Assembly (NCBI RefSeq): GCF_014217625.1
Contig: NZ_CP043641.1
Location: 496,001 to 560,000, forward strand
DNA: 64,000 nt
Origin: Leifsonia shinshuensis
GTDB taxonomy: Bacteria; Actinomycetota; Actinomycetes; Actinomycetales; Microbacteriaceae
Reading direction: 5' to 3'
Numbering within the stretch: position 1 is the first letter of the stretch; the number at the start of each line of letters is the position of its first letter. The position numbers were made by a program, and so were the translations under genes. Below the pieces are notes generated by a model, which was not told the DNA's origin, did no database searches, and was given only the letters and a program-made list of their open reading frames with translations. Shown piece by piece: positions 1 to 64,000 of the stretch.

Positions 1-2298
1 ACGAGCAAGCTCGGCGGCGTCGGCATCGACGTCATCGCGGCGGAGAACATGGCGCGCCACATCGCCGCCTACCCGCCGGAGGGCGCGATCCTCGCGCACG
101 AGCGGCTGCAGACCGGCGGCGAGTACCAGTGGCGCCGCGACGGCGCACCGCACCTCTTCAACCCGGAGACGGTGTTCCGCCTGCAGCACTCCACGCGCAC
201 GCGCCGGTACGACGTCTTCCGCGAGTACACGAAGCTCGTGGACGACCAGTCCGAGTCGCTGATGACCCTCCGCGGGATGTTCGCGCTGCGGTCCGGCGTG
301 CGCCCGGCCATCCCGATCGACGAGGTCGAGCCGGTCGAGTCCATCGTCAAGCGCTTCTCCACCGGGGCGATGAGCTACGGCTCGATCTCCAAGGAGGCGC
401 ACGAGACGCTCGCCATCGCGATGAACCGCCTCGGCGGCAAGTCGAACACGGGCGAGGGCGGCGAGGACCTCGACCGTCTGCTCGACCCGGAGCGGCGCAG
501 CGCGATCAAGCAGGTCGCCTCCGGCCGCTTCGGCGTCACCTCGATGTACCTGACCCACGCGGACGACATCCAGATCAAGCTCGCTCAGGGCGCCAAGCCC
601 GGCGAGGGCGGCCAGCTGCCGCCGACCAAGGTCTACCCCTGGGTCGCGCGCACCCGGCACGCCACCGCGGGCGTCGGCCTCATCTCGCCGCCCCCGCACC
701 ACGACATCTACTCGATCGAGGACCTCAAGCAGCTCATCTTCGACCTGAAGCGCGCCAACCCGCAGGCCCGCGTGCACGTCAAGCTGGTCAGCGAGTCCGG
801 CATCGGCGCGGTCGCGGCCGGGACGGCGAAGGCGCTGGCCGACGTCATCCTGGTCTCCGGCCACGACGGCGGCACGGGTGCGTCCCCGGTCAACTCCCTC
901 AAGCACGCAGGCACGCCGTGGGAGCTCGGCCTGGCCGAGACGCAGCAGACCCTCATGCTCAACGGCATGCGCGAGCGCGTGGTCGTGCAGGTGGACGGCC
1001 AGCTGAAGACCGGCCGCGACGTCATCGTCGGCGCGCTGCTCGGCGCCGAGGAGTTCGGCTTCGCGACCGCCCCGCTGGTGGTCTCCGGCTGCGTCATGAT
1101 GCGCGTCTGCCACCTCGACACCTGCCCGGTCGGCGTCGCCACCCAGAACCCGGAGCTCCGCTCGCGGTTCTCGGGCAAGCCGGAGTTCGTGGTCAACTTC
1201 TTCGAGTTCATCGCCCAGGAGGTGCGCGAGTACCTCGCCGAGCTCGGCTTCCGCAGCCTCGACGAGGCCATCGGCCACGCCGAGCTGCTGGACGCCGACC
1301 GCGCGATCGAGCACTGGAAGGCGTCGGGGATGGACCTCACGCCGATCCTGCGCGGGCCGGAGTTCCCGGAGTCCGCGCCGCGCAAGAACGGCCGTGCCCA
1401 GGACCACGAGCTGGACGAGCACTTCGACAACCAGCTCATCCAGGCCGCGCAGGACGTGCTCGCCTCGGCGCACCCCGGCACGGAGGGCGCGTCGCTCGCG
1501 CTGTCGCTGCCGATCCGCAACACCGAGCGCGCCGTCGGCACCATGCTCGGTCACGAGGTCACGGCCCGCCACGGCGAGAACGGCCTGCCGACCGGCACGA
1601 TCGACATCACCCTGACGGGGTCCGCCGGCCAGTCGCTCGGCGCGTTCCTGCCCGCTGGCATCACGCTGCGGCTGGAGGGCGACTCCAACGACTACGTCGG
1701 CAAGGGCCTCTCCGGCGGCCAGATCGTCGTGCGCCCGCCGCGGGGGACCGTCTTCCCTGCCGAGCGCAACGTGATCGCGGGCAACGTGATCGGCTACGGC
1801 GCGACGCAGGGCAGCATGTTCATCCGCGGCATCGTGGGCGAGCGTTTCCTGGTCCGCAACTCGGGCGCGACCGCGGTCGTGGAGGGCGTTGGCGACCACG
1901 CGCTGGAGTACATGACGGGAGGCCTCGCGGTCATCCTGGGCGGCACCGGCCGCAACCTGGGCGCCGGCATGTCCGGCGGCACGGCGTACGTGTACGACCT
2001 CAAGCGCGAGCGGGTGAACCGCGACGCGCTGGCGACCGGCGAGCTGGAGCTGCTGCCGCTCGGCAGCGCCGACATCGAGATCGTGCGCGACCTGCTGGAG
2101 AAGCACCGCGCGGAGACCGGCTCGGCCCTCGCCGAGCGGATGCTCGCGGACGTCGACGCCACGATGGCGACGTTCGTCAAGGTACTGCCGCGCGACTACG
2201 CGGCCGTGCTGCAGATGCGTCAGGAGGCCGTCGACGAAGGGCTCGACCCCGACGGCGACATTGTGTGGAATCGGATCTTGGAGGTGACCGGTGGCTGA
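1..2298 (+). CDS. gltB: Glutamate synthase large subunit, C-terminal part (5' end outside window)
   Basis: The reading frame is open from base 1, so the gene is cut by the window edge rather than broken; 765 residues are visible. With GltD the enzyme converts glutamine and 2-oxoglutarate to two glutamates using NADPH. The visible part holds the end of the central domain, the FMN-binding synthase domain and the C-terminal glycine-rich beta-helix (repeated GxGxG-like turns around residues 560-660). Cys364, Cys370 and Cys375 (C-x5-C-x4-C) are the 3Fe-4S cluster ligands of the family. The N-terminal glutaminase domain lies outside. The last 8 bases overlap the gltD start, so the two are translationally coupled. 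Confidence 0.97.
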
Positions 2299-3748
2299 CC
2301 CGAAGGGTTTTCTGAAGACGACCGAGCGGGAGCTTCCCAAGCGCCGGCCCGTGTCCGTGCGGCTCATGGACTGGAAAGAGGTCTACGAGGCGGGCGACCC
2401 GGCGCAGCTGCGCCGGCAGGCCGGACGCTGCATGGACTGCGGCATCCCGTTCTGCCACCAGGGCTGCCCGCTCGGCAACCTCATCCCGGAGTGGAACGAC
2501 CTGATGTGGCGCGGGGAGGGCCGGCAGGCCATCGAGCGCCTGCACGCGACCAACAACTTCCCGGAGTTCACCGGCCGGCTCTGCCCGGCGCCCTGCGAGT
2601 CGTCGTGCGTGCTCGGCATCAACCAGCCGGCCGTCACGATCAAGCAGGTCGAGGTGTCGATCATCGACCAGGCCTGGCAGAACGGCTGGGTGCAGCCGCA
2701 CCCGCCGGAGCGCCTCACCGGCAAGACGGTCGCCGTCGTCGGCTCCGGCCCCGCCGGCCTCGCCGCCGCGCAGCAGCTCACCCGTGCCGGCCACACGGTC
2801 GCCGTGTACGAGCGCGACGACCGCATCGGCGGCCTGCTGCGCTACGGCATCCCGGACTTCAAGATGGAGAAGAAGCACCTCGAGGCGCGGCTGAACCAGA
2901 TGATGGCCGAGGGCACCCGCTTCCGGGCCGGGGTGAACATCGGCGTGGACATCGCCTGGGACGACCTGCGGGCGCGCTACGACGCGGTCGTCGTCGCCAC
3001 CGGCGCGATGGTCCCGCGTGACCTCCCGATTCCGGGCCGCGATCTCGCGGGCGTGCACTTCGCGATGGAGTACCTGGTCCAGCAGAACAAGGCGGGAGCC
3101 GGCGACCAGATCGCCGACCAGATCACGGCGGACGGCAAGCACGTCATCGTGCTCGGCGGCGGCGACACCGGCGCCGACTGCATCGGAACCGCGCACCGCC
3201 AGGGCGCCGCCAGCGTCACCAACCTCGCGATCGGCAAGCAGCCGCCGGCGGAGCGCCCCGTGCACCAGCCGTGGCCGATGACGCCGACGCTGTTCGAGGT
3301 CCAGAGCGCACACGAGGAGGGCGGCGCGCGCGAGTATCTCGCGTCCACCGTCGAGTTCCTCGCGAACGAGTTCGGCGAGGTGAAGGCCCTCCGCGTCGCG
3401 GAGACCGAGTACCTCGACGGCCGCCGCGTGCCGAAGGCCGGGACGGAGCGCGAGATCCCCGCGGACCTCGTCCTCCTGGCGCTCGGCTTCACCGGTCCGG
3501 AGCAGGAGGACCTGGGCGCGCAGCTCGGCCTCCCGTTCGACGGCCGGGGCAACGTGGCGCGCGATGGCGACTACCAGACCAGCGAGGCCGGCGTGTTCGT
3601 CGCCGGCGACGCGGGCCGCGGCCAGTCGCTCATCGTCTGGGCCATCGCAGAGGGCCGGGCAGCGGCAGCCGCCGTGGACCGGTATCTTGAAGGGGAGACG
3701 GAGTTGCCGTCCCCGGTTCGACCCACCGACCGGGGCATCCTCGTCTGA
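2291..3748 (+). CDS. gltD: Glutamate synthase small subunit
   Basis: 485 residues, the usual length. It takes electrons from NADPH and passes them through FAD and two 4Fe-4S clusters to GltB. Visible features are the N-terminal cysteine set Cys47, 50, 55, 59 and Cys98, 102, 106; a FAD Rossmann motif GSGPAG at residue 151; and a second dinucleotide motif GGGDTG in the NADPH domain. The GTG start at 2291 lies inside the end of gltB and is preceded by GGAGGTG at 2279-2285. pyk follows after about 60 bases, with no obvious terminator between. Confidence 0.97.
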
Positions 3749-3809
3749 TCCCCTCCACCACGAGAACGCGCCGTCAGGGGTGCGAGAATCACGGAGCACT
3801 GAAAAACCC

Positions 3810-5225
3810 ATGAGAAGGGCGAAAATCGTCGCGACCCTCGGTCCGGCGACCTCCAGCTACGACAACATCCGCGCGATCATCGATGCGGGCGTCGACGTCG
3901 CTCGGATGAATCTGAGCCACGGCAGCTACGACGTGCACGAGGGGGTCTACGCCAACGTGCGCAAGGCCGCCGACGACGCGGGGAAGCCGGTCGCGGTCCT
4001 CGTCGACCTCCAGGGTCCGAAGATCCGTCTCGGCAAGTTCGAGGCCGGCCCCTACGATCTCGCGCAGGGCGACATCTTCAAGATCACCACCGACGACATC
4101 ATCGGCACCAGGGAGATCTCCTCGACCACGTTCAAGGGCCTGCCCAACGACGTCAAGCCGGGCGACTTCCTGCTGATCGACGACGGCAAGGTGCGCGTGC
4201 GCGTCGTCGAGGTCGAGGGCAACGTCGTGACGACCGAGGTCGTCGTCGCCGGTCCGGTCTCCAACAACAAGGGCATCAACCTCCCGGGCGTCGCGGTCAA
4301 CGTGCCAGCGCTCTCCGAGAAGGACGAGGCGGACCTGCGCTGGGGCCTCAAGCTCGGCGCCGACATCATCGCGCTGTCGTTCGTGCGCAACGCCGCCGAC
4401 ATCGAGCGCGTGCACGAGATCATGGCGGAGGAGGGCCGCAAGGTCCCCGTCGTCGCCAAGATCGAGAAGCCGCAGGCCGTCGAGGCGCTCGAGGAGATCA
4501 TCGAGGCGTTCGACGCCATCATGGTCGCCCGCGGCGACCTCGGCGTCGAGCTGCCGCTGGAGGCTGTCCCGATCGTGCAGAAGCGCGCGGTCGAGCTGGC
4601 CCGCCGCGCCGCCAAGCCGGTCATCGTGGCCACCCAGATGCTCGAGTCGATGATCTCCAGCCCGGTCCCGACCCGCGCCGAGACCTCCGACGTCGCCAAC
4701 GCCGTCCTCGACGGCGCCGACGCGGTCATGCTCTCGGGCGAGACGAGCGTCGGCGAGTATCCGGCGATCACCGTGGCCACCATGGCGCGCATCGTCACCT
4801 CGACAGAGGAGCACGGTCTCGACCGCATCCAGCCGCTCGGCACCCGTCCGCGCACGCAGTCCGGCGCGATCACGCTGGCCGCCACCGAGGTCGCGGACTT
4901 CGTGGAGGCCAAGTACCTCTGCGTGTTCACCGAGTCGGGCGAGTCGGCCCGCCGGATGGCCCGCCTGCGCAACAAGATCCCGATCCTGGCGTTCACGCCG
5001 GAGGAGTCGGTGCGCCGCCGGATGTCCCTGTTCTGGGGCGTCGAGTCGTTCGTCGTGGACCGCGTCACCCACACCGACCAGATGGTCGCGCAGGTGGACG
5101 AGGCGCTGAAGTCGACGGGCCGCGCCGAGAACGGCGACAAGGTCATCATCATCTCCGGCTCCCCTCCCGGGATCCCCGGAACCACCAACGACATCCGCGT
5201 CCACAAGGTCGGCGACGTCCTCTAG
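3810..5225 (+). CDS. pyk: Pyruvate kinase
   Basis: 471 residues. Catalyses the last step of glycolysis, phosphoenolpyruvate plus ADP to pyruvate plus ATP. The start RRAKIVATLGPA, the ARMNLSHGS motif near residue 35, the active-site stretch around VAKIEKP and the metal-binding MVARGDLGVELP are all intact, followed by the B-domain-containing barrel and the C-terminal allosteric domain. The ATG at 3810 matches the conserved start; the frame stays open further upstream (to 3564), but that part runs through gltD in another frame and is rejected. A strong hairpin follows at 5235-5262. Confidence 0.97.
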   Translation: MRRAKIVATLGPATSSYDNIRAIIDAGVDVARMNLSHGSYDVHEGVYANVRKAADDAGKPVAVLVDLQGPKIRLGKFEAGPYDLAQGDIFKITTDDIIGTREISSTTFKGLPNDVKPGDFLLIDDGKVRVRVVEVEGNVVTTEVVVAGPVSNNKGINLPGVAVNVPALSEKDEADLRWGLKLGADIIALSFVRNAADIERVHEIMAEEGRKVPVVAKIEKPQAVEALEEIIEAFDAIMVARGDLGVELPLEAVPIVQKRAVELARRAAKPVIVATQMLESMISSPVPTRAETSDVANAVLDGADAVMLSGETSVGEYPAITVATMARIVTSTEEHGLDRIQPLGTRPRTQSGAITLAATEVADFVEAKYLCVFTESGESARRMARLRNKIPILAFTPEESVRRRMSLFWGVESFVVDRVTHTDQMVAQVDEALKSTGRAENGDKVIIISGSPPGIPGTTNDIRVHKVGDVL

Positions 5226-5234
5226 GGCGGATGA

Positions 5235-5262
5235 GGAAGGCCCCGCTGCGGCGGGGCCTTCC
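5235..5262 (+). terminator. Rho-independent-type hairpin after pyk
   Basis: A perfect 12-bp stem (GGAAGGCCCCGC / GCGGGGCCTTCC) with a TGCG tetraloop lies 9 bases after the pyk stop. There is no T tract, as is common for actinobacterial terminators. Confidence 0.85.
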
Positions 5263-5267
5263 GCGTG

Positions 5268-5307
5268 TCATCCCCGGGTCATACGCGCCTGTCATACCTG
5301 GGGATGA
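5268..5307. repeat. Inverted repeat between pyk and the LolA-like gene
   Basis: Arms TCATCCCCGGGT (5268-5279) and ACCTGGGGATGA (5296-5307) match in 11 of 12 positions around a 16-base centre. The heptamer GTCATAC also occurs twice here, at 5278 and 5291. It may be a second hairpin of the pyk terminator or an operator for the following operon; sequence alone does not decide. Confidence 0.45.
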
Positions 5308-5357
5308 TTTCCGGTTCTCCCACCGAATCGGAAGGGTCGGCGGCGGGTCGCCGAGCG

Positions 5358-5363
5358 TATCCT
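5358..5363 (+). promoter_or_regulatory. -10 element TATCCT, leaderless geometry
   Basis: TATCCT ends 7 bases before the ATG at 5371, placing the transcription start at or next to the start codon. No purine-rich ribosome binding site fits in between. Confidence 0.55.
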
Positions 5364-5370
5364 CGGGACT

Positions 5371-6429
5371 ATGAAGCACCGCCTGATCCGCTGGCTCCCG
5401 GCCATCGTCGTCCCCGCCGCCATCGCCGCGGGCGCGATCGCCATCCCGCTCGCCGCGGGGGCGGCGGACCTGCCCGTGAAGTCGCCGGAGGACGTCCTCC
5501 GGCTGGTCGCGTCGAGCGACACCAAGGCGTTCTCCGGCACCGTCGAGCAGACCTCCGACCTGGGGCTGCCGAGCATCCCGAAGATGGGAGGCGGGTCCTC
5601 CAGCGCGGACAGCTCCATCGCGAGCACGCTCTCGCTGCTGATGGGCGACCACACGGCCAAGGTCTACGTGGACGGCCCGACCAAGGTTCGTGTGCAGCTG
5701 CTCGACCAGCTCGCCGAGCGCGACGCGATCCGCAACGGATCGGACGTCTGGCTCTACCAGTCCAGCGACCAGTCGGTCACCCACGCGACCGTCCCCGCGC
5801 ACGAGAAGAGCGCGACCGCCACGCCGACGCCCGACGCCACCGCGACCACGCCGCAGGCGCTCGCCCAGAAGTTCCTCGCCGCCGTCGACCCGGCCACGAA
5901 GGTCACCCTCGGCGCGAACACGAAGGTCGCCAACCGCGACGCGTACGACCTGGTGCTGACGCCGCGCACCGACGCCACCCTGGTGGGTTCGGTGTCCATC
6001 GCCGTGGATGGGCAGACCGGCCTCCCCCTTCAGGTGCAGGTGATGGCGCGCGGCGCCTCCTCGCCGGCGTTCCAGGCCGGGTTCAGCGACTTCACGCCGG
6101 GCGCTCCGGACGCGAGCGTCTTCTCGTTCACCCCGCCGAAGGGCGCGAAGGTCACCGAGCAGACGCCGAAGACCAGTGGTGAGCACTCGGGCAGCGCCGA
6201 TCGGCCCAAGCCGACCGTGACGGGCACCGGCTGGGCGACCATCGTGAGCCTCCCGGCGGGCACGGTCCCTGCGCAGGCGCTGGCCGACCCGCTGCTCGCG
6301 CAGCTGACCCAGCCGGCCGGCGGAGGCCGCGCGCTGTCGACCACGCTGGTGTCGGTGCTGGTGACCGCGGACGGTCGGGTGCTGGCGGGAGCCGTCCCCG
6401 TCTCCGCCCTGCAGGCCGCCGCTCAGTGA
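5371..6429 (+). CDS. LolA-like exported protein
   Basis: 352 residues. The N-terminus has basic residues, then a hydrophobic stretch (about residues 8-33) ending in an Ala-rich site, so it is exported or anchored. The mature part, starting near LPVKSPEDVLRLVASSD, resembles the LolA / DUF2092 lipoprotein-carrier fold found in Gram-positive bacteria, including the central DLVLTPR-type strand followed by a target-strand segment with GLPLQVQV. No lipobox cysteine is seen. An ABC exporter ATPase starts 10 bases downstream, suggesting one unit that handles lipid, lipoprotein or a related cargo at the membrane. The cargo is unknown. Confidence 0.75.
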   Translation: MKHRLIRWLPAIVVPAAIAAGAIAIPLAAGAADLPVKSPEDVLRLVASSDTKAFSGTVEQTSDLGLPSIPKMGGGSSSADSSIASTLSLLMGDHTAKVYVDGPTKVRVQLLDQLAERDAIRNGSDVWLYQSSDQSVTHATVPAHEKSATATPTPDATATTPQALAQKFLAAVDPATKVTLGANTKVANRDAYDLVLTPRTDATLVGSVSIAVDGQTGLPLQVQVMARGASSPAFQAGFSDFTPGAPDASVFSFTPPKGAKVTEQTPKTSGEHSGSADRPKPTVTGTGWATIVSLPAGTVPAQALADPLLAQLTQPAGGGRALSTTLVSVLVTADGRVLAGAVPVSALQAAAQ

Positions 6430-6439
6430 GCGACCGCCG

Positions 6440-7405
6440 GTGAGCGCCGCCTCCGTGGGCGACCGCGCGGCGACCGCCGCCGCCATCGCGACGAGCGGCC
6501 TGACCAAGCGCTTCCGCGGGCGCGCCGTCGTGGACGGGCTCAGCCTGTCGGTGCCGCGCGGCTCCGTGTTCGGGTTCCTCGGGCCGAACGGCTCGGGCAA
6601 GACCACGACCATCCGGATGCTGCTGGGGCTGATCTCGCCGTCCGCCGGGTCGATCGACCTGCTCGGGGAGTCCATGCCCGACCGCGGCGCGACCGTGCTG
6701 CCGCGTGTCGGCGCGCTGGTCGAGGGGCCGGCGTTCGCGCCGTACCTGTCCGGCACCGCGAACCTGGTCCGCCGCGACACCGCCGACAGGTACGCGTCGG
6801 GCGCGACCCGCTCGGCGCGCGTGGCGGCGGCCCTCGAGCGCGTCGGCCTCACGCACGCGGCAGGCAAGCACGTGCGCACCTACTCGCTCGGCATGAAGCA
6901 GCGGCTCGGTATCGCCGGCGCCCTGCTCACCGACCGCGACCTCCTGGTGCTCGACGAGCCCACCAACGGGCTCGACCCGCAGGGCACGCGCGAGGTGCGC
7001 AACCTGGTCCGCTCGCTCGCCGACGAGGGCACGACGGTGTTCGTCTCCAGCCACCTGCTCGCCGAGATCGAGCAGATCTGCACGCACGCCGCGATCATGC
7101 GCACCGGCCGGCTGGTCGCCCAGGGCTCGCTGGACGAGCTGCGCAGCGCCTCCGGGCCGCGCGTGAGCGTGACGACGCCGGACCGGGCGACCGCGGCGGA
7201 CGTGCTCGCCCGGTTCGGGCTCGCGCCGGAGACCGGCGGCGACGGGGTGGAGGCCGCGCTCATCGAGGGCTCGCCCGCCGTGGAGGACATCGCCGCGCGC
7301 CTGGTCGGCGCGGGCGTCCGGCTGCGCGGGTTCGCCGTCCGGTCCTCCAGCCTGGAGGAGCGTTTCGTGGAGCTGACGGGGGAGGGCTTCGATGTCGAGC
7401 AGTGA
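6440..7405 (+). CDS. ABC transporter ATP-binding protein
   Basis: 321 residues. Walker A GPNGSGKTTT (about residues 50-60), the signature region YSLGMKQRLGIAGALL, Walker B LLVLDEPTNGLDP and the switch histidine in SSHLLAEIEQ are all present, so it should be an active ATPase of the ABC-2 (drug or polymer export) class. The GTG start lies 10 bases after the LolA-like gene. The 3' end overlaps the permease gene by 14 bases. Confidence 0.93.
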   Translation: MSAASVGDRAATAAAIATSGLTKRFRGRAVVDGLSLSVPRGSVFGFLGPNGSGKTTTIRMLLGLISPSAGSIDLLGESMPDRGATVLPRVGALVEGPAFAPYLSGTANLVRRDTADRYASGATRSARVAAALERVGLTHAAGKHVRTYSLGMKQRLGIAGALLTDRDLLVLDEPTNGLDPQGTREVRNLVRSLADEGTTVFVSSHLLAEIEQICTHAAIMRTGRLVAQGSLDELRSASGPRVSVTTPDRATAADVLARFGLAPETGGDGVEAALIEGSPAVEDIAARLVGAGVRLRGFAVRSSSLEERFVELTGEGFDVEQ

Positions 7406-8291
7406 GGCGGTCCCGGTCGGGGAGGTCGCAGCGACTACGGCCGACCGCCCGGTCGCGTCGGTCGGCGCACGGCGCGCACGTCCCGCGGCGGGCTGGGCGC
7501 TGCTGGGCTCCGAGCTGTCGGTGATGTTCCGGCGGTGGCGCACCTGGGCGATGCTCGGCGCGCTGGCGGCCGTTCCCATCCTCATCGCCGTGGCCGTGCG
7601 GCTGACCGGCCGCGGCCGGGGGCCGGCGTTCCTCGACCAGATCACGAGCAACGGGCTGTTCGTCGCGTTCACCGCCCTCGTGGTGTGCGTCCCGCTGTTC
7701 CTGCCGCTGACCATCGGGGTCGTCGCCGGCGACACCATCGCGGGCGAGGCCAGCCACGGGACCCTGCGCTACCTCGTGATCGCTCCCGCCGGCCGGCTGC
7801 GGCTGCTCGCGGTGAAGTTCGCGGGCTGCGCGGTGTTCTGCGTGGCCGCGGCGCTGGTGGTCGCGCTCGCTGGCGCGCTGATCGGCGCGCTGCTGTTCCC
7901 GATCGGGCCGGTGACGCTGCTCTCGGGAGCCGTGGTCCCGCTCGGCGACGCCGCGGTCCGGCTGCTGCTGATCGGGCTGTACATCGTGGTGTCGCTGCTC
8001 GGGATGTGCGCGATCGGGCTGTTCCTGTCGACGCTGACCGACGTCCCGGTCGGGGCGATGGCGGCGACCGCCGTGCTGGCTGTGGTGTCGCAGGTGCTCG
8101 ACCAGCTCCCGCAGCTCGACGCGCTGCACCCGTGGCTGTTCAGCCACTACTGGCTCGGCTTCGCCGACTTCCTGCGCGCGCCGCTGGTGTGGGACTCGTT
8201 CCTGTCCAACCTGTGGCTGCAGGCCGGGTACGTCGCCGTCTTCGGGGCGCTCGCGATCGGCCGGTTCCTGACCAAGGACGTGCTGTCCTGA
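7392..8291 (+). CDS. ABC-2 type transporter permease
   Basis: 299 residues with about six hydrophobic segments after a polar N-terminal tail of some 45 residues. The first membrane segment follows SVMFRRWRTW, and the loop GDTIAGEASHGTLRYLVIAPAG is the conserved cytoplasmic element of ABC-2 permeases that contacts the ATPase. The ATG sits inside the ATPase gene, so the pair is coupled. It converges on the EamA gene with only 10 bases between the stops and no clear terminator. Confidence 0.9.
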   Translation: MSSSEAVPVGEVAATTADRPVASVGARRARPAAGWALLGSELSVMFRRWRTWAMLGALAAVPILIAVAVRLTGRGRGPAFLDQITSNGLFVAFTALVVCVPLFLPLTIGVVAGDTIAGEASHGTLRYLVIAPAGRLRLLAVKFAGCAVFCVAAALVVALAGALIGALLFPIGPVTLLSGAVVPLGDAAVRLLLIGLYIVVSLLGMCAIGLFLSTLTDVPVGAMAATAVLAVVSQVLDQLPQLDALHPWLFSHYWLGFADFLRAPLVWDSFLSNLWLQAGYVAVFGALAIGRFLTKDVLS

Positions 8292-8301
8292 TTTCGGCCG
8301 G

Positions 8302-9189
8302 CTAGGGGATGGTCTCGGCCGTGGACTCCAGGTCGGAGCGCGGATGGTCGCGTTGCGTCGCGATCGTGACCCCGGCCGCCAGGCACACGATCACGATGCC
8401 GACGAGCTGCACGAACGCGAAGCGTTCACCGAGCACGATGACCCCGAAGATCGTGGCGATGACCGGCCCGAACGCGGTGATGACGGCGTAGAGCCGCGGG
8501 GTGATCCGGCGCAGGATGAAGGTGTCCAGGCTGTACGGCACGGCCGAGGACAGGATCCCGGCGGTCAGCAGCAGCCCGGCGACGCGCCAGTCGATCCGGC
8601 TGTAGTCGACCACGACGAGCGCGAGCGGCACGGTGAGCACGGTCGCCACAACGCTCGCCACGCTGAGCCCTTCCAGCCCGGGCAGCCGGGTCGCCACCCG
8701 CCGGGTCAGCAGGATGTAGGCCGCCCAGGAGGCGGCGGCGGTCAGCGCGAGCACGACGCCGATAGGGTCGACGGCGCCCTCCGTCGCGGTCAGCAGCACC
8801 ACGCCGCCCGCCGCCGCGACCGCGCAGCCGGCGTCGAGCAGCCGGCGGGAGCCGGCCAGCGCGAGCGCGAACGGGCCGAGGAACTCGATGGTCGCGGCGA
8901 TCCCGAGCCCGAGCCGGCCGACGGCCTCGTAGAAGCTGAGGTTCATCGCGGCCAGCACGACGCCGAGGGCGAGGGCCGGCCAGAGCCGCGTCCAGGTCAG
9001 CTCGGCGCGCTTCGGCCGGTAGAACGGCAGGATGCAGACGGCGGTGACCACCTGGCGCACGGCGACCACCACGAGAGAGCCGACGATGGGGATGAGCAGC
9101 CCGGCGACCGAGGAGCCGAAGTTGATGCTGACCTCGGTGGCGACCTGGGTGCCTGCCCCGACGACGACCCGGTTGCGCTGCGAACTCAC
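8302..9189 (-). CDS. EamA/RhtA-family transporter
   Basis: 295 residues, with about ten hydrophobic segments arranged as two EamA repeats of five, the drug/metabolite transporter fold. The family includes threonine/homoserine exporters such as RhtA; the substrate here cannot be told. It starts with GTG at 9189. A TAAGCT hexamer lies 6 bases upstream and includes the TAA stop of the preceding acetyltransferase gene, so it probably has its own leaderless transcript despite tight packing. Confidence 0.88.
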   Translation of the reverse strand: MSSQRNRVVVGAGTQVATEVSINFGSSVAGLLIPIVGSLVVVAVRQVVTAVCILPFYRPKRAELTWTRLWPALALGVVLAAMNLSFYEAVGRLGLGIAATIEFLGPFALALAGSRRLLDAGCAVAAAGGVVLLTATEGAVDPIGVVLALTAAASWAAYILLTRRVATRLPGLEGLSVASVVATVLTVPLALVVVDYSRIDWRVAGLLLTAGILSSAVPYSLDTFILRRITPRLYAVITAFGPVIATIFGVIVLGERFAFVQLVGIVIVCLAAGVTIATQRDHPRSDLESTAETIP

Positions 9190-9195
9190 CGTCCG

Positions 9196-9201
9196 AGCTT
9201 A
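9196..9201 (-). promoter_or_regulatory. -10 element TAAGCT for the EamA gene
   Basis: On the minus strand TAAGCT ends 6 bases before the GTG at 9189. Its first three bases are the stop codon (9199-9201) of the upstream acetyltransferase. Confidence 0.5.
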
Positions 9202-9774
9202 GTTCAGCGTCCTCCGCATGATCGCGCGGGTGGCGCTCGGCCGGCGGACTTCCTCGAAGCCGCCGTCGCGGAACAGCGAAACCGTGCCGTGGTAGCGCTC
9301 GGCGGCGCTCAGCGACGGGCGGACCTCCGGGTCGACCGGGTAGCCCTCGACAATGGTCGCGCCGCGCTCGCGCGCGTGCTGAAGGGCTCCGGCCAGCAGG
9401 GCGCGGGCGACGCCGCGCTTGCGGTACTCGATCCGGACCACGAAGCAGGTGACCGCCCAGACGTCCTCGGGGTCGCCCTCCCGGCGCCGGGTGATCGGCG
9501 ACCGGCCGAGCGCGGGGTAGGCGGAGAACGGCTCGACCGCCGCCCAGCCGACCGGCTCGCCGTCGATGCGCGCGATCACGCCGGGGGAGCCCTCCTGCAC
9601 CTGCTCGTGCAGCAGCGCCTTCGTGTCCTCGCGGGTCGCGGCATCCCAGTCGGAGCGGCTCAGCTTGAACCACTGGCACCAGCACGAGGACGGGTCGCCC
9701 TTGGTGCCGAAGACCGTCTGCAGCTCGTCCCAGGTCGACGCGTCGACCGATTCCGTGACCACTTCGTCCGTCAT
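9199..9774 (-). CDS. GNAT-family N-acetyltransferase
   Basis: 191 residues. The GNAT core is visible around residues 105-135: a VTCFVVRIEYRKRGVARALL segment contains the acetyl-CoA pyrophosphate loop R-x-x-G-x-A, followed by the helix LLAGALQHARERGA. The N-terminal part contains an SSCWCQWFKL segment of unknown role. Its substrate cannot be inferred. It stands between an alpha/beta hydrolase and an exporter on the same strand, each with its own apparent promoter, so no operon is implied. Confidence 0.88.
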   Translation of the reverse strand: MTDEVVTESVDASTWDELQTVFGTKGDPSSCWCQWFKLSRSDWDAATREDTKALLHEQVQEGSPGVIARIDGEPVGWAAVEPFSAYPALGRSPITRRREGDPEDVWAVTCFVVRIEYRKRGVARALLAGALQHARERGATIVEGYPVDPEVRPSLSAAERYHGTVSLFRDGGFEEVRRPSATRAIMRRTLN

Positions 9775-9780
9775 GCCACG

Positions 9781-9786
9781 AACCTA
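9781..9786 (-). promoter_or_regulatory. -10 element TAGGTT for the GNAT gene
   Basis: On the minus strand TAGGTT ends 6 bases before the ATG at 9774. Its first three bases are the TAG stop (9784-9786) of the upstream hydrolase gene. Confidence 0.5.
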
Positions 9787-10629
9787 GCGCGGACCGAGGA
9801 CACCGGCGAGGAAGCGCGGGCGCTCCACGTGTCCGAAGTGCCCGGTCCGCGACAGCGTCAGCGCCGAGAAGCGCGGGATGATCGCCGCCAGCCTCGCGTC
9901 GTCGTCGGCGCCCACGAACACGTCGTGGTCGCCATGCACGGCCAGGACGGGGCAGCGGACACGCGCCCAGCGCTCGGCCGCCGGATAACGCAAGGCGCAT
10001 GCGACGGCGCGCACGAACGCGGCGGGCCGGAGGTCGCGGGCGAGCTCGTGCACGGTGAGCGGCTGCGGCAGCGCGAAAAGCGGAGCCAGCAGCGCGCCGA
10101 GGAGTCCGGACCTCTCGAGCGCGCGGACGAAGGGGGCCGCGGCGGGGCCGGAGGCCGCGAGCGCCCGCATCCCGGCCAGCAGCAGCGCGAGCCCCGGGAA
10201 GGCGCGCAGCAGGCCGAACCGTCCCAGGCGGTCGCCGCGACCGCCGAGGGTGGTGGCCGAGACGAGCAGCAGGGACTCGGTCGCCGCTGGCTCCTGGGCG
10301 GCGAGCTCCAGGGCGACGAAGCCGCCCATCGAGTGGCCGACGACGCGCCAGCGCTCGTAGCCGAGCCCGCGCGCCGTCGCCGCCACCGCCCGCGCGAGAG
10401 ACGCCGCGTCGAGAGTGCTCACGTCGGCGGGCGAGTCGCCCCAGCCCGGGAGGTCGGGCACGACCAGGTCGTCCAGCGCGTCGGCGCCGCCTGCCGCCTC
10501 GATCGCCGGCAGCCAGGTCGTCCACGAGCCGGCCGCCCCGTGCAGGAGGATCGTCGCTGTCCGTCCGGTGCGCCCCGTGTGCCGCACCACCACGGGTCCG
10601 GCCGGTGTCGCAATCGTCGAGGTTTCCAC
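9784..10629 (-). CDS. Alpha/beta-fold hydrolase
   Basis: 281 residues. The oxyanion region LLHGAAGSW, the nucleophile elbow GHSMGG (near residue 100), the acid-containing AVHGDHDVFVG and the catalytic His in GHFGHVERP give a complete Ser-Asp-His triad. It is cytoplasmic, since no signal peptide is seen. Substrate unknown. The GTG start at 10629 lies 38 bases from the divergent phosphoketolase start. No TAnnnT hexamer or strong ribosome binding site is obvious upstream, so its promoter is unresolved. Confidence 0.88.
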   Translation of the reverse strand: METSTIATPAGPVVVRHTGRTGRTATILLHGAAGSWTTWLPAIEAAGGADALDDLVVPDLPGWGDSPADVSTLDAASLARAVAATARGLGYERWRVVGHSMGGFVALELAAQEPAATESLLLVSATTLGGRGDRLGRFGLLRAFPGLALLLAGMRALAASGPAAAPFVRALERSGLLGALLAPLFALPQPLTVHELARDLRPAAFVRAVACALRYPAAERWARVRCPVLAVHGDHDVFVGADDDARLAAIIPRFSALTLSRTGHFGHVERPRFLAGVLGPR

Positions 10630-10655
10630 CCCTGTTGTTCGGAGCGGACCGCTCG

Positions 10656-10661
10656 TAGGAT
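10656..10661 (+). promoter_or_regulatory. -10 element TAGGAT for xfp
   Basis: TAGGAT ends 6 bases before the GTG at 10668, giving leaderless geometry. Confidence 0.55.
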
Positions 10662-10667
10662 TCCCGC

Positions 10668-13103
10668 GTGAGCGAGACGTCGAACGAAGCCACCCTCTCC
10701 GACCAAGAACTCGACCAGCTCGACGCCTGGTGGCGTGCGGCCAACTACCTGTCCGTCGGTCAGATCTACCTCCTCGACAACCCGCTGCTGCGTCGCCCGC
10801 TCTCGCGCGACGACATCAAGCCGCGCCTGCTCGGGCACTGGGGGACCACTCCCGGCCTGAACTTCATCTACGCGCACCTCAACCGCGCGATCCGGCAGCG
10901 CGACCTCGACACCATCTTCGTGGCCGGCCCCGGGCACGGCGGTCCCGGCGTCGTCGCCGGGGCGTACCTCGACGGCACGTACAGCGAGATCTACAGCGGC
11001 ATCGACCGGACGGAGGACGGTCTGCGGAAGCTGTTCCGGCAGTTCTCGTTCCCCGGCGGCATCCCGTCGCACGCCGCTCCCGAGACCCCGGGCAGCATCC
11101 ACGAGGGCGGCGAGCTCGGCTATTCGCTGTCGCACGCGTACGGTGCCGCCTTCGACAACCCGAAGCTGCTCGTCGCGGCCGTGGTGGGCGACGGCGAGGC
11201 CGAGACCGGGCCGCTCGCGACGGCGTGGCACTCGAACAAGTTCCTGAACCCGAAGGCGGACGGCGTCGTCCTGCCGATCCTGCACCTCAACGGCTACAAG
11301 ATCGCCAACCCGACGGTGCTCGCACGCATCCCGGAGGCCGAGCTGCTGGAGCTGATGCGCGGCTACGGCTACACGCCCTACCTGGTCTCCGGCGGCTTCG
11401 ACGGCGAGGACCCGCGCGAAGTGCACCAGCGGATGGCGGCGACGCTGGACGACATCCTCGACCGGATCGCCGAGATCAAGGCGGCCGCGGAGTCCGGCGA
11501 CCTGATCGACCGTCCCGCGTGGCCGATGCTCATCCTCCGCACGCCCAAGGGCTGGACCTGCCCGAAGGAGATCGACGGCCACCCCGCCGAGAACAACTGG
11601 CGCTCGCATCAGGTTCCGCTCGCCGACGCCCGCGACACCGAGGCGCACACGCGGCTGCTGGAGGACTGGCTGCTGTCCTACCGGCCGGAGGAGCTGTTCG
11701 ACGACGCCGGCGCACCCATCCCGCTCATCGCCTCGCACGCGCCGGAGGGCGACCGGCGGATGAGCGCCAACCCGGTCGCGAACGGCGGCCTCCTGCGCCA
11801 GGACCTGCGGCTGCCCGACTTCCGCGACTACGCCGTCGACGTGCCGGCTCCGGGGGAGACCGTGGCCGAGGCCACGCGCGTGCTCGGCGGCTGGCTGCGC
11901 GACGTGATGGCGCAGAACCCGGACGACTTCCGGCTGTTCGGCCCGGACGAGACGGCCTCCAACCGGCTGCAGGACGTCTTCGAGGTCACCGGCAAGCAGT
12001 GGAACGCCGAGTACTGGCCGATCGACTCCGACAACCACCTCGCGCCGAGCGGCCGGGTGATGGAGGTGCTGAGCGAGCACCAGTGCCAGGGCTGGCTGGA
12101 GGGCTACCTGCTGACCGGACGCCACGGCGTGCTGACCTCGTACGAGGCGTTCATCCACATCGTCGACTCGATGTTCAACCAGCACGCCAAGTGGTTGAAG
12201 AGCTCGCGCGCCATCCCGTGGCGCAGCCCGATCGCGTCGCTGAACTACCTGCTCAGCTCGCACGTCTGGCGGCAGGACCACAACGGCGCCTCCCACCAGG
12301 ACCCGGGGTTCATCGACCACGTCGTCAACAAGAAGGCCGACGTCGTGCGGGTCTACCTGCCGTTCGACGCCAACACGCTGCTGTCGACGTACGACCACTG
12401 CCTCCGCTCGGTCGACTACGTGAACGTGGTGGTGGCGGGCAAGCAGCCGTCGCCGAACTGGCTGAGCATGCGCGACGCGATCGCGCACTGCACGCGCGGC
12501 ATCGGCGTGTTCGACTGGGCCGGCACCGAGCGGGAGGGCGAGGAGCCCGACGTCGTGCTGGGCTGCGCCGGCGACATCCCGACGCTGGAGGTGCTGGCCG
12601 CGGCCGACATCCTCCGCCGCCGGCTGCCCGACCTGGCGGTGCGGGTCGTGAACGTGGTCGACCTGATGCGGCTGCAGAGCGAGGGCGAGCACCCGCACGG
12701 GCTGAACGACCGCGAGTACGACGCGCTGTTCACCACGGACAAGCCGGTCATCTTCGCCTACCACGGCTACCCCTGGCTGATCCACCGGCTCACCTACCGC
12801 CGGGCCGGCCACGACAACCTCCACGTGCGCGGCTACAAGGAGGAGGGCACGACGACGACGCCGTTCGACATGGTCATGCTCAACGACCTCGACCGCTACC
12901 ACCTGGTCATCGACGTGCTCGACCGCGTGCCGGGGCTGGCGGCGCGGGAGGCGGCGTTCCGTCAGGAGATGGTGGACGCGCGCCTGCACGCGCGGCAGTA
13001 CACGCGCGACCACGGCGAGGACATCCCCGCCGTCGCCGAGTGGCGCTGGGGCGGCGGCACGCGAAGCACGCGCATCGACACCACCGGCGGCGACAACGAC
13101 TGA
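10668..13103 (+). CDS. xfp: Phosphoketolase (xylulose-5-P / fructose-6-P)
   Basis: 811 residues, about normal for the family. It is a thiamine-diphosphate enzyme that cleaves xylulose 5-phosphate (and often fructose 6-phosphate) with phosphate to acetyl phosphate plus a shortened sugar phosphate. Visible features are the N-terminal [18 protein letters not shown] signature, the AGPGHGGPG loop, the ThDP-Mg motif GDGEAETG at residues 174-181 and the C-terminal [10 protein letters not shown] and [15 protein letters not shown] blocks. No acetate kinase or phosphotransacetylase gene lies next to it here. It is a single-gene unit with its own promoter and a strong downstream hairpin. Confidence 0.96.
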
Positions 13104-13109
13104 CGCGAA

Positions 13110-13158
13110 GGGCACGTAAACGCCTCGAAAACGCGCCTTTAGGGGCGTTTACGTGCCC
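13110..13158. terminator. Bidirectional hairpin between xfp and the SGNH gene
   Basis: Perfect 15-bp arms GGGCACGTAAACGCC (13110-13124) and GGCGTTTACGTGCCC (13144-13158) around a 19-base loop, between two convergent genes. The loop repeats part of the arm sequence (ACGCGCC followed by TTTAGG), which suggests a mobile or amplified palindrome rather than a minimal terminator. Confidence 0.8.
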
Positions 13159-13165
13159 TCGGCGG

Positions 13166-13945
13166 TCAGAGGGGGTGGGCGGAGGCGGGGTCGACGACGG
13201 TCAGCTCCGCGATCTTCGCCACCCGCCCGTCGCCGGACGACCGCCCCGTGAGCCGCCGGCCGATCCAGGGCAGCACGTACCGGCGGTAGTAGTCCGCCGT
13301 GCGTCGCGACTGCTCGCCGGCGGGCGCGGCCTCCACCTCGTCGACGCCCCACTCGGCCGGCACCGGCACGTCGAGCGCGGTGAGCACGTTGCTGGCGACG
13401 CGGGCGTGGCCGAGCGCGTTCAGGTGGAGGCGGTCGGGGGACCAGTAGCGGATGTCCTCCAGGGACTCGTCCGCCCAGTTGTCGACGAACAGCACGCCGT
13501 CGCGGGGCAGCAGGGCGCGCACCGCGACCGCCAGCTCGTCGCCGCGCTTGCGCAGCAGCCCGCCCATCGGCAGGTGGCGGCTCGGGTTGGCGCCGCTCAG
13601 CAGCAGCATCGTGCTGCCGGAGGCCGCCACCCGGTCCGCGGCGTCGATGAGCTGCGTCGCCACCGAGGCGATGGTGACGCGCGGGCGCATGATGTCGTTG
13701 CCGCCGCCGTTGAGGCTCACCAGCTGCGGGTGCTGCGCGATGGCCGGGTCCAGTTGCTCGGTGAGGATGGGGGTGAGCTTCCGGCCGCGGATCGCCAGGT
13801 TCGCGTAGTACACCGGCGACGGCGACGCGAGCGCCAGCCCGAGCGCGACGAAGTCGGCCCAGCCGCGCTGCCGGCCGTCCGGGAGGTCGTCGCCGACCCC
13901 CTCCGTGAAGCTGTCGCCGATCGCGATGAAACTGGAGTAGCCCAT
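13166..13945 (-). CDS. SGNH/GDSL hydrolase
   Basis: 259 residues. Block I GDSFTEG (nucleophile Ser near residue 12), block III GGGND and block V DRLHLNALGH with the catalytic Asp and His are all present, so it should be an active esterase, lipase or acyl hydrolase. There is no signal peptide, so it is probably cytoplasmic. The C-terminal 60 residues, rich in Arg and Pro, extend past the SGNH core. It is divergent from the VOC gene with 36 bases between the start codons, and each start has its own -10 element. Confidence 0.92.
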   Translation of the reverse strand: MGYSSFIAIGDSFTEGVGDDLPDGRQRGWADFVALGLALASPSPVYYANLAIRGRKLTPILTEQLDPAIAQHPQLVSLNGGGNDIMRPRVTIASVATQLIDAADRVAASGSTMLLLSGANPSRHLPMGGLLRKRGDELAVAVRALLPRDGVLFVDNWADESLEDIRYWSPDRLHLNALGHARVASNVLTALDVPVPAEWGVDEVEAAPAGEQSRRTADYYRRYVLPWIGRRLTGRSSGDGRVAKIAELTVVDPASAHPL

Positions 13946-13951
13946 CCCGCT

Positions 13952-13957
13952 ACGCTA
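13952..13957 (-). promoter_or_regulatory. -10 element TAGCGT for the SGNH gene
   Basis: On the minus strand TAGCGT ends 6 bases before the ATG at 13945. It faces the -10 of the divergent VOC gene, so both promoters are packed into 36 bases. Confidence 0.5.
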
Positions 13958-13968
13958 CCGCCCACGCG

Positions 13969-13974
13969 TAGCAT
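13969..13974 (+). promoter_or_regulatory. -10 element TAGCAT that decides the VOC start
   Basis: TAGCAT ends 7 bases before the ATG at 13982. An alternative in-frame ATG at 13973 lies inside this hexamer, so a transcript starting downstream could not contain it. Confidence 0.5.
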
Positions 13975-13981
13975 GACCGCC

Positions 13982-14443
13982 ATGCAGAAGGTCAGAACGT
14001 TCCTCTGGTACGACGGCCAGGCCGAAGCGGCGACCAGCCACTACGTCTCGCTCGTCCCGGACTCCCGCATCCTCAGCGTCGACCGGCTCGGCGAAGGAGA
14101 CAGCATCGTGCTGGTGACCTTCGAGCTGGGCGGGATCGAGTACGTCGCGCTGGACGGCGGCCCGCTGTACTCCTTCACGGAGGCGGCATCCATCATGGTG
14201 GTCTGCGACGACCAGGAGGAGGTCGACCGGCTCTGGGACGGCCTCACCGCGGACGGCGGCGAGCCGGGTCCGTGCGGCTGGCTGAAGGACCGCTGGGGGC
14301 TGAGCTGGCAGATCGTGCCGCGCGCCCTGCTGGAGCTGCAGCAGGATCCCGACCGCGAGCGCGCCGGTCGCGCGAACGCGGCCATGCTCACCATGGGGAA
14401 GATCGACATCGCCGCGCTGTACGCGGCGGCCGACGCCGGCTGA
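13982..14443 (+). CDS. VOC-superfamily protein, PhnB-like
   Basis: 153 residues. The N-terminus MQKVRTFLWYDGQAEAA and the later segments around GIEYVALDGG and DRWGLSWQIVP are typical of the PhnB/3-demethylubiquinone-methyltransferase-like branch of the vicinal oxygen chelate fold, usually a homodimer. The reaction is unknown; these proteins are often annotated as glyoxalase-related without evidence. The start is placed at 13982 because the family starts with MQKI-like sequence and because the other ATG (13973) sits inside the putative -10. Confidence 0.85.
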   Translation: MQKVRTFLWYDGQAEAATSHYVSLVPDSRILSVDRLGEGDSIVLVTFELGGIEYVALDGGPLYSFTEAASIMVVCDDQEEVDRLWDGLTADGGEPGPCGWLKDRWGLSWQIVPRALLELQQDPDRERAGRANAAMLTMGKIDIAALYAAADAG

Positions 14444-14457
14444 CTGCTGCTCAGCCG
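14437..14457. terminator. Small hairpin holding both convergent stop codons
   Basis: CGGCTGA (14437-14443) and TCAGCCG (14451-14457) form a perfect 7-bp inverted repeat with a 7-base loop. The arms contain the TGA of the VOC gene and, on the other strand, the TGA of the facing gene. It may be a weak bidirectional terminator. Confidence 0.4.
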
Positions 14458-15404
14458 CGTGCGATCAGCGCCTGCCAGGCGAGCAGGTGCTCGACGGTGA
14501 CGCCCGTGTAGCCCTGGAGGCCGCCGAACGCCGACCGCACCAGGGCCGTCTGCGCTTCAAGGGCCGTCGCCGAGTCGTCGCCGAACGTCGCGGCCGGGCC
14601 GCCGGCCACCTCCGGCGAGTCCGTCTCGACGCCGACGCTGAACGGCACCCGCGCGGCGGCCGCGGCGGTCGCCGCCGGCTTGGCCAGCGCGATGATCCCG
14701 TCGTCGCCGGCGGCGTGGTCGGAGAACGCGACGATGGCGACCGACTTCACGTGCGGGAGCAGGGTCCGGAACAGGGTGCTGCTGCCGTCGGGCGTCGGCT
14801 TGGCCTCCAGCCACCAGGGCAGGTCGGCCCCGACCGGCACGGAGCCGGCGGCGCGCGCCGCGGTGTCGTACATCGTGGCGAGCTGGTCCACGATGCCGGG
14901 GAGCTGGTCGTCGGTGGCGTTCACCCACGGCTCGACGTCGAACTGCACGGCGTCGAACGGCGCCGCCTTCAGAGCGGCGGTGGTCCAGGTGGCGGCGAGG
15001 TCCGGCTGCTGCGCCCACGCCGGGTCGCCGCCGAGCGCGCCGACCGTGGTCACGCCGGCGCGGTGCAGCGCGGTGACCGCGGAGCGGAGCCACGCGCCGA
15101 ACGGCCCCTGGTCGGCCGCCCACGGCACGGACAGGTAGACGGTGCGCAGCTTGTGCGCCGACGCGAAGGAAGCCAGGGCCTTCGGCTCGAACGCCGGCTG
15201 GCCGTCGCCGCGCGGGTCGACGGACGGGTCGATCGGGTTGCCCCACGCCCACATGCCGGTGATGGCGGACGGCGTGGAGGCGTTCGTGAGCGTCACAGCG
15301 TTCGCCGGAGTTGAGACCAGCCCGGCCGCGCCGAGCCCGACCGCGCCGAGGGCGAGCACCAGCCCGGCCGCGATGAATCCTGCACCCGATCGTCGAGTTC
15401 GCAA
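14451..15404 (-). CDS. Secreted protein with a glycosidase-like barrel
   Basis: 317 residues. A signal peptide is clear: MRTRR, then a hydrophobic stretch to about residue 30 and an Ala-Asn-Ala cleavage-like site near residue 36. The mature part alternates strand and helix in the manner of a TIM barrel and has FDAVQFDVEPW at about residue 150, a D-x-E pattern seen in GH18-like and GH25-like barrels, followed by a second acidic strand VGVETDSPE. No named family is recognised with certainty. The start codon is TTG, preceded by AAGGGG 7-8 bases upstream. It is probably exported by Sec. Confidence 0.7.
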   Translation of the reverse strand: MRTRRSGAGFIAAGLVLALGAVGLGAAGLVSTPANAVTLTNASTPSAITGMWAWGNPIDPSVDPRGDGQPAFEPKALASFASAHKLRTVYLSVPWAADQGPFGAWLRSAVTALHRAGVTTVGALGGDPAWAQQPDLAATWTTAALKAAPFDAVQFDVEPWVNATDDQLPGIVDQLATMYDTAARAAGSVPVGADLPWWLEAKPTPDGSSTLFRTLLPHVKSVAIVAFSDHAAGDDGIIALAKPAATAAAAARVPFSVGVETDSPEVAGGPAATFGDDSATALEAQTALVRSAFGGLQGYTGVTVEHLLAWQALIARG

Positions 15405-15543
15405 AGCACACCCCTTCCATGGGACCGGACGGTTCCGTCACGGCCTGTGCTGCGGAATTCGGGTGTACCGCACAGCGATCCTCCCATATCCAGGGATATC
15501 GACCAGAGCCGCGTTCGGGGTACACGGGGCCCAGCGTCGCGTG

Positions 15544-16563
15544 TCAGTCGCGCCACCCCAACTCGCGCCCCACTCCGACCACTGCCTCCAGCAGCCGCGC
15601 GTTGAAGTCCACGCCGAGCTGGTTCGGCACGGTCACGAGGACCGTGTCCGCCATCCGCACCGCCTCGTCCTGCGCCAGTTCGGCGACCAGCTTCTCCGGC
15701 TCGCCGATGTAGGAGCGGCCGAAGCGGGCGATCCCGCCGTCCAGGTGGCCGACCTGGTCGCGGCCCTCCACCTGCGCCCGGGCGCCGAAGTAGCGGCGGG
15801 ACTCATCGTCCACGATCGGGATGACGCTGCGGCTGACGCTCACCCGCGGTTCGCGCTCCCAGCCCATCTCGGCCCACGTATCGCGGAAGCGCTGGATCTG
15901 CTCGGCCTGGAGCTTGTCGAACGCCTCGCCGGTGTCCTCGGTGAGCAGGGTGGAGGACATCAGGTTCATGCCCTGCTCGGCCGTCCACTCCGCCGTCGCG
16001 CGCGTGCCGGCGCCCCACCAGATCCGGTCGGGAAGGGTCGGCGACAGCGGCTGGACGGACAGGCCGCCGCTGGTGCCGGTCATCCGCGGGTCGGCGTTCG
16101 CCATGGCCTCGCCGGCGATCGCCGCTCGGAAGATCGCGGTGTGCCGGCGGGCCATGTCCGCGTCCGACTCGCCCTCGCCCGGAACGTAGCCGAACGACTC
16201 GTAGCCGGCGAGCGCCGTCTCCGGTGATCCGCGGCTGACGCCGAGCTGGAGGCGCTCGCCGCTGATCAGGTCGGCCGCAGCCGCTGACTCCGCCATGTAC
16301 AGCGGGTTCTCGTACCGCATGTCGATGACGCCGGTGCCGATCTCGATGCGCGAGGTGCGCGCGCCGATCGCGGCGAGCAGCGGGAACGGGGAGGCCAGCT
16401 GCGGCGCGAAGTGGTGCACCCGGACGAACGCGCCGTCGGCCCCCACCTCCTCCGCGGCGACCGCGAGCTCCACCGTCTGCAGGAGGGCGTCGGCGGCCGT
16501 CCGCACGACGGAGCCGGGGACGGCCTGGTAGTGGCCGAAGCTGAGGAAGCCGATGCGTTTCAC
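15544..16563 (-). CDS. LLM-class flavin-dependent oxidoreductase
   Basis: 339 residues. It has the bacterial-luciferase barrel pattern: a start strand IGFLSFGHYQ, VRVHHFAPQLASPFPLLAAIGARTSRIEIGTGVIDMRYENP, and the LISGERLQLGVSRGSP block typical of the alkanal/LLM group. Such proteins use reduced FMN or F420; the cofactor and substrate are not determined here. The GTG start at 16563 is followed by the conserved MKRIGFLSFG. It reads in the same direction as the alpha/beta hydrolase 42 bases upstream, so both may be cotranscribed. Confidence 0.9.
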   Translation of the reverse strand: MKRIGFLSFGHYQAVPGSVVRTAADALLQTVELAVAAEEVGADGAFVRVHHFAPQLASPFPLLAAIGARTSRIEIGTGVIDMRYENPLYMAESAAAADLISGERLQLGVSRGSPETALAGYESFGYVPGEGESDADMARRHTAIFRAAIAGEAMANADPRMTGTSGGLSVQPLSPTLPDRIWWGAGTRATAEWTAEQGMNLMSSTLLTEDTGEAFDKLQAEQIQRFRDTWAEMGWEREPRVSVSRSVIPIVDDESRRYFGARAQVEGRDQVGHLDGGIARFGRSYIGEPEKLVAELAQDEAVRMADTVLVTVPNQLGVDFNARLLEAVVGVGRELGWRD

Positions 16564-16605
16564 AGTGAGGGCAAGCCGTGCGGCCCGCGCGGTATTCCGC
16601 GCCGG

Positions 16606-17406
16606 CTAGTCCTGCAGTCCCTGCTGCCCGAGCCAGACCAGGATCTCGGTGGCGACGTCGCGCCAGCCGTGGTCGATGACGAGCGAGTGGCCGCGGTCGC
16701 GGAAGGTGATCAGCTCGGTCACCGCGTTGGAGTCGCGGTACAGCTTGAGCGTGGCGTCCGTCGTGACCTCCGGAACGGTGTTGTCCTCGCCGCCGGCGAT
16801 CAGCAGCAGCGGGCCGCGGTCCTCGTTCTTGGTGTCGACGGCCGCCTGCGAGTGGACGCTGAAGTTCGCCCCCGCCGCCTGGAAGATCGGGCGGACGGTG
16901 GACGGCACGGTCCAGCGGTCGAACAGCTCCTTGGCCTCCTCGTCGGTGAGCTGGTTCGCGAAGCCGAACTTGAACTGGTCCTCGGTGAGCGCGATCGGCT
17001 TGTGGATGTTGGCCGGGTTGTCGAGCACCGGGAACGACGACTTCAGCTGGCGGAACGGCAGCGGCAGCACTCCCTTGATCTGCGCCGGGTCGATCGCGAC
17101 GCCCGCGTTGCCGTAGCCCTCGCCGATCAGCTTCTCGGTGACGAGACCGCCGAACGAGTGCCCGATGATGACCGGGGGCACGTCCATCGCCTCGATGATC
17201 TTCGCGAAGTGCTCCGTGACGTCGTCGATGCCGAAGTTCGCCACATCGTCCGGATTCGCGCGGGTGTCGGCCACGGTGTCCTTCTCGCCGGGCCACAGGG
17301 GTGCGACGGGGGCGTAGCCCTCCGCCGTGAAGAGGTCGATCCAGGGCTGCCAGCTGCTCGCGTGGAGCCAGAGGCCGTGGATGAAGATCACCGGTTGATT
17401 CGCCAT
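16606..17406 (-). CDS. Alpha/beta-fold hydrolase
   Basis: 266 residues. HGLWLHASSW supplies the oxyanion loop, GHSFGG (near residue 102) the serine nucleophile, and DRGHSLVIDHGW the catalytic His; an Asp lies in the LLIAGGEDNTVP strand. Probably cytoplasmic and active, substrate unknown. A TACCCT hexamer lies 7 bases upstream of the ATG. The neighbouring flavin-dependent oxidoreductase downstream may act in the same pathway, but that rests on adjacency only. Confidence 0.9.
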   Translation of the reverse strand: MANQPVIFIHGLWLHASSWQPWIDLFTAEGYAPVAPLWPGEKDTVADTRANPDDVANFGIDDVTEHFAKIIEAMDVPPVIIGHSFGGLVTEKLIGEGYGNAGVAIDPAQIKGVLPLPFRQLKSSFPVLDNPANIHKPIALTEDQFKFGFANQLTDEEAKELFDRWTVPSTVRPIFQAAGANFSVHSQAAVDTKNEDRGPLLLIAGGEDNTVPEVTTDATLKLYRDSNAVTELITFRDRGHSLVIDHGWRDVATEILVWLGQQGLQD

Positions 17407-17413
17407 GGCGCAC

Positions 17414-17419
17414 AGGGTA
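17414..17419 (-). promoter_or_regulatory. -10 element TACCCT for the alpha/beta hydrolase
   Basis: On the minus strand TACCCT ends 7 bases before the ATG at 17406, giving leaderless geometry. Confidence 0.45.
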
Positions 17420-17470
17420 TTGCTCAGGAGGCCGCACGGCCAGACCCTGACGGGCGGCCACCGCGCCGGG

Positions 17471-17476
17471 TAGCCT
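17471..17476 (+). promoter_or_regulatory. -10 element TAGCCT for the MBL-fold gene
   Basis: TAGCCT ends 7 bases before the ATG at 17484. It lies back to back with the promoter of the divergent hydrolase. Confidence 0.5.
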
Positions 17477-17483
17477 GACCGGC

Positions 17484-18308
17484 ATGGCCGACTGGTTGTG
17501 CGCGACGTGCGCCGTGGAGACGACCCCGATCGTGACGGACGCGGGGGAGGAGCCGCCGGCCTCCTGCCCGATCTGCGAGGACGAGCGCCAGTACGTCCCG
17601 CCGACGGGCCAGCGCTGGACCACGCTGCAGCGCCTGCAGCGCGAGGGCGAGCACGTGACGGTGACGGAGCTGGAGCCCGGCCTCTACGGGCTGAGCAGCG
17701 AGCCGAAGGTGGGCATCGGCCAGCGCGCGCTGCTGCTGTGCACCCCGGACGGCAACCTGCTCTGGGACCCCACCGGCTACGTCGACGAGGCCGCCGCGAC
17801 CGCGGTGCAGGACCTCGGCGGCGCCGCCTTCATCGCCACCAGCCACCCGCACATGTACGGCGCGCAGACCTCCTGGTCGCGGATGCTCGGCGGCGTGCCG
17901 GTGCTGGTCCACGCGGCCGACCGGCACTGGGTGCAGCGCGAGGACCCTGCGCTGCAGGAGTGGAGCGGCGAGGAGGAGGTGCTGCCCGGTGTGCTGCTGC
18001 GCACGGTCGGCGGGCACTTCCCGGGCAGCGCGGTGGTGCACTGGGACCACGGCGTCGTCCTCAGCGGCGACACGATCTTCCCGGGGCCGTCGCAGAAGTG
18101 GGTGACGTTCCAGCGGAGCTTCCCCAACGACATCCCGCTGTCCGCCGCCGTGGTGCGCCGGGTCGCGGACCTGGTCTGCGACCGGCCGTTCGAGCGGATG
18201 TACGGCAACCTGGGCAACGTCATCCCGGTGGACGCCCGGGAGGCCGTGCGGCGGTCGGCCGAGCGGTACATCGGCTGGGTGAGCGGGGCGTTCGACCACC
18301 TGACCTGA
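17484..18308 (+). CDS. MBL-fold hydrolase with N-terminal zinc ribbon
   Basis: 274 residues. Residues 1-40 form a rubredoxin/zinc-ribbon-like knuckle pair (Cys6-x2-Cys9 and Cys28-x2-Cys31). A metallo-beta-lactamase domain follows. Its first metal motif reads HPHMYG (His121, His123), so the Asp-His of the canonical HxHxDH is missing; His178 in GGHFPGS and Asp196 in SGDTIF are kept. This suggests one metal site or altered chemistry. Homologues with this architecture occur widely in actinobacteria, function unknown as far as can be told. It converges on the thioredoxin gene. Confidence 0.85.
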   Translation: MADWLCATCAVETTPIVTDAGEEPPASCPICEDERQYVPPTGQRWTTLQRLQREGEHVTVTELEPGLYGLSSEPKVGIGQRALLLCTPDGNLLWDPTGYVDEAAATAVQDLGGAAFIATSHPHMYGAQTSWSRMLGGVPVLVHAADRHWVQREDPALQEWSGEEEVLPGVLLRTVGGHFPGSAVVHWDHGVVLSGDTIFPGPSQKWVTFQRSFPNDIPLSAAVVRRVADLVCDRPFERMYGNLGNVIPVDAREAVRRSAERYIGWVSGAFDHLT

Positions 18309-18321
18309 GCGCGGGACTCAG
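18305..18321. terminator. Small hairpin across convergent stop codons
   Basis: CTGAG (18305-18309) and CTCAG (18317-18321) form a 5-bp inverted repeat that contains the stop codons of the MBL-fold gene and the thioredoxin gene. It repeats the arrangement seen at 14437-14457. Weak on its own. Confidence 0.3.
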
Positions 18322-18638
18322 CTCAGATACGGCGCCAGCTCGAACTCCAGCGCGGGCTTCGGCTTCGCACCGATGATCGTCTTGACGACTTCACCGTTCT
18401 GGAAGACCTTCGTCACCGGCAGCGACAGCGCGCGGTACTCGGCGGACGCCTGCGGGTTCTCGTCCGCGTTGATCCGCAGCACGCGCAGATCGTGCTCGTC
18501 CGCGATCCGCTCCAGGATCGGCGTGAGCGCGCGGCACGGCCCGCACCAGGGCGCCCAGAACTCCACGAGGGTGGTGCCGGGCGCGGCGAGGACGTCGGAG
18601 GCGAAGGAGGCGTCGGTGACGCTGGCGAGAGTGCTCAT
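18318..18638 (-). CDS. Thioredoxin
   Basis: 106 residues, a single thioredoxin fold. The active site FWAPWCGPCRAL has both redox cysteines (WCGPC, near residue 31-35), and the cis-proline loop LPVTKVFQNGE is intact. It is cytoplasmic and should reduce protein disulfides with thioredoxin reductase. No reductase gene is adjacent, so this is likely one of several thioredoxins. The symbol is left empty because the paralogue cannot be fixed. Confidence 0.93.
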   Translation of the reverse strand: MSTLASVTDASFASDVLAAPGTTLVEFWAPWCGPCRALTPILERIADEHDLRVLRINADENPQASAEYRALSLPVTKVFQNGEVVKTIIGAKPKPALEFELAPYLS

Positions 18639-18644
18639 GCCGGG

Positions 18645-18650
18645 AGGCTA
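18645..18650 (-). promoter_or_regulatory. -10 element TAGCCT for thioredoxin
   Basis: On the minus strand TAGCCT ends 6 bases before the ATG at 18638. Confidence 0.5.
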
Positions 18651-18737
18651 AGCCGTGCCCCCGGGGTCAAGGTCAACGACGGCGCGCTGGGGTCCTCCCC
18701 GAGCCACCTGTGCGAGCATGGGACGCAGGAGGTGGAC

Positions 18738-19238
18738 ATGGACACCCTGACCCCGCAGGAGCTTCGCGACTCGTTCGTGAACTGCTCGCGCGCCGACGCC
18801 GCCGACCTGCCGCTGCCGCCCGGGATGCACGAAGTGGACTGGGCGCGCCGGGAGTACCTCGGCTGGCGAGACCCCCGGCTGCCGCAGCGCGGCTACGTCG
18901 TCGTGCCGACCGTCAGCGGGCCGGTCGGCATCGTCCTCCGGGCCTCGGAGGCCTCCATGCGCTCGCACGCGCCCACCATGTGCGGCTGGTGCCAGGACGT
19001 CCACGTCACCCGCGACGTCTACTTCTGGTCGGCGCGCAGGGCAGGGGAGGCCGGGCGCAAGGGCGACACGGTCGGCGCGCTGGTCTGCGCGTCGTTCGAG
19101 TGCACCGAGAACGTCCGCCGCACGCCGCCGCCGATGTTCGTCGGCTTCGACTCCGAGCGCGTGGTCGAGGAGCAGATCGCCGGGCTCGGCGAGCGCGTCC
19201 GGCGCTTCGCGCAAGCCGTGGTGGGCGTGCGTCCTTAG
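18738..19238 (+). CDS. FBP-domain (FusB-like) zinc-finger protein
   Basis: 166 residues. The N-terminal LTPQELRDSFVNCSRADAADL and the C-terminal treble-clef with Cys82-x2-Cys85 (MCGWC) and Cys117-x4-Cys122 match the actinobacterial FBP family, named after the EF-G-binding C-terminal domain of FusB/FBP proteins. In staphylococci FusB rescues translation from fusidic acid; whether this chromosomal relative binds EF-G is an inference from the family. ATG 18738 has a strong AGGAGGT at 18727-18733, so this gene is leadered, unlike many neighbours. Confidence 0.75.
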   Translation: MDTLTPQELRDSFVNCSRADAADLPLPPGMHEVDWARREYLGWRDPRLPQRGYVVVPTVSGPVGIVLRASEASMRSHAPTMCGWCQDVHVTRDVYFWSARRAGEAGRKGDTVGALVCASFECTENVRRTPPPMFVGFDSERVVEEQIAGLGERVRRFAQAVVGVRP

Positions 19239-19347
19239 CCGATTCATAGGGACCCGATATCCCGTTCCCACTCCGAATAAGGATGCGGAAAGAAACCGCG
19301 CGCAGGCTGGTATCAGGCCTCGCGAGGGGCGGGATGGAGGGCCTGAC

Positions 19348-19665
19348 ATGGACATTCGATCGACGGGGCGGCGCACGGCCGTCGGGATCACCACCGCGAT
19401 CGGCATCTCGAGCCTCGCGGTGACGGGGATCCTCTCGGGCTTCCTGTTCGCGGGCACCTCGACCGCGAGCACGACCGGGACCACAGGGACGTCGGGCACG
19501 AGCAGCAGCTCGGGCTCCGGGTCGTCCAGCGACTCCGGGTCGTCCAGCGACTCCGGCTCGTCCAGCAGCTCGGGCTCGTCCAGCAGCGGCAGCAGCTCCG
19601 ACTCCGGCAGCGGCATCCAGCAGAGCCAGGGCGGTGGTGTCAGTGGCCAGTCCAGCGGCTCCTGA
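19348..19665 (+). CDS. Small membrane-anchored Ser/Gly-rich protein
   Basis: 105 residues. Residues about 11-36 form one hydrophobic segment after a basic start (TGRRT), so the protein is anchored or secreted with the rest outside. The remaining 65 residues are Ser, Gly, Asp and Thr in irregular short repeats (SSSDSG-type). No FMN-binding domain or SGAT/DGAT flavinylation motif is present. A GGAGG at 19336-19340 precedes the ATG. The 3' end overlaps the ApbE gene by about 32 bases, so it belongs to the redox operon. Low complexity makes family assignment impossible. Confidence 0.65.
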   Translation: MDIRSTGRRTAVGITTAIGISSLAVTGILSGFLFAGTSTASTTGTTGTSGTSSSSGSGSSSDSGSSSDSGSSSSSGSSSSGSSSDSGSGIQQSQGGGVSGQSSGS

Positions 19666-20593
19666 CCTCGTCCACGACGACTTCGCCATCTGGGGCGTCG
19701 ACGCTCGCCTCGTGGTGTCCGACGCCGGCGCCCTGACGCAGGCGCGGAGGATCGCGGACGCCGCCCTCGCCGCCGTCACCGCGGCCACCAGCCGGTTCGA
19801 GCCGGGCAGCGAGCTCTCCCGGCTCAACGCGGGGGAGCGTCCGGCAGGCGGGGTGGAGCTCAGCCCGCTGCTGGCCGAGTTCGTCGCTGTCGCGCTCGCC
19901 GCGGCCGCGGACACCGCAGGCGACGTCGACCCGACGCTCGGCGGCGACCTGGACCGCCTCGGCTACGACCGGGACTTCGCCGCGCTGCCCCTGGACGGCG
20001 TCACCATCACCGTCACGCGGCCGCGCCGGCCCGGGTGGCAGCGCGTGTCGCTCGACGGCCGCACCCTGACTCTGCCCGACGACCTCCGGCTCGACCTCGG
20101 CGCGACCGCGAAGGCGCACGCCGCCGACCGGATCGCCCGGCGCATCGCGGCAGAGACCGGTGCGGACGCCCTGGTCTCCCTGGGTGGCGACATCGCCACG
20201 GCGGGGACGACCGGCCGGCTCTGGGAGGTGCTCGTGCAGGACCTCCCGGGCGACCCCGCCCAGCAGATCGCGATCCCGAACGGCGCGGGCGTCGCCACGT
20301 CGAGCACGCAGAAGCGGCGCTGGCGCAGCGACGGCCAGGCCAGGCACCACATCCTCGACCCGCGCTTCGGGCTGCCGGCCGACGATGTCTGGCGGTCGGT
20401 CACCGTTGCGGCGGGCACCTGCGCCCGCGCCAACGCGCTGAGCACGGCGTCGATCGTGCGCGGGCTGGCGGCGCCCGGCTGGCTGCGCGGCCTCGGCGCG
20501 GACGCGCGGCTGGTGGCGAGGGACGGCTCGATCGTCACGACCGGGCGCTGGCCGGCCGACCTCCCGAGCGGGACGGGGCGAGCCGATGGATGA
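19634..20593 (+). CDS. apbE: FAD:protein FMN transferase (ApbE family)
   Basis: 319 residues. ApbE attaches FMN to threonine or serine of target proteins using FAD. Conserved blocks are visible: SRFEPGSELSRLN, LDLGATAKAHAADRI, LVSLGGDIATAG and HHILDPRFGLP. No signal peptide or lipobox is seen, so modification would occur in the cytoplasm or before export. Three GTG codons (19634, 19637, 19643) could start it; none has a strong ribosome binding site, which is consistent with coupling to the overlapping upstream gene. It ends 8 bases inside the next gene. Its target is not obvious in the operon. Confidence 0.88.
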   Translation: MVSVASPAAPDLVHDDFAIWGVDARLVVSDAGALTQARRIADAALAAVTAATSRFEPGSELSRLNAGERPAGGVELSPLLAEFVAVALAAAADTAGDVDPTLGGDLDRLGYDRDFAALPLDGVTITVTRPRRPGWQRVSLDGRTLTLPDDLRLDLGATAKAHAADRIARRIAAETGADALVSLGGDIATAGTTGRLWEVLVQDLPGDPAQQIAIPNGAGVATSSTQKRRWRSDGQARHHILDPRFGLPADDVWRSVTVAAGTCARANALSTASIVRGLAAPGWLRGLGADARLVARDGSIVTTGRWPADLPSGTGRADG

Positions 20594-21164
20594 GGTGCTG
20601 TGGGCCGTCGGCCGGGCCTCCGGCGTCGTCGCCCTCCTGCTGCTCACCGTGTCGCTCTGGCTCGGCATCGTGACCCGCTCGGGCCGTCCGCTGCCCGGGA
20701 TGCCGCGCTTCTCGGTCACCCTCCTGCACCGCAACGTCTCGCTGCTCGCGGTCGTCTTCCTGGTCCTGCACATCGGGACGCTGCTGCTCGACTCCTACGC
20801 GAAGCTCACCCTCACCGACATCCTCGTCCCGTTCCTCGGCGCGCACCTTCCGTTCTGGCTCGGCCTCGGCACGGTCGCCGTCGACCTCCTGATCGCGGTG
20901 ACGATCACCGCGCTGCTGCGCCGGCGGCTCGGCTTGCGCGTCTTCAAGGCGGTGCACTGGCTGAGCTACGCGCTGTGGCCGATCGCCCTCGCCCACACCA
21001 TCGGCGACGGCACGGACGGCACGTCCGGCTGGATGCTGCTGCTCTCCGGCGCGAGCGTGCTGTTCGTGCTCGCGGCCGTGCTCTGGCGGGTGTCCGCCGG
21101 GTTCCTGGAGACGTCGGCCGCGCGACGCACGGACGCCGAGCCGAGCAGAAGGGGACTGTCATGA
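20586..21164 (+). CDS. Ferric-reductase-like heme membrane protein
   Basis: 192 residues with about five or six hydrophobic segments. Four histidines, His48, His62, His124 and His137, are spaced 14 and 13 apart on two helices, the bis-heme ligand pattern of ferric-reductase-like / NOX-type transmembrane domains. It should carry electrons across the membrane through two b hemes. There is no FAD/NADPH domain on this chain; the next gene, overlapping by 4 bases (ATGA), encodes a separate NuoF-like flavoprotein that could supply electrons. Confidence 0.85.
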   Translation: MDEVLWAVGRASGVVALLLLTVSLWLGIVTRSGRPLPGMPRFSVTLLHRNVSLLAVVFLVLHIGTLLLDSYAKLTLTDILVPFLGAHLPFWLGLGTVAVDLLIAVTITALLRRRLGLRVFKAVHWLSYALWPIALAHTIGDGTDGTSGWMLLLSGASVLFVLAAVLWRVSAGFLETSAARRTDAEPSRRGLS

Positions 21165-22360
21165 CCATGACCGCCGACAACGTCCTGCCGGTCTCCGATC
21201 CCGCCGGCGCCCCGCCGCGGCTGCTGGCGGCCGGGCGTTCGGCCGACGCGCTCGCGCACCTCTCGGCGTTCGGACCGCGCCGCGGCCTCCGCCGCGCCGA
21301 CCTCGAACGCGAGCTGGAGCGGTCGGGCCTCACCGGCCGCGGCGGCGCAGCGTTCTCCGCGTTCCGGAAGCTCGCCGCGACGACCGGGCGACGAGCGCCG
21401 GTCATCATCGGCAACGGCTCGGAGGGGGAGCCGTGGAGCTGGAAGGACGCGGTGCTGCTCGCGAACGCGCCGCACCTCGTCCTCGACGGCCTCCTGACCG
21501 CGTCAGAGGCCCTGGGTGCGGCGCGAACCGTCCTGTATGTCCACGAAACGGTTCTCGTCCCGGTCGCGGCCGCCGTCGCCGAGCGCTCGGACGCCGGCCG
21601 CGTCGAGCTGGTCGAGGCGGCGGACGGATTCGTCGCGGGGGAGGCGAGCGCCGTGGTCAACGTCCTCCAGACCGGCCGCGCGCTGCCGCTCGACCGGGTG
21701 CGCCGGTTGTCGGAGTCCGGGCTCGACGGGAGGCCGACCCTGCTGCACAACGTGGAGACGCTGGCGCAGCTCGCGCTGGTCGACCGCTACGGCGGCGACT
21801 GGTTCCGCAGCGTCGGCGACCCGGCGCAGCCCGGGACCCGCCTCGTCACGGTGACCGGCGACGTCGCCGCGGAGGGCGTGCTCGAGGTGCCGACCGACCT
21901 GTCCGTGGCCGACATCGTCGCGCAGGCCGGCGGGGAGGCCAGGCTCGCCGCGGGCGTGCTGCTCGGCGGGTACCACGGGCGCTGGATCGCGCCGACCGAG
22001 ACCGGCGTGGCGCCGGGGGAGTCCGCGGGCGCGGGAGTGGTCCACGTGCTCGGCTCCCAGCGCTGCGGGCTGGCGACGACGGCGGCGATCGTCCAGGAGC
22101 TGGCGGCGGCGTCCGCCCGGCAGTGCGGGCCGTGCCTGTTCGGGCTGTCCGCGATGGCGGACCGGTTCGCCGAGCTGGCCGCCGGCCGGCTCGCTCCGCA
22201 GGCGGCGGCCGAGCTCGCCCGGCTCGCGGAGGCGGTCGACGGGCGCGGCTCCTGCCACCATCCCGACGGCGCCGCGCGGCTGGTCCGCAGCGCCCTGCGG
22301 GTGTTCGGGCGCGATGTCCACGCGCACGCCGAGGGCCGCTGCCTCCGGAGCGCACGATGA
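21161..22360 (+). CDS. NuoF-like FMN/Fe-S oxidoreductase
   Basis: 399 residues. The FMN/NADH-binding module of NuoF is recognised by GNGSEGEP (residues 84-91) and the NVETLAQLALV segment, followed by an SLBB-like domain and a C-terminal Fe-S domain. The Fe-S cysteines are reduced: Cys322 and Cys325 (QCGPC) and Cys365, with Ala in place of the first cysteine of the C-x2-C-x2-C-x40-C motif of complex I. A 3Fe-4S or otherwise altered cluster is likely. Probable role: accept electrons from NAD(P)H and pass them to the ferredoxin or the heme protein encoded alongside. Confidence 0.82.
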   Translation: MTMTADNVLPVSDPAGAPPRLLAAGRSADALAHLSAFGPRRGLRRADLERELERSGLTGRGGAAFSAFRKLAATTGRRAPVIIGNGSEGEPWSWKDAVLLANAPHLVLDGLLTASEALGAARTVLYVHETVLVPVAAAVAERSDAGRVELVEAADGFVAGEASAVVNVLQTGRALPLDRVRRLSESGLDGRPTLLHNVETLAQLALVDRYGGDWFRSVGDPAQPGTRLVTVTGDVAAEGVLEVPTDLSVADIVAQAGGEARLAAGVLLGGYHGRWIAPTETGVAPGESAGAGVVHVLGSQRCGLATTAAIVQELAAASARQCGPCLFGLSAMADRFAELAAGRLAPQAAAELARLAEAVDGRGSCHHPDGAARLVRSALRVFGRDVHAHAEGRCLRSAR

Positions 22361-22590
22361 CCGCCCGGCACGCCCTCCACGTCGACTGGACCCGGTGCGA
22401 CGGCCGCGGGCTGTGCGCCGAGCTGCTGGAAGGCACGATCGCGCGGGACGAGTGGGGCTACCCGTTCGCCGTCGGCCAGCCGGCCTCCGCCCGCTCCGAC
22501 ATCCCGGTGCGCAGCGACCAGCTCGACGCCGCCGAGGACGCCGTCGCGCTCTGCCCGGTGTTGGCCCTTCGGCTGCGCCGGATGGGCTGA
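22357..22590 (+). CDS. Three-cysteine ferredoxin
   Basis: 77 residues, starting in ATGA overlap with the preceding gene. Cys14-x5-Cys20 and Cys66 followed by Pro give the three-cysteine pattern of 3Fe-4S ferredoxins that serve P450s and other single-electron partners. Too short for the two-cluster type. It is the last gene of the 19.3-22.6 kb operon. No cytochrome P450 gene lies in the window, so the partner is most likely the NuoF-like protein or the heme membrane protein. The tRNA-Leu gene begins 19 bases later on the other strand. Confidence 0.85.
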   Translation: MTARHALHVDWTRCDGRGLCAELLEGTIARDEWGYPFAVGQPASARSDIPVRSDQLDAAEDAVALCPVLALRLRRMG

Positions 22591-22609
22591 GCCGGGCAGG
22601 ATTCGGTTG

Positions 22610-22692
22610 TGCCGCTGGTGGGACTCGAACCCACACGCCCTTCCGGACAAAGCATTTTGAGTGCTCCGCGTCTGCCATTCCGCCACAGCGGC
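22610..22692 (-). tRNA. tRNA-Leu (anticodon CAA)
   Basis: 83 nt. The acceptor stem GCCGCTG / CAGCGGC is perfect; the T-arm has GTGGG-TTCGAGT-CCCAC; a long variable arm, as in class II tRNAs, is present. The anticodon loop CTCAAAA (22661 to 22655 on the minus strand) gives CAA at 22659-22657, reading UUG. The 3' CCA is not encoded. A possible -10 TATTGT lies 16 bases upstream, between the tRNA and the divergent response regulator. Confidence 0.96.
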
Positions 22693-22717
22693 GCACAACA
22701 ACACCTGAACAATACCG

Positions 22718-22723
22718 TAGGCT
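22718..22723 (+). promoter_or_regulatory. -10 element TAGGCT for the response regulator
   Basis: TAGGCT ends 7 bases before the GTG at 22731, giving leaderless geometry. Confidence 0.55.
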
Positions 22724-22730
22724 TTTATCC

Positions 22731-23336
22731 GTGACTGACCAGGAGACCACCCCCACCGCACCCCGCCGAGTCGTCGTCGCGGAGGACGAGTCGCTCATCC
22801 GGCTCGACATCGTCGAGACCCTGCGCGACAACGGTTTCGAGGTCGTCGGCGAGGCCGGAGACGGCGAGACCGCGGTCGCGCTGGCCACCGAGCTGCGCCC
22901 CGACCTGGTCGTCATGGACGTCAAGATGCCACAGCTCGACGGCATCTCGGCGGCCGAGCGCCTCTCCAAGAACCACATCGCGCCCGTCGTGCTGCTGACC
23001 GCGTTCAGCCAGAAGGAGCTCGTGGAGCGCGCGACCGAGGCCGGCGCCCTCGCCTACGTGGTCAAGCCGTTCACCCCGAACGACCTCCTGCCGGCGATCG
23101 AGATCGCCCTGGCCCGCTACCAGCAGATCATCGCGCTGGAGGCCGAGGTCTCCGACATGGTGCAGCGCTTCGAGACCCGCAAGCTGGTCGACCGCGCCAA
23201 GGGCCTCCTCAACGAGAAGATGGGCCTCAGCGAGCCGGACGCGTTCCGCTGGATCCAGAAGGCGTCCATGGACCGCCGCCTCACCATGCACGACGTCGCT
23301 CAGGCGATCATCGAGCAGCTCGCGCCCAAGAAGTAA
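22731..23336 (+). CDS. ANTAR-domain response regulator (PdtaR-like)
   Basis: 201 residues. Receiver domain at residues 13-130 with the acidic pair Glu18-Asp19, phospho-acceptor Asp63 (VMDVKMP), Thr in LLTAFS and Lys in VVKPF. A coiled segment leads to a C-terminal ANTAR domain (about 150-198; DRAKGLLNEKMGLSEPDAFRWIQ), which binds paired hexaloop RNA hairpins and prevents termination. In mycobacteria PdtaR works with the kinase PdtaS, encoded elsewhere. No kinase gene is adjacent here. The GTG start is set by the -10 and by the receiver domain position. Confidence 0.92.
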   Translation: MTDQETTPTAPRRVVVAEDESLIRLDIVETLRDNGFEVVGEAGDGETAVALATELRPDLVVMDVKMPQLDGISAAERLSKNHIAPVVLLTAFSQKELVERATEAGALAYVVKPFTPNDLLPAIEIALARYQQIIALEAEVSDMVQRFETRKLVDRAKGLLNEKMGLSEPDAFRWIQKASMDRRLTMHDVAQAIIEQLAPKK

Positions 23337-23352
23337 GGCGCGCCCGTCCCGC

Positions 23353-23517
23353 GATTCGTGCCGAATCGGCGCGAGTGCGTCTCGACATTCGTCACGAATC
23401 GCGTGAAACCGCTCCGCATTCGCGACATTCGTCACGAATCCCGCGGGGAGTCGATGCTGCGATTCGTGCCGAATCGCGTGAAACCGCGCCGCTTTCGCGA
23501 CATTCGTGCCGAATCGC
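23353..23517. repeat. Palindromic intergenic repeat array A (five cores)
   Basis: Five copies of the palindromic core attcgtgccgaat or attcgtcacgaat start at about 23354, 23387, 23427, 23462 and 23502, with alternate spacing near 34 and 40. Linkers repeat too: gcgtgaaaccgc occurs after the second and fourth cores. Pairs of cores form larger inverted repeats with gaaa/tttc inside. The array lies between the convergent response regulator and thioesterase genes. It matches the array at 60135-60252. Confidence 0.85.
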
Positions 23518-23529
23518 GACCGGTGGGTG

Positions 23530-23934
23530 CTACAGCTCCTTGATCAGGTTCGTGATCCGGATGGTCGAGCAGCGGCGCCCGCGATCGTCGGTGACGGCGA
23601 TCTCGTGCGTCGTCAGCGTGCGGCCGAGGTGGATGGGCGTGCACACGCCGGTCACGTAGCCCTCGGTCGCGGCCCGCGTGTGCGACGCGTTGATCTCGAT
23701 GCCGACCGCGAGGCGGCCCTCGCCGGCGTAGAGGTTCGCGGACATCGAGCCGAGGGACTCGCCGAGCACCACGTAGGCGCCGCCGTGGAGGAGGTCCGCG
23801 GGCTGCGTGTTGCCGAGCACCGGCATGCGCGCCACGGCCCGCTCGATCGTGAACTCCACGATCTCGATGCCCATCTTGTCGGCGAGGGCGCCGAGCCCCC
23901 GCTGCTTCACGTACGCGAGCGCGTCCTCGGTCAT
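23530..23934 (-). CDS. PaaI-type hotdog-fold thioesterase
   Basis: 134 residues. The hotdog core is seen in PADLLHGGAYVVLGESLGSMSANL, with the LHGG segment that holds the catalytic loop in PaaI/YbgC-like enzymes, and in VGIEINASHTRAATEGYVTG. It probably hydrolyses small aryl- or acyl-CoA esters; the exact substrate is unknown. GAGAGG 6 bases before the ATG gives a normal ribosome binding site. It points away from polA, whose promoter lies just beyond its start. Confidence 0.9.
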   Translation of the reverse strand: MTEDALAYVKQRGLGALADKMGIEIVEFTIERAVARMPVLGNTQPADLLHGGAYVVLGESLGSMSANLYAGEGRLAVGIEINASHTRAATEGYVTGVCTPIHLGRTLTTHEIAVTDDRGRRCSTIRITNLIKEL

Positions 23935-24000
23935 CTGCTGCCTCTCCGCTGTCGGTCGGGCCCTCGTCGGCCGTCGTCCTGCACTGTCACCGGCCCCTTG

Positions 24001-24006
24001 TAGGCT
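24001..24006 (+). promoter_or_regulatory. -10 element TAGGCT for polA
   Basis: TAGGCT ends 6 bases before the GTG at 24013. Confidence 0.55.
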
Positions 24007-24012
24007 TGCCTG

Positions 24013-26688
24013 GTGTCAGACTCCGAAAAGCCTACCCTTCTGATCATCGACGGCCATTCGCTGGCATTCCGGGCCTTCTACGCCCTCCCCGTCGACAGTT
24101 TCGTGAACCGCGAGGGTCAGCACACCAACGGCATCCACGGCTTCATCGCGATGCTGATCAACCTGCTCCAGCAGCAGCGCCCGACCCACCTCGCGGTCGC
24201 CTTCGACATCTCCCGCTACTCGTTCCGCACCCGCGAGTACCCGGAGTACAAGGGCACCCGCAACGAGACCCCCTCCGAGTTCGTGGGGCAGATCCCGCTG
24301 CTGCAGGAGGCCCTGCACGCGATGAACATCACCACCATCGCCAAGGAGGACTTCGAGGCCGACGACATCCTCGCCACCCTCGCCCGCCAGGGCAGGGAGC
24401 AGGGCTACCGCGTCCTCCTCGTCTCCGGCGACCGCGACACCATCCAGCTCGTCAACGACGACGTCACGCTGCTCTACCCGAACGTGCGCGGCGTCTCCGA
24501 GCTCAAGGTCTACGACCCCGCCGCCGTGCGCGAGCGCTACGGCGTCGAGCCCCACCAGTACCCGGAGATCGCGGCGCTCGTCGGCGAGACCAGCGACAAC
24601 CTGATCGGCATCGACAAGGTCGGCGAGAAGACCGCGGTCAAGTGGGTGCAGCAGTACGGCACCGTCGAGAACATCGTCGCCCACGCCGACGAGATCAAGG
24701 GCGTCGTCGGGCAGAACCTGCGCGACCAGCAGGAGAACGCCCTCCGCAACCGCCGGCTCAACAGGCTGCTGGACGACGTCGAGCTGGAGGTCGCGCCCGC
24801 CGACCTGGAGCGCAAGCCGCTCAACGAGAACGCGGTGCGCGACATCTTCGCCCGCCTCCAGTTCAAGACCCTGCTCGACCGGCTGATGAAGGCCGCCTCT
24901 GAAGACGGCACCCTCGCCGGCGCGGGCGGCACCGCGCCCTCCGAAGGCGACGCCGGCGCGGTCAGCGCCCCGCTGGTCCGCACGCTCGTGGACGAGGAGC
25001 TCGCCAACTGGCTGCAGAAGGCCTCCGCCGACGGCACGGCGGTCGCCGTCCAGCTGGAGACCGGCCCCGCCGGCATCACCGGCTTCGGCCTGGCCGCCGC
25101 CGATGACACGGTCTACGTCCCGTGGGCCGCCGGCCGTCCCGACTACACCGCGCTGGAGGAGTGGCTCGCGAGCAGCGCGCCCAAGTACTTCTTCCACGCC
25201 AAACCGCAGTTCAAGGCGCTGAGCCGCGCCGGCTTCGTGGTCGACGGCCTCGCGTTCGACACCCGCATCGCCTCCTGGCTGGTCCGGCCGGGCGCCGCCC
25301 CGCAGTCGCTGGCCGAGCAGGTCTACGAGGTGCTGGGCGAGACCCTGCCGGTCTCCGACCCCAACCAGCTCGTGCCGCTGAACGACGCGGTCAGCCCGGC
25401 AACCGAGGCCTGGTACATCCGCCGCGTCGCCGAGGGCCAGATGATCGCCCTCGACGCCGGCACCCGTGCGGTGCTCGACGACATCGAGCTGCCGCTGGTC
25501 GCAGTGCTCGCCGAGATGGAGCTCGACGGCGTCTCGATCGACACCGAGGTGCTGCGCCGCCTGCGCGGCCAGCTCACCGACAAGGCCAACGACTACGCCG
25601 CCCGCGCCTACGCGGAGGTCGGCCACGAGCTCAACCTCGGCTCGCCCAAGCAGCTCCAGCAGGTGCTGTTCGAGGAGCTCGGGATGCCGAAGACCCGCTC
25701 CACCAAGACCGGCTACTCCACCGACGCCCAGTCGCTGGCCGACCTCCAGGAGAGCAACCCGCACCCGTTCCTCGACCTGCTGCTGCAGCACCGCGACGCG
25801 ACCAAGCTGAAGCAGATCGTGGAGACGCTGGAGCGCTCGATCACCGTGGACGACCGCATCCACACCACGTACGACCAGACCGGCACCAGCACGGGCCGGA
25901 TCTCGTCCAACGACCCCAACCTCCAGAACATCCCGATCCGCACCGAGGAGGGCCGCGAGATCCGCTCGGCGTTCCGCAGCGCGCCCGAGTACGAGACGCT
26001 GCTGACCGCCGACTACTCGCAGATCGAGATGCGCATCATGGCGCACCTCTCCGAGGACCCGGGACTGATCGAGGCGTTCAACGCGGGGGAGGACCTGCAC
26101 CGCTTCGTCGGCGCGCGCGTCTTCGGCGTCGCTCCGGAGGACGTCACCCCGCTCATGCGCACGAAGGTCAAGGCGATGTCGTACGGCCTCGCCTACGGCC
26201 TCAGCCCGTTCGGCCTGTCCAAGCAGCTCCGCATCGAGACGAAGGAGGCGCGCGACCTGATGGCCGGCTACTTCGAGCGCTTCGGCGCGGTGCGCGACTA
26301 CCTGCGCAGCGTCGTGGAGATCGCCCGGGTCGACGGCTACACCGAGACGATCTTCGGCCGCCGCCGCCCGTTCGCCGACCTGACCTCCACCAACCGGGTG
26401 CTGCGCGAGAACGCCGAGCGGCAGGCGCTCAACGCGCCCATCCAGGGCTCGGCCGCCGACATCATGAAGATCGCCATGCTCGGCATCGCGGGCGACCTGA
26501 TCGACCAGCAGCTGAACTCGCGGATGCTCCTGCAGGTGCACGACGAGCTCATCTTCGAGGTCGCGCCCGGCGAGTGGGACGCCCTAGAGTCGGTCGTCCG
26601 CACCCGGATGGCCGGCGCCGCCGACCTCCGCGTGCCGCTCGACGTGCAGATCGGCCGCGGGCCGAACTGGGAGGCCGCCGCGCACTGA
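24013..26688 (+). CDS. polA: DNA polymerase I
   Basis: 891 residues. Residues 1-300 are the 5'-3' exonuclease (flap) domain with SGDRDTIQLV and the helix-hairpin-helix GIDKVGEKTAVKWV. The middle 3'-5' exonuclease-like domain is degenerate: the DxE pair is replaced by Gln347-Leu-Glu349, so proofreading is probably lost, as known for actinobacterial Pol I. The polymerase domain is intact: motif A DYSQIEMR (Asp667), motif B with KAMSYGLAYG, motif C VHDE (Asp844). It fills gaps in repair and removes Okazaki primers. Confidence 0.97.
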   Translation: MSDSEKPTLLIIDGHSLAFRAFYALPVDSFVNREGQHTNGIHGFIAMLINLLQQQRPTHLAVAFDISRYSFRTREYPEYKGTRNETPSEFVGQIPLLQEALHAMNITTIAKEDFEADDILATLARQGREQGYRVLLVSGDRDTIQLVNDDVTLLYPNVRGVSELKVYDPAAVRERYGVEPHQYPEIAALVGETSDNLIGIDKVGEKTAVKWVQQYGTVENIVAHADEIKGVVGQNLRDQQENALRNRRLNRLLDDVELEVAPADLERKPLNENAVRDIFARLQFKTLLDRLMKAASEDGTLAGAGGTAPSEGDAGAVSAPLVRTLVDEELANWLQKASADGTAVAVQLETGPAGITGFGLAAADDTVYVPWAAGRPDYTALEEWLASSAPKYFFHAKPQFKALSRAGFVVDGLAFDTRIASWLVRPGAAPQSLAEQVYEVLGETLPVSDPNQLVPLNDAVSPATEAWYIRRVAEGQMIALDAGTRAVLDDIELPLVAVLAEMELDGVSIDTEVLRRLRGQLTDKANDYAARAYAEVGHELNLGSPKQLQQVLFEELGMPKTRSTKTGYSTDAQSLADLQESNPHPFLDLLLQHRDATKLKQIVETLERSITVDDRIHTTYDQTGTSTGRISSNDPNLQNIPIRTEEGREIRSAFRSAPEYETLLTADYSQIEMRIMAHLSEDPGLIEAFNAGEDLHRFVGARVFGVAPEDVTPLMRTKVKAMSYGLAYGLSPFGLSKQLRIETKEARDLMAGYFERFGAVRDYLRSVVEIARVDGYTETIFGRRRPFADLTSTNRVLRENAERQALNAPIQGSAADIMKIAMLGIAGDLIDQQLNSRMLLQVHDELIFEVAPGEWDALESVVRTRMAGAADLRVPLDVQIGRGPNWEAAAH

Positions 26689-26744
26689 TCGGGTTCGACG
26701 CGCTGAGGTCCGACAGCCCTTGACCGGCGGCTCCACCGCCTCGA

Positions 26745-26750
26745 TAGGCT
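26745..26750 (+). promoter_or_regulatory. -10 element TAGGCT for the DUF885 gene
   Basis: TAGGCT ends 6 bases before the ATG at 26757. Confidence 0.55.
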
Positions 26751-26756
26751 CGGGTC

Positions 26757-28430
26757 ATGACGAACGCAGAGAAGCGCGAACCGACTCCGATCGACACGAT
26801 CGCTGAGGAGTGGGTCGACACCCAGTTGGAGCTCCACCCCGAGTACCACGTCTGGCTCGGCCGCCCCGGCCGCGAGGGCGAGTACTCGGACTACTCGCCG
26901 GCCGGCGCCGAGCAGGCGGTCGGCAAGGTGCGGGAGGCGCTGGCCAAGATCCAGGCCGCCGAGCCGGTGGACGACATCGACCGGGTCACCAAGATGGACC
27001 TGTCCCGCGAGCTCGAGCTCACCATCGAGAAGCACGAGGCGGGCTTCAACCAGCGCGACCTCAACGTGATCGCCTCGCCGGCCCAGGAGCTGCGCGACAT
27101 CTTCGACCTCGTCCCCACCGACACCGAGGAGGACTGGGCCAACGTCGCGAAGCGGCTGCACAACCTCCCCGCCGCGATGGACGGCTACATCGAGACGCTG
27201 CGCAGCGGCATCGCGAACGGCAACGTCCCGGCCATCCGCCAGGTGCGCGAGGTGCTCGCGCAGGCCAACAAGCAGGTCGCCGGCACCGGCTTCTTCTTCG
27301 ACTTCACCGGCTCGGCCCGCCCGCTCGACGGCGAGCTGCCTGCGTCGCTGAAGGCCGACCTGGCCGAGGGCGCCAAGGAGTCGGCCGCGGCCTACGCCAC
27401 GCTCGCCGCGTTCCTGCAGGACGAGCTGGCCGCTCACGCGCCGGAGAAGGACGCGGTCGGTCGCGAGCTGTACGCGCTGGCCTCCCGCGACTTCCTCGGC
27501 GCGACCGTCGACCTGGACGAGACGTACGAGTGGGGCATCGAGGAGCTCGCGCGCATGGTCGCCGAGCAGGAGTCGATCGCGAACGAGATCAAGCCGGGCG
27601 CGACCGTCCACGAGGCCATCGCGTTCCTGGACGGCGACGCCTCCCGCAAGCTGCACGGCACCGCCGCTCTGCAGCGCTGGATGCAGGAGACCAGCGACCG
27701 CGCGATCGAGGAGCTCGGCAAGACGCACTTCGACATCCCCGCCGAGATCCGCCGGCTGGAGTGCATGATCGCCCCCACGCAGGAGGGCGGCATCTACTAC
27801 ACGGGCCCGAGCGACGACTTCGCGCGCGCCGGCCGGATGTGGTGGAGCGTCCCGGAGGGCGTCACCGAGTTCGACACCTGGCGCGAGCTGACGACCGTCT
27901 ACCACGAGGGCGTCCCCGGCCACCACCTCCAGATCGCGCAGGCCACCTACAACAAGGCGCAGCTGAACTCCTGGCGCCGCATCGCCGGCACCTCGGGCCA
28001 CGCCGAGGGCTGGGCGCTCTACGCGGAGCGCCTGATGGAGCAGCTCGGCTACCTGGACGATCCGGCCGACCGGCTCGGGATGCTCGACGGTCAGCGGATG
28101 CGCGCGGCGCGCGTGGTCCTCGACATCGGGGTGCACCTGGAGAAGCAGCTCCCGGACGGCTCCGGGCCGTGGACCGGCGAGTACGCCTTCGGCTTCCTCG
28201 CCGACAACGTCAACATGAACGAGGGCTTCGTCCGGTTCGAGGTGAACCGCTACCTCGGCTGGCCCGGCCAGGCGCCGTCGTACAAGATCGGCCAGCGGAT
28301 CTGGGAGCAGCTCCGCGACGAGTACGCGCGCCGCGAGGGGGCCGCGTTCGACATCAAGGCGTTCCACAAGAAGGCGCTCGACATCGGCGGCGTCGGCCTG
28401 GACACGCTGAAGTCAGCGCTGCTGGACTGA
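26757..28430 (+). CDS. DUF885 family peptidase-like protein
   Basis: 557 residues. The signature is His383-Glu384 in HEGVPGHHLQ, with His389 and His390 following; together with a downstream glutamate helix (GHAEGWALYAERL) this is the pattern of DUF885 proteins, which resemble M32-like zinc carboxypeptidases. No signal peptide is visible, so it is probably cytoplasmic. The catalytic role is inferred from the metal motif only. It is a single gene with its own promoter; the DUF4166 gene follows after 40 bases. Confidence 0.88.
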   Translation: MTNAEKREPTPIDTIAEEWVDTQLELHPEYHVWLGRPGREGEYSDYSPAGAEQAVGKVREALAKIQAAEPVDDIDRVTKMDLSRELELTIEKHEAGFNQRDLNVIASPAQELRDIFDLVPTDTEEDWANVAKRLHNLPAAMDGYIETLRSGIANGNVPAIRQVREVLAQANKQVAGTGFFFDFTGSARPLDGELPASLKADLAEGAKESAAAYATLAAFLQDELAAHAPEKDAVGRELYALASRDFLGATVDLDETYEWGIEELARMVAEQESIANEIKPGATVHEAIAFLDGDASRKLHGTAALQRWMQETSDRAIEELGKTHFDIPAEIRRLECMIAPTQEGGIYYTGPSDDFARAGRMWWSVPEGVTEFDTWRELTTVYHEGVPGHHLQIAQATYNKAQLNSWRRIAGTSGHAEGWALYAERLMEQLGYLDDPADRLGMLDGQRMRAARVVLDIGVHLEKQLPDGSGPWTGEYAFGFLADNVNMNEGFVRFEVNRYLGWPGQAPSYKIGQRIWEQLRDEYARREGAAFDIKAFHKKALDIGGVGLDTLKSALLD

Positions 28431-28470
28431 GCGTCCCGGTCCGACCATCGACGCAGAGCGCGCAGTCGCG

Positions 28471-29118
28471 ATGACCTCACCGTTCCGGGCCGTGCTCGGC
28501 CCGGCGTTCGAGGAGCTTCATCCGCGGCTGCGCGCCTACTTCGACGCCATCCCGCCCGGGTCGACCGGCAGCGGCCGGGGCGTGTTCGACACCGTCGGCA
28601 CGCCCCGGCGCTGGCTGTGGCCGGCGCTGGCGGTATTCGCCCGGGCGCACGTGATGTTCCCGGTCTGGGAGCGTGCGGTCCCGTTCGCGGTCGAGAACCT
28701 GCCGGCGGTGTCGGCCGACGGCGGCCCGGCGGTGCGCGCGGTGCGGCGGTTCGAGCTCCGGGGACGCGTGCTCGAGATGCGCGACGAGATCGGGGTGGAC
28801 GGCTGGATGATCGTGGACCGGCTGGGCTCGCCGGTCCTCGCCGAGGCCTCGTTCTCCGCCCGCGTGATCGACGGCGGCCTCCGGCTGACCTCCCGCCGGG
28901 TCGCACTCCGGATCGGCGGGGTGCGGGTCGCGATCCCACGCGCGGTCGCCCCGGTGGTCGCCCTCACCGAGCGGTACGACGACGAGCGCGACGCGCAGGC
29001 GGTCTCCATCGTGGTCCGCGTCCCGCTCATCGGTAGGGTGTACCAGTACGCGGGGACGTTCCGATACCAGGTCGGGCGCCGCGGTTCCGGCGGTGACAAC
29101 GCCACAACGGGGGAGTGA
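28471..29118 (+). CDS. DUF4166 domain protein
   Basis: 215 residues. The N-terminal block (GPAFEELHPRLRAYF) and the later IDRLG-like and FSARVIDGGLRLTSRRV segments fit DUF4166, a domain of unknown function often found next to or fused with epimerase-type proteins. No signal peptide or membrane segment is clear. The stop TGA at 29116-29118 abuts the GTG of the next gene with no gap, so the two are probably cotranslated. Confidence 0.75.
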   Translation: MTSPFRAVLGPAFEELHPRLRAYFDAIPPGSTGSGRGVFDTVGTPRRWLWPALAVFARAHVMFPVWERAVPFAVENLPAVSADGGPAVRAVRRFELRGRVLEMRDEIGVDGWMIVDRLGSPVLAEASFSARVIDGGLRLTSRRVALRIGGVRVAIPRAVAPVVALTERYDDERDAQAVSIVVRVPLIGRVYQYAGTFRYQVGRRGSGGDNATTGE

Positions 29119-30102
29119 GTGAGCGAGCGCATCGTCATCGCCGGCGCGTCCGGTTTCATCGGACGCTACCTGGCGGAGCACTACCGCGCCCAGGGCGCGA
29201 CGGTCCTGCTGGTCGGGCGCGACGGCGCCGACGCCCGCTGGGGCGACGCCGAGGCGCTGCGCCGGGTCGTCACCGGCGCGGACGTCCTGATCAACCTCGC
29301 GGGCAAGAGCGTGAACTGCCGGTACGGCGATGCGAACCGCGCCGAGATCTTCCGCTCCCGGCTGGAGACCACGCGGGCGCTGCGGGAGGCCGTCGCCGCC
29401 TCCGACGCGCCGCCGCCGGTCTGGTTCAACGCCTCCACCGCGACCATCTACCGGCACGCCGAAGACCGGCCGATGACGGAGTCCACCGGCGAGCTCGGCA
29501 CCGGCTTCTCGGTGAACGTGGCGCGCGCCTGGGAGGCCGAGTTCTTCGCGGGCGAGCTGCCCGGCACGCGACGCGTCGCGCTGCGCATGGCGATCGTGCT
29601 CGGCGACGGCTCCGCACTCATCCCGCTCATCCGCCTGACGCGCTTCGGCCTCGGCGGCCCGCAGCTCGACGGCCGCTGGTTCGCGACGACCGCGCGCCGC
29701 AACGCCGGCACCTTCCACGAGTTCCGCGCCCGCGGCGGCCGGCAGCGGTTCAGTTGGGTGCACATCGCGGACGTGCTCGGGTCGATCGAGTTCCTGCGCG
29801 CCCATCCCGAGCTGGACGGCCCGGTCAACATCGCCGCGCCCAACCCGTCGGACAACCGCACGCTGATGGCGATCCTGCGCCGCGTGCTCCGCGTCCCGGC
29901 CGGCCTCCCGGCGTTCCGGTGGATGCTGGAGGTCGGCACCGCCGTCATCCGCACGGAGACCGAACTGGTGCTGAAGAGCCGCTGGGTGGTGCCGGAGCGG
30001 CTGCTCTCCGCGGGCTACGCGTTCGCCTTCCCGGACCTGGAGCCCGCCCTCCGCGACATCGTCGCCGCGCGCGAGTTGCCCCTTCCGCAGACCAGTCGGT
30101 AG
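29119..30102 (+). CDS. SDR39U1/YfcH-type NAD-dependent epimerase
   Basis: 327 residues. Rossmann motif GASGFIGRYLAEHY at residues 8-22, INLAGKSVNCRY typical of the TIGR01777/YfcH group, and a C-terminal DUF1731-like tail (SRWVVPERLLSAGYAFAFPDLEPAL). The canonical YxxxK is not evident (SVNVARAWE occupies the region), so catalytic activity is uncertain. The gene directly follows the DUF4166 gene; this pairing suggests a shared, unknown role. Its 3' end contains the -35 region and the start of the rpsA promoter. Confidence 0.85.
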   Translation: MSERIVIAGASGFIGRYLAEHYRAQGATVLLVGRDGADARWGDAEALRRVVTGADVLINLAGKSVNCRYGDANRAEIFRSRLETTRALREAVAASDAPPPVWFNASTATIYRHAEDRPMTESTGELGTGFSVNVARAWEAEFFAGELPGTRRVALRMAIVLGDGSALIPLIRLTRFGLGGPQLDGRWFATTARRNAGTFHEFRARGGRQRFSWVHIADVLGSIEFLRAHPELDGPVNIAAPNPSDNRTLMAILRRVLRVPAGLPAFRWMLEVGTAVIRTETELVLKSRWVVPERLLSAGYAFAFPDLEPALRDIVAARELPLPQTSR

Positions 30103-30105
30103 ACT
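30076..30105 (+). promoter_or_regulatory. rpsA promoter
   Basis: TTGCCC (30076-30081), an 18-base spacer and TAGACT (30100-30105). Transcription would start near 30112, leaving a leader of about 98 bases before rpsA. The promoter overlaps the end of the upstream epimerase gene. Confidence 0.6.
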
Positions 30106-30209
30106 AGACCGTCACTTGTGTGACATCCACATCCGCCTGCCGTTCGCGGAAGACACCCAACAAGGTTCGCGCTCGGCCTGATTTATGTCCATAACGGAGC
30201 ATCCACTAC

Positions 30210-31652
30210 ATGACAACCGCAACGACCGACAAGGCACCGAAGCAGGTCGCAGTCAACGACATCGGTTCTGCTGAAGACTTTCTTGCCGCGGTCGAAAAGA
30301 CGCTGAAGTTCTTCAACGACGGAGACCTCATCGAGGGCACCGTCGTCAAGATCGACCGCGACGAGGTCCTCCTCGACGTCGGCTACAAGACCGAGGGTGT
30401 CATCCCCTCGCGCGAGCTTTCCATCAAGCACGACGTCGACCCCAGCGAGGTCGTCGAGGTCGGCGACACCGTCGAGGCGCTCGTTCTCCAGAAGGAGGAC
30501 AAGGAAGGTCGCCTCATCCTGTCCAAGAAGCGTGCGCAGTACGAGCGCGCGTGGGGCGACGTGGAGAAGATCAAGGAAGCCGACGGCGTCGTGACCGGTA
30601 CGGTCATCGAGGTCGTCAAGGGCGGTCTGATCGTCGACATCGGCCTCCGCGGCTTCCTGCCGGCGTCGCTCATCGAGCTGCGCCGCGTCCGCGACCTGAC
30701 CCCGTACCTGGGCCAGGAGATCGAGGCGAAGATCCTCGAGCTCGACAAGAACCGCAACAACGTGGTCCTGTCGCGCCGCGCGCTGCTGGAGCAGACCCAG
30801 TCGGAGTCCCGCACCACGTTCCTCAACAACCTGCACAAGGGCCAGGTCCGCAAGGGCGTCGTGTCCTCGATCGTCAACTTCGGCGCGTTCGTCGACCTGG
30901 GCGGCGTGGACGGCCTCGTGCACGTCTCCGAGCTCTCGTGGAAGCACATCGAGCACGCCTCCGAGGTCGTCGAGGTCGGCCAGGAGGTCACCGTCGAGAT
31001 CCTCGAGGTCGACCTGGACCGCGAGCGCGTCTCGCTGTCGCTCAAGGCGACCCAGGAGGACCCGTGGCAGGTCTTCGCCCGCACCCACGCGATCGGTCAG
31101 GTCGCGCCGGGCAAGGTCACGAAGCTGGTTCCGTTCGGTGCCTTCGTCCGCGTCGCGGACGGCATCGAGGGCCTGGTGCACATCTCCGAGCTCTCCGGCA
31201 AGCACGTCGAGCTCGCGGAGCAGGTCGTGTCGGTCGGCGAAGAGGTCTTCGTCAAGGTCATCGACATCGACCTGGAGCGCCGCCGCATCTCGCTGTCGCT
31301 CAAGCAGGCGAACGAGGGCGTGGACCCCGAAGGCACCGAGTTCGACCCGGCCCTCTACGGCATGGTCACCGAGTACGACGAGCAGGGGAACTACAAGTAC
31401 CCCGAGGGCTTCGACCCGGAGACCAACGAGTGGAAGGAAGGCTTCGAGACCCAGCGGGACGAGTGGGAGCAGCAGTACGCCGCTGCCCAGGCTCGTTGGG
31501 AGGCGCACAAGCGCCAGGTCGCGAAGGGCATCGAGGAGGCGGCCGCCGACAGCGGTTCCTCGTCCTACTCGAGCGAGACCGGCTCCGGCGGCACCCTGGC
31601 CGACGACGAGTCGCTCGCCGCTCTGCGCGAGAAGCTCAGCTCCAACAACTGA
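30210..31652 (+). CDS. rpsA: 30S ribosomal protein S1
   Basis: 480 residues. Four S1 (OB-fold) domains are visible at roughly 35-105, 123-190, 208-278 and 295-365; the third and fourth contain the classic NFGAFVDLGGVDGLVHVSEL and PFGAFVRVADGIEGLVHISEL strands. The C-terminal 110 residues are acidic and Trp/Tyr-rich, then Ser-rich, the usual actinobacterial tail that replaces domains 5 and 6 of E. coli S1. GGAG at 30196-30199 precedes the ATG by 10 bases. The long leader may serve autoregulation, known for S1 elsewhere, but no structure is obvious. Confidence 0.97.
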   Translation: MTTATTDKAPKQVAVNDIGSAEDFLAAVEKTLKFFNDGDLIEGTVVKIDRDEVLLDVGYKTEGVIPSRELSIKHDVDPSEVVEVGDTVEALVLQKEDKEGRLILSKKRAQYERAWGDVEKIKEADGVVTGTVIEVVKGGLIVDIGLRGFLPASLIELRRVRDLTPYLGQEIEAKILELDKNRNNVVLSRRALLEQTQSESRTTFLNNLHKGQVRKGVVSSIVNFGAFVDLGGVDGLVHVSELSWKHIEHASEVVEVGQEVTVEILEVDLDRERVSLSLKATQEDPWQVFARTHAIGQVAPGKVTKLVPFGAFVRVADGIEGLVHISELSGKHVELAEQVVSVGEEVFVKVIDIDLERRRISLSLKQANEGVDPEGTEFDPALYGMVTEYDEQGNYKYPEGFDPETNEWKEGFETQRDEWEQQYAAAQARWEAHKRQVAKGIEEAAADSGSSSYSSETGSGGTLADDESLAALREKLSSNN

Positions 31653-31668
31653 GACACGTCTCATCCGC

Positions 31669-31700
31669 GAACGGCCGGTCCCCTCGGGGGCCGGCCGTTC
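31669..31700 (+). terminator. Hairpin terminator after rpsA
   Basis: GAACGGCCGG (31669-31678) pairs with CCGGCCGTTC (31691-31700), and the stem extends inward through CCCC/GGGG. It starts 16 bases after the rpsA stop. Confidence 0.8.
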
Positions 31701-31747
31701 CGGCGTTAACGTCCCCCGCGGGTCGCGGGAGGCCGCACCGTTCGCAA

Positions 31748-31753
31748 TAGGCT
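31748..31753 (+). promoter_or_regulatory. -10 element TAGGCT for coaE
   Basis: TAGGCT ends 7 bases before the GTG at 31761. Confidence 0.55.
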
Positions 31754-31760
31754 GGACCCC

Positions 31761-32357
31761 GTGCAGCTCATCGGACTGACCGGCGGCATCGCCTCCGGCA
31801 AATCGACCATCGCCTCCCGTCTCGCCGAGCTCGGCGCCGTGGTCGTGGACGCCGACCGCATCGCCCGGGAGGTGGTCGAGCCCGGCACGCCGGCGCTGGC
31901 CGAGATCGCCGAGACGTTCGGCTCCGGCGTGATCGCCGCCGACGGCAGCCTCGACCGGCCGGCGCTGGGCGCGATCGTGTTCGGCGACGCGGACGCCCTC
32001 CAGAAGCTGAACGGGATCACCCACCCGGCCGTGCTCGCCGCGTCGACCGCCCGGTTCGAGGCGGCGGCTGCTGCCGATCCCGCGGCGATCGTCGTCTACG
32101 ACGTCCCGCTGCTGGTCGAGTCGGCTAACGAGTACCCGTTCGACCTCGTCGTCGTCGCGCACGCCGACGCCGCGACGCGGATCGACCGGCTGGTGCGGCT
32201 GCGCGGGATGGACCGGGCGGAGGCCGAGCGCCGGATCGGCTCGCAGGCCTCCGACGAGGAACGGCTCGCGGTGGCGGATGTCGTGATCGACACCGACGGC
32301 ACGCTCGACCGCACGCGCGAGCAGGTGGACGAGCTCTGGGAGAGCCTGCGGTCCTGA
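31761..32357 (+). CDS. coaE: Dephospho-CoA kinase
   Basis: 198 residues, last step of coenzyme A synthesis. P-loop GLTGGIASGKST at residues 5-16, DADRIAREVVEPG (substrate region), YDVPLLVES and the C-terminal VIDTDGTLDRTREQV are all conserved. Many actinobacterial CoaE proteins carry an extra C-terminal UPF0157 (GrpB) domain; this one is the short, single-domain form. It lies between rpsA and uvrB, a conserved actinobacterial order. Confidence 0.95.
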   Translation: MQLIGLTGGIASGKSTIASRLAELGAVVVDADRIAREVVEPGTPALAEIAETFGSGVIAADGSLDRPALGAIVFGDADALQKLNGITHPAVLAASTARFEAAAAADPAAIVVYDVPLLVESANEYPFDLVVVAHADAATRIDRLVRLRGMDRAEAERRIGSQASDEERLAVADVVIDTDGTLDRTREQVDELWESLRS

Positions 32358-32419
32358 GCGGACGCGGAGGCCGCGTTCCGCTCTGAGCGAGAGCGGGCCG
32401 CGATGTCGGTGGTCCTTCC

Positions 32420-32425
32420 TAGACT
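32420..32425 (+). promoter_or_regulatory. -10 element TAGACT for uvrB
   Basis: TAGACT ends 6 bases before the ATG at 32432. No LexA-type palindrome was seen nearby. Confidence 0.55.
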
Positions 32426-32431
32426 GGACTC

Positions 32432-34498
32432 ATGCAAGCCACGCGACTCGTCCGCCCGTTCGAGGTCGTCAGCGAATACGCGCCCAGCGGCGACCAGCCC
32501 AAGGCCATCGCCGAACTCGCAGGCCGCATCAACGCTGGTGAGACGGATGTTGTCCTCCTCGGCGCGACCGGCACGGGCAAGTCCGCGACCACGGCCTGGC
32601 TGGTCGAGCAGGTGCAGCGCCCGACGCTCGTCCTCGCCCACAACAAGACCCTCGCCGCCCAGCTGGCCAACGAGTTCCGCGAGCTGCTGCCCAACAACGC
32701 CGTCGAGTACTTCGTCTCGTACTACGACTACTACCAGCCCGAGGCCTACGTCCCGCAGACGGACACCTTCATCGAGAAGGACTCCTCGGTCAACGCCGAG
32801 GTCGAGCGGCTGCGGCACTCCACCACCAACTCGCTGCTGAGCCGGCGCGACGTGGTCGTGGTCTCCACCGTCTCCTGCATCTACGGCCTCGGCGCTGCGG
32901 AGGAGTACCTGGAGGCGATGGTCGCGCTCCAGGTCGGCCAGAACGTCGGCCGCGACGCCCTCATCCGCCGATTCGTCGCCATGCAGTACGAGCGCAACGA
33001 CGTCGACTTCTCCCGTGGCAAGTTCCGGGTCCGCGGCGACACGATCGAGATCATCCCCATGTACGAGGAGCACGCGGTCCGCGTCGAGCTGTTCGGCGAC
33101 GAGATCGAGGCGCTGTACTCGCTGCACCCGCTCACCGGCGAGGTGCTGCAGAAGATGGACGCAGTGTCCGTCTTCCCGGCGACGCACTACGCCGCGAGCC
33201 CGGCGACCATGCAGCGCGCGATCGGCACCATCCAGGAGGAGCTGCGCGAGCGGCTGCAGGAGCTGGAACGCGAGGGCAAGCTGCTGGAGGCGCAGCGGCT
33301 GCGGATGCGCACCCAGTTCGACCTGGAGATGATGGAGCAGATCGGCTTCTGCTCCGGCATCGAGAACTACTCGCGGCACATCGACGGCCGTCTGCCGGGT
33401 GAGGCGCCGAACTGCCTGCTCGACTACTTCCCGGACGACTTCCTCGTGGTCATCGACGAGTCGCACGTGACCGTGCCGCAGATCGGCGCCATGTACGAGG
33501 GCGACGCGTCCCGCAAGCGCACGCTGGTGGAGCACGGCTTCCGCCTGCCCAGCGCGCTCGACAACCGGCCGCTGCGCTGGAACGAGTTCAAGGACCGCGT
33601 CGGCCAGACGGTGTACCTGTCAGCGACGCCCGGCCAGTACGAGATGGGCGTCGCGGACGGCGTGGTCGAGCAGATCATCCGCCCGACCGGCCTGGTCGAC
33701 CCGCAGATCGTGGTCAAGCCGACCAAGGGCCAGATCGACGACCTGCTCGAGGAGATCCGCGTCCGCGTCGAGCGCGATGAGCGCATCCTCGTCACCACGC
33801 TGACCAAGAAGATGGCGGAGGAGCTGACAGACTTCCTCGCGGAGGCGGGCGTGAAGGTCCGCTACCTGCACTCGGACGTCGACACCCTGCGCCGCGTGGA
33901 GCTGCTGACCGAGCTGCGCGCCGGTGTGTACGACGTGCTCGTCGGCATCAATCTGCTCCGCGAGGGCCTGGACCTGCCGGAGGTGTCGCTGGTCGCGATC
34001 CTCGACGCCGACAAGGAGGGCTTCCTCCGCTCGTCGACATCCCTCATCCAGACCATCGGCCGCGCCGCCCGCAACGTCTCCGGCGAGGTGCACATGTACG
34101 CGGACGTGCTGACGGACTCGATGAAGAACGCCATCGAGGAGACCGACCGCCGCCGCGAGCTGCAGATCGAGTACAACCGTGCCAACGGCATCGACCCCCA
34201 GCCGCTCCGCAAGCGCATCGCCGACATCACGGACGTGCTCGCCCGCGAGGAGGCCGACACGGCCCGCATGCTCGCCGGCCGCGAGCAGCGCCGCAAGAGC
34301 CCGACGCCGAACCTCCGCAACGGCGGCATCGCCGCCCAGGGCGCGGCCGAGCTGGAGTCGCTGATCGCCGATCTCAACGAGCAGATGCTCGCGGCGGCCG
34401 GCGAGCTGAAGTTCGAACTGGCGGCCCGGCTGCGCGACGAGCTGTCCGATCTGAAGCGGGACCTGCGGCAGATGGAGAAGGCGGGGCATCTGGGCTGA
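32432..34498 (+). CDS. uvrB: Excinuclease ABC subunit B
   Basis: 688 residues. Helicase-like damage verification subunit of nucleotide excision repair. Walker A GATGTGKS (residues 47-54), the beta-hairpin [12 protein letters not shown], Walker B-like VVIDESHVT, motif [12 protein letters not shown] and a C-terminal UVR domain (about 645-685; [28 protein letters not shown]) that binds UvrC are all present. It is a single-gene unit with its own leaderless promoter and lies 4.5 kb before uvrA. Confidence 0.97.
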
Positions 34499-34580
34499 GT
34501 CGCGCGGCTGCGAGAGCCGACAGTCGCGCGCACAGCACCTCATCACCACGCACTTCCACGCACTTCCCCCAGCACAGCGC

Positions 34581-34586
34581 TACGGT
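34581..34586 (+). promoter_or_regulatory. -10 element TACGGT for the DUF4129-MoxR operon
   Basis: TACGGT ends 6 bases before the GTG at 34593. It is the only likely promoter for the five-gene operon to 38859. Confidence 0.45.
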
Positions 34587-34592
34587 GGCAGA

Positions 34593-35324
34593 GTGGGCTC
34601 GAAGGCGGCGCGTACGCGGCAGCGGTGGGGGATGGTCGCCGCCGCCGGGGCCTTACTCGCGCTCTCGGCCGCGGCGCTCGCCTTCCAGGGCGCTCCCGTC
34701 TTCACCGGAGTCCGGTTCTCTCTGCCGTCCGCCGACCTCCAGCCGCATCCGGGCGAGCAGCAGGTCACCGGCACGCCCGCCCCGCAGGACATCGCCCACG
34801 AGACCCGCATCGACCTGACCTGGGTGACGTACGCCGTCGTGATCCTGGTGATCGTGCTGCTGCTCGCCCTCCTGTGGCGCTATCTGCGGCGGAGGCTGCG
34901 CCCCGAGTTCCCCGGCGTCCGCGGCGACGTCGCGGGCTCGACCGAGGGCGCCGTCGCGCCCGACCCTCCCGAGCAGCCGCGGCCCGAGCGGGTCCGTCGG
35001 GGCCTCGACCGGGCCCTCGACCTGCTCGGCGAGGATCGCGAACCCCGCGACGCGATCGAGCGCGCCTGGCTCGGGCTGGAGGAGGGCGCGGCCGACAGCG
35101 GCGTCCACCGGCTGCCCGCCGAGACGCCGGGGGAGTTCGTGCGGCGCGTGCTCGCCCGGGTGGCGTCCGACCGGGCCGCCGCGCAGGGCCTGCTCGAGCT
35201 GTACCTGCGCGCACGCTTCAGTGAGGCGCCGGTGACGGCCGCGGACGTGGCCGAGGCGCGCACCGCGATCGAAGCGCTCCGTGCGTCGTGGGGCACAGCG
35301 GCGGCGGAAAGCATGCCCCGATGA
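34593..35324 (+). CDS. DUF4129 domain membrane protein
   Basis: 243 residues. One hydrophobic segment at about 12-30 and a second at 76-96 give an N-out/C-in type arrangement, followed by a basic stop-transfer stretch. The C-terminal part (DREPRDAIERAWLGLEEGAADSGVHRLPAETPGEFVRRVL) is the DUF4129 signature, normally found in transglutaminase-like proteins of MoxR-DUF58 operons. Here it stands alone. It starts the operon and overlaps the next gene by 4 bases (ATGA). Confidence 0.82.
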   Translation: MGSKAARTRQRWGMVAAAGALLALSAAALAFQGAPVFTGVRFSLPSADLQPHPGEQQVTGTPAPQDIAHETRIDLTWVTYAVVILVIVLLLALLWRYLRRRLRPEFPGVRGDVAGSTEGAVAPDPPEQPRPERVRRGLDRALDLLGEDREPRDAIERAWLGLEEGAADSGVHRLPAETPGEFVRRVLARVASDRAAAQGLLELYLRARFSEAPVTAADVAEARTAIEALRASWGTAAAESMPR

Positions 35325-35863
35325 CCCGCGCCCGGATGATCCGCCGCGCCGTCGGCTGCGTGCTCGCCGCCGCCGTGATCGGCGTCGCGGCCTGGTTCTT
35401 CGGCATGGACGCGCCGCACGCCGTTGGGCTCGGGTTCGTCGTGTTCGCCCTCGGCGCCGTGCTGTCACTGCTGGGCGATCAGGCCGAGGTCGCCTGGCCG
35501 GTCCCGTCACCGCAGCCGCGGCCCGGCGCGCGCCGGGACGTCGTGCAACTCGGCTGGTCGCTCGGCGCCCGCGGTGGACGGGTGTCGCCGGAGGCCGTCC
35601 GCCGGCTGCGCCGCCTCGCCGCCGACGTGCTCGACCGGCACGGTGTGACGCTCGACGACCCGGCCGCCGCTCCGGTGGTCGCCGGGCTGCTGGGGGAGGA
35701 GACCGCGGCGATGCTCCGCAAGGGCAGCGCTGCGGCCCCGCGCCCGAAGGAGTTCGCGGCCTCGCTCGCCCGGCTGGAGGCGCTGGCGGCGCCCGACGCG
35801 CCTGACCGCCCCCACCCCGACCACGCCGACACCGCCATCGCAACCACGACAGGACCCGCATGA
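35321..35863 (+). CDS. Small membrane protein of the MoxR operon
   Basis: 180 residues, family not recognised. Two adjacent hydrophobic segments (about residues 9-27 and 32-52) are followed by a soluble part with an Arg-rich amphipathic stretch and a short acidic/His tail. The ATG at 35321 overlaps the upstream stop; the frame is open further up, to 35288, but starting there would break the coupling seen at the other junctions. The ATGA overlap with moxR downstream confirms it as part of the operon. Confidence 0.75.
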   Translation: MTRARMIRRAVGCVLAAAVIGVAAWFFGMDAPHAVGLGFVVFALGAVLSLLGDQAEVAWPVPSPQPRPGARRDVVQLGWSLGARGGRVSPEAVRRLRRLAADVLDRHGVTLDDPAAAPVVAGLLGEETAAMLRKGSAAAPRPKEFAASLARLEALAAPDAPDRPHPDHADTAIATTTGPA

Positions 35864-36912
35864 CCCCGGACACCTCCACCTCAGCAGTCACCCCCGCGAA
35901 CCTCCCCGCCACGGTCGGCGCCGACCCCGAGCCGCTCGCGGTCGCCGAGGTCGCGCGTCTCGGCGCCGAGGTGCTGAACCGGGTCGGGTCCGTCGTCGTC
36001 GGGATGCGCGAGCCCCTGCACATCGCGCTCGCCACCGTGCTCGCCGGCGGGCACGTGCTGTTCGAGGACGTCCCGGGGCTCGGCAAGACTCTCGCCGCCC
36101 GCAGCATCGCCAGCGCCGTCGGCCTCGACTTCCGGCGGCTGCAGTGCACGCCCGACCTGCTGCCCTCCGACATCACCGGCTCGTTCGTCTACGTTCCGTC
36201 GACGGCCGAGTTCGAGTTCCGTCCCGGGCCGGTGTTCACCGGGCTGTTCCTCGCCGACGAGATCAACCGGACCTCGCCGAAGACCCAGTCCGCGCTCCTG
36301 GAGGCCATGGCGGAGGGGCAGGTGTCCGTCGAGGGACGCAGTTTCGCGCTGCCGCGGCCCTTCCACGTGGTCGCGACGGCGAACCCCATCGAGTCGGAGG
36401 GCACGTACGCCCTCCCGGAGGCGCAGCTCGACCGGTTCATGGTGCGGCTCGGCGTCGGCTACCCGGACGCGGACGGCGAGACGGAGGTCCTGCTCGCCCG
36501 CGTCGCGCGCCGGCACGAGGTCGCGACGGTCGACCCGGTCATCGACGCCCGCACGCTGCTGGCGATGCAGGCGGGGGTCGAGCGGGTGGACGTCGACCCC
36601 GACATCGCCGCTTACTGCGTCCGCCTCGCCGCCGCCACCCGACGCCACCGCTCCGTGGAGGTCGGCGCCTCGCCGCGCGGGTCGCAGGGCCTCCTGCTGG
36701 TGGCCCGTGCGCTGGCGGTGCTCGCGGGCCGCGACTACGTCATCCCCGACGACGTCAAGCGCGTCGCCGTCCCGGTCCTCGCGCACCGGCTGACGCTCAC
36801 CGTGCAGGCGTGGACCAGCGGCGTGAGCGCGTCGCAGGTGGTTCTGGAGGTCGTGTCCTCGGTCGCGGGACCGCCGGCGGTGGGGACGCGCGAGCGGGAG
36901 ACGGCCGGCTGA
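35860..36912 (+). CDS. MoxR-family AAA+ ATPase
   Basis: 350 residues. Walker A FEDVPGLGKT (about residues 68-77), Walker B LFLADEINRTSPKTQSALLEAM, sensor 1 VVATANPIESEGTYALPEAQLDRF and sensor 2 in ASPRGSQ are present. MoxR ATPases act as chaperones, often with VWA-domain or DUF58 partners, to mature enzyme complexes or respond to envelope stress. The next gene is a DUF58 protein. The TGA stop overlaps an ATG that opens a 12-codon frame, described separately. Confidence 0.92.
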   Translation: MTPDTSTSAVTPANLPATVGADPEPLAVAEVARLGAEVLNRVGSVVVGMREPLHIALATVLAGGHVLFEDVPGLGKTLAARSIASAVGLDFRRLQCTPDLLPSDITGSFVYVPSTAEFEFRPGPVFTGLFLADEINRTSPKTQSALLEAMAEGQVSVEGRSFALPRPFHVVATANPIESEGTYALPEAQLDRFMVRLGVGYPDADGETEVLLARVARRHEVATVDPVIDARTLLAMQAGVERVDVDPDIAAYCVRLAAATRRHRSVEVGASPRGSQGLLLVARALAVLAGRDYVIPDDVKRVAVPVLAHRLTLTVQAWTSGVSASQVVLEVVSSVAGPPAVGTRERETAG

Positions 36913-36952
36913 TGCGGTCGTGGTCGCGGGAGCGGACGGTGGCCGGCTGATG
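36892..36952 (+). repeat. Short tandem duplication at the moxR-DUF58 junction
   Basis: The segment 36892-36914 recurs at 36930-36952 with 19 of 23 bases matching and an offset of 38 bases; the last 12 bases (ggccggctgatg) are identical. Both copies end in TGATG, a stop-start overlap. Confidence 0.7.
36912..36950 (+). other. 12-codon frame between moxR and the DUF58 gene
   Basis: ATG at 36912 overlaps the moxR stop; the frame encodes MRSWSRERTVAG and stops at 36948-36950, overlapping the ATG of the DUF58 gene. Its first residues (MRSWSR) resemble the DUF58 start (MSLWSR) and its end resembles the MoxR C-terminus, as expected for a duplicated junction. It may keep ribosomes coupled or simply be a scar; coding function is not claimed. 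Confidence 0.4.
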
Positions 36953-38278
36953 TCGCTCTGGTCCCGCGCGCGCATGCCCGGCCCGCGCGAGCGGACGGAG
37001 GCGCCGGCGGGTGGTTCGGGGTGGGCGCTGAGCCCGGGGGTGACCGCGGCCGCGATCGTCGCGGTCGTGTGCCTGGTCGCCGCGTTCGTGCTGTCCCGGG
37101 TGGAGCTCGTCCTCGTCGCGGCGCCGCTCCTGCTGGCGGCGGTGCTCGGCTGGTCGTCGCGGCCGGAGTCCGCGGCCTCCCGCACCCGCGCGACCATCGG
37201 CGGCGACGACCCGGACGGCCGCGTGCGCGTCGACGCCGTGGCCGAGGCGGAGGGGCGGGTGGACGGTGTGCACCTGCGGATCCACCGCGCCGACCGGGAG
37301 CCCGAGGACGCCGTGGTGACGCCCCGGGAGGCCGGCCGGCTGCGCTTCCACGTCGCGGTCTCGCACTCCGGCCCGCAGCGCATCCTGGCGCTCGCGGCGC
37401 GGGGGATCGGGCCCGACGCCGCGTGGACCGGCGACCCCGGCCTCCCCGCCGTCGCGGAGCGCGTGGTGCGGCCGGCGTCGCAGCGGCTCCGCAGCCTCCC
37501 GCTGCCCGCGCGGCTGCTCGGCCTGACCGGCGGCCACGTGTCCGCCCGGCCGGGCGACGGCGGCGAGTTCCGCGACATCGACCGCTTCCGTCCCGGCGAC
37601 CGGCTCCGCCGCATCGACTGGAAGGCGACCGCCCGCCTCGCCCAGCGCCCCGGCGAGCTCTACGTGCGCCGGACCACCGCGACCTCCGACGCCGCGGTGC
37701 AGCTCGTCGTCGACGCGCGCGACGACGTGCCAGGGGCCGTCGCTGGCTGGGCGGCGCCGTACCCGCGGCCGGGGGCGACGTCGCTCGACCTGGCGCGGGA
37801 GGCCGCGGTCTCGCTGGCCGGCGCGTACGCCGCCGCGTCCGACCGGGTCGGTTTCGACGACCTGTCCGACGCCCGCCGCGCCCTGCCGCCGCGCGCCGGG
37901 TCGCGGCACCTGCACCGCGTCCTGCGGGCCGTCGAGCTGACGACCGCGCACGGCTCGGCGACCGAGCGTGCCCGGGCGCCGCGGCTGGCGCAGGGCGCTG
38001 TCGTCTTCGTGATGTCGACGTTCCTGGACGACCAGGCCATGCGCCTCGCGCTCACCTGGCGGGCGGCCGGGCACCGGGTGATCGTGGTGGATGTCCTGCC
38101 CCCGCGCAGCGTGGACGAGCTGCCTGCCCGCGAGCGCCTCGCCCTGCGCGTGGTGGACCTGGAGCGCGGGCTGCGGCTCGATCGGCTGCGGGCGGCCGGC
38201 GCGGAGCTGCTGGTATGGGCGTCGCCGGAGCGGGACGCGGTGCTGCGGCGGCTGGCGACGCCGGGGAGGCGGCCATGA
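36950..38278 (+). CDS. DUF58 domain protein
   Basis: 442 residues. Two N-terminal hydrophobic segments (about residues 25-65) are followed by an Ig-like region and the DUF58 hallmark FRDIDRFRPGDRLRRIDWKATAR near residue 210, leading into a VWA-like fold (VQLVVDARDD). DUF58 proteins pair with MoxR ATPases. Start chosen at the ATG 36950, which overlaps the preceding stop; a GTG at 36920 in frame lies inside the duplicated junction and is less likely. Confidence 0.9.
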   Translation: MSLWSRARMPGPRERTEAPAGGSGWALSPGVTAAAIVAVVCLVAAFVLSRVELVLVAAPLLLAAVLGWSSRPESAASRTRATIGGDDPDGRVRVDAVAEAEGRVDGVHLRIHRADREPEDAVVTPREAGRLRFHVAVSHSGPQRILALAARGIGPDAAWTGDPGLPAVAERVVRPASQRLRSLPLPARLLGLTGGHVSARPGDGGEFRDIDRFRPGDRLRRIDWKATARLAQRPGELYVRRTTATSDAAVQLVVDARDDVPGAVAGWAAPYPRPGATSLDLAREAAVSLAGAYAAASDRVGFDDLSDARRALPPRAGSRHLHRVLRAVELTTAHGSATERARAPRLAQGAVVFVMSTFLDDQAMRLALTWRAAGHRVIVVDVLPPRSVDELPARERLALRVVDLERGLRLDRLRAAGAELLVWASPERDAVLRRLATPGRRP

Positions 38279-38859
38279 GCGCTCCGGCAGACCGCGACGC
38301 CGCCGCGGGCACCGACCGCGCACGCCGTGTGGCATCCACGCCTGAACACCCCGCCCCACCCGCCCCCGACCTCGGCCGCACCGTCCCCGCCTGGTCGCTC
38401 CGCGTCGCCTTCGCCGTCGTGGCCGTCCCGCTCGCCGTCACCACCGCCCCCAGCGGCCCGTGGCCCGCCCTGGCCGTCCTCCTCACCGCGGTCGCCGTGG
38501 CCGTCCCGCGCTGGCGGGTCGCGTGGGTGCTGATCGGCGTGCTCGCGTTCTCCACCCTTCTCGAGCCGGGGACGCTGACCCTGCGCGTGCTCGCCGTGAT
38601 CGCCGCGGTGCACGTGCTGCACGTGCTCGCGGCGTGGACGCTCGTCCTCCCCGCGGGCGCGCGGCTGCAGCCCGCGGTGCTGCTGCCGTCGCTGCGGCGG
38701 GTGGTCGTGATCCAGGTGCCGGTCCAGGCGGTCGCGATCGTCCTGCTGCTGGTCGCGCGGCCGTCCGCGGCGCCGTGGCTCGCGATGCTGTCGGGCGCCG
38801 CGATCGTGGGGCTCGTGGTCCTGCTGGCGGCGCTGCTGCTCGCCCGCCCGCGCGCGTGA
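38275..38859 (+). CDS. Integral membrane protein closing the MoxR operon
   Basis: 194 residues, not recognised. A polar N-terminal 40 residues is followed by about five or six hydrophobic segments covering the rest. It starts with ATGA overlapping the DUF58 stop. In related operons this position is often held by a DUF3488/transglutaminase membrane protein; only a short, core-less membrane protein is present here, so the transglutaminase part is absent from this locus. Confidence 0.75.
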   Translation: MSAPADRDAAAGTDRARRVASTPEHPAPPAPDLGRTVPAWSLRVAFAVVAVPLAVTTAPSGPWPALAVLLTAVAVAVPRWRVAWVLIGVLAFSTLLEPGTLTLRVLAVIAAVHVLHVLAAWTLVLPAGARLQPAVLLPSLRRVVVIQVPVQAVAIVLLLVARPSAAPWLAMLSGAAIVGLVVLLAALLLARPRA

Positions 38860-38933
38860 GGACAGCGCCGGTCACGAATGTCGGTGGTCGGGCGTACGCT
38901 CGCGCGTGGTCGCACATCCCCTGTCCGGGTTGC

Positions 38934-38954
38934 TAGAATCGAACAAAGCTTCGA
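38934..38954 (+). promoter_or_regulatory. uvrA promoter with LexA-box-like palindrome
   Basis: TAGAAT (38934-38939) is preceded by TTGC, giving an extended -10 (TGnTAnnnT form). Overlapping its last base, TCGAAC-AAAG-CTTCGA (38939-38954) differs from the actinobacterial SOS box TCGAACN4GTTCGA at one position per half-site. A repressor here would cover the transcription start. The leader to the start codon is about 100 bases. Confidence 0.5.
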
Positions 38955-39047
38955 ACTCGCCGACGGGGGTCTCCGACGGGCGCCGTGCCGGTGCGCGGAG
39001 GGCGAACACACGGGTGGGGCGACGGCGAATAGCGGAGAATGGAACGA

Positions 39048-41978
<2,931 letters not shown>

Positions 41979-41987
41979 GATCACGCT

Positions 41988-43985
41988 GTGCAGAGTACGG
42001 ACACGGTCGGCTACCGCCCCAAGGCCGGCGAGATCCCGACGCAGCCCGGCGTCTACCGGTTCCGCGACAAGAACCGGCGGGTGCTGTACGTCGGCAAGGC
42101 GAAGAACCTCCGCGCGCGGCTGAGCAACTACTTCCAGCCGCTGCGGAGCCTCCACGAGCGCACCCGCCGCATGGTGACCACGGCGGCGAGCGTCGAGTGG
42201 ACGGTCGTCGCCAGCGAGTTCGAGGCGCTGCAGCTCGAGTACACCTGGATCAAGGAGTTCAACCCGCCGTTCAACGTGCAGTTCCGGGACGACAAGTCGT
42301 ACCCGTACCTCGCGGTGACGCTGGGGGAGCGCATCCCGCGCGTCATGGTCACCCGCAACCGCAACCTCAAGGACGCGCGCTACTTCGGCCCGTACACGAA
42401 GGTCTGGGCGATCCGCGACACGGTCGACCTCATGCTCAAGGCCTTCCCGGTGCGCAGCTGCTCGGACGGCGTGTACCGCCGCGCCGAGCTCACCGGACGG
42501 CCGTGCCTGCTCGGCGACATCGGCAAGTGCGCGGCGCCCTGCGTCGGCCGGATCAGCCCCGAGGACCACCGGGAGCTCGCCGAGGACTTCGTCTCCTTCA
42601 TGGCCGGCAACGACACGAAGTACATCCGCGACCTCACCGAGAAGATGAAGCAGGCGGCGAGCACCCTCGACTACGAGGCGGCCGCGCGGCACCGCGACGC
42701 CATCGGCGCGCTCGAGGCGGCGATGGGCAAGAGCGCCGTGGTCCTGCAGGACAACGTGGACCTCGACGCCTTCGGCATCGCCCAGGACGAGCTCGCGGCC
42801 GCGGTGCAGCAGTTCATCGTCCGCGGCGGCCGCATCCGCGGTGTGCGCTCCTGGGTGGTCGACAAGGAGCTCGACATCTCGCTCGGCGAGCTGGTCGAGA
42901 CGGTGCTGCAGAACGCCTACGAGGGCGCGGACGCGCCGCCGCGCGAGATCATCGTGCCCGAGCTGCCGGAGGACGCCACCGAGCTGGAGCAGTGGCTGAT
43001 GGCACGGCGGGTGGAGGCCGACGAGGCCGGACCCGTCCGCCGCGGCCCGAAGTCCACCGGCCGGGTCGAGCTGCGCGTCGCCCAGCGCGGCGACAAGGCC
43101 GCACTCGCCCAGACCGCGGAGATGAACGCGAAGAACGCGCTCATCCTCTACAAGACCAGGCGCAGCTCCGACTTCGTCGCGCGCTCGAAGGCCCTGAACG
43201 ACATCCAGGACGCCCTCGGCATGGCCGACGCGCCGCTCCGGATGGAGTGCTTCGACGTCTCGCACCTCAGCGGCACCAACATCGTCGCCTCGATGGTCGT
43301 GTTCGAGGACGGCTTGCCCCGCAAGGACCAGTACCGCCGCTTCAGCATCCCGGAGTCCACCGACGACACCGAGTCGATCTACCAGGTCATCTCGCGCCGC
43401 CTGGCGTACCTGAAGGACGACGGGGCCGGCGAGCAGGACGAGGCGGTGGAGGCGCCGGACCCCGACGACCAGGGCCGGGACGGCGACGACCCCGAGATCG
43501 ACGTCGACGCCGAGATCGCGGAGGCCGCGGAGCGCCGCCGCCGCAAGTTCTCGTACCCGCCGAACCTGCTCATCGTCGACGGCGGCCAGCCGCAGGTCGC
43601 CGCCGCGCAGAGGGCGCTGGACGAGTCCGGCGTCACCGGCATCCAGCTCGCGGGCATCGCCAAGCGCCTCGAGGAGCTCTGGCTGCCCGACTCCGACTTC
43701 CCGGTCATCCTGCCGCGCAACAGCGACGCGCTGTTCCTGGTGCAGCGCATCCGCGACGAAGCGCACCGCTTCGCGATCACCTACCAGCGGGCGCGGCGCA
43801 AGCGGGACATCTCGAGCGTGCTCGGGGAGATCCCCGGCCTCGGGCCGGCGCGCGTGAAGGAGCTGCTGAAGCACTTCGGCTCTGTCGCGCAGCTGCGCCA
43901 GGCGACGCCGGAGCAGATCGCCGAAGTGCGCGGGGTCGGGCCGGCGATCGCGGCCGCCGTCCACGAGCGCCTCGCCGCCGGCTGA
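41988..43985 (+). CDS. uvrC: Excinuclease ABC subunit C
   Basis: 665 residues. Makes both incisions in nucleotide excision repair. The N-terminal GIY-YIG nuclease domain shows [21 protein letters not shown]; a Cys-rich hinge ([13 protein letters not shown]) follows; the UVR domain lies near residues 205-240; the C-terminal RNase-H-like nuclease contains the [11 protein letters not shown]sp and IVDGGQPQ; two helix-hairpin-helix motifs end the protein ([13 protein letters not shown] and [16 protein letters not shown]). An acidic insertion of about 40 residues precedes the [10 protein letters not shown] segment. It begins 9 bases after uvrA. Confidence 0.96.
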
Positions 43986-44063
43986 GCGAACGCAACCCCT
44001 GAAGAGGGGTCCGCGCAGACGCGCACCGGACCGGAAACCGTCTCGCCCCGGCGGGTCAGTCGG

Positions 44064-44069
44064 TAGGCT
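44064..44069 (+). promoter_or_regulatory. -10 element TAGGCT upstream of rapZ
   Basis: TAGGCT lies 29 bases before the GTG at 44099, so this transcript would carry a short leader with AAGGAGA (44088-44094). A weak 6-bp hairpin (ACCCCT-GAAG-AGGGGT, 43995-44010) separates it from uvrC. Confidence 0.4.
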
Positions 44070-44098
44070 GGTCGCACGCGGCCAGAGAAGGAGAGCAC

Positions 44099-44986
44099 GT
44101 GGCGACCGACATCGACACGAACGGCGAGCAGCAGGAGGTGCTGATCGTCACCGGGATGTCGGGGGCGGGCCGGTCCACCGTCGCCAACGCCCTCGAAGAC
44201 CTCGACTGGTACGTGGTCGACAACCTGCCGCCGCAGATGCTCCGGCCGCTGATCGAGCTGGCCAACAGGGCCGAGTCCGGGCTGCCGCGCATCGCCGCCG
44301 TGGTGGACGTGCGCGGCCGCAACTTCTTCGAAGACCTGCAGACGATGATCCAGAGCCTGCGCGAGGGCACGAAGGTGCGCGTGCTGTTCCTGGAGGCCTC
44401 CGACGCCGTGCTCGTCCGCCGCTTCGAGCAGGTGCGCCGGCCGCACCCGCTGCAGGGCAACGGCACCATCCTCGACGGCATCGACGCGGAGCGCGCGCGG
44501 CTGCGCGAGATCCGCGAGGCGAGCGACATCATCGTCGACACCACGGACCTGAACATCCACCAGCTCGCCACCAACATCACCGAGACCTTCGCAGCGGAGG
44601 ACACCGCCGGCGTGCAGGTGACCGTCATGAGCTTCGGGTTCAAGTACGGCCTCCCGCCGGACGCCGACCTCGTCGCCGACGCGCGGTTCCTGCCCAACCC
44701 GTTCTGGAACCCCGAGCTGCGCCCGCACACCGGGCTCGACGAGATCGTCCGCGAGTACGTGCTCCAGCAGGACGGCGCCGAGGAGTTCATCGCCGGCTAC
44801 GTCGCCGCGATGCGCCCGATCTTCGCCGGCTACCAGCGGGAGAACAAGCGGCACGCGATGATCGCGATAGGCTGCACGGGAGGGAAGCACCGGTCCGTCG
44901 CGATAGCCGAAGAGCTCGCGGCCCGGTTGAGGGGCTTCCCCGGCGTCGCGGTCAACACCAAGCACCGCGACCTGGGCCGTGAATGA
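44099..44986 (+). CDS. rapZ: RNase adapter / nucleotide-binding protein RapZ
   Basis: 295 residues. P-loop GMSGAGRSTVANALED at residues 19-34, a DTTDLNIHQL segment, the SFGFKYGLPPDADLV block and the C-terminal GCTGGKHRSVAIAEELA are all typical of RapZ/YvcJ proteins. In E. coli it binds a small RNA and glucosamine 6-phosphate; in actinobacteria its role is less clear, but its place next to whiA is highly conserved. The GTG start has AAGGAGA just upstream. Confidence 0.95.
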   Translation: MATDIDTNGEQQEVLIVTGMSGAGRSTVANALEDLDWYVVDNLPPQMLRPLIELANRAESGLPRIAAVVDVRGRNFFEDLQTMIQSLREGTKVRVLFLEASDAVLVRRFEQVRRPHPLQGNGTILDGIDAERARLREIREASDIIVDTTDLNIHQLATNITETFAAEDTAGVQVTVMSFGFKYGLPPDADLVADARFLPNPFWNPELRPHTGLDEIVREYVLQQDGAEEFIAGYVAAMRPIFAGYQRENKRHAMIAIGCTGGKHRSVAIAEELAARLRGFPGVAVNTKHRDLGRE

Positions 44987-45043
44987 TGCCGGCCGCCCAC
45001 TTCACGGCGTGACCCGCGCCGTCTTTCACAGTTAGGAATCCGA

Positions 45044-46024
45044 TTGGCTCTCACCGCCGACGTCAAAGACGAGCTCACGAAGGTCGAAGTCAGCAAGACG
45101 ACCGTCCGCGCCGCGGAGCTCGCGACCATCCTGCGGTTCTCCGGCGGCCTCCACCTGATCGGAGGCCGGATCGCGGTGGAGAGCGAGCTCGACACGCCCG
45201 AGCTCGCGCGCCGGGTCCGGAAGGACCTGGCCGAGCTGTACGGCGTCCGCAGCGACGTGTCGGTGATCTCGGCCTCCGGCGTCCGCCGCAGCAGCCAGTA
45301 CCTGGTCCGCGTGCTGGAGGGCGGCGAGACGCTCGCGCGCCAGACCGGGCTGCTCGACGCCCGCCGGCGCCCGATCCGCGGCCTCCCGAACCGGCTCACC
45401 ACGGGCTCCCGCGAAGAGCTCGCCGCCGTCTGGCGCGGCGCGTTCCTCGCGCACGGCTCGCTGACCGACCCGGGCCGTTCCGCGGCTCTGGAGGTCACCT
45501 GCCCGGGCAACGAGGCCGCCATGGCCCTCGTCGGCGCCGCCGGTCGCCTGGGTGTGTCCGCCAAGGCCCGCGAGGTGCGCGGCGTGCACCGCGTCGTCAT
45601 CCGCGACGGCGAGGCGATCAGCGCGATGCTGGTGCAGATGGGCGCGGCCGAGACCGTCGCCAACTGGGAGGAGCTCCGCCAGCGCCGCGAGGTGCGCGCG
45701 ACAGCGAACCGCCTGGTGAACTTCGACGACGCCAACCTGCGGCGCTCCGCCCAGGCCGCCGTCGCCGCCTGCGCCCGCGTCGAGCGCGCGCTGGAGATCC
45801 TCGGCCCCGACGTGCCGGAGCACCTGCGCTACGCCGGCGACCTGCGCCTGGCCCACCGTGACGCCAGCCTGGACGAGCTCGGCCACCACGCCGACCCGCC
45901 CATGACCAAGGACGCCGTCGCCGGCCGCATCCGCCGGCTTCTGGCTATGGCCGACAAGAAGGCCTCCGAGCTGGACATCCCCGGCACCGACGCCAACCTC
46001 CCCGCCGACCTGGATGAGGTGTAG
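45044..46024 (+). CDS. whiA: WhiA-type transcriptional/cell division regulator
   Basis: 326 residues. The N-terminal half is the degenerate LAGLIDADG homing-endonuclease fold ([15 protein letters not shown] and [13 protein letters not shown]), and the C-terminal part (from about 225) is the WhiA helix-turn-helix domain, ending in [16 protein letters not shown]. In Streptomyces it works with WhiB to switch on septation genes; in non-sporulating actinobacteria it is kept as a division regulator. TTG start with AGGAA 6 bases upstream; 57 bases after rapZ, probably cotranscribed. Confidence 0.95.
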
Positions 46025-46080
46025 TTTCCGGATGGGCGCGCGTCCGGGAAGGGTCCGGAGGCCGGGGGAGTTGCCCTCAG

Positions 46081-46086
46081 TAGACT
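46081..46086 (+). promoter_or_regulatory. Possible -10 element TAGACT for sodA
   Basis: TAGACT lies 53 bases before the ATG, leaving a short leader with GGAGA. No matching -35 was found. Confidence 0.35.
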
Positions 46087-46139
46087 GAAGAAGTCGCCCG
46101 AAATCGGGAATCGAAGAAGAACAACTGTGGAGATGAGTA

Positions 46140-46766
46140 ATGGCTGACTACACGCTGCCTGACCTTCCGTACGACTACGCGGCCCTGGAGCCGAACATCA
46201 GCGGCCGGATCATGGAGCTGCACCACGACAAGCACCACAAGACCTACGTGGACGGCGCCAACACCGCCATCGCGAAGCTGGCGGAGGCGCGCGACGCCGA
46301 CGACCTGACGTACGTCAACAAGCTGCAGAAGGACCTGGCGTTCAACCTCGCCGGCCACGTCAACCACACCGTCTTCTGGAACAACCTGTCCCCGGAGGGC
46401 GGCGACAAGCCGACCGGCGAGCTCGCCGCGGCGATCGACGAGTTCTTCGGCTCGTTCGACAAGTTCCGCGCCCACTTCACGGCGTCGGCGCTCGGCATCC
46501 AGGGCTCCGGCTGGTCGATCCTGGCGTGGGACTCGCTGGGCCAGAAGCTCATCATCGAGCAGCTCTACGACCACCAGGGCAACCTCGCGGCGGCCACCAT
46601 CCCGCTGCTCATGCTCGACATGTGGGAGCACGCCTTCTACCTCGATTACGTGAATGTGAAGGCGGATTACGTCAAGGCGTTCTGGAACATCACGAACTGG
46701 GCGGACGTGGACGACCGCTTCGTGAAGGCACGCGAGAAGACCGCGGGTCTGCTGCTACTGTCATAG
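46140..46766 (+). CDS. sodA: Superoxide dismutase (Mn/Fe type)
   Basis: 208 residues. The four metal ligands are present: His in LHHDKHH (near residue 28), His in [10 protein letters not shown] (near 77), and Asp and His in DMWEHAFY (near 160-165). It disproportionates superoxide in the cytoplasm; Mn versus Fe cannot be told from sequence by eye. GGAGA sits 6 bases before the ATG. It interrupts the otherwise conserved whiA-gap order and is closed by its own hairpin, so it is likely an independent unit. Confidence 0.95.
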
Positions 46767-47873
<1,107 letters not shown>

Positions 47874-47888
47874 GGGCCGGGAACCGAC

Positions 47889-49106
47889 GTGACGCTCCGC
47901 ACTCTCGACTCACTCGGTTCGCTCGCGGGAAAACGCGTCGTCGTCCGCTGTGATCTGAACGTTCCTCTGCAGGACGGGAAGATCACGGACGACGGTCGCG
48001 TGCGAGCGTCGATTCCCACCCTGAACGCCCTGATCAATCAGGGCGCCAAGGTGGTCGTGATCTCCCATCTGGGCCGCCCCGACGGCGCGCCCGACTCGAA
48101 GTACAGCCTGGCCCCAGTGGCACAGCGGCTCTCGGAACTGCTGGGCAAGCCGGTGACCTTCGCGCAGGACACCGTCGGCGCGGGCGCCGAGGCCGCTGTC
48201 GCCGGCCTGAAGGACGGCGACGTCGCCCTGCTGGAGAACCTCCGGTTCAACCCGGGGGAGACCGCCAAGGACGAAGCCGAGCGCACGGCGTTCGCGGCCA
48301 AGCTCGCCGCGTTCGGCGACGCCTTCGTCTCGGACGGCTTCGGCGTGGTCCACCGCAAGCAGGCCAGCGTGTACGAGCTCGCGAAGGCGCTCCCGAGCGC
48401 AGCGGGCACGCTCATCGCGGCAGAGCTCGACGTGCTCGACCGGCTCACCGAGAACCCCGAGCGGCCGTATGCGGTCGTGCTCGGCGGCTCCAAGGTGTCC
48501 GACAAGCTCGGCGTGATCGGCCACCTGCTCCCGCGGGTCGACTCGCTGCTCATCGGCGGCGGCATGCTGTTCACCTTCCTCGCCGCGCTCGGCCACAAAG
48601 TGGGCTCCAGTCTGCTGGAGGCCGACCAGATCGACACGGTGAAGGGCTACCTGGCGAAGGCCGAGGAGCTCGGCGTCCAGATCGTGCTCCCGCGCGATGT
48701 GGTCGTCGCCTCGAAGTTCGGCGCGGACGCGGAGCACGTCGTGCGCCCGATCGACGCCATCGAGGACACGGACTGGGGCGCCTCGGGGCTCGGCCTCGAC
48801 ATCGGCCCGGAGACCGGCGAGCTGTTCTCGGAGTACATCCGCGTCGCCCGCACGGTGTTCTGGAACGGCCCGATGGGCGTGTTCGAGCTGGCGCCGTTCG
48901 CGGCGGGCACCAAGGCGATCGCGCAGGCGCTCACCGAGGTCGACGGCCTCGGCGTCGTCGGCGGGGGAGACTCCGCGGCCGCCGTGCGCGCGCTCGGCTT
49001 CTCCGACGATCAGTTCGGTCACATTTCTACCGGTGGCGGCGCGAGCCTCGAATTCCTCGAGGGCAAGCACCTGCCGGGTCTGGAGGTCCTGGGATGGCAG
49101 CAGTGA
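47889..49106 (+). CDS. pgk: Phosphoglycerate kinase
   Basis: 405 residues. Substrate-binding RCDLNVPLQDG and ISHLGRP at the N-terminus, VLGGSKVSDK in the hinge region, and the nucleotide-binding WNGPMGVFE and VGGGDSAAAV loops are all intact. Makes ATP from 1,3-bisphosphoglycerate. GTG start 15 bases after gap; the 3' end overlaps tpiA by 13 bases, so pgk and tpiA are translationally coupled. Confidence 0.97.
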   Translation: MTLRTLDSLGSLAGKRVVVRCDLNVPLQDGKITDDGRVRASIPTLNALINQGAKVVVISHLGRPDGAPDSKYSLAPVAQRLSELLGKPVTFAQDTVGAGAEAAVAGLKDGDVALLENLRFNPGETAKDEAERTAFAAKLAAFGDAFVSDGFGVVHRKQASVYELAKALPSAAGTLIAAELDVLDRLTENPERPYAVVLGGSKVSDKLGVIGHLLPRVDSLLIGGGMLFTFLAALGHKVGSSLLEADQIDTVKGYLAKAEELGVQIVLPRDVVVASKFGADAEHVVRPIDAIEDTDWGASGLGLDIGPETGELFSEYIRVARTVFWNGPMGVFELAPFAAGTKAIAQALTEVDGLGVVGGGDSAAAVRALGFSDDQFGHISTGGGASLEFLEGKHLPGLEVLGWQQ

Positions 49107-49897
49107 ACGGTTCCGTGCGGCGCGTCCCGCTGATCGCGGGCAACTGGAAGATGAACCTCGACCACCTGCAGGCGATCGCGGTGGTGCAGAAGCTGGCATG
49201 GACGCTGAAGGACGCGGGGCACGACTACTCGGCCGTCGAGGTCGCCGTCTTCCCGCCGTTCACCGACCTGCGCAGCGTGCAGACGCTCGTTGCGGCCGAC
49301 AAGCTGCCGATCGCCTTCGGCGGCCAGGACGTCTCCGAGCACGACTCGGGCGCGTACACCGGCGAGATCGCGGCGTCGTTCCTGGCGGCGCTGGAGTCGC
49401 GCTACGTGATCATCGGCCACTCGGAGCGGCGCACGCTGCACAACGAGAGCGACGAGCAGGTCGCGGCGAAGGTCGCGCAGGCGATCAAGAACAACATCGC
49501 CCCGATCATCTGCGTCGGTGAGACCGCGGAGGACCTGGAGACCCACGGCGCGAGCGCCGTCCCGGTCGCCCAGCTACGTGCCGCCCTGGCGTCCGTCGAC
49601 TCGGCGGCCGACTTCGTCGTGGCGTACGAGCCGGTCTGGGCCATCGGGTCCGGGCAGGCGGCGACGCCGGAGCAGGCCGAGCAGGTCGCTGCGGCGCTCC
49701 GCGCGGTCATCGTCGAGCTGCTCGGCGAGGACGTCGCGGCCAAGACGCGCATCCTCTACGGCGGCTCGGTGAAGTCGGGCAACATCGCCGGCTTCATGCG
49801 CGAGCCGAACGTCGACGGCGCGCTCGTCGGCGGCGCGAGCCTGGACGTGGCCGAGTTCTCGGCCATCATCCGCTACCAGAAGCACGTCGGACTCTGA
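49094..49897 (+). CDS. tpiA: Triosephosphate isomerase
   Basis: 267 residues. Catalytic residues are visible: Lys in AGNWKMN, His in IIGHSERR and Glu in AYEPVWAIGSG; the phosphate loop LYGGSVKSGN is intact. Interconverts dihydroxyacetone phosphate and glyceraldehyde 3-phosphate. Start ATG inside the end of pgk. A strong hairpin follows at 49903. Confidence 0.97.
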   Translation: MAAVNGSVRRVPLIAGNWKMNLDHLQAIAVVQKLAWTLKDAGHDYSAVEVAVFPPFTDLRSVQTLVAADKLPIAFGGQDVSEHDSGAYTGEIAASFLAALESRYVIIGHSERRTLHNESDEQVAAKVAQAIKNNIAPIICVGETAEDLETHGASAVPVAQLRAALASVDSAADFVVAYEPVWAIGSGQAATPEQAEQVAAALRAVIVELLGEDVAAKTRILYGGSVKSGNIAGFMREPNVDGALVGGASLDVAEFSAIIRYQKHVGL

Positions 49898-49902
49898 CGG
49901 AC

Positions 49903-49938
49903 CGCGAAGGCTCACCGTTTCGGCGGTGAGCCTTCGCG
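49903..49938 (+). terminator. Hairpin terminator after tpiA
   Basis: A perfect 15-bp stem (CGCGAAGGCTCACCG / CGGTGAGCCTTCGCG) with a TTTCGG loop lies 6 bases after the stop and ends the gap-pgk-tpiA operon. Confidence 0.88.
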
Positions 49939-49950
49939 CCGTCCGGCGGT

Positions 49951-49956
49951 TATACT
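49951..49956 (+). promoter_or_regulatory. -10 element TATACT for secG
   Basis: TATACT is the best -10 match in the region, 49 bases before the GTG of secG and just past the tpiA terminator. Confidence 0.5.
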
Positions 49957-50005
49957 GGTCGTTGGTTTTGCCGGGCATCGGCCCGGACGCATCGAAAGGT
50001 CAAGC

Positions 50006-50251
50006 GTGCAGATTCTCACGGTCATCCTCCAGGTCTTGCTGGGGATCACCAGCCTCCTGCTGACCCTCCTCATCCTGTTGCACAAGGGACGCGGCGGCGG
50101 CCTCTCCGACATGTTCGGCGGCGGCGTCACCTCCAACCTGGGAGCCTCGGGCGTCGCGGAGCGCAACCTCAACAGGATCACCGTCATTCTCGGGCTCATC
50201 TGGATCACCTGCATCGTCGTCCTCGGGCTCATCACCAAATTCAGCGCCTAG
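50006..50251 (+). CDS. secG: Preprotein translocase subunit SecG
   Basis: 81 residues with two hydrophobic helices (about 3-25 and 56-76) joined by a Gly-rich loop GRGGGLSDMFGGG, the usual SecG layout. It assists SecYE in protein export. The GTG start and the place after tpiA match other actinobacteria. rbpA follows after 27 bases and may be cotranscribed. Confidence 0.93.
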   Translation: MQILTVILQVLLGITSLLLTLLILLHKGRGGGLSDMFGGGVTSNLGASGVAERNLNRITVILGLIWITCIVVLGLITKFSA

Positions 50252-50278
50252 CCGGCGCGCCTTCACCAGAGGAGAAGC

Positions 50279-50644
50279 ATGGCATCCGGAGGAAGCGCAA
50301 TCCGTGGCTCGCGCGTCGGCGCGGGCCCGATGGGGGAGCAGGACCGGGGTTTCCACGCCGAGCGCGTGGCCGTCTCGTACTGGGACGCCCTCGGCAACGA
50401 GACCGTCCGTTACTTCGCGGCGAACCTGCCCGACGAGGAGATCCCCGATGTGATCGACTCGCCGTCCACCGGCCTCCCGGCCGGGCGTGACAAGGAGAAC
50501 CCGCCGTCGGTCGCCAAGACCGAGCCGTACAAGACGCACCTGGCCTACGTGAAGGAGCGCCGCTCGGAGGAGGAGGCGGAGCAGCTGCTCGACGACGCCC
50601 TCAACCAGCTCCGCGCCCGTCGCGGCAAGCCCACCACGAACTAG
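50279..50644 (+). CDS. rbpA: RNA polymerase-binding protein RbpA
   Basis: 121 residues. N-terminal GGSAIRGSRVGAGPMGE, then the core domain (RVAVSYWDALGNETVRYFAANLPDEEIPD) and the C-terminal sigma-interacting helix region (THLAYVKERRSEEEAEQLLDDALNQLRARRG). RbpA binds sigma and stabilises the open complex, an actinobacteria-specific factor. The core lacks the zinc cysteines found in some members. GGAG before the ATG. Confidence 0.95.
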   Translation: MASGGSAIRGSRVGAGPMGEQDRGFHAERVAVSYWDALGNETVRYFAANLPDEEIPDVIDSPSTGLPAGRDKENPPSVAKTEPYKTHLAYVKERRSEEEAEQLLDDALNQLRARRGKPTTN

Positions 50645-50650
50645 TCCCTA

Positions 50651-50696
50651 CACGAAGAAGCCCCGCCGGTCACGAGACCGGCGGGGCTTCTTCGTG
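50651..50696. terminator. Bidirectional terminator between rbpA and pgl
   Basis: A perfect 20-bp stem (50651-50670 with 50677-50696) and a 6-base loop CACGAG. It ends rbpA on the plus strand and the pentose phosphate operon on the minus strand; the AAGAAG/CTTCTT part gives a T-rich tail in both directions. Confidence 0.9.
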
Positions 50697-50706
50697 CGTT
50701 CTGAGC

Positions 50707-51477
50707 TCAGTAGCTCGGAGCGATCAGGTTCTCCGGCACGTCGACCGCCGCGTCCTTGTCCACGAAGAACACCGTGCGCTTGCGGCCCTTGGCGCCGGCG
50801 ACCGGCACCTCCGTGTAGCTCGCGCCCGCGAGGGCGAGACCGAGCGCGCTGGCTTTGTCGCTGCCGGAGAGCACCAGCCAGATCCGGTCCGACGCGTTCA
50901 GCACCGGCCGGGTGAGGCTGAGCCGCTGCGGCGGCGGCTTCGGCGACTCGCGCTCCACGATCACCGTCGCCTCCGTCTCGCGGATGCCGGCGCGGTCGGG
51001 GAACAGCGATGCGATGTGGCCGTCCGGGCCGACGCCGAGGAACGTGATGTCGAACTTCGGGTAGGCCTGGCCCTCCGGCGCGAACGCCTCCAGCTCCGCT
51101 GCGTAGACGCGGGCGGCCTCCTCGATGTCGGGGATGTCGTCCGACGCCGGGAACGGGTGGATGTTCTCCGGCGGCACCGGGAGGTGGTCGAGGAGCGCCT
51201 CGCGCGCCTGGCGCTCGTTGCGCTCCTCGCTGGCCTTCTCGACGAACCGCTCGTCACCCCACCAGAAGTGCACCTTCGACCAGTCGATGGTGTCGCGCGC
51301 GGGGGAGCCGTTGACGGCCTCCAGCACCGCGATGCCCATCGTGCCGCCCGTCAGCGCGACGTTCGCCGCGCCCAGGTCGTCGAGGATGTCGATCGTCTTG
51401 GTGAGGAAGCGCGCGGCCACCGACGCGGCGAGTGCTTCCTTGTCGGGGTGGACGAGCACCCGCCGTTCGTTCGTCAT
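50707..51477 (-). CDS. pgl: 6-phosphogluconolactonase
   Basis: 256 residues. Family blocks ALTGGTMGIAVL, VHFWWGDERFV and FLGVGPDGHIASLFP are present, the last containing the catalytic His. Hydrolyses 6-phosphogluconolactone in the oxidative pentose phosphate pathway. The ATG overlaps the opcA stop by 4 bases. Last gene of the tkt-tal-pgi-zwf-opcA-pgl operon. Confidence 0.95.
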   Translation of the reverse strand: MTNERRVLVHPDKEALAASVAARFLTKTIDILDDLGAANVALTGGTMGIAVLEAVNGSPARDTIDWSKVHFWWGDERFVEKASEERNERQAREALLDHLPVPPENIHPFPASDDIPDIEEAARVYAAELEAFAPEGQAYPKFDITFLGVGPDGHIASLFPDRAGIRETEATVIVERESPKPPPQRLSLTRPVLNASDRIWLVLSGSDKASALGLALAGASYTEVPVAGAKGRKRTVFFVDKDAAVDVPENLIAPSY

Positions 51478-52436
51478 GCTGTCGTGCCCGCTCCTTCGTC
51501 GGAGGTCTCGAGCATCCCGAGACCCTTCGTGATGACCTCGCCGTACAGGTCGTCGGGGTCCAGCCTACGCAGTTCCTCGGCGAGGCAGTCCCGGAGGCTG
51601 CGGCGCGGCAGCGACAGATCGTGCGTCGGCTGGCCGGGCTGGGAGAGCCGGGCCACGTTCGGCACCTCGCGCTCCAGCTCGATCGTGCCGGACGCGCGCT
51701 CCATCTTGACGCCGTGGATGCCGCCGGAGCCGACCGCGCGCGACGCGAGGTCGTACTGCACCGGCACCTGCAGCTGCAGGCGCAGCCAGGCTGCGAGCAA
51801 CAGGGTGGAGGGCGAGTCGGCCGCGCCGGCGACCTCCACCGCGGTGATCGGCTCGTACGGCGGCTGGTCGAGCACCGCGGCGAGCTGTGCGCGCCACAGG
51901 GTGAGCCGGGTCCAGGCGAAGTCGGTGTCGCCCGGGGCGTACGTGTCGGCCAGGTGGAACAGCGCCTCCTGCGGGTTCGGCTGCGCCGACGCGTCCGTGA
52001 TGCGGATCGTGGCGATGCGGCCGAGCGGGGAGTGCGACGCCTTCGCGGGCGCGATCCCCGGCCACCAGACCACGACGGGAGCGTCGGGGAGCAGGAGGCC
52101 GGTGACCAGGCCCTCCTCGTCGCTCGCCGTCTCGCCGTAGGCGCGGAGGACGATGACCTCGCTCGCGCCCGCGTCGCCGCCGACGCGGATCTGAGCGTCG
52201 AGACGCCCGGAGTCCGTGTGGCTGCGCTCCTCCTCGGTCGAGACCACGATGACGCGCATCGGGTGCTCGCGGGAGGCGTCGTTTGCGGCCTCGATGGCCT
52301 CCTCCTCCTGACCGAGGTGGGTGGCGATGATCAGGGTCAGCACGCGGCCGAGGGCGACGGCGCCGCCCTCCTCGCGGATCTTGACGAGCGCCTTCGAGAT
52401 GTTGCTCGTCGTGGTGTCGGGCAGATCGACGATCAT
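51474..52436 (-). CDS. opcA: Glucose-6-phosphate dehydrogenase assembly protein OpcA
   Basis: 320 residues. Start MIVDLPDTTTSNISKALVKIREEGG and the RVLTLIIATH, APVVVWWPG and ALFHLADTYAPGDTDFAWTRLT blocks match OpcA of actinobacteria and cyanobacteria, which activates or assembles glucose-6-phosphate dehydrogenase. It lies between zwf (4-base overlap) and pgl (4-base overlap), as expected. Confidence 0.94.
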   Translation of the reverse strand: MIVDLPDTTTSNISKALVKIREEGGAVALGRVLTLIIATHLGQEEEAIEAANDASREHPMRVIVVSTEEERSHTDSGRLDAQIRVGGDAGASEVIVLRAYGETASDEEGLVTGLLLPDAPVVVWWPGIAPAKASHSPLGRIATIRITDASAQPNPQEALFHLADTYAPGDTDFAWTRLTLWRAQLAAVLDQPPYEPITAVEVAGAADSPSTLLLAAWLRLQLQVPVQYDLASRAVGSGGIHGVKMERASGTIELEREVPNVARLSQPGQPTHDLSLPRRSLRDCLAEELRRLDPDDLYGEVITKGLGMLETSDEGAGTTA

Positions 52437-53974
52437 GGACGCCTCCAGACGCGGCCGTCGCGGGCGAGGAGCTCGTCGGCGGAAGTCGGGCCCCAGGTTC
52501 CGGGGCGGTACTGCTCGGGCTGGCCCTGCGTGGCCCAGAACTCCTCGATCGGGTCGAGGATCTTCCAGGACAGCTCGACCTCCTCGTGCCGAGGGAACAG
52601 CGGCGGGTCGCCCAGCAGGACGTCGAGGATGAGCCGTTCGTAGGCCTCGGGGCTCGCCTCGGTGAAGGCGTGGCCGTAGCCGAAGTCCATGCTCACGTCG
52701 CGCACCTGCATACCGGCGCCCGGCACCTTCGAGCCGAACCGGATGGTCACGCCCTCGTCGGGCTGCACCCGGATGACGAGCGCGTTCTGGCCGAGCGCGC
52801 TGGTCTGCGACTCCGCGAAGAGCTGCTGCGGCGCGCGCTTGAACACGACAGCGATCTCGGTGACGCGACGGCCCAGGCGTTTGCCTGCCCGCAGGTAGAA
52901 CGGGACGCCGGCCCAGCGGCGCGTGCCGATGTCCAGCTTGATCGCGGCGTACGTCTCGGTGGTGGAGTCGGGGTTCATGCCGTCCTCCTCCAGGAAGCCG
53001 ACGACCTTCTCGCCGCCCTGCCAGCCGCTGGAGTACTGACCGCGGGCGGTCGACTTCGCGAGGTCGGCGGGGAGCCGGACGGCCGCGAGCACCTTCTCCT
53101 TCTCGGCGCGCAGGTCCGCGGCGTCGAACGAGATGGGCTCCTCCATCGCCGTGAGGGCGAGGAGCTGCAGGAGGTGGTTCTGGATGACGTCGCGCGCTGC
53201 GCCGATGCCGTCGTAGTAGCCGGCCCGGCCGCCCACGCCGATGTCCTCGGCCATCGTGATCTGCACGTGGTCGACGTAGTTGGCGTTCCAGATCGGCTCG
53301 TACAGCTCGTTGGCGAAGCGCAGCGCCAGGATGTTCTGGACCGTCTCCTTGCCGAGGTAGTGGTCGATCCGGAAGACCGAGTCCGGCGGGAACACCGACT
53401 CCACGACGTGGTTGAGTTCGCGCGCGGTCTTCAGGTCGCTGCCGAACGGCTTCTCGATGACGACGCGCCGCCATCCGGTGCCGGACTGGTCGGCCAGCCC
53501 CGACTTCTTGAGCTGCTCGGTGACGAGCGGGAAGGCCTTCGGCGGGATGGACAGGTAGAACGCGTGGTTGCCCATCGTGCCGCGCTCGATGTCCAGCTTC
53601 TCGACGGTCTCCTTGAGCCGCTGGAAGGCCTCGGCGTCGTCGAACTCGCCCGAGACGAAGCGGATGCCCTGGGCGAGCTGCTTCCACACGTCGTCGTCGA
53701 ACGGGGTGCGAGCGTACTGCTTGACCGCGTCGTAGACGACCTTCTCGAAGTCCTGGTCCTCCCAGTCGCGCCGGGCGAACCCGACGAGCGAGAAGCCGGG
53801 CGGCAGGAGGCCGCGGTTCGCCAGGTCGTAGACGGCCGGCATCAGCTTCTTGCGCGACAGGTCGCCCGTCACGCCGAAGATGATGAGGCTGCTCGGCCCC
53901 GCGATGCGGTTGAGGCGACGGTCGGAGGGCAACCGCAGGGGATTGAACTCCGGGGTGATCTCCACCGGTGACAT
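52433..53974 (-). CDS. zwf: Glucose-6-phosphate 1-dehydrogenase
   Basis: 513 residues. Coenzyme loop GVTGDLSRKKLMPA near residue 34, VIEKPFGSDL and the active-site RIDHYLGKE with its catalytic His/Lys are all intact. First step of the oxidative pentose phosphate pathway, the main NADPH source. It starts 9 bases after pgi and overlaps opcA by 4. Confidence 0.97.
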   Translation of the reverse strand: MSPVEITPEFNPLRLPSDRRLNRIAGPSSLIIFGVTGDLSRKKLMPAVYDLANRGLLPPGFSLVGFARRDWEDQDFEKVVYDAVKQYARTPFDDDVWKQLAQGIRFVSGEFDDAEAFQRLKETVEKLDIERGTMGNHAFYLSIPPKAFPLVTEQLKKSGLADQSGTGWRRVVIEKPFGSDLKTARELNHVVESVFPPDSVFRIDHYLGKETVQNILALRFANELYEPIWNANYVDHVQITMAEDIGVGGRAGYYDGIGAARDVIQNHLLQLLALTAMEEPISFDAADLRAEKEKVLAAVRLPADLAKSTARGQYSSGWQGGEKVVGFLEEDGMNPDSTTETYAAIKLDIGTRRWAGVPFYLRAGKRLGRRVTEIAVVFKRAPQQLFAESQTSALGQNALVIRVQPDEGVTIRFGSKVPGAGMQVRDVSMDFGYGHAFTEASPEAYERLILDVLLGDPPLFPRHEEVELSWKILDPIEEFWATQGQPEQYRPGTWGPTSADELLARDGRVWRRP

Positions 53975-53983
53975 CTGGCTCCT

Positions 53984-55594
53984 CTAGTTGACGGCCTCGA
54001 ACAGCGAGACGACGTCGGCCTCGGGGTTCGAGAGGGTCAGGGTCAGCACCGGGCGGCCGTGCTCGCCGAGCACGCTCGCGTCGCCCGCGGCCTGCGCCTG
54101 GATGAGCTGGCCGAAGGTGAACGGGCGGTCCGGGATCTCCAGGTCCTCCGGCGCCGCCGCGGTGATCTGCAGGAACACGCCGACGGCGGGGCCGCCCTTG
54201 TGGAACTGCCCGGTCGAGTGCAGGAAGCGCGGGCCCCAGCCGAAGGTGACGGGACGGCCGGCCTTGGCGGCGAGCAGGTCGCGGATGCCCGCGAGCTGCG
54301 GCAGCGCCAGCCGGTCGACGTAGGCCTGCACCGAGACGTAGCCGTCCGGGCCGAGCTGCGCGAGGAGGGCGTCCACCGCGGCGTCGAGCGTCGACGCGCC
54401 GCCGAGGAACGAGCCGGTGGTGCGCACCTCGACACCGCCCGCGGTGAACGCGGGCGCGACGGGCTCCGGACGGTTCTCGAGCAGCGCGCGGGCGGCGACC
54501 TTGGCGGCCTCCACGTCGGGCTGGTCGAACGGGTTGATCCCGAGCAGTCGGCCGGCGACCGCGGTGGCGTACTCCCAGACGATGAGCTGGGCGCCCAGGC
54601 TGCCGGAGACGAGGATCTCGCCCTCGTGCCGGTCGGAGGGGAACAGGTGGTGCGCCTCCGCGTTGGCGACGAGCCGCACGACCTGCAGGTCGGCGGGCTT
54701 CGAGGTGAGCTCGGGGGCGAGCGTGTCGAGCACGACCGGGAGCAGGCCGGTGCCCTCCTTGCCGGTGGACTCCGCGATCAGCTGCTCGGCCCAGTCGGCG
54801 AACCCGACGATGTGGGTGCCGTCCGCGACGATGCCCACCTTGTCCTTCAGCGGGTTGGTGCCGGCGATCGCCGCGCCGAGCACGAGGCCCGGGTTCGCGG
54901 TGTTGTCGACGGCGAGCTCGATGAGCGTCGCCTCCGCCTCATCCAGCAGCTCGGAGATGTCCACGCCGGCGAGACCGGACGGGACCAGCCCGAACGCGGT
55001 GAGCGCCGAGTAGCGGCCGCCCACGTTGGGGTCGGCGTTGAACACGCGGTAGCCCGCCTCGCGCGCCGACTGGTCGAGCGGTGAGCCCGGGTCGGTGACG
55101 ACGACGATGCGCTCGGTCGGGTCGATGCCGGCGTCGCGGAACCACTTCTCGTAGACGCGCTTCTGGCTGTCGGTCTCCAGGGTCGAGCCCGACTTGGAGG
55201 AGATGACGACGGCGGTCGCCTGCAGGCGGTCGCGCAGGGCCGACAGCACCTGACCGGGGTCGGTCGAGTCGAGGACCGTGAGCTCGGCCTCCGCGGTGCG
55301 CGTGATGACCTCGGGAGCGAGCGAGGAGCCGCCCATGCCGCCGAGCACGATGTGGTTGACGCCCTTGGCGTGCAGCTGCTCGCGCAGCGCGACGATCTCG
55401 GCGACCAGCGGGCGGGAGATCGCGACGGCCTCGGTCCAGCCGAGGCGCTTGGACGCCTCCGGCTCGGCGGCCGGGCCCCAGAGCGCCGGGTCCTGGGCGG
55501 TGATGCCGGAGGCGACCCGGTCGGCGACGAGCTGCGGCACGACCGACGCGACGGCCTGGGCCGCCGCGCCGGTGACGTGGATGCGGAAGGTCAC
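53984..55594 (-). CDS. pgi: Glucose-6-phosphate isomerase
   Basis: 536 residues. The sugar-phosphate binding [12 protein letters not shown] and SKSGSTLET segments, and [15 protein letters not shown], fit the tal/pgi-associated branch of the family. Interconverts glucose and fructose 6-phosphates. Start GTG overlaps the tal stop by 4 bases. In several actinobacteria tal and pgi are fused; here they are separate but coupled. Confidence 0.95.
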
Positions 55595-56718
55595 TTGGCC
55601 GCCTCCAGCGCGTTGGTGACGGTCTCGACGAGCTCGGCCCAGGAGACGTTGAACTTGTCGACGCCCTCGCGCTCCAGGGTGGCGGTCACGTCGTCGTAGT
55701 CGACGCCGAGGCCGGCCAGTGCGTCCAGGACGCCCTTCGCGTCGGCGTAGTTGCCGGTGACGGTGTCTCCGGCGATCTCGCCGTGGTCGAAGGTCGCCTC
55801 CAGCGTCTTCTCCGGCATGGTGTTGACCGTGTTCGGCGCGACCAGCTCGGTGACGTAGAGGGTGTCGGGCAGGCTCGGGTCCTTCACGCCGGTGGAGGCC
55901 CAGAGCGGGCGCTGCTCGTTCGCACCGGCGGCCACGAGGGCCTTGGCGCGGTCGGTGGCGAACTCCTGCTCGTACAGCTCGTAGGCGAGGCGGGCGTTGG
56001 CGATGCCGGCCTTGCTCTTGAGCGCGAGGGCCTCGTCGGTGCCGATCGCGGTCAGTCGCTTGTCGACCTCGGTGTCCACGCGGGACACGAAGAACGACGC
56101 GACCGACTGGATGCCGGCGAGGTCGATGCCAGCGGCCTTCGCCTTCTCGAGGCCGGTCAGGTAGGCGTCGATCACCTGGCGGTAGCGCTCGAGGCTGAAG
56201 ATCAGCGTGACGTTGACGCTGATGCCGGCCGCGATGGTCTCGGTGATGGCCTCCAGGCCCTCGACCGTCGCGGGGATCTTGATCAGCACATTGGGCTTGT
56301 CGACCTTCGCGGCGAGCTTCTTGGCCTGCTCGATGGTGCCGTGCGCGTCGTGCGCGAGGCCGGGCTCCACCTCGATGGAGACGCGGCCGTCGACGCCGTT
56401 GCTGGCCTCGAACACCTCGTGGAAGATGTCGCTGGCGTCGGCGACGTCGTCGGTCGTGATCTCGAAGATCGCGTCCTCGACGCTCGTGCCGGCGGCGGCG
56501 AGCTCCTTCACCTGGGCGTCGTACGCCTCGCCCTTGGAGAGCGCGGCGGCGAAGATCGTCGGGTTCGTGGTCACGCCGACGACGTTGCGCTCGGCGATCA
56601 GCTTCTGGAGGCCGCCCGTGGCGATGCGCTCACGGGACAGGTCGTCCAGCCAGATGCTGACGCCGGCGGCGGACAGCGCGGCGGTGGGGGAGGTGGTGGC
56701 GGAAGTGGTGTCGGTCAT
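55591..56718 (-). CDS. tal: Transaldolase
   Basis: 375 residues. GVTTNPTIF at the N-terminus, the Schiff-base Lys in NVLIKIPAT, and [13 protein letters not shown] and [15 protein letters not shown] are conserved. Moves a dihydroxyacetone unit between sugar phosphates. The ATG lies 35 bases after tkt, preceded by a purine-rich stretch (AAGGAAGAGAAG). Overlaps pgi by 4 bases. Confidence 0.96.
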
Positions 56719-56753
56719 CGTGGTCTTCTTCTTCTCTTCCTTGTGCTGCGCGC

Positions 56754-58847
56754 TCAGAGCGACGCGAGCGATTCCTTGGCTGCGGCGACGGCGTGCTCGG
56801 TGGTCATGCCGAACTCGCGGAACAGCGTCTTGTAGTCGGCCGAGGCGCCGAAGTGCTCGATCGAGACGCTGCGGCCGTGGTCGCCGACGATCTTGTCCCA
56901 GGCGAGCGCCAGGCCGGCCTCGATCGAGACGCGGGCCTTGAGCTCGGCCGGGAGGACCTTCTCCTGGTAGGCGGCGTCCTGCTCGTGGAACCACTCCAGG
57001 CAGGGGGCCGAGACGACGCGGGCGTTGATCCCCTCGCCACGAAGCACCTCGCGGGCCTCGAGAGCGATCTGGACCTCGGAGCCGGTGGCGATGAACAGCA
57101 CATCGGGGGTGCCGCCCGGAGCCTCGGCCAGGATGTACGCGCCCTTGGCGACGTTCGCGGCGGACGCGAGCGTGTCGCCCGTGGCCTCGCCGTCGCCGCG
57201 CTCGAACACCGGGATGTTCTGGCGGGTCAGGGCGATGCCGGCCGGACCACCGCGGCGCTCCAGCATGGTCTTCCACGCGTAGGCGACCTCGTTGGCGTCG
57301 CCCGGGCGGACGACGTCGAGGTGCGGGATGGCGCGGAGGGTCGACAGCTGCTCGATCGGCTGGTGCGTCGGGCCGTCCTCGCCGAGGGCGACGGAGTCGT
57401 GCGTCCAGACGAAGATCGACGGCACCTGCATCAGCGCGGCCAGGCGGATCGCAGGGCGCTGGTAGTCGCTGAAGATCAGGAACGTGCCGCCGAACGGGCG
57501 GGTCGGGCCGTGCAGCACGATGCCGTTGAGGATCGCGGCCATCGCGTGCTCGCGGATGCCGAAGTGCAGCACGCGGCCGTACGGGTTGCCGGTCCACTCG
57601 TGGGTCGAGTGCTCGGTGGGAACGAAGGACGCGGCGCCCTCGATCGTGGTGTTGTTCGACTCGGCGAGGTCGGCCGAGCCGCCCCACAGCTCGGGCATGA
57701 CGCCCGCGATGGCGTTGATCACCTTGCCGCTGGCGGCGCGGGTCGAGACATCCTTGCCCGCCTCGAAGACCGGGAGGGCCTCCTCGAAGCCCGCAGGCAC
57801 GTCGCCGGCGAGCAGGCGGTCCAGGAGCTCCTTGCGCTCCGGGTTCGCGGCGGCCCAGGCGTCGAAGCCCTTCTGCCACTCGGCGTGCTCCTGGGCGCCG
57901 CGCTCGACGGCCTTGCGGGTGTGCTCGATGACGTCCTCGGCGACCTCGAAGGTCTGGTCGGGGTCGAAGCCGAGCACCTCCTTGACGGCGCGCAGCTCGT
58001 CGGCGCCGAGGGCCGAGCCGTGGATCTTGCCGGTGTTCTGCTTCTTCGGCGCCGGCCAGCCGATGATGGTCTTCAGGACGATCAACGACGGCTTGTCGGT
58101 GACCTCCTGGGCGTTGACGATGGCCTGGTGCAGCTCCTGCACGTCTTCCTCGTAGACGCCGGTCTTCTTCCAGTCGACCACCTGGACGTGCCAGTGGTAG
58201 GCCTCGTAGCGGGCCTTGACGTCCTCGGTGAAGGCGATGTTGGTGTCGTCCTCGATCGAGATCTGGTTGGCGTCGTAGATGGCGATCAGGTTGCCGAGCT
58301 GCTGGTGGCCGGCGAGGCTGGAGGCCTCCGAGCTGATGCCCTCCTCCAGGTCGCCGTCGCTCGCGATCACGTAGACGTGGTGGTCGAACGGGCTGGTGCC
58401 GGGAGCGGCGTCCGGGTCGAACAGGCCGCGCTCGAAGCGCTGCGCGTAGGCGAAGCCGACCGAGGAGGAGATGCCCTGGCCGAGCGGGCCGGTGGTGATC
58501 TCGACGCCCTTGGTGTGGCGGTACTCGGGGTGGCCCGGGGTGAGCGAGTCCCAGGTGCGCAGCGCCTTGAGGTCGTCGAGCTCGAGGCCGTAGCCGCCGA
58601 GGTAGAGCTGGATGTACTGGGTGAGCGAGCTGTGGCCTGCGGACAGGATGAAGCGGTCGCGGCCGAGCCAGTGCTCGTCGTGCGGGTCGCGGCGCATCAC
58701 CTTCTGGAACAGCAGGTACGCGGCGGGGGCCAGGCTCATCGCGGTGCCCGGATGACCGTTGCCCACCTTCTCCACCGCGTCGGCCGCGAGGACGCGGACC
58801 GTGTCTACCGCCTTGTTGTCAATGGGATCCCACTGCAGAGCTGCCAC
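56754..58847 (-). CDS. tkt: Transketolase
   Basis: 697 residues. ThDP motif [32 protein letters not shown], early [13 protein letters not shown], and [15 protein letters not shown] in the pyrimidine domain are intact. Start placed at the GTG 58847, giving the usual N-terminus ([29 protein letters not shown] cut short here), with GAAGGG 11 bases upstream; the frame is open to 58898 but the added 17 residues are not conserved-looking. First gene of the pentose phosphate operon. Confidence 0.96.
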
Positions 58848-59203
58848 GTGAAAACTGACCCTTCGTAGATGTGGTGAGGGTCGTCGTGTAACCCGCACCG
58901 GTTGAGGTAGTGCGCGCCGTGGACGTCATCGGCGCCGGTGGCGCTTTCCGTCACAGTCCTACAATTCGAGGTCCGTGGGAAGGGGCACCGGCTGGCGAGC
59001 ACCTCCAAGTATAGGTAACACGCACGAAACAAGGGGTGTTCCCGCAGGTGCATGCGCTACCACGGGGCGGCGGGGCGCGGAAGCCTGCGGAACTGCACCG
59101 GTGTCGTAGACTGGTCGCGGTCTGTAACAATCCGCACAGTCGCCGGGACACCTCGTGAGACCGGCGTCCCGCGGCCGCACGATTCCAGTAATACCGAGGA
59201 GCA
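58848..59203. promoter_or_regulatory. Divergent promoter region between tkt and ctaB
   Basis: 356 bases without a supported gene. On the minus strand TATACT (59008-59013) is a candidate -10 for tkt with a leader of about 150 bases. On the plus strand TAGACT (59107-59112) is a candidate -10 for ctaB with a leader of about 85 bases. Short open frames here overlap each other on both strands and show no start signals; none is called. No terminator or repeat was found. Confidence 0.5.
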
Positions 59204-60127
59204 ATGGACGTCGCTGTAGAGAGCCGTGTCGAACCGGCGGGCCGCATCGGCGTCGCACGCAAGGCGAAGGCGTACCTCGCCCTCACCAAGCCGCGCGTGG
59301 TCGAGCTGCTGCTGGTCACGACCGTCCCCACGATGATCCTCGCCGCCCACGGCATCCCGAACCTCTGGCTCGTGCTCGCGACGGTGGTCGGCGGCTACAT
59401 GTCGGCGGGTTCCGCCGGCGCGTTCAACTGCTACATCGACCGCGACATCGACCGCGTGATGCGCCGCACCAAGAACCGACCGCTGGTCACCGGCGAGCTG
59501 AGCGACCGCGAGGCGCTCGTCTTCGCCTGGGCGCTCGGCATCGCCTCGGTCCTGGTGCTCGGCTTCTTCACGAACTGGCTGGCCGCCGCGCTGTCCGTCG
59601 GCGCGATCCTGCTCTACGTCGTCTTCTACACGCTCATCCTCAAGCGCCGCACCGCCCAGAACATCGTCTGGGGCGGCGTCGCCGGCTGCATGCCCGTGCT
59701 GATCGGCTGGGCCGCCGTCACCGGTTCGCTCGCCTGGCCGCCGGTTATCCTGTTCGGCATCATCTTCCTCTGGACGCCGCCGCACTACTGGCCGCTGTCG
59801 ATGAAGTACCGCGAGGACTACAAGGAGGCCGGCGTCCCGATGCTCGCGGTCGTCCGCGGCCGCACGGTGGTCGGCCTGCAGGTCATCCTGTACGCGTGGG
59901 CGATGGTGGCGTGCTCGCTGCTGCTCATCCCGGTCGGTCACATGGGCCTGGTCTACACGGTGGTCTCGCTGGGCGCGGGCGGCTGGTTCCTCTACGAGTC
60001 GCACCGCCTCTACAACCTCGCCATCCGGCACGAGCACGTCTCGCCGATGCGGGTGTTCCACGGCTCCATCGCCTACCTGACGCTGATCTTCCTCGCCGTC
60101 GCGATCGACCCCCTGCTCTGGTTCTGA
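59204..60127 (+). CDS. ctaB: Protoheme IX farnesyltransferase (heme O synthase)
   Basis: 307 residues with about nine hydrophobic helices. The prenyl-diphosphate-binding motif [19 protein letters not shown] and the second polar loop [13 protein letters not shown] are conserved. It adds the farnesyl tail to heme B for the aa3 oxidase. GAGGAG precedes the ATG by 4-5 bases. Lies opposite the pentose phosphate operon, as in other actinobacteria; ctaA for the next step is 0.7 kb away on the other strand. Confidence 0.96.
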
Positions 60128-60134
60128 CGCGGCG

Positions 60135-60252
60135 ATTCGTGCCGAATGTCGTGAATGCCCGCGCCTTTCGCGACATTCGTGCCGAATGTGCGCGCGGCGA
60201 TTCGTGCCGAATGTCGTGAATGCCCGCGTCATTCGCGACATTCGTGCCGAAT
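60135..60252. repeat. Palindromic intergenic repeat array B (two units)
   Basis: Core attcgtgccgaat at 60135, 60175, 60200 and 60240. Each pair (40 apart) forms a unit of about 55 bases whose halves are near inverted repeats (gattcg..cgaatgtcg against cgacattcg..cgaat). The two units are 65 bases apart and almost identical. Same family as 23353-23517. Confidence 0.88.
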
Positions 60253-60266
60253 GTGGGCGGCGCTGG

Positions 60267-60272
60267 TAGCGT
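60267..60272 (+). promoter_or_regulatory. -10 element TAGCGT for the GNAT gene
   Basis: TAGCGT ends 7 bases before the GTG at 60280 and lies just downstream of repeat array B. Confidence 0.45.
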
Positions 60273-60279
60273 GCGGAGC

Positions 60280-60822
60280 GTGCAGGTGCTGAGGACGGCC
60301 CGGCTCGTCCTCGACGCGCCGCGAGAGAGCGACATCCCCGCCGTCCTGGAGGCCTGCAGCGACCCCGAGACGCTGCGCTGGGTCCCGCTGCCCGACCCGT
60401 ACACGCGGGAGAGCGCCGAGTTCTTCGTGCGCGCCTATTGCCCGCACGGACTGGCGAGCGGCCGGTTCACGGTGTGGGCGATCCGGGAGGGCGCGACCCT
60501 GCCGCTCGTGGGCGCCGTCGAGGTGCGCCGCGACGAGGCGGCGGGCTCGGCCTCGCTCGGCTGCTGGCTGACGCCGTCCGCGCGCCGCAGAGGAGTGATG
60601 ACGGAGGCTTTGACGGCCGTCCGCGACTACGTGCTGTCGCCCGACGGCTTCGACCTCGACCGGCTGCGCTGGGAGTATCTGCCGGGAAACGAGGCGAGCA
60701 GGCGGCTGGCGGACGCGGTCGGGTTCGACTTCGCGGGGGCGCAGCCGCACGCGGTGGACTTCCGCGGCGAGCAGCGCGAGGCGCTGACCGGGGTGCTACG
60801 CCGCGACGACGTCCGCCGCTGA
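60280..60822 (+). CDS. GNAT-family acetyltransferase (RimJ/RimL-like)
   Basis: 180 residues. The start VQVLRTARLVLDAPRESD and the ASLGCWLTPSARRRGVMTEAL segment, with the R-R-x-G-x-M acetyl-CoA loop and the following helix, fit the RimJ/RimL type that acetylates N-terminal or side-chain amines. The substrate is unknown. The frame extends upstream to 60220, but that part runs through the palindromic repeat; the GTG at 60280 with its -10 is preferred. Its 3' end overlaps the convergent ctaA gene by 27 bases. Confidence 0.85.
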   Translation: MQVLRTARLVLDAPRESDIPAVLEACSDPETLRWVPLPDPYTRESAEFFVRAYCPHGLASGRFTVWAIREGATLPLVGAVEVRRDEAAGSASLGCWLTPSARRRGVMTEALTAVRDYVLSPDGFDLDRLRWEYLPGNEASRRLADAVGFDFAGAQPHAVDFRGEQREALTGVLRRDDVRR

Positions 60823-61737
60823 GCCGGCGGCGACCGCGTCGCGCGGCGCTGGGGCCTTCAGCGACAGGATGACCGCGGTCATCACCGACGCGAGCGTGGA
60901 CGCCAGCGTCATGTGGATGCCGACCAGGATGCCGGGCAGGCCGGTGTTCGACTGGATGAGGCCGACCGCGATCTGGACGAGCTCCACCGCGAGCAGCAGC
61001 AGCGTGAAGCGGTGCACGGAGGTCGCCGTGATCCGCCAGGCGCCCACGACGAGCACAAGCGTGAGCGCGAAGGTCACGTAGGCCGGGATGGCGTGCACGT
61101 GCTCCAGGATCTCGGGGTTCAGGCCGTTGCGCGGAGCGTTGGCGTCGCCGGCGTGCGGGCCCGAGCCCGTCGTGAGGATGCCGAACAGGATGGTCAGCGC
61201 CACGAAGAAGCTGGTGAGGTGCGCTACGCCCGCGAACCAGGCGGGCACAGCGCGCACGCGCGGCCCCGGCACGGCGTAGACCCGCACCAGGAAGGCGGTG
61301 CACAGTGCGACGAGCGCGATCGAGACGACGAAGTGGAGGCCGACCACGTACGGGTTCAGGTCGCTGAGCACCGAGAGGCCGCCGATGACGGCCTGGGCCG
61401 GGATGGCGAGGCCGGCGAGCAGGGTCAGCCAGAACAGGTCTTTACGCTCTTTGCGAAGTCTCAGGATGGCGACGAACGCGATGACGGCCACCACGCCGAG
61501 CCCGGCGCTGAGGAGGCGGTTGCCGAACTCGATGATGCCGTGGATGCCCATCTCCGGCGTGTTCACCAGCGAGCCGGCCGTGCACTTCGGCCAGGTCGGG
61601 CAGCCGAGCCCCGAGCCGGTGAGCCGCACGAGGCCGCCGGTGCCGACGAGCACGATCTGGCCGACGAGGTAGACCCAGGCGATGACCTTCAGCCGCGCGT
61701 CGACACGGTCGGGCAGCCACGCGATGATGCGCTTCAT
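60796..61737 (-). CDS. ctaA: Heme A synthase
   Basis: 313 residues, about eight hydrophobic helices in two four-helix halves. Conserved GTGGLVRLTGSGLGCPTWPKC with its Cys pair, EFGNRLLSAGLG with Glu and His-like ligands, and the second-half HVHAIPAY and GIHMTLAS histidines. Converts heme O to heme A. AGGA lies 6 bases before the ATG. Divergent from sufB and convergent, with overlap, on the acetyltransferase gene. Confidence 0.94.
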   Translation of the reverse strand: MKRIIAWLPDRVDARLKVIAWVYLVGQIVLVGTGGLVRLTGSGLGCPTWPKCTAGSLVNTPEMGIHGIIEFGNRLLSAGLGVVAVIAFVAILRLRKERKDLFWLTLLAGLAIPAQAVIGGLSVLSDLNPYVVGLHFVVSIALVALCTAFLVRVYAVPGPRVRAVPAWFAGVAHLTSFFVALTILFGILTTGSGPHAGDANAPRNGLNPEILEHVHAIPAYVTFALTLVLVVGAWRITATSVHRFTLLLLAVELVQIAVGLIQSNTGLPGILVGIHMTLASTLASVMTAVILSLKAPAPRDAVAAGSAADVVAA

Positions 61738-62062
61738 ATGTTCCTGGGTTCCTCAGATCTGATCGATACTCGGCCAACGTGCAGGCGCGCCTCTACTATT
61801 ACCGCTTCGCACCTGTAGAATTGGTGGGTTCGAGAAACGCGCGACCGTGCGCGTGTCCGTGAGCGTTTCCTCGCTCGCGGCCGGGGCACTGTCGCCCATG
61901 TCCTCGATCAGTCTAGGTAAAGCACTGCGTATGTTCAGACCACTGTTCATCGCAGCCGAGCCACCCGCACAATCAGGACGCTCCGAGCGTGGGCAGCAGC
62001 ACGCCGCGAGGGGAATGAGCCGGACTCATATCCGGTTGAGAGTGGAAGGAAACGAGGTAGAT
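61738..62062. promoter_or_regulatory. Divergent region between ctaA and sufB
   Basis: 325 bases. TAGAAT at 61816-61821 is a candidate -10 for the suf operon, leaving a long leader of about 240 bases; an in-frame extension of sufB is open from 61847 but reads as non-conserved sequence. No SufR/IscR-type regulator gene is next to sufB here. No repeats or terminators were seen. Confidence 0.45.
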
Positions 62063-63481
62063 ATGTCAGACATCCTGATCGACCGGCCAGAACTCGCGAG
62101 CCTCGGGCAGTACGAGTTCGGCTGGGCCGACTCCGACGCGGCGGGAGCATCCGCGCGTCGTGGGCTCGGACCCGAGGTGGTGAGCGACATCTCCCACCTC
62201 AAGAACGAGCCCGAGTGGATGCTGCAGCGCCGCCTGAAGGCCCTCCAGCTGTTCGAGCGCAAGCCGATGCCCACCTGGGGCGCCGATCTCTCCGAGATCG
62301 ACTTCGACAACATCAAGTACTTCGTCCGCTCCACGGAGAAGCAGGCCCAGAGCTGGGAGGACCTGCCCGAGGACATCCGCAACACCTACGAGAAGCTCGG
62401 CATCCCCGAGGCCGAGCGCCAGCGCCTCGTCGCCGGCGTCGCCGCGCAGTACGAGTCAGAGGTGGTCTACCACCAGATCCGCGAGGACCTCGAGCAGCAG
62501 GGCGTCATCTTCCTCGACACCGACACCGCTCTGAAGGAGCACCCGGAGTTCTTCGAGGAGTACTTCGGCACGGTCATCCCCGCCGGCGACAACAAGTTCG
62601 CGGCGCTCAACACGGCCGTCTGGTCCGGCGGCTCGTTCGTGTACGTGCCCAAGGGCGTCCACGTCGAGATCCCGCTCCAGGCCTACTTCCGCATCAACAC
62701 GGAGAACATGGGCCAATTCGAGCGGACGCTGATCATCGCAGACGAGGACAGCTACGTGCACTACATCGAGGGCTGCACCGCCCCGATCTACAAGTCCGAC
62801 TCGCTGCACTCCGCGGTCGTCGAGATCATCGTGAAGAAGAACGCCCGCGTGCGCTACACGACGATCCAGAACTGGTCGAACAACGTCTACAACCTCGTCA
62901 CCAAGCGCGCCACGGCCGCCGAGGGCGCGACGATGGAGTGGATCGACGGCAACATCGGCTCCAAGGTGACGATGAAGTACCCGTCGATCTACCTGATGGG
63001 CGAGCACGCCAAGGGCGAGACGCTCTCCGTCGCCTTCGCGGGCCCCGGCCAGCACCAGGACGCCGGCGCGAAGATGATCCACATGGCGCCGTACACGCAG
63101 TCCTCGATCGTCTCCAAGTCGATCGCCCGCGGCGGCGGCCGCGCCGGCTACCGCGGCGAGGTCCGGGTGGACGCCAACGCGCACCACGCCGCGAACACCG
63201 TGCGCTGCGACGCCCTGCTGGTCGACACCATCTCCCGGTCGGACACCTACCCGGCGATCGACATCCGGGTGGACGACGTGCAGCTCGGCCACGAGGCCAC
63301 GGTCTCCCGCGTGAGCGAGGAGCAGCTGTTCTATCTGATGTCCCGGGGGCTCCCGGAGGACGAGGCCATGGCGATGATCGTCCGCGGCTTCATCGAGCCG
63401 ATCGCTCGCGAGCTCCCGATGGAATACGCACTCGAACTCAACAAGCTCATCGAGATGGGCATGGAAGGCTCTGTCGGCTGA
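62063..63481 (+). CDS. sufB: Fe-S cluster assembly protein SufB
   Basis: 472 residues. Scaffold subunit of the SufBCD complex. The start [22 protein letters not shown], the long beta-helix with [27 protein letters not shown] and the [11 protein letters not shown]ys thought to help cluster assembly are all present. ATG 62063 with GAGG (62054-62057) is the conserved start. sufD follows immediately, beginning 2 bases after the stop. Confidence 0.96.
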
Positions 63482-63482
63482 T

Positions 63483-64000
63483 ATGACGACCCCCAGCACA
63501 CCGACGCAGACCCAGGACTCGCCCGCGCCGGCCCCTACGCACATGCGTGCGCCCGTCCCGGTGCAGACCCGCTCCGAGCGGTTCACCTCCACGCAGGTCT
63601 CCGACTTCCCCGACGTGACCGGCCGCGAGGTCATGTGGAAGCACACCCCGGTCGCCCGGCTCACCGAGCTCATCTCGGGCGAGCTGGACGGCGCGCCGTA
63701 CGTCTTCGACCTGACGCCGGCGCCGGGCGTGACGGCCGAGTGGATCGCCCGTGACGACGCCCGCATCGGCGCCGCCGGCATCCCGGAGGACCGCGCCTCG
63801 GCGAACGCCTGGACGAACTTCGAGCAGGCGCTGCTCGTGTCCGTCTCGGGCGACGACGTCAAGGAGGCCACGCTCACGCGCGCGGCGCTCGGCGGGTCCG
63901 CCCGCGCTGCGCACACCGTCGTGGAGGTCGCTCCCGGCGCCCACGCCACGCTCATCCTGCAGAACAGCGGAGCCGCGCACCTGGCCGAGAACGTCGAGTT
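63483..64000 (+). CDS. sufD: Fe-S cluster assembly protein SufD, N-terminal part (cut by window end)
   Basis: The frame is open from the ATG at 63483 to the last base, 172 codons, so it is truncated only by the window edge. The N-terminus is Pro/Thr-rich (about 25 residues), then RSERFTSTQVSDFPDVTGREVMWKHTPVARL, typical of actinobacterial SufD. It starts one base after the sufB stop. Partner of SufB in the SufBCD scaffold; sufC, sufS and sufU are expected beyond the window. Confidence 0.9.
   Translation, partial: MTTPSTPTQTQDSPAPAPTHMRAPVPVQTRSERFTSTQVSDFPDVTGREVMWKHTPVARLTELISGELDGAPYVFDLTPAPGVTAEWIARDDARIGAAGIPEDRASANAWTNFEQALLVSVSGDDVKEATLTRAALGGSARAAHTVVEVAPGAHATLILQNSGAAHLAENVE

Follow-up and report, generated by a model that had tools for sequence, protein, structure and literature searches.

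We propose that SerP, a small Ser-rich protein anchored in the membrane, acts as a flavin carrier, which ApbE1 would load with FMN within an NADH-driven transmembrane electron-transfer module; we give this reading about an even chance. Both proteins are encoded in one five-gene operon (Table 1) of the window, that is, of the whole 64,000-nucleotide stretch analyzed, from a soil-type bacterium (C1:496001-560000). A wider reading, that widespread orphan actinobacterial ApbEs with Asn for the catalytic Asp flavinylate a natural C-terminal tag of a tethered disordered protein, seems slightly less than evenly probable. Modification would then fall on the final Ser or on the Ser/Thr three positions earlier, in a protein without a flavin-binding domain, and the SerP tail would form a flexible flavin arm between the transmembrane hemes and the cell exterior.

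Table 1. Features of the operon and its downstream boundary (window coordinates)
Feature	Position	Strand	Basis or remark
SerP, anchored Ser-rich protein	19348-19665	+	ORF; 105 aa
ApbE1, FAD:protein FMN transferase family	19634-20593	+	ORF; GTG start; PF02424
FRD, Ferric_reduct/MsrQ-like membrane protein	20586-21164	+	ORF; PF01794
NuoF-like NADH/FMN/Fe-S protein	21161-22360	+	ORF; 51K + SLBB + 4Fe-4S regions
Small ferredoxin	22357-22590	+	ORF; Fer4_15
Terminal Gly-Ser codons of SerP (end of tail motif)	19657-19662	+	Sequence and tail statistics
tRNA-Leu(CAA)	22609-22692	-	Directly past operon, opposite strand; downstream boundary

Operon layout and redox proteins

All five genes lie on the + strand within 19348-22590 and overlap in the order SerP/ApbE1/FRD/NuoF-like protein/ferredoxin by 32, 8, 4, and 4 bp, so the first-pass annotation was right that they overlap or abut. 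The check that it had suggested, a search for the same gene order in relatives, gave a positive answer: other genera have homologues of ApbE, FRD, NuoF, and ferredoxin in this order behind a SerP-type ORF, and hence the arrangement is not a product of chance. The P450 system named there as an alternative found no support among the operon neighbours examined, and a promoter/terminator scan found none. SerP and ApbE are read in different frames in the window and in loci L006-L011.

FRD matched Ferric_reduct (PF01794; E 2.8e-9, Pfam), and its AlphaFold2 model consists of five long helices (mean pLDDT 82.6). The histidines H48, H62, H124, and H137, to which the annotation had drawn attention, are invariant in 71/71 non-redundant FRD sequences; such a set of two His pairs is that of a bis-heme PF01794-type cytochrome b, and FRD would accordingly be predicted to hold two hemes. 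Among 199 genomes of the family searched, an FRD match was accompanied by an ApbE1 match in 29/29. The NuoF-like protein matched Complex1_51K (PF01512; E 2.7e-26), NADH_4Fe-4S (PF10589; 3e-14; both Pfam), SLBB at E 7.7e-6, which is below the SLBB curated cut-off, and HydB at E 5.8e-32; its Fe-S cysteines are those of a 51 kDa-like protein (C302 in 56/57 sequences; C322, C325, and C365 in 57/57). The small ferredoxin matched Fer4_15 (E 7.9e-12) and has three conserved cysteines, C14-x5-C20 ... C66-Pro; a sequence search at E 0.001 gave no solved relative.

SerP and its C-terminal tail

SerP consists of one N-terminal membrane helix, a Ser/Gly/Thr low-complexity linker, and a tail, ...GVSGQSSGS-COOH. 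Pfam and NCBIfam searches assigned it to no family; in its first 40 codons, changes at the third codon position were the commonest in 4/4 comparisons. The loci were drawn from three homologue searches, each represented by its best-scoring 30 matches; the window itself (L026), repeated between searches, was counted once among the 65 loci examined around ApbE1. Several loci share a genome (L119/L109, L137/L131, L150/L129, L151/L128, L115/L107, L132/L114, L117/L111, and L116/L102). An anchored low-complexity ORF lies just upstream of ApbE1 in 58 of the 65 loci, and two of the other seven are contig ends. The filter for SerP-type ORFs used hydropathy, low complexity, and position only, the tail not being looked at, and all 58 nearest upstream ORFs end in [S/T]-x-G-S. 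A further family sample, in which three loci came from genomes already sampled, had SerP in 26/30 loci, and three named plasmid records had SerP with its tail in 3/3, unannotated in two. No SerP was detected in the neighbourhood of ApbE1 in L102, L106, L107, L111, L114, L122, L123, and L132, nor in L143, L149, L152, and L163 of the family sample; the genomes of L102 and L111 have SerP elsewhere, before FRD. An apparent SerP-ApbE fusion (P0045) was rejected, because its N-terminal extension of about 100 residues is, by eye, another frame of a low-complexity gene and not SerP.

Given the Ser/Gly-rich linker and the overlap of SerP with the apbE start in the window, the tail might be an artefact of composition or of that overlap, which we consider extremely improbable. 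The counts contradict it: the pattern [S/T]-x-[G/A]-S occurs in 165/4134 internal 4-mers of the linker vs 77/78 unique C-termini, with one non-matching C-terminus (L110, 1166) retained, and it ends only 5/131 ORFs that passed this filter at other places in the loci. The linker and C-terminus counts omit 20 of the 99 ORFs that had passed the filter; 19 of these stood near FRD alone and looked like ApbE or a neighbouring gene, one belonged to L005, and the tail was present in 0/20. Moreover, the tail is kept where the gap to the estimated apbE start reaches ~192 bp, and also in L005, L085, L116, and L117, where SerP directly precedes FRD with no apbE between, so gene overlap is not its cause. 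No apbE adjoins SerP2, in the same genome as the window, and this, like the loci listed above with no SerP near ApbE1, counts against SerP as a carrier.

In its commonest form the tail reads [H/Q]-A-x-[S/T]-x-G-S, and its C-terminus is free. The window tail, SGQSSGS, departs from the canonical D-x-x-[S/T]-G-A-[S/T] motif, whose Gly falls at position -2, a variable one in SerP tails. The exact canonical motif ends 1/78 unique C-termini, which could be chance: the L131 tail, D-S-N-T-G-A-S, is the published motif with the acceptor last, in a genome without an FMN_bind match. As a family trait it was discarded, for on follow-up it stayed a single case, and G922 of the same genus ends in STNAS. The departure of all other tails from the canonical motif counts against SerP as a carrier.

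ApbE1 and its possible acceptors

ApbE1 matched PF02424 (E 4.8e-48, Pfam), and Foldseek ranks 1-39 for its AlphaFold2 model (mean pLDDT 90.3) were all solved ApbE/Ftp/FmnB chains (E 9.9e-20 to 8.5e-16; TM-score by query length 0.69-0.78). It belongs to a coherent actinobacterial subfamily of 80 non-redundant sequences. Ser223 and His239 are present in 80/80 of these, and in 81/81 rows of the alignment before redundancy removal, and Arg228 in 79/80. ApbE1 shares its fold with the solved ApbEs, among them Listeria FmnB and those of Vibrio and E. coli, and its Ser, Arg, and His are spaced as in FmnB, whereas the catalytic, Mg-binding Asp (FmnB Asp301, Vibrio Asp285) is replaced by Asn267, with Asn in 79/79 non-redundant sequences and one gap. 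Asp is present at this site in four PDB alignments and in ApbE2, the second ApbE of the genome. Passages of PMC8906456 describe FmnB activity as greatly reduced or abolished by alanine at the Mg-contacting residues, including that Asp; the Asn is thus a further point against the carrier reading.

The same Asn could mean that ApbE1 is a former transferase. It would then bind FAD or hydrolyse it and so provide the NuoF-like protein with FMN, and the tail of SerP, left unmodified, would be a peptide on which FRD or some other partner docks. We regard this as unlikely. In its favour, the Asn is uniform in the subfamily, the tail is kept beside FRD without an adjoining apbE, and Treponema Ftp is described in the abstract of PMC4767422 as an FAD pyrophosphatase. 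Against it stand the conserved Ser223, Arg228, and His239, spaced as in FmnB Ser257, Arg262, His273, and Asp301, and locus L100, where SerP and ApbE1 occur side by side and whose genome yielded no FRD match at E 1e-10.

ApbE1 looks cytosolic: it shows no signal-peptide-like N-terminus, and among 44 ApbE1 proteins the N-terminus was not strongly hydrophobic (15-aa hydropathy, maximum 1.66, mean 0.99). The SerP tail is predicted to lie outside, which also speaks against the carrier; the FMN_bind protein and ApbE2 of the same genome are arranged alike. The location of ApbE1, which would be that of NuoF and ferredoxin, and the cytosolic ApbEs with a cytosolic target mentioned in review PMC12052999 would suit flavinylation of the FRD loop, NuoF, ferredoxin, or, at a non-canonical site, some protein not recognised here. 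The chance of this is slender, given that by eye the window FRD, NuoF-like protein, and ferredoxin contain no [S/T]GA[S/T] site and that none of them has a conserved tag comparable to the SerP tail.

A canonical acceptor encoded elsewhere was sought with PF04205 (FMN_bind), the one family of known substrates that the genome-wide search covered. At E up to 1, the whole genome (4.6 Mb, 3 contigs, 100% complete) gave a single match, C1:3885780-3885998, outside the window and in another operon, in agreement with the annotation's statement that no SGAT/DGAT-type target is encoded here. ApbE1 might serve this protein, the operon borrowing that acceptor and SerP being an anchor or spacer only. The protein does carry SGATYT, a canonical site, and ~5 kb away from it is another SerP-FRD-NuoF-ferredoxin set. 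However, the protein has ApbE2 adjacent to it as an ApbE of its own, and the C-terminal tail is left unexplained. Furthermore, FMN_bind was undetected (E 0.1) in 34 of 94 genomes matching the window ApbE (32 picked from the family search, 62 from a second search at E 1e-30), and in 25 of the 34 ApbE1 was the only ApbE found; five of these (G206, a partial match, G209, G243, G265, and G441) were counted by match score alone. In the 20 single-ApbE genomes with loci read, the SerP tail was present in 18, the others being G484, at a contig end, and G423, without SerP. We therefore think it improbable that ApbE1 serves the distant FMN_bind protein. Of the two answers that the annotation had offered, a target elsewhere is disfavoured as the general one, and the conserved tail favours the other, a non-standard modification site in the Ser-rich protein, flavinylation itself being still a matter of inference.

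Proposed electron route and comparison with known systems

In the carrier reading, electrons would pass from NADH through the NuoF-like protein and ferredoxin to a pair of b-type hemes in FRD, and from there to SerP as the carrier outside the membrane. SerP would span the membrane once, N-in/C-out, and present the tag [S/T]-x-G-S-COOH at the end of its disordered Ser/Thr linker. Lacking a folded domain for flavin binding, it would work as a swinging flavin arm. ApbE1 would load the FMN, the likeliest acceptors being the C-terminal Ser and the [S/T] three positions earlier, and, because ApbE1 looks cytosolic, would do so before or during export of SerP. The electron route given in the annotation fits the protein families and conserved ligands; acceptor residue, heme content, and electron order are all inferred. 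Iron or metal reduction, suggested by the neighbours, is a weak leading guess for the physiological use.

The nearest comparison within the genome is the FNR-type cytochrome/FMN_bind/ApbE2 operon (C1 near 3.886 Mb, locus L005). The two are alike in having a heme cytochrome, an ApbE without a hydrophobic N-terminus, and an extracytosolic protein that is anchored by its N-terminus and has a low-complexity linker, but in the L005 operon a folded FMN_bind domain carries SGATYT, cytochrome and NAD/FAD module form a fusion, and the Asp is retained in ApbE2. Published seven-residue flavin tags, reported in review PMC12052999 to work best at protein termini, are short like the SerP tail, and the last residue of their motif accepts FMN; their D-x-x-[S/T]-G-A-[S/T] differs from the commonest SerP form given above.

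Meheust et al. 2021 (PMC8238504) report 31 clusters with a PF01794 cytochrome, apbE, and a NuoF-like PF10589 protein, and passages of that paper describe MsrQ-like clusters as broad in Actinobacteria, with NAD(P)H as the proposed donor. Their filter asked that an ApbE, FMN_bind, DUF3570, or DUF2271 gene encode a signal peptide or a lipidation site, and would probably drop the window cluster because ApbE1 shows no signal-peptide-like N-terminus. They also found ApbE without a recognised substrate in 4% of dataset genomes (670), even after adding DUF2271 and DUF3570. For one class of these orphan ApbEs, SerP is a specific candidate as substrate; having no Pfam family, it would escape filters that require a known domain. 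If this is true, the definition of an ApbE substrate widens to include a C-terminal peptide borne by a disordered tether, nature provides a flavin tag for C-termini, and the question arises of how an ApbE operates with Asn at its metal site. Keyword searches of open-licence papers returned no report of a Ser-rich protein flavinylated at its C-terminus, the nearest gene clusters being those of PMC8238504; the passages of PMC11334425 that name other substrates mention neither NuoF nor Actinobacteria. An electron-transfer module of this kind has already been published, for the MsrQ-like NuoF-linked systems cluster the same three genes as the window. The FMN_bind gene typical there is replaced here by the tail-tagged SerP, a putative substitute substrate that is new within the open-licence literature searched.

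Gene content and redox core of the operon

The five overlapping genes described in the first-pass annotation were borne out as five overlapping plus-strand open reading frames (ORFs), and the family assignments made there agree with family searches, so the observation of a redox operon holds. The operon encodes a small anchored Ser-rich protein (SerP, the candidate flavin carrier), an ApbE (ApbE1), an MsrQ-like membrane cytochrome (FRD), a NuoF-like protein and a ferredoxin, in a 4.6 Mb genome of 3 contigs, of which the window spans C1:496001-560000. Upstream are a gene with an FBP_C domain and, in divergent orientation, a thioredoxin gene. Among the matches listed, the nearest named ApbE1 relatives (88-89% identity) come from Microbacterium sp. 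X-17 and Leifsonia species, so the source is probably Leifsonia-like.

Features of the operon and the adjoining tRNA gene
Feature	Position	Strand	Basis
SerP	19348-19665	+	ORF
ApbE (ApbE1)	19634-20593	+	ORF and family match
FRD	20586-21164	+	ORF and family match
NuoF-like	21161-22360	+	ORF and family match
Ferredoxin	22357-22590	+	ORF and family match
tRNA-Leu	directly after operon	opposite	

The four FRD histidines pointed out earlier proved invariant in 71/71 non-redundant sequences. Conserved cysteines of the NuoF-like protein, whose best sequence match among solved chains is HydB, followed by NuoF-type chains, are C302 (56/57) and C322, C325 and C365 (57/57 each); the ferredoxin keeps C14 and C20 in 36/36 and C66 in 35/35. 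Judging from family knowledge, electrons would pass from NADH through FMN/Fe-S and ferredoxin to the hemes.

A second SerP-FRD-NuoF-ferredoxin set without apbE lies in the same genome (L005 14233-16684, C1 near 3.891 Mb), with identities to the window operon of 67% (FRD), 55% (NuoF) and 68% (ferredoxin); by eye, the genes ahead of it look like an FAD-dependent disulfide/persulfide reductase, which ends in a rhodanese-like part, and a CsoR-like regulator. Three Micromonospora and Streptomyces loci (L012, L014, L024) carry FRD-NuoF-ferredoxin with no ApbE match and no SerP seen at the locus; judged by eye, a thioredoxin-like lipoprotein and a CcdA-like membrane protein take their place at L012 and L024, which suggests another outer acceptor there. 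At L100, SerP and ApbE1 are paired in a genome (G411) giving no FRD match at E 1e-10, and this minimal pair is useful for testing.

A conserved C-terminal tail on SerP

SerP candidates were defined as ORFs that stop shortly before ApbE1, contain a hydrophobic segment and are of low complexity towards their end, the tail not being a criterion. Such a candidate was found at 58 of 65 ApbE1 loci, the window's own included, and the nearest one ended in [S/T]-x-G-S in 58/58. None was found at L093 and L095 (contig ends), L102, L106, L107, L111 or L114; the genomes of L102 and L111 have SerP before FRD at other loci (L116, L117). Among 78 unique C-termini, the last residue was always Ser, preceded by Gly in 74, Ala in 3 and Val in 1 (the last not a SerP); counting back from this Ser, position -3 was Ser/Thr in 77 and position -6 His or Gln in 45. 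As background, [S/T]-x-[G/A]-S matched 165 of 4134 internal linker 4-mers and ended 5 of 131 same-filter ORFs elsewhere in the same loci, two of which (L010, L011) look like extra SerPs.

The tail was present in 26 of the 30 best-scoring loci of a further family sample (Ala at -1 in two, besides the genome of L131) and in all three named plasmids read, out of 273 plasmid records matching the NuoF-like protein; one plasmid lists SerP as a 'hypothetical protein' (WP_058037339.1), and the other two carry no annotation for it. In a search with FRD, the tail stood ahead of apbE at 14 of 20 loci and ahead of FRD at a further 2; L115, L122, L123 and L132 had none. Tandem SerP genes ending in HASSTGS and HVTSNGS occur at L048 (854-1111 and 1182-1499), and an additional upstream ORF at L041 ends in HSKSGGS. 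At L010 (2486-2983, minus strand), and likewise L011, a divergent anchored Ala/Pro/Thr-rich ORF near a response regulator ends in VVSHGS and is possibly an extra SerP.

ApbE1 and its possible targets

The only FMN_bind protein of the genome, with SGATYT near its C-terminus, is encoded in a separate operon that also holds genes for an FNR-type cytochrome and an ApbE of its own (ApbE2), about 5 kb from the second redox set; no FMN_bind gene adjoins the operon under study, where the first-pass annotation saw no flavinylated partner. FMN_bind was not detected at E 0.1 in 4 of 32 family-level genomes matching ApbE1, and in a fifth (G052) the sole match falls under the family cut-off; at class level, 30 of 62 had none and 29 had a match above cut-off. 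A single ApbE was found in 2 of those 4 (G053, G070) and 23 of those 30. Loci were read for 20 of these 25 genomes, and 18 carry the SerP tail, the others being G484 (contig end) and G423 (none). Assemblies may miss genes, yet G422, G497, G201 and G552 among the 25 are rated 100% complete in 1-3 contigs. Because FMN_bind is so often not found, ApbE1 appears usually independent of an FMN_bind target. The first-pass annotation had offered two options: a target elsewhere, which this result disfavors as a general answer, and modification of SerP at a non-standard site, which the conserved tail favors.

The predicted fold of ApbE1 is that of ApbE (mean pLDDT 90.3), and Foldseek ranks 1-39 were solved ApbE-type chains. 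Ser223, Arg228, His239 and position 267 are spaced like FmnB Ser257, Arg262, His273 and Asp301 (numbers from PMC8906456). Ser223, His239 and also Asp186 are kept in 80/80 non-redundant sequences and Arg228 in 79/80. Position 267 (window 20432-20434), however, is Asn instead of the catalytic Asp in 79/79 (one gap), throughout a 44-sequence alignment and, by motif match, in 29/30 further loci (L158 unmatched by the pattern). That Asp binds both Mg ions in FmnB, whose activity fell sharply or was lost when Mg-contacting residues were changed to alanine (PMC8906456). Such strict conservation argues for changed function, not decay, of this candidate transferase. Asn267 marks this subfamily and may call for separate enzymology; speculatively, Asp186 might compensate.

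Topology, possible role and relation to known systems

The mean net charge of SerP is +2.8 before the helix and -0.95 after it, and the former side is the more positive in 61/64, so the tail is probably outside. No strongly hydrophobic N-terminus was found in 44 ApbE1 proteins or in ApbE2 of the canonical pair. It must be assumed that SerP would be modified before export or exported as a modified chain, an assumption that the FMN_bind/ApbE2 pair shares.

A VIT family gene lies close to the operon in one Rhodococcus plasmid, metal-transport and ArsR-type genes are nearby in a Cnuibacter plasmid, and MsrQ-like systems have been tied to iron assimilation (PMC8238504); these data hint weakly at a role in iron or metal reduction. 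A histidine kinase adjoins the operon at L107 (by eye) and, annotated together with a response regulator, in the three plasmids (L167, L168, L169), and hence expression may be signal-controlled.

The combination of redox-core genes is already published and known in kind: in Meheust et al. 2021 (PMC8238504), 31 of the MsrQ-like flavinylation clusters include a NuoF-like protein. A keyword search of open-licence literature found no tail-tagged substitute substrate in print, and SerP is a new, testable candidate for a substitute ApbE substrate. The published motif, D-x-x-[S/T]-G-A-[S/T], has its last residue as acceptor, needs only seven residues and works best at a terminus (PMC12052999). When the tails are lined up at their C-termini, [H/Q]-A-x-[S/T]-x-G-S is the most frequent form in SerP, and one relative's SerP of the 78 (L131) ends in the exact motif, D-S-N-T-G-A-S, which column frequencies would yield by chance in an estimated one set of 78 in about 30. 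Since position -2 varies, the acceptor could also be the Ser/Thr at -3, and the register of the SerP tail against the published motif is suggestive only.
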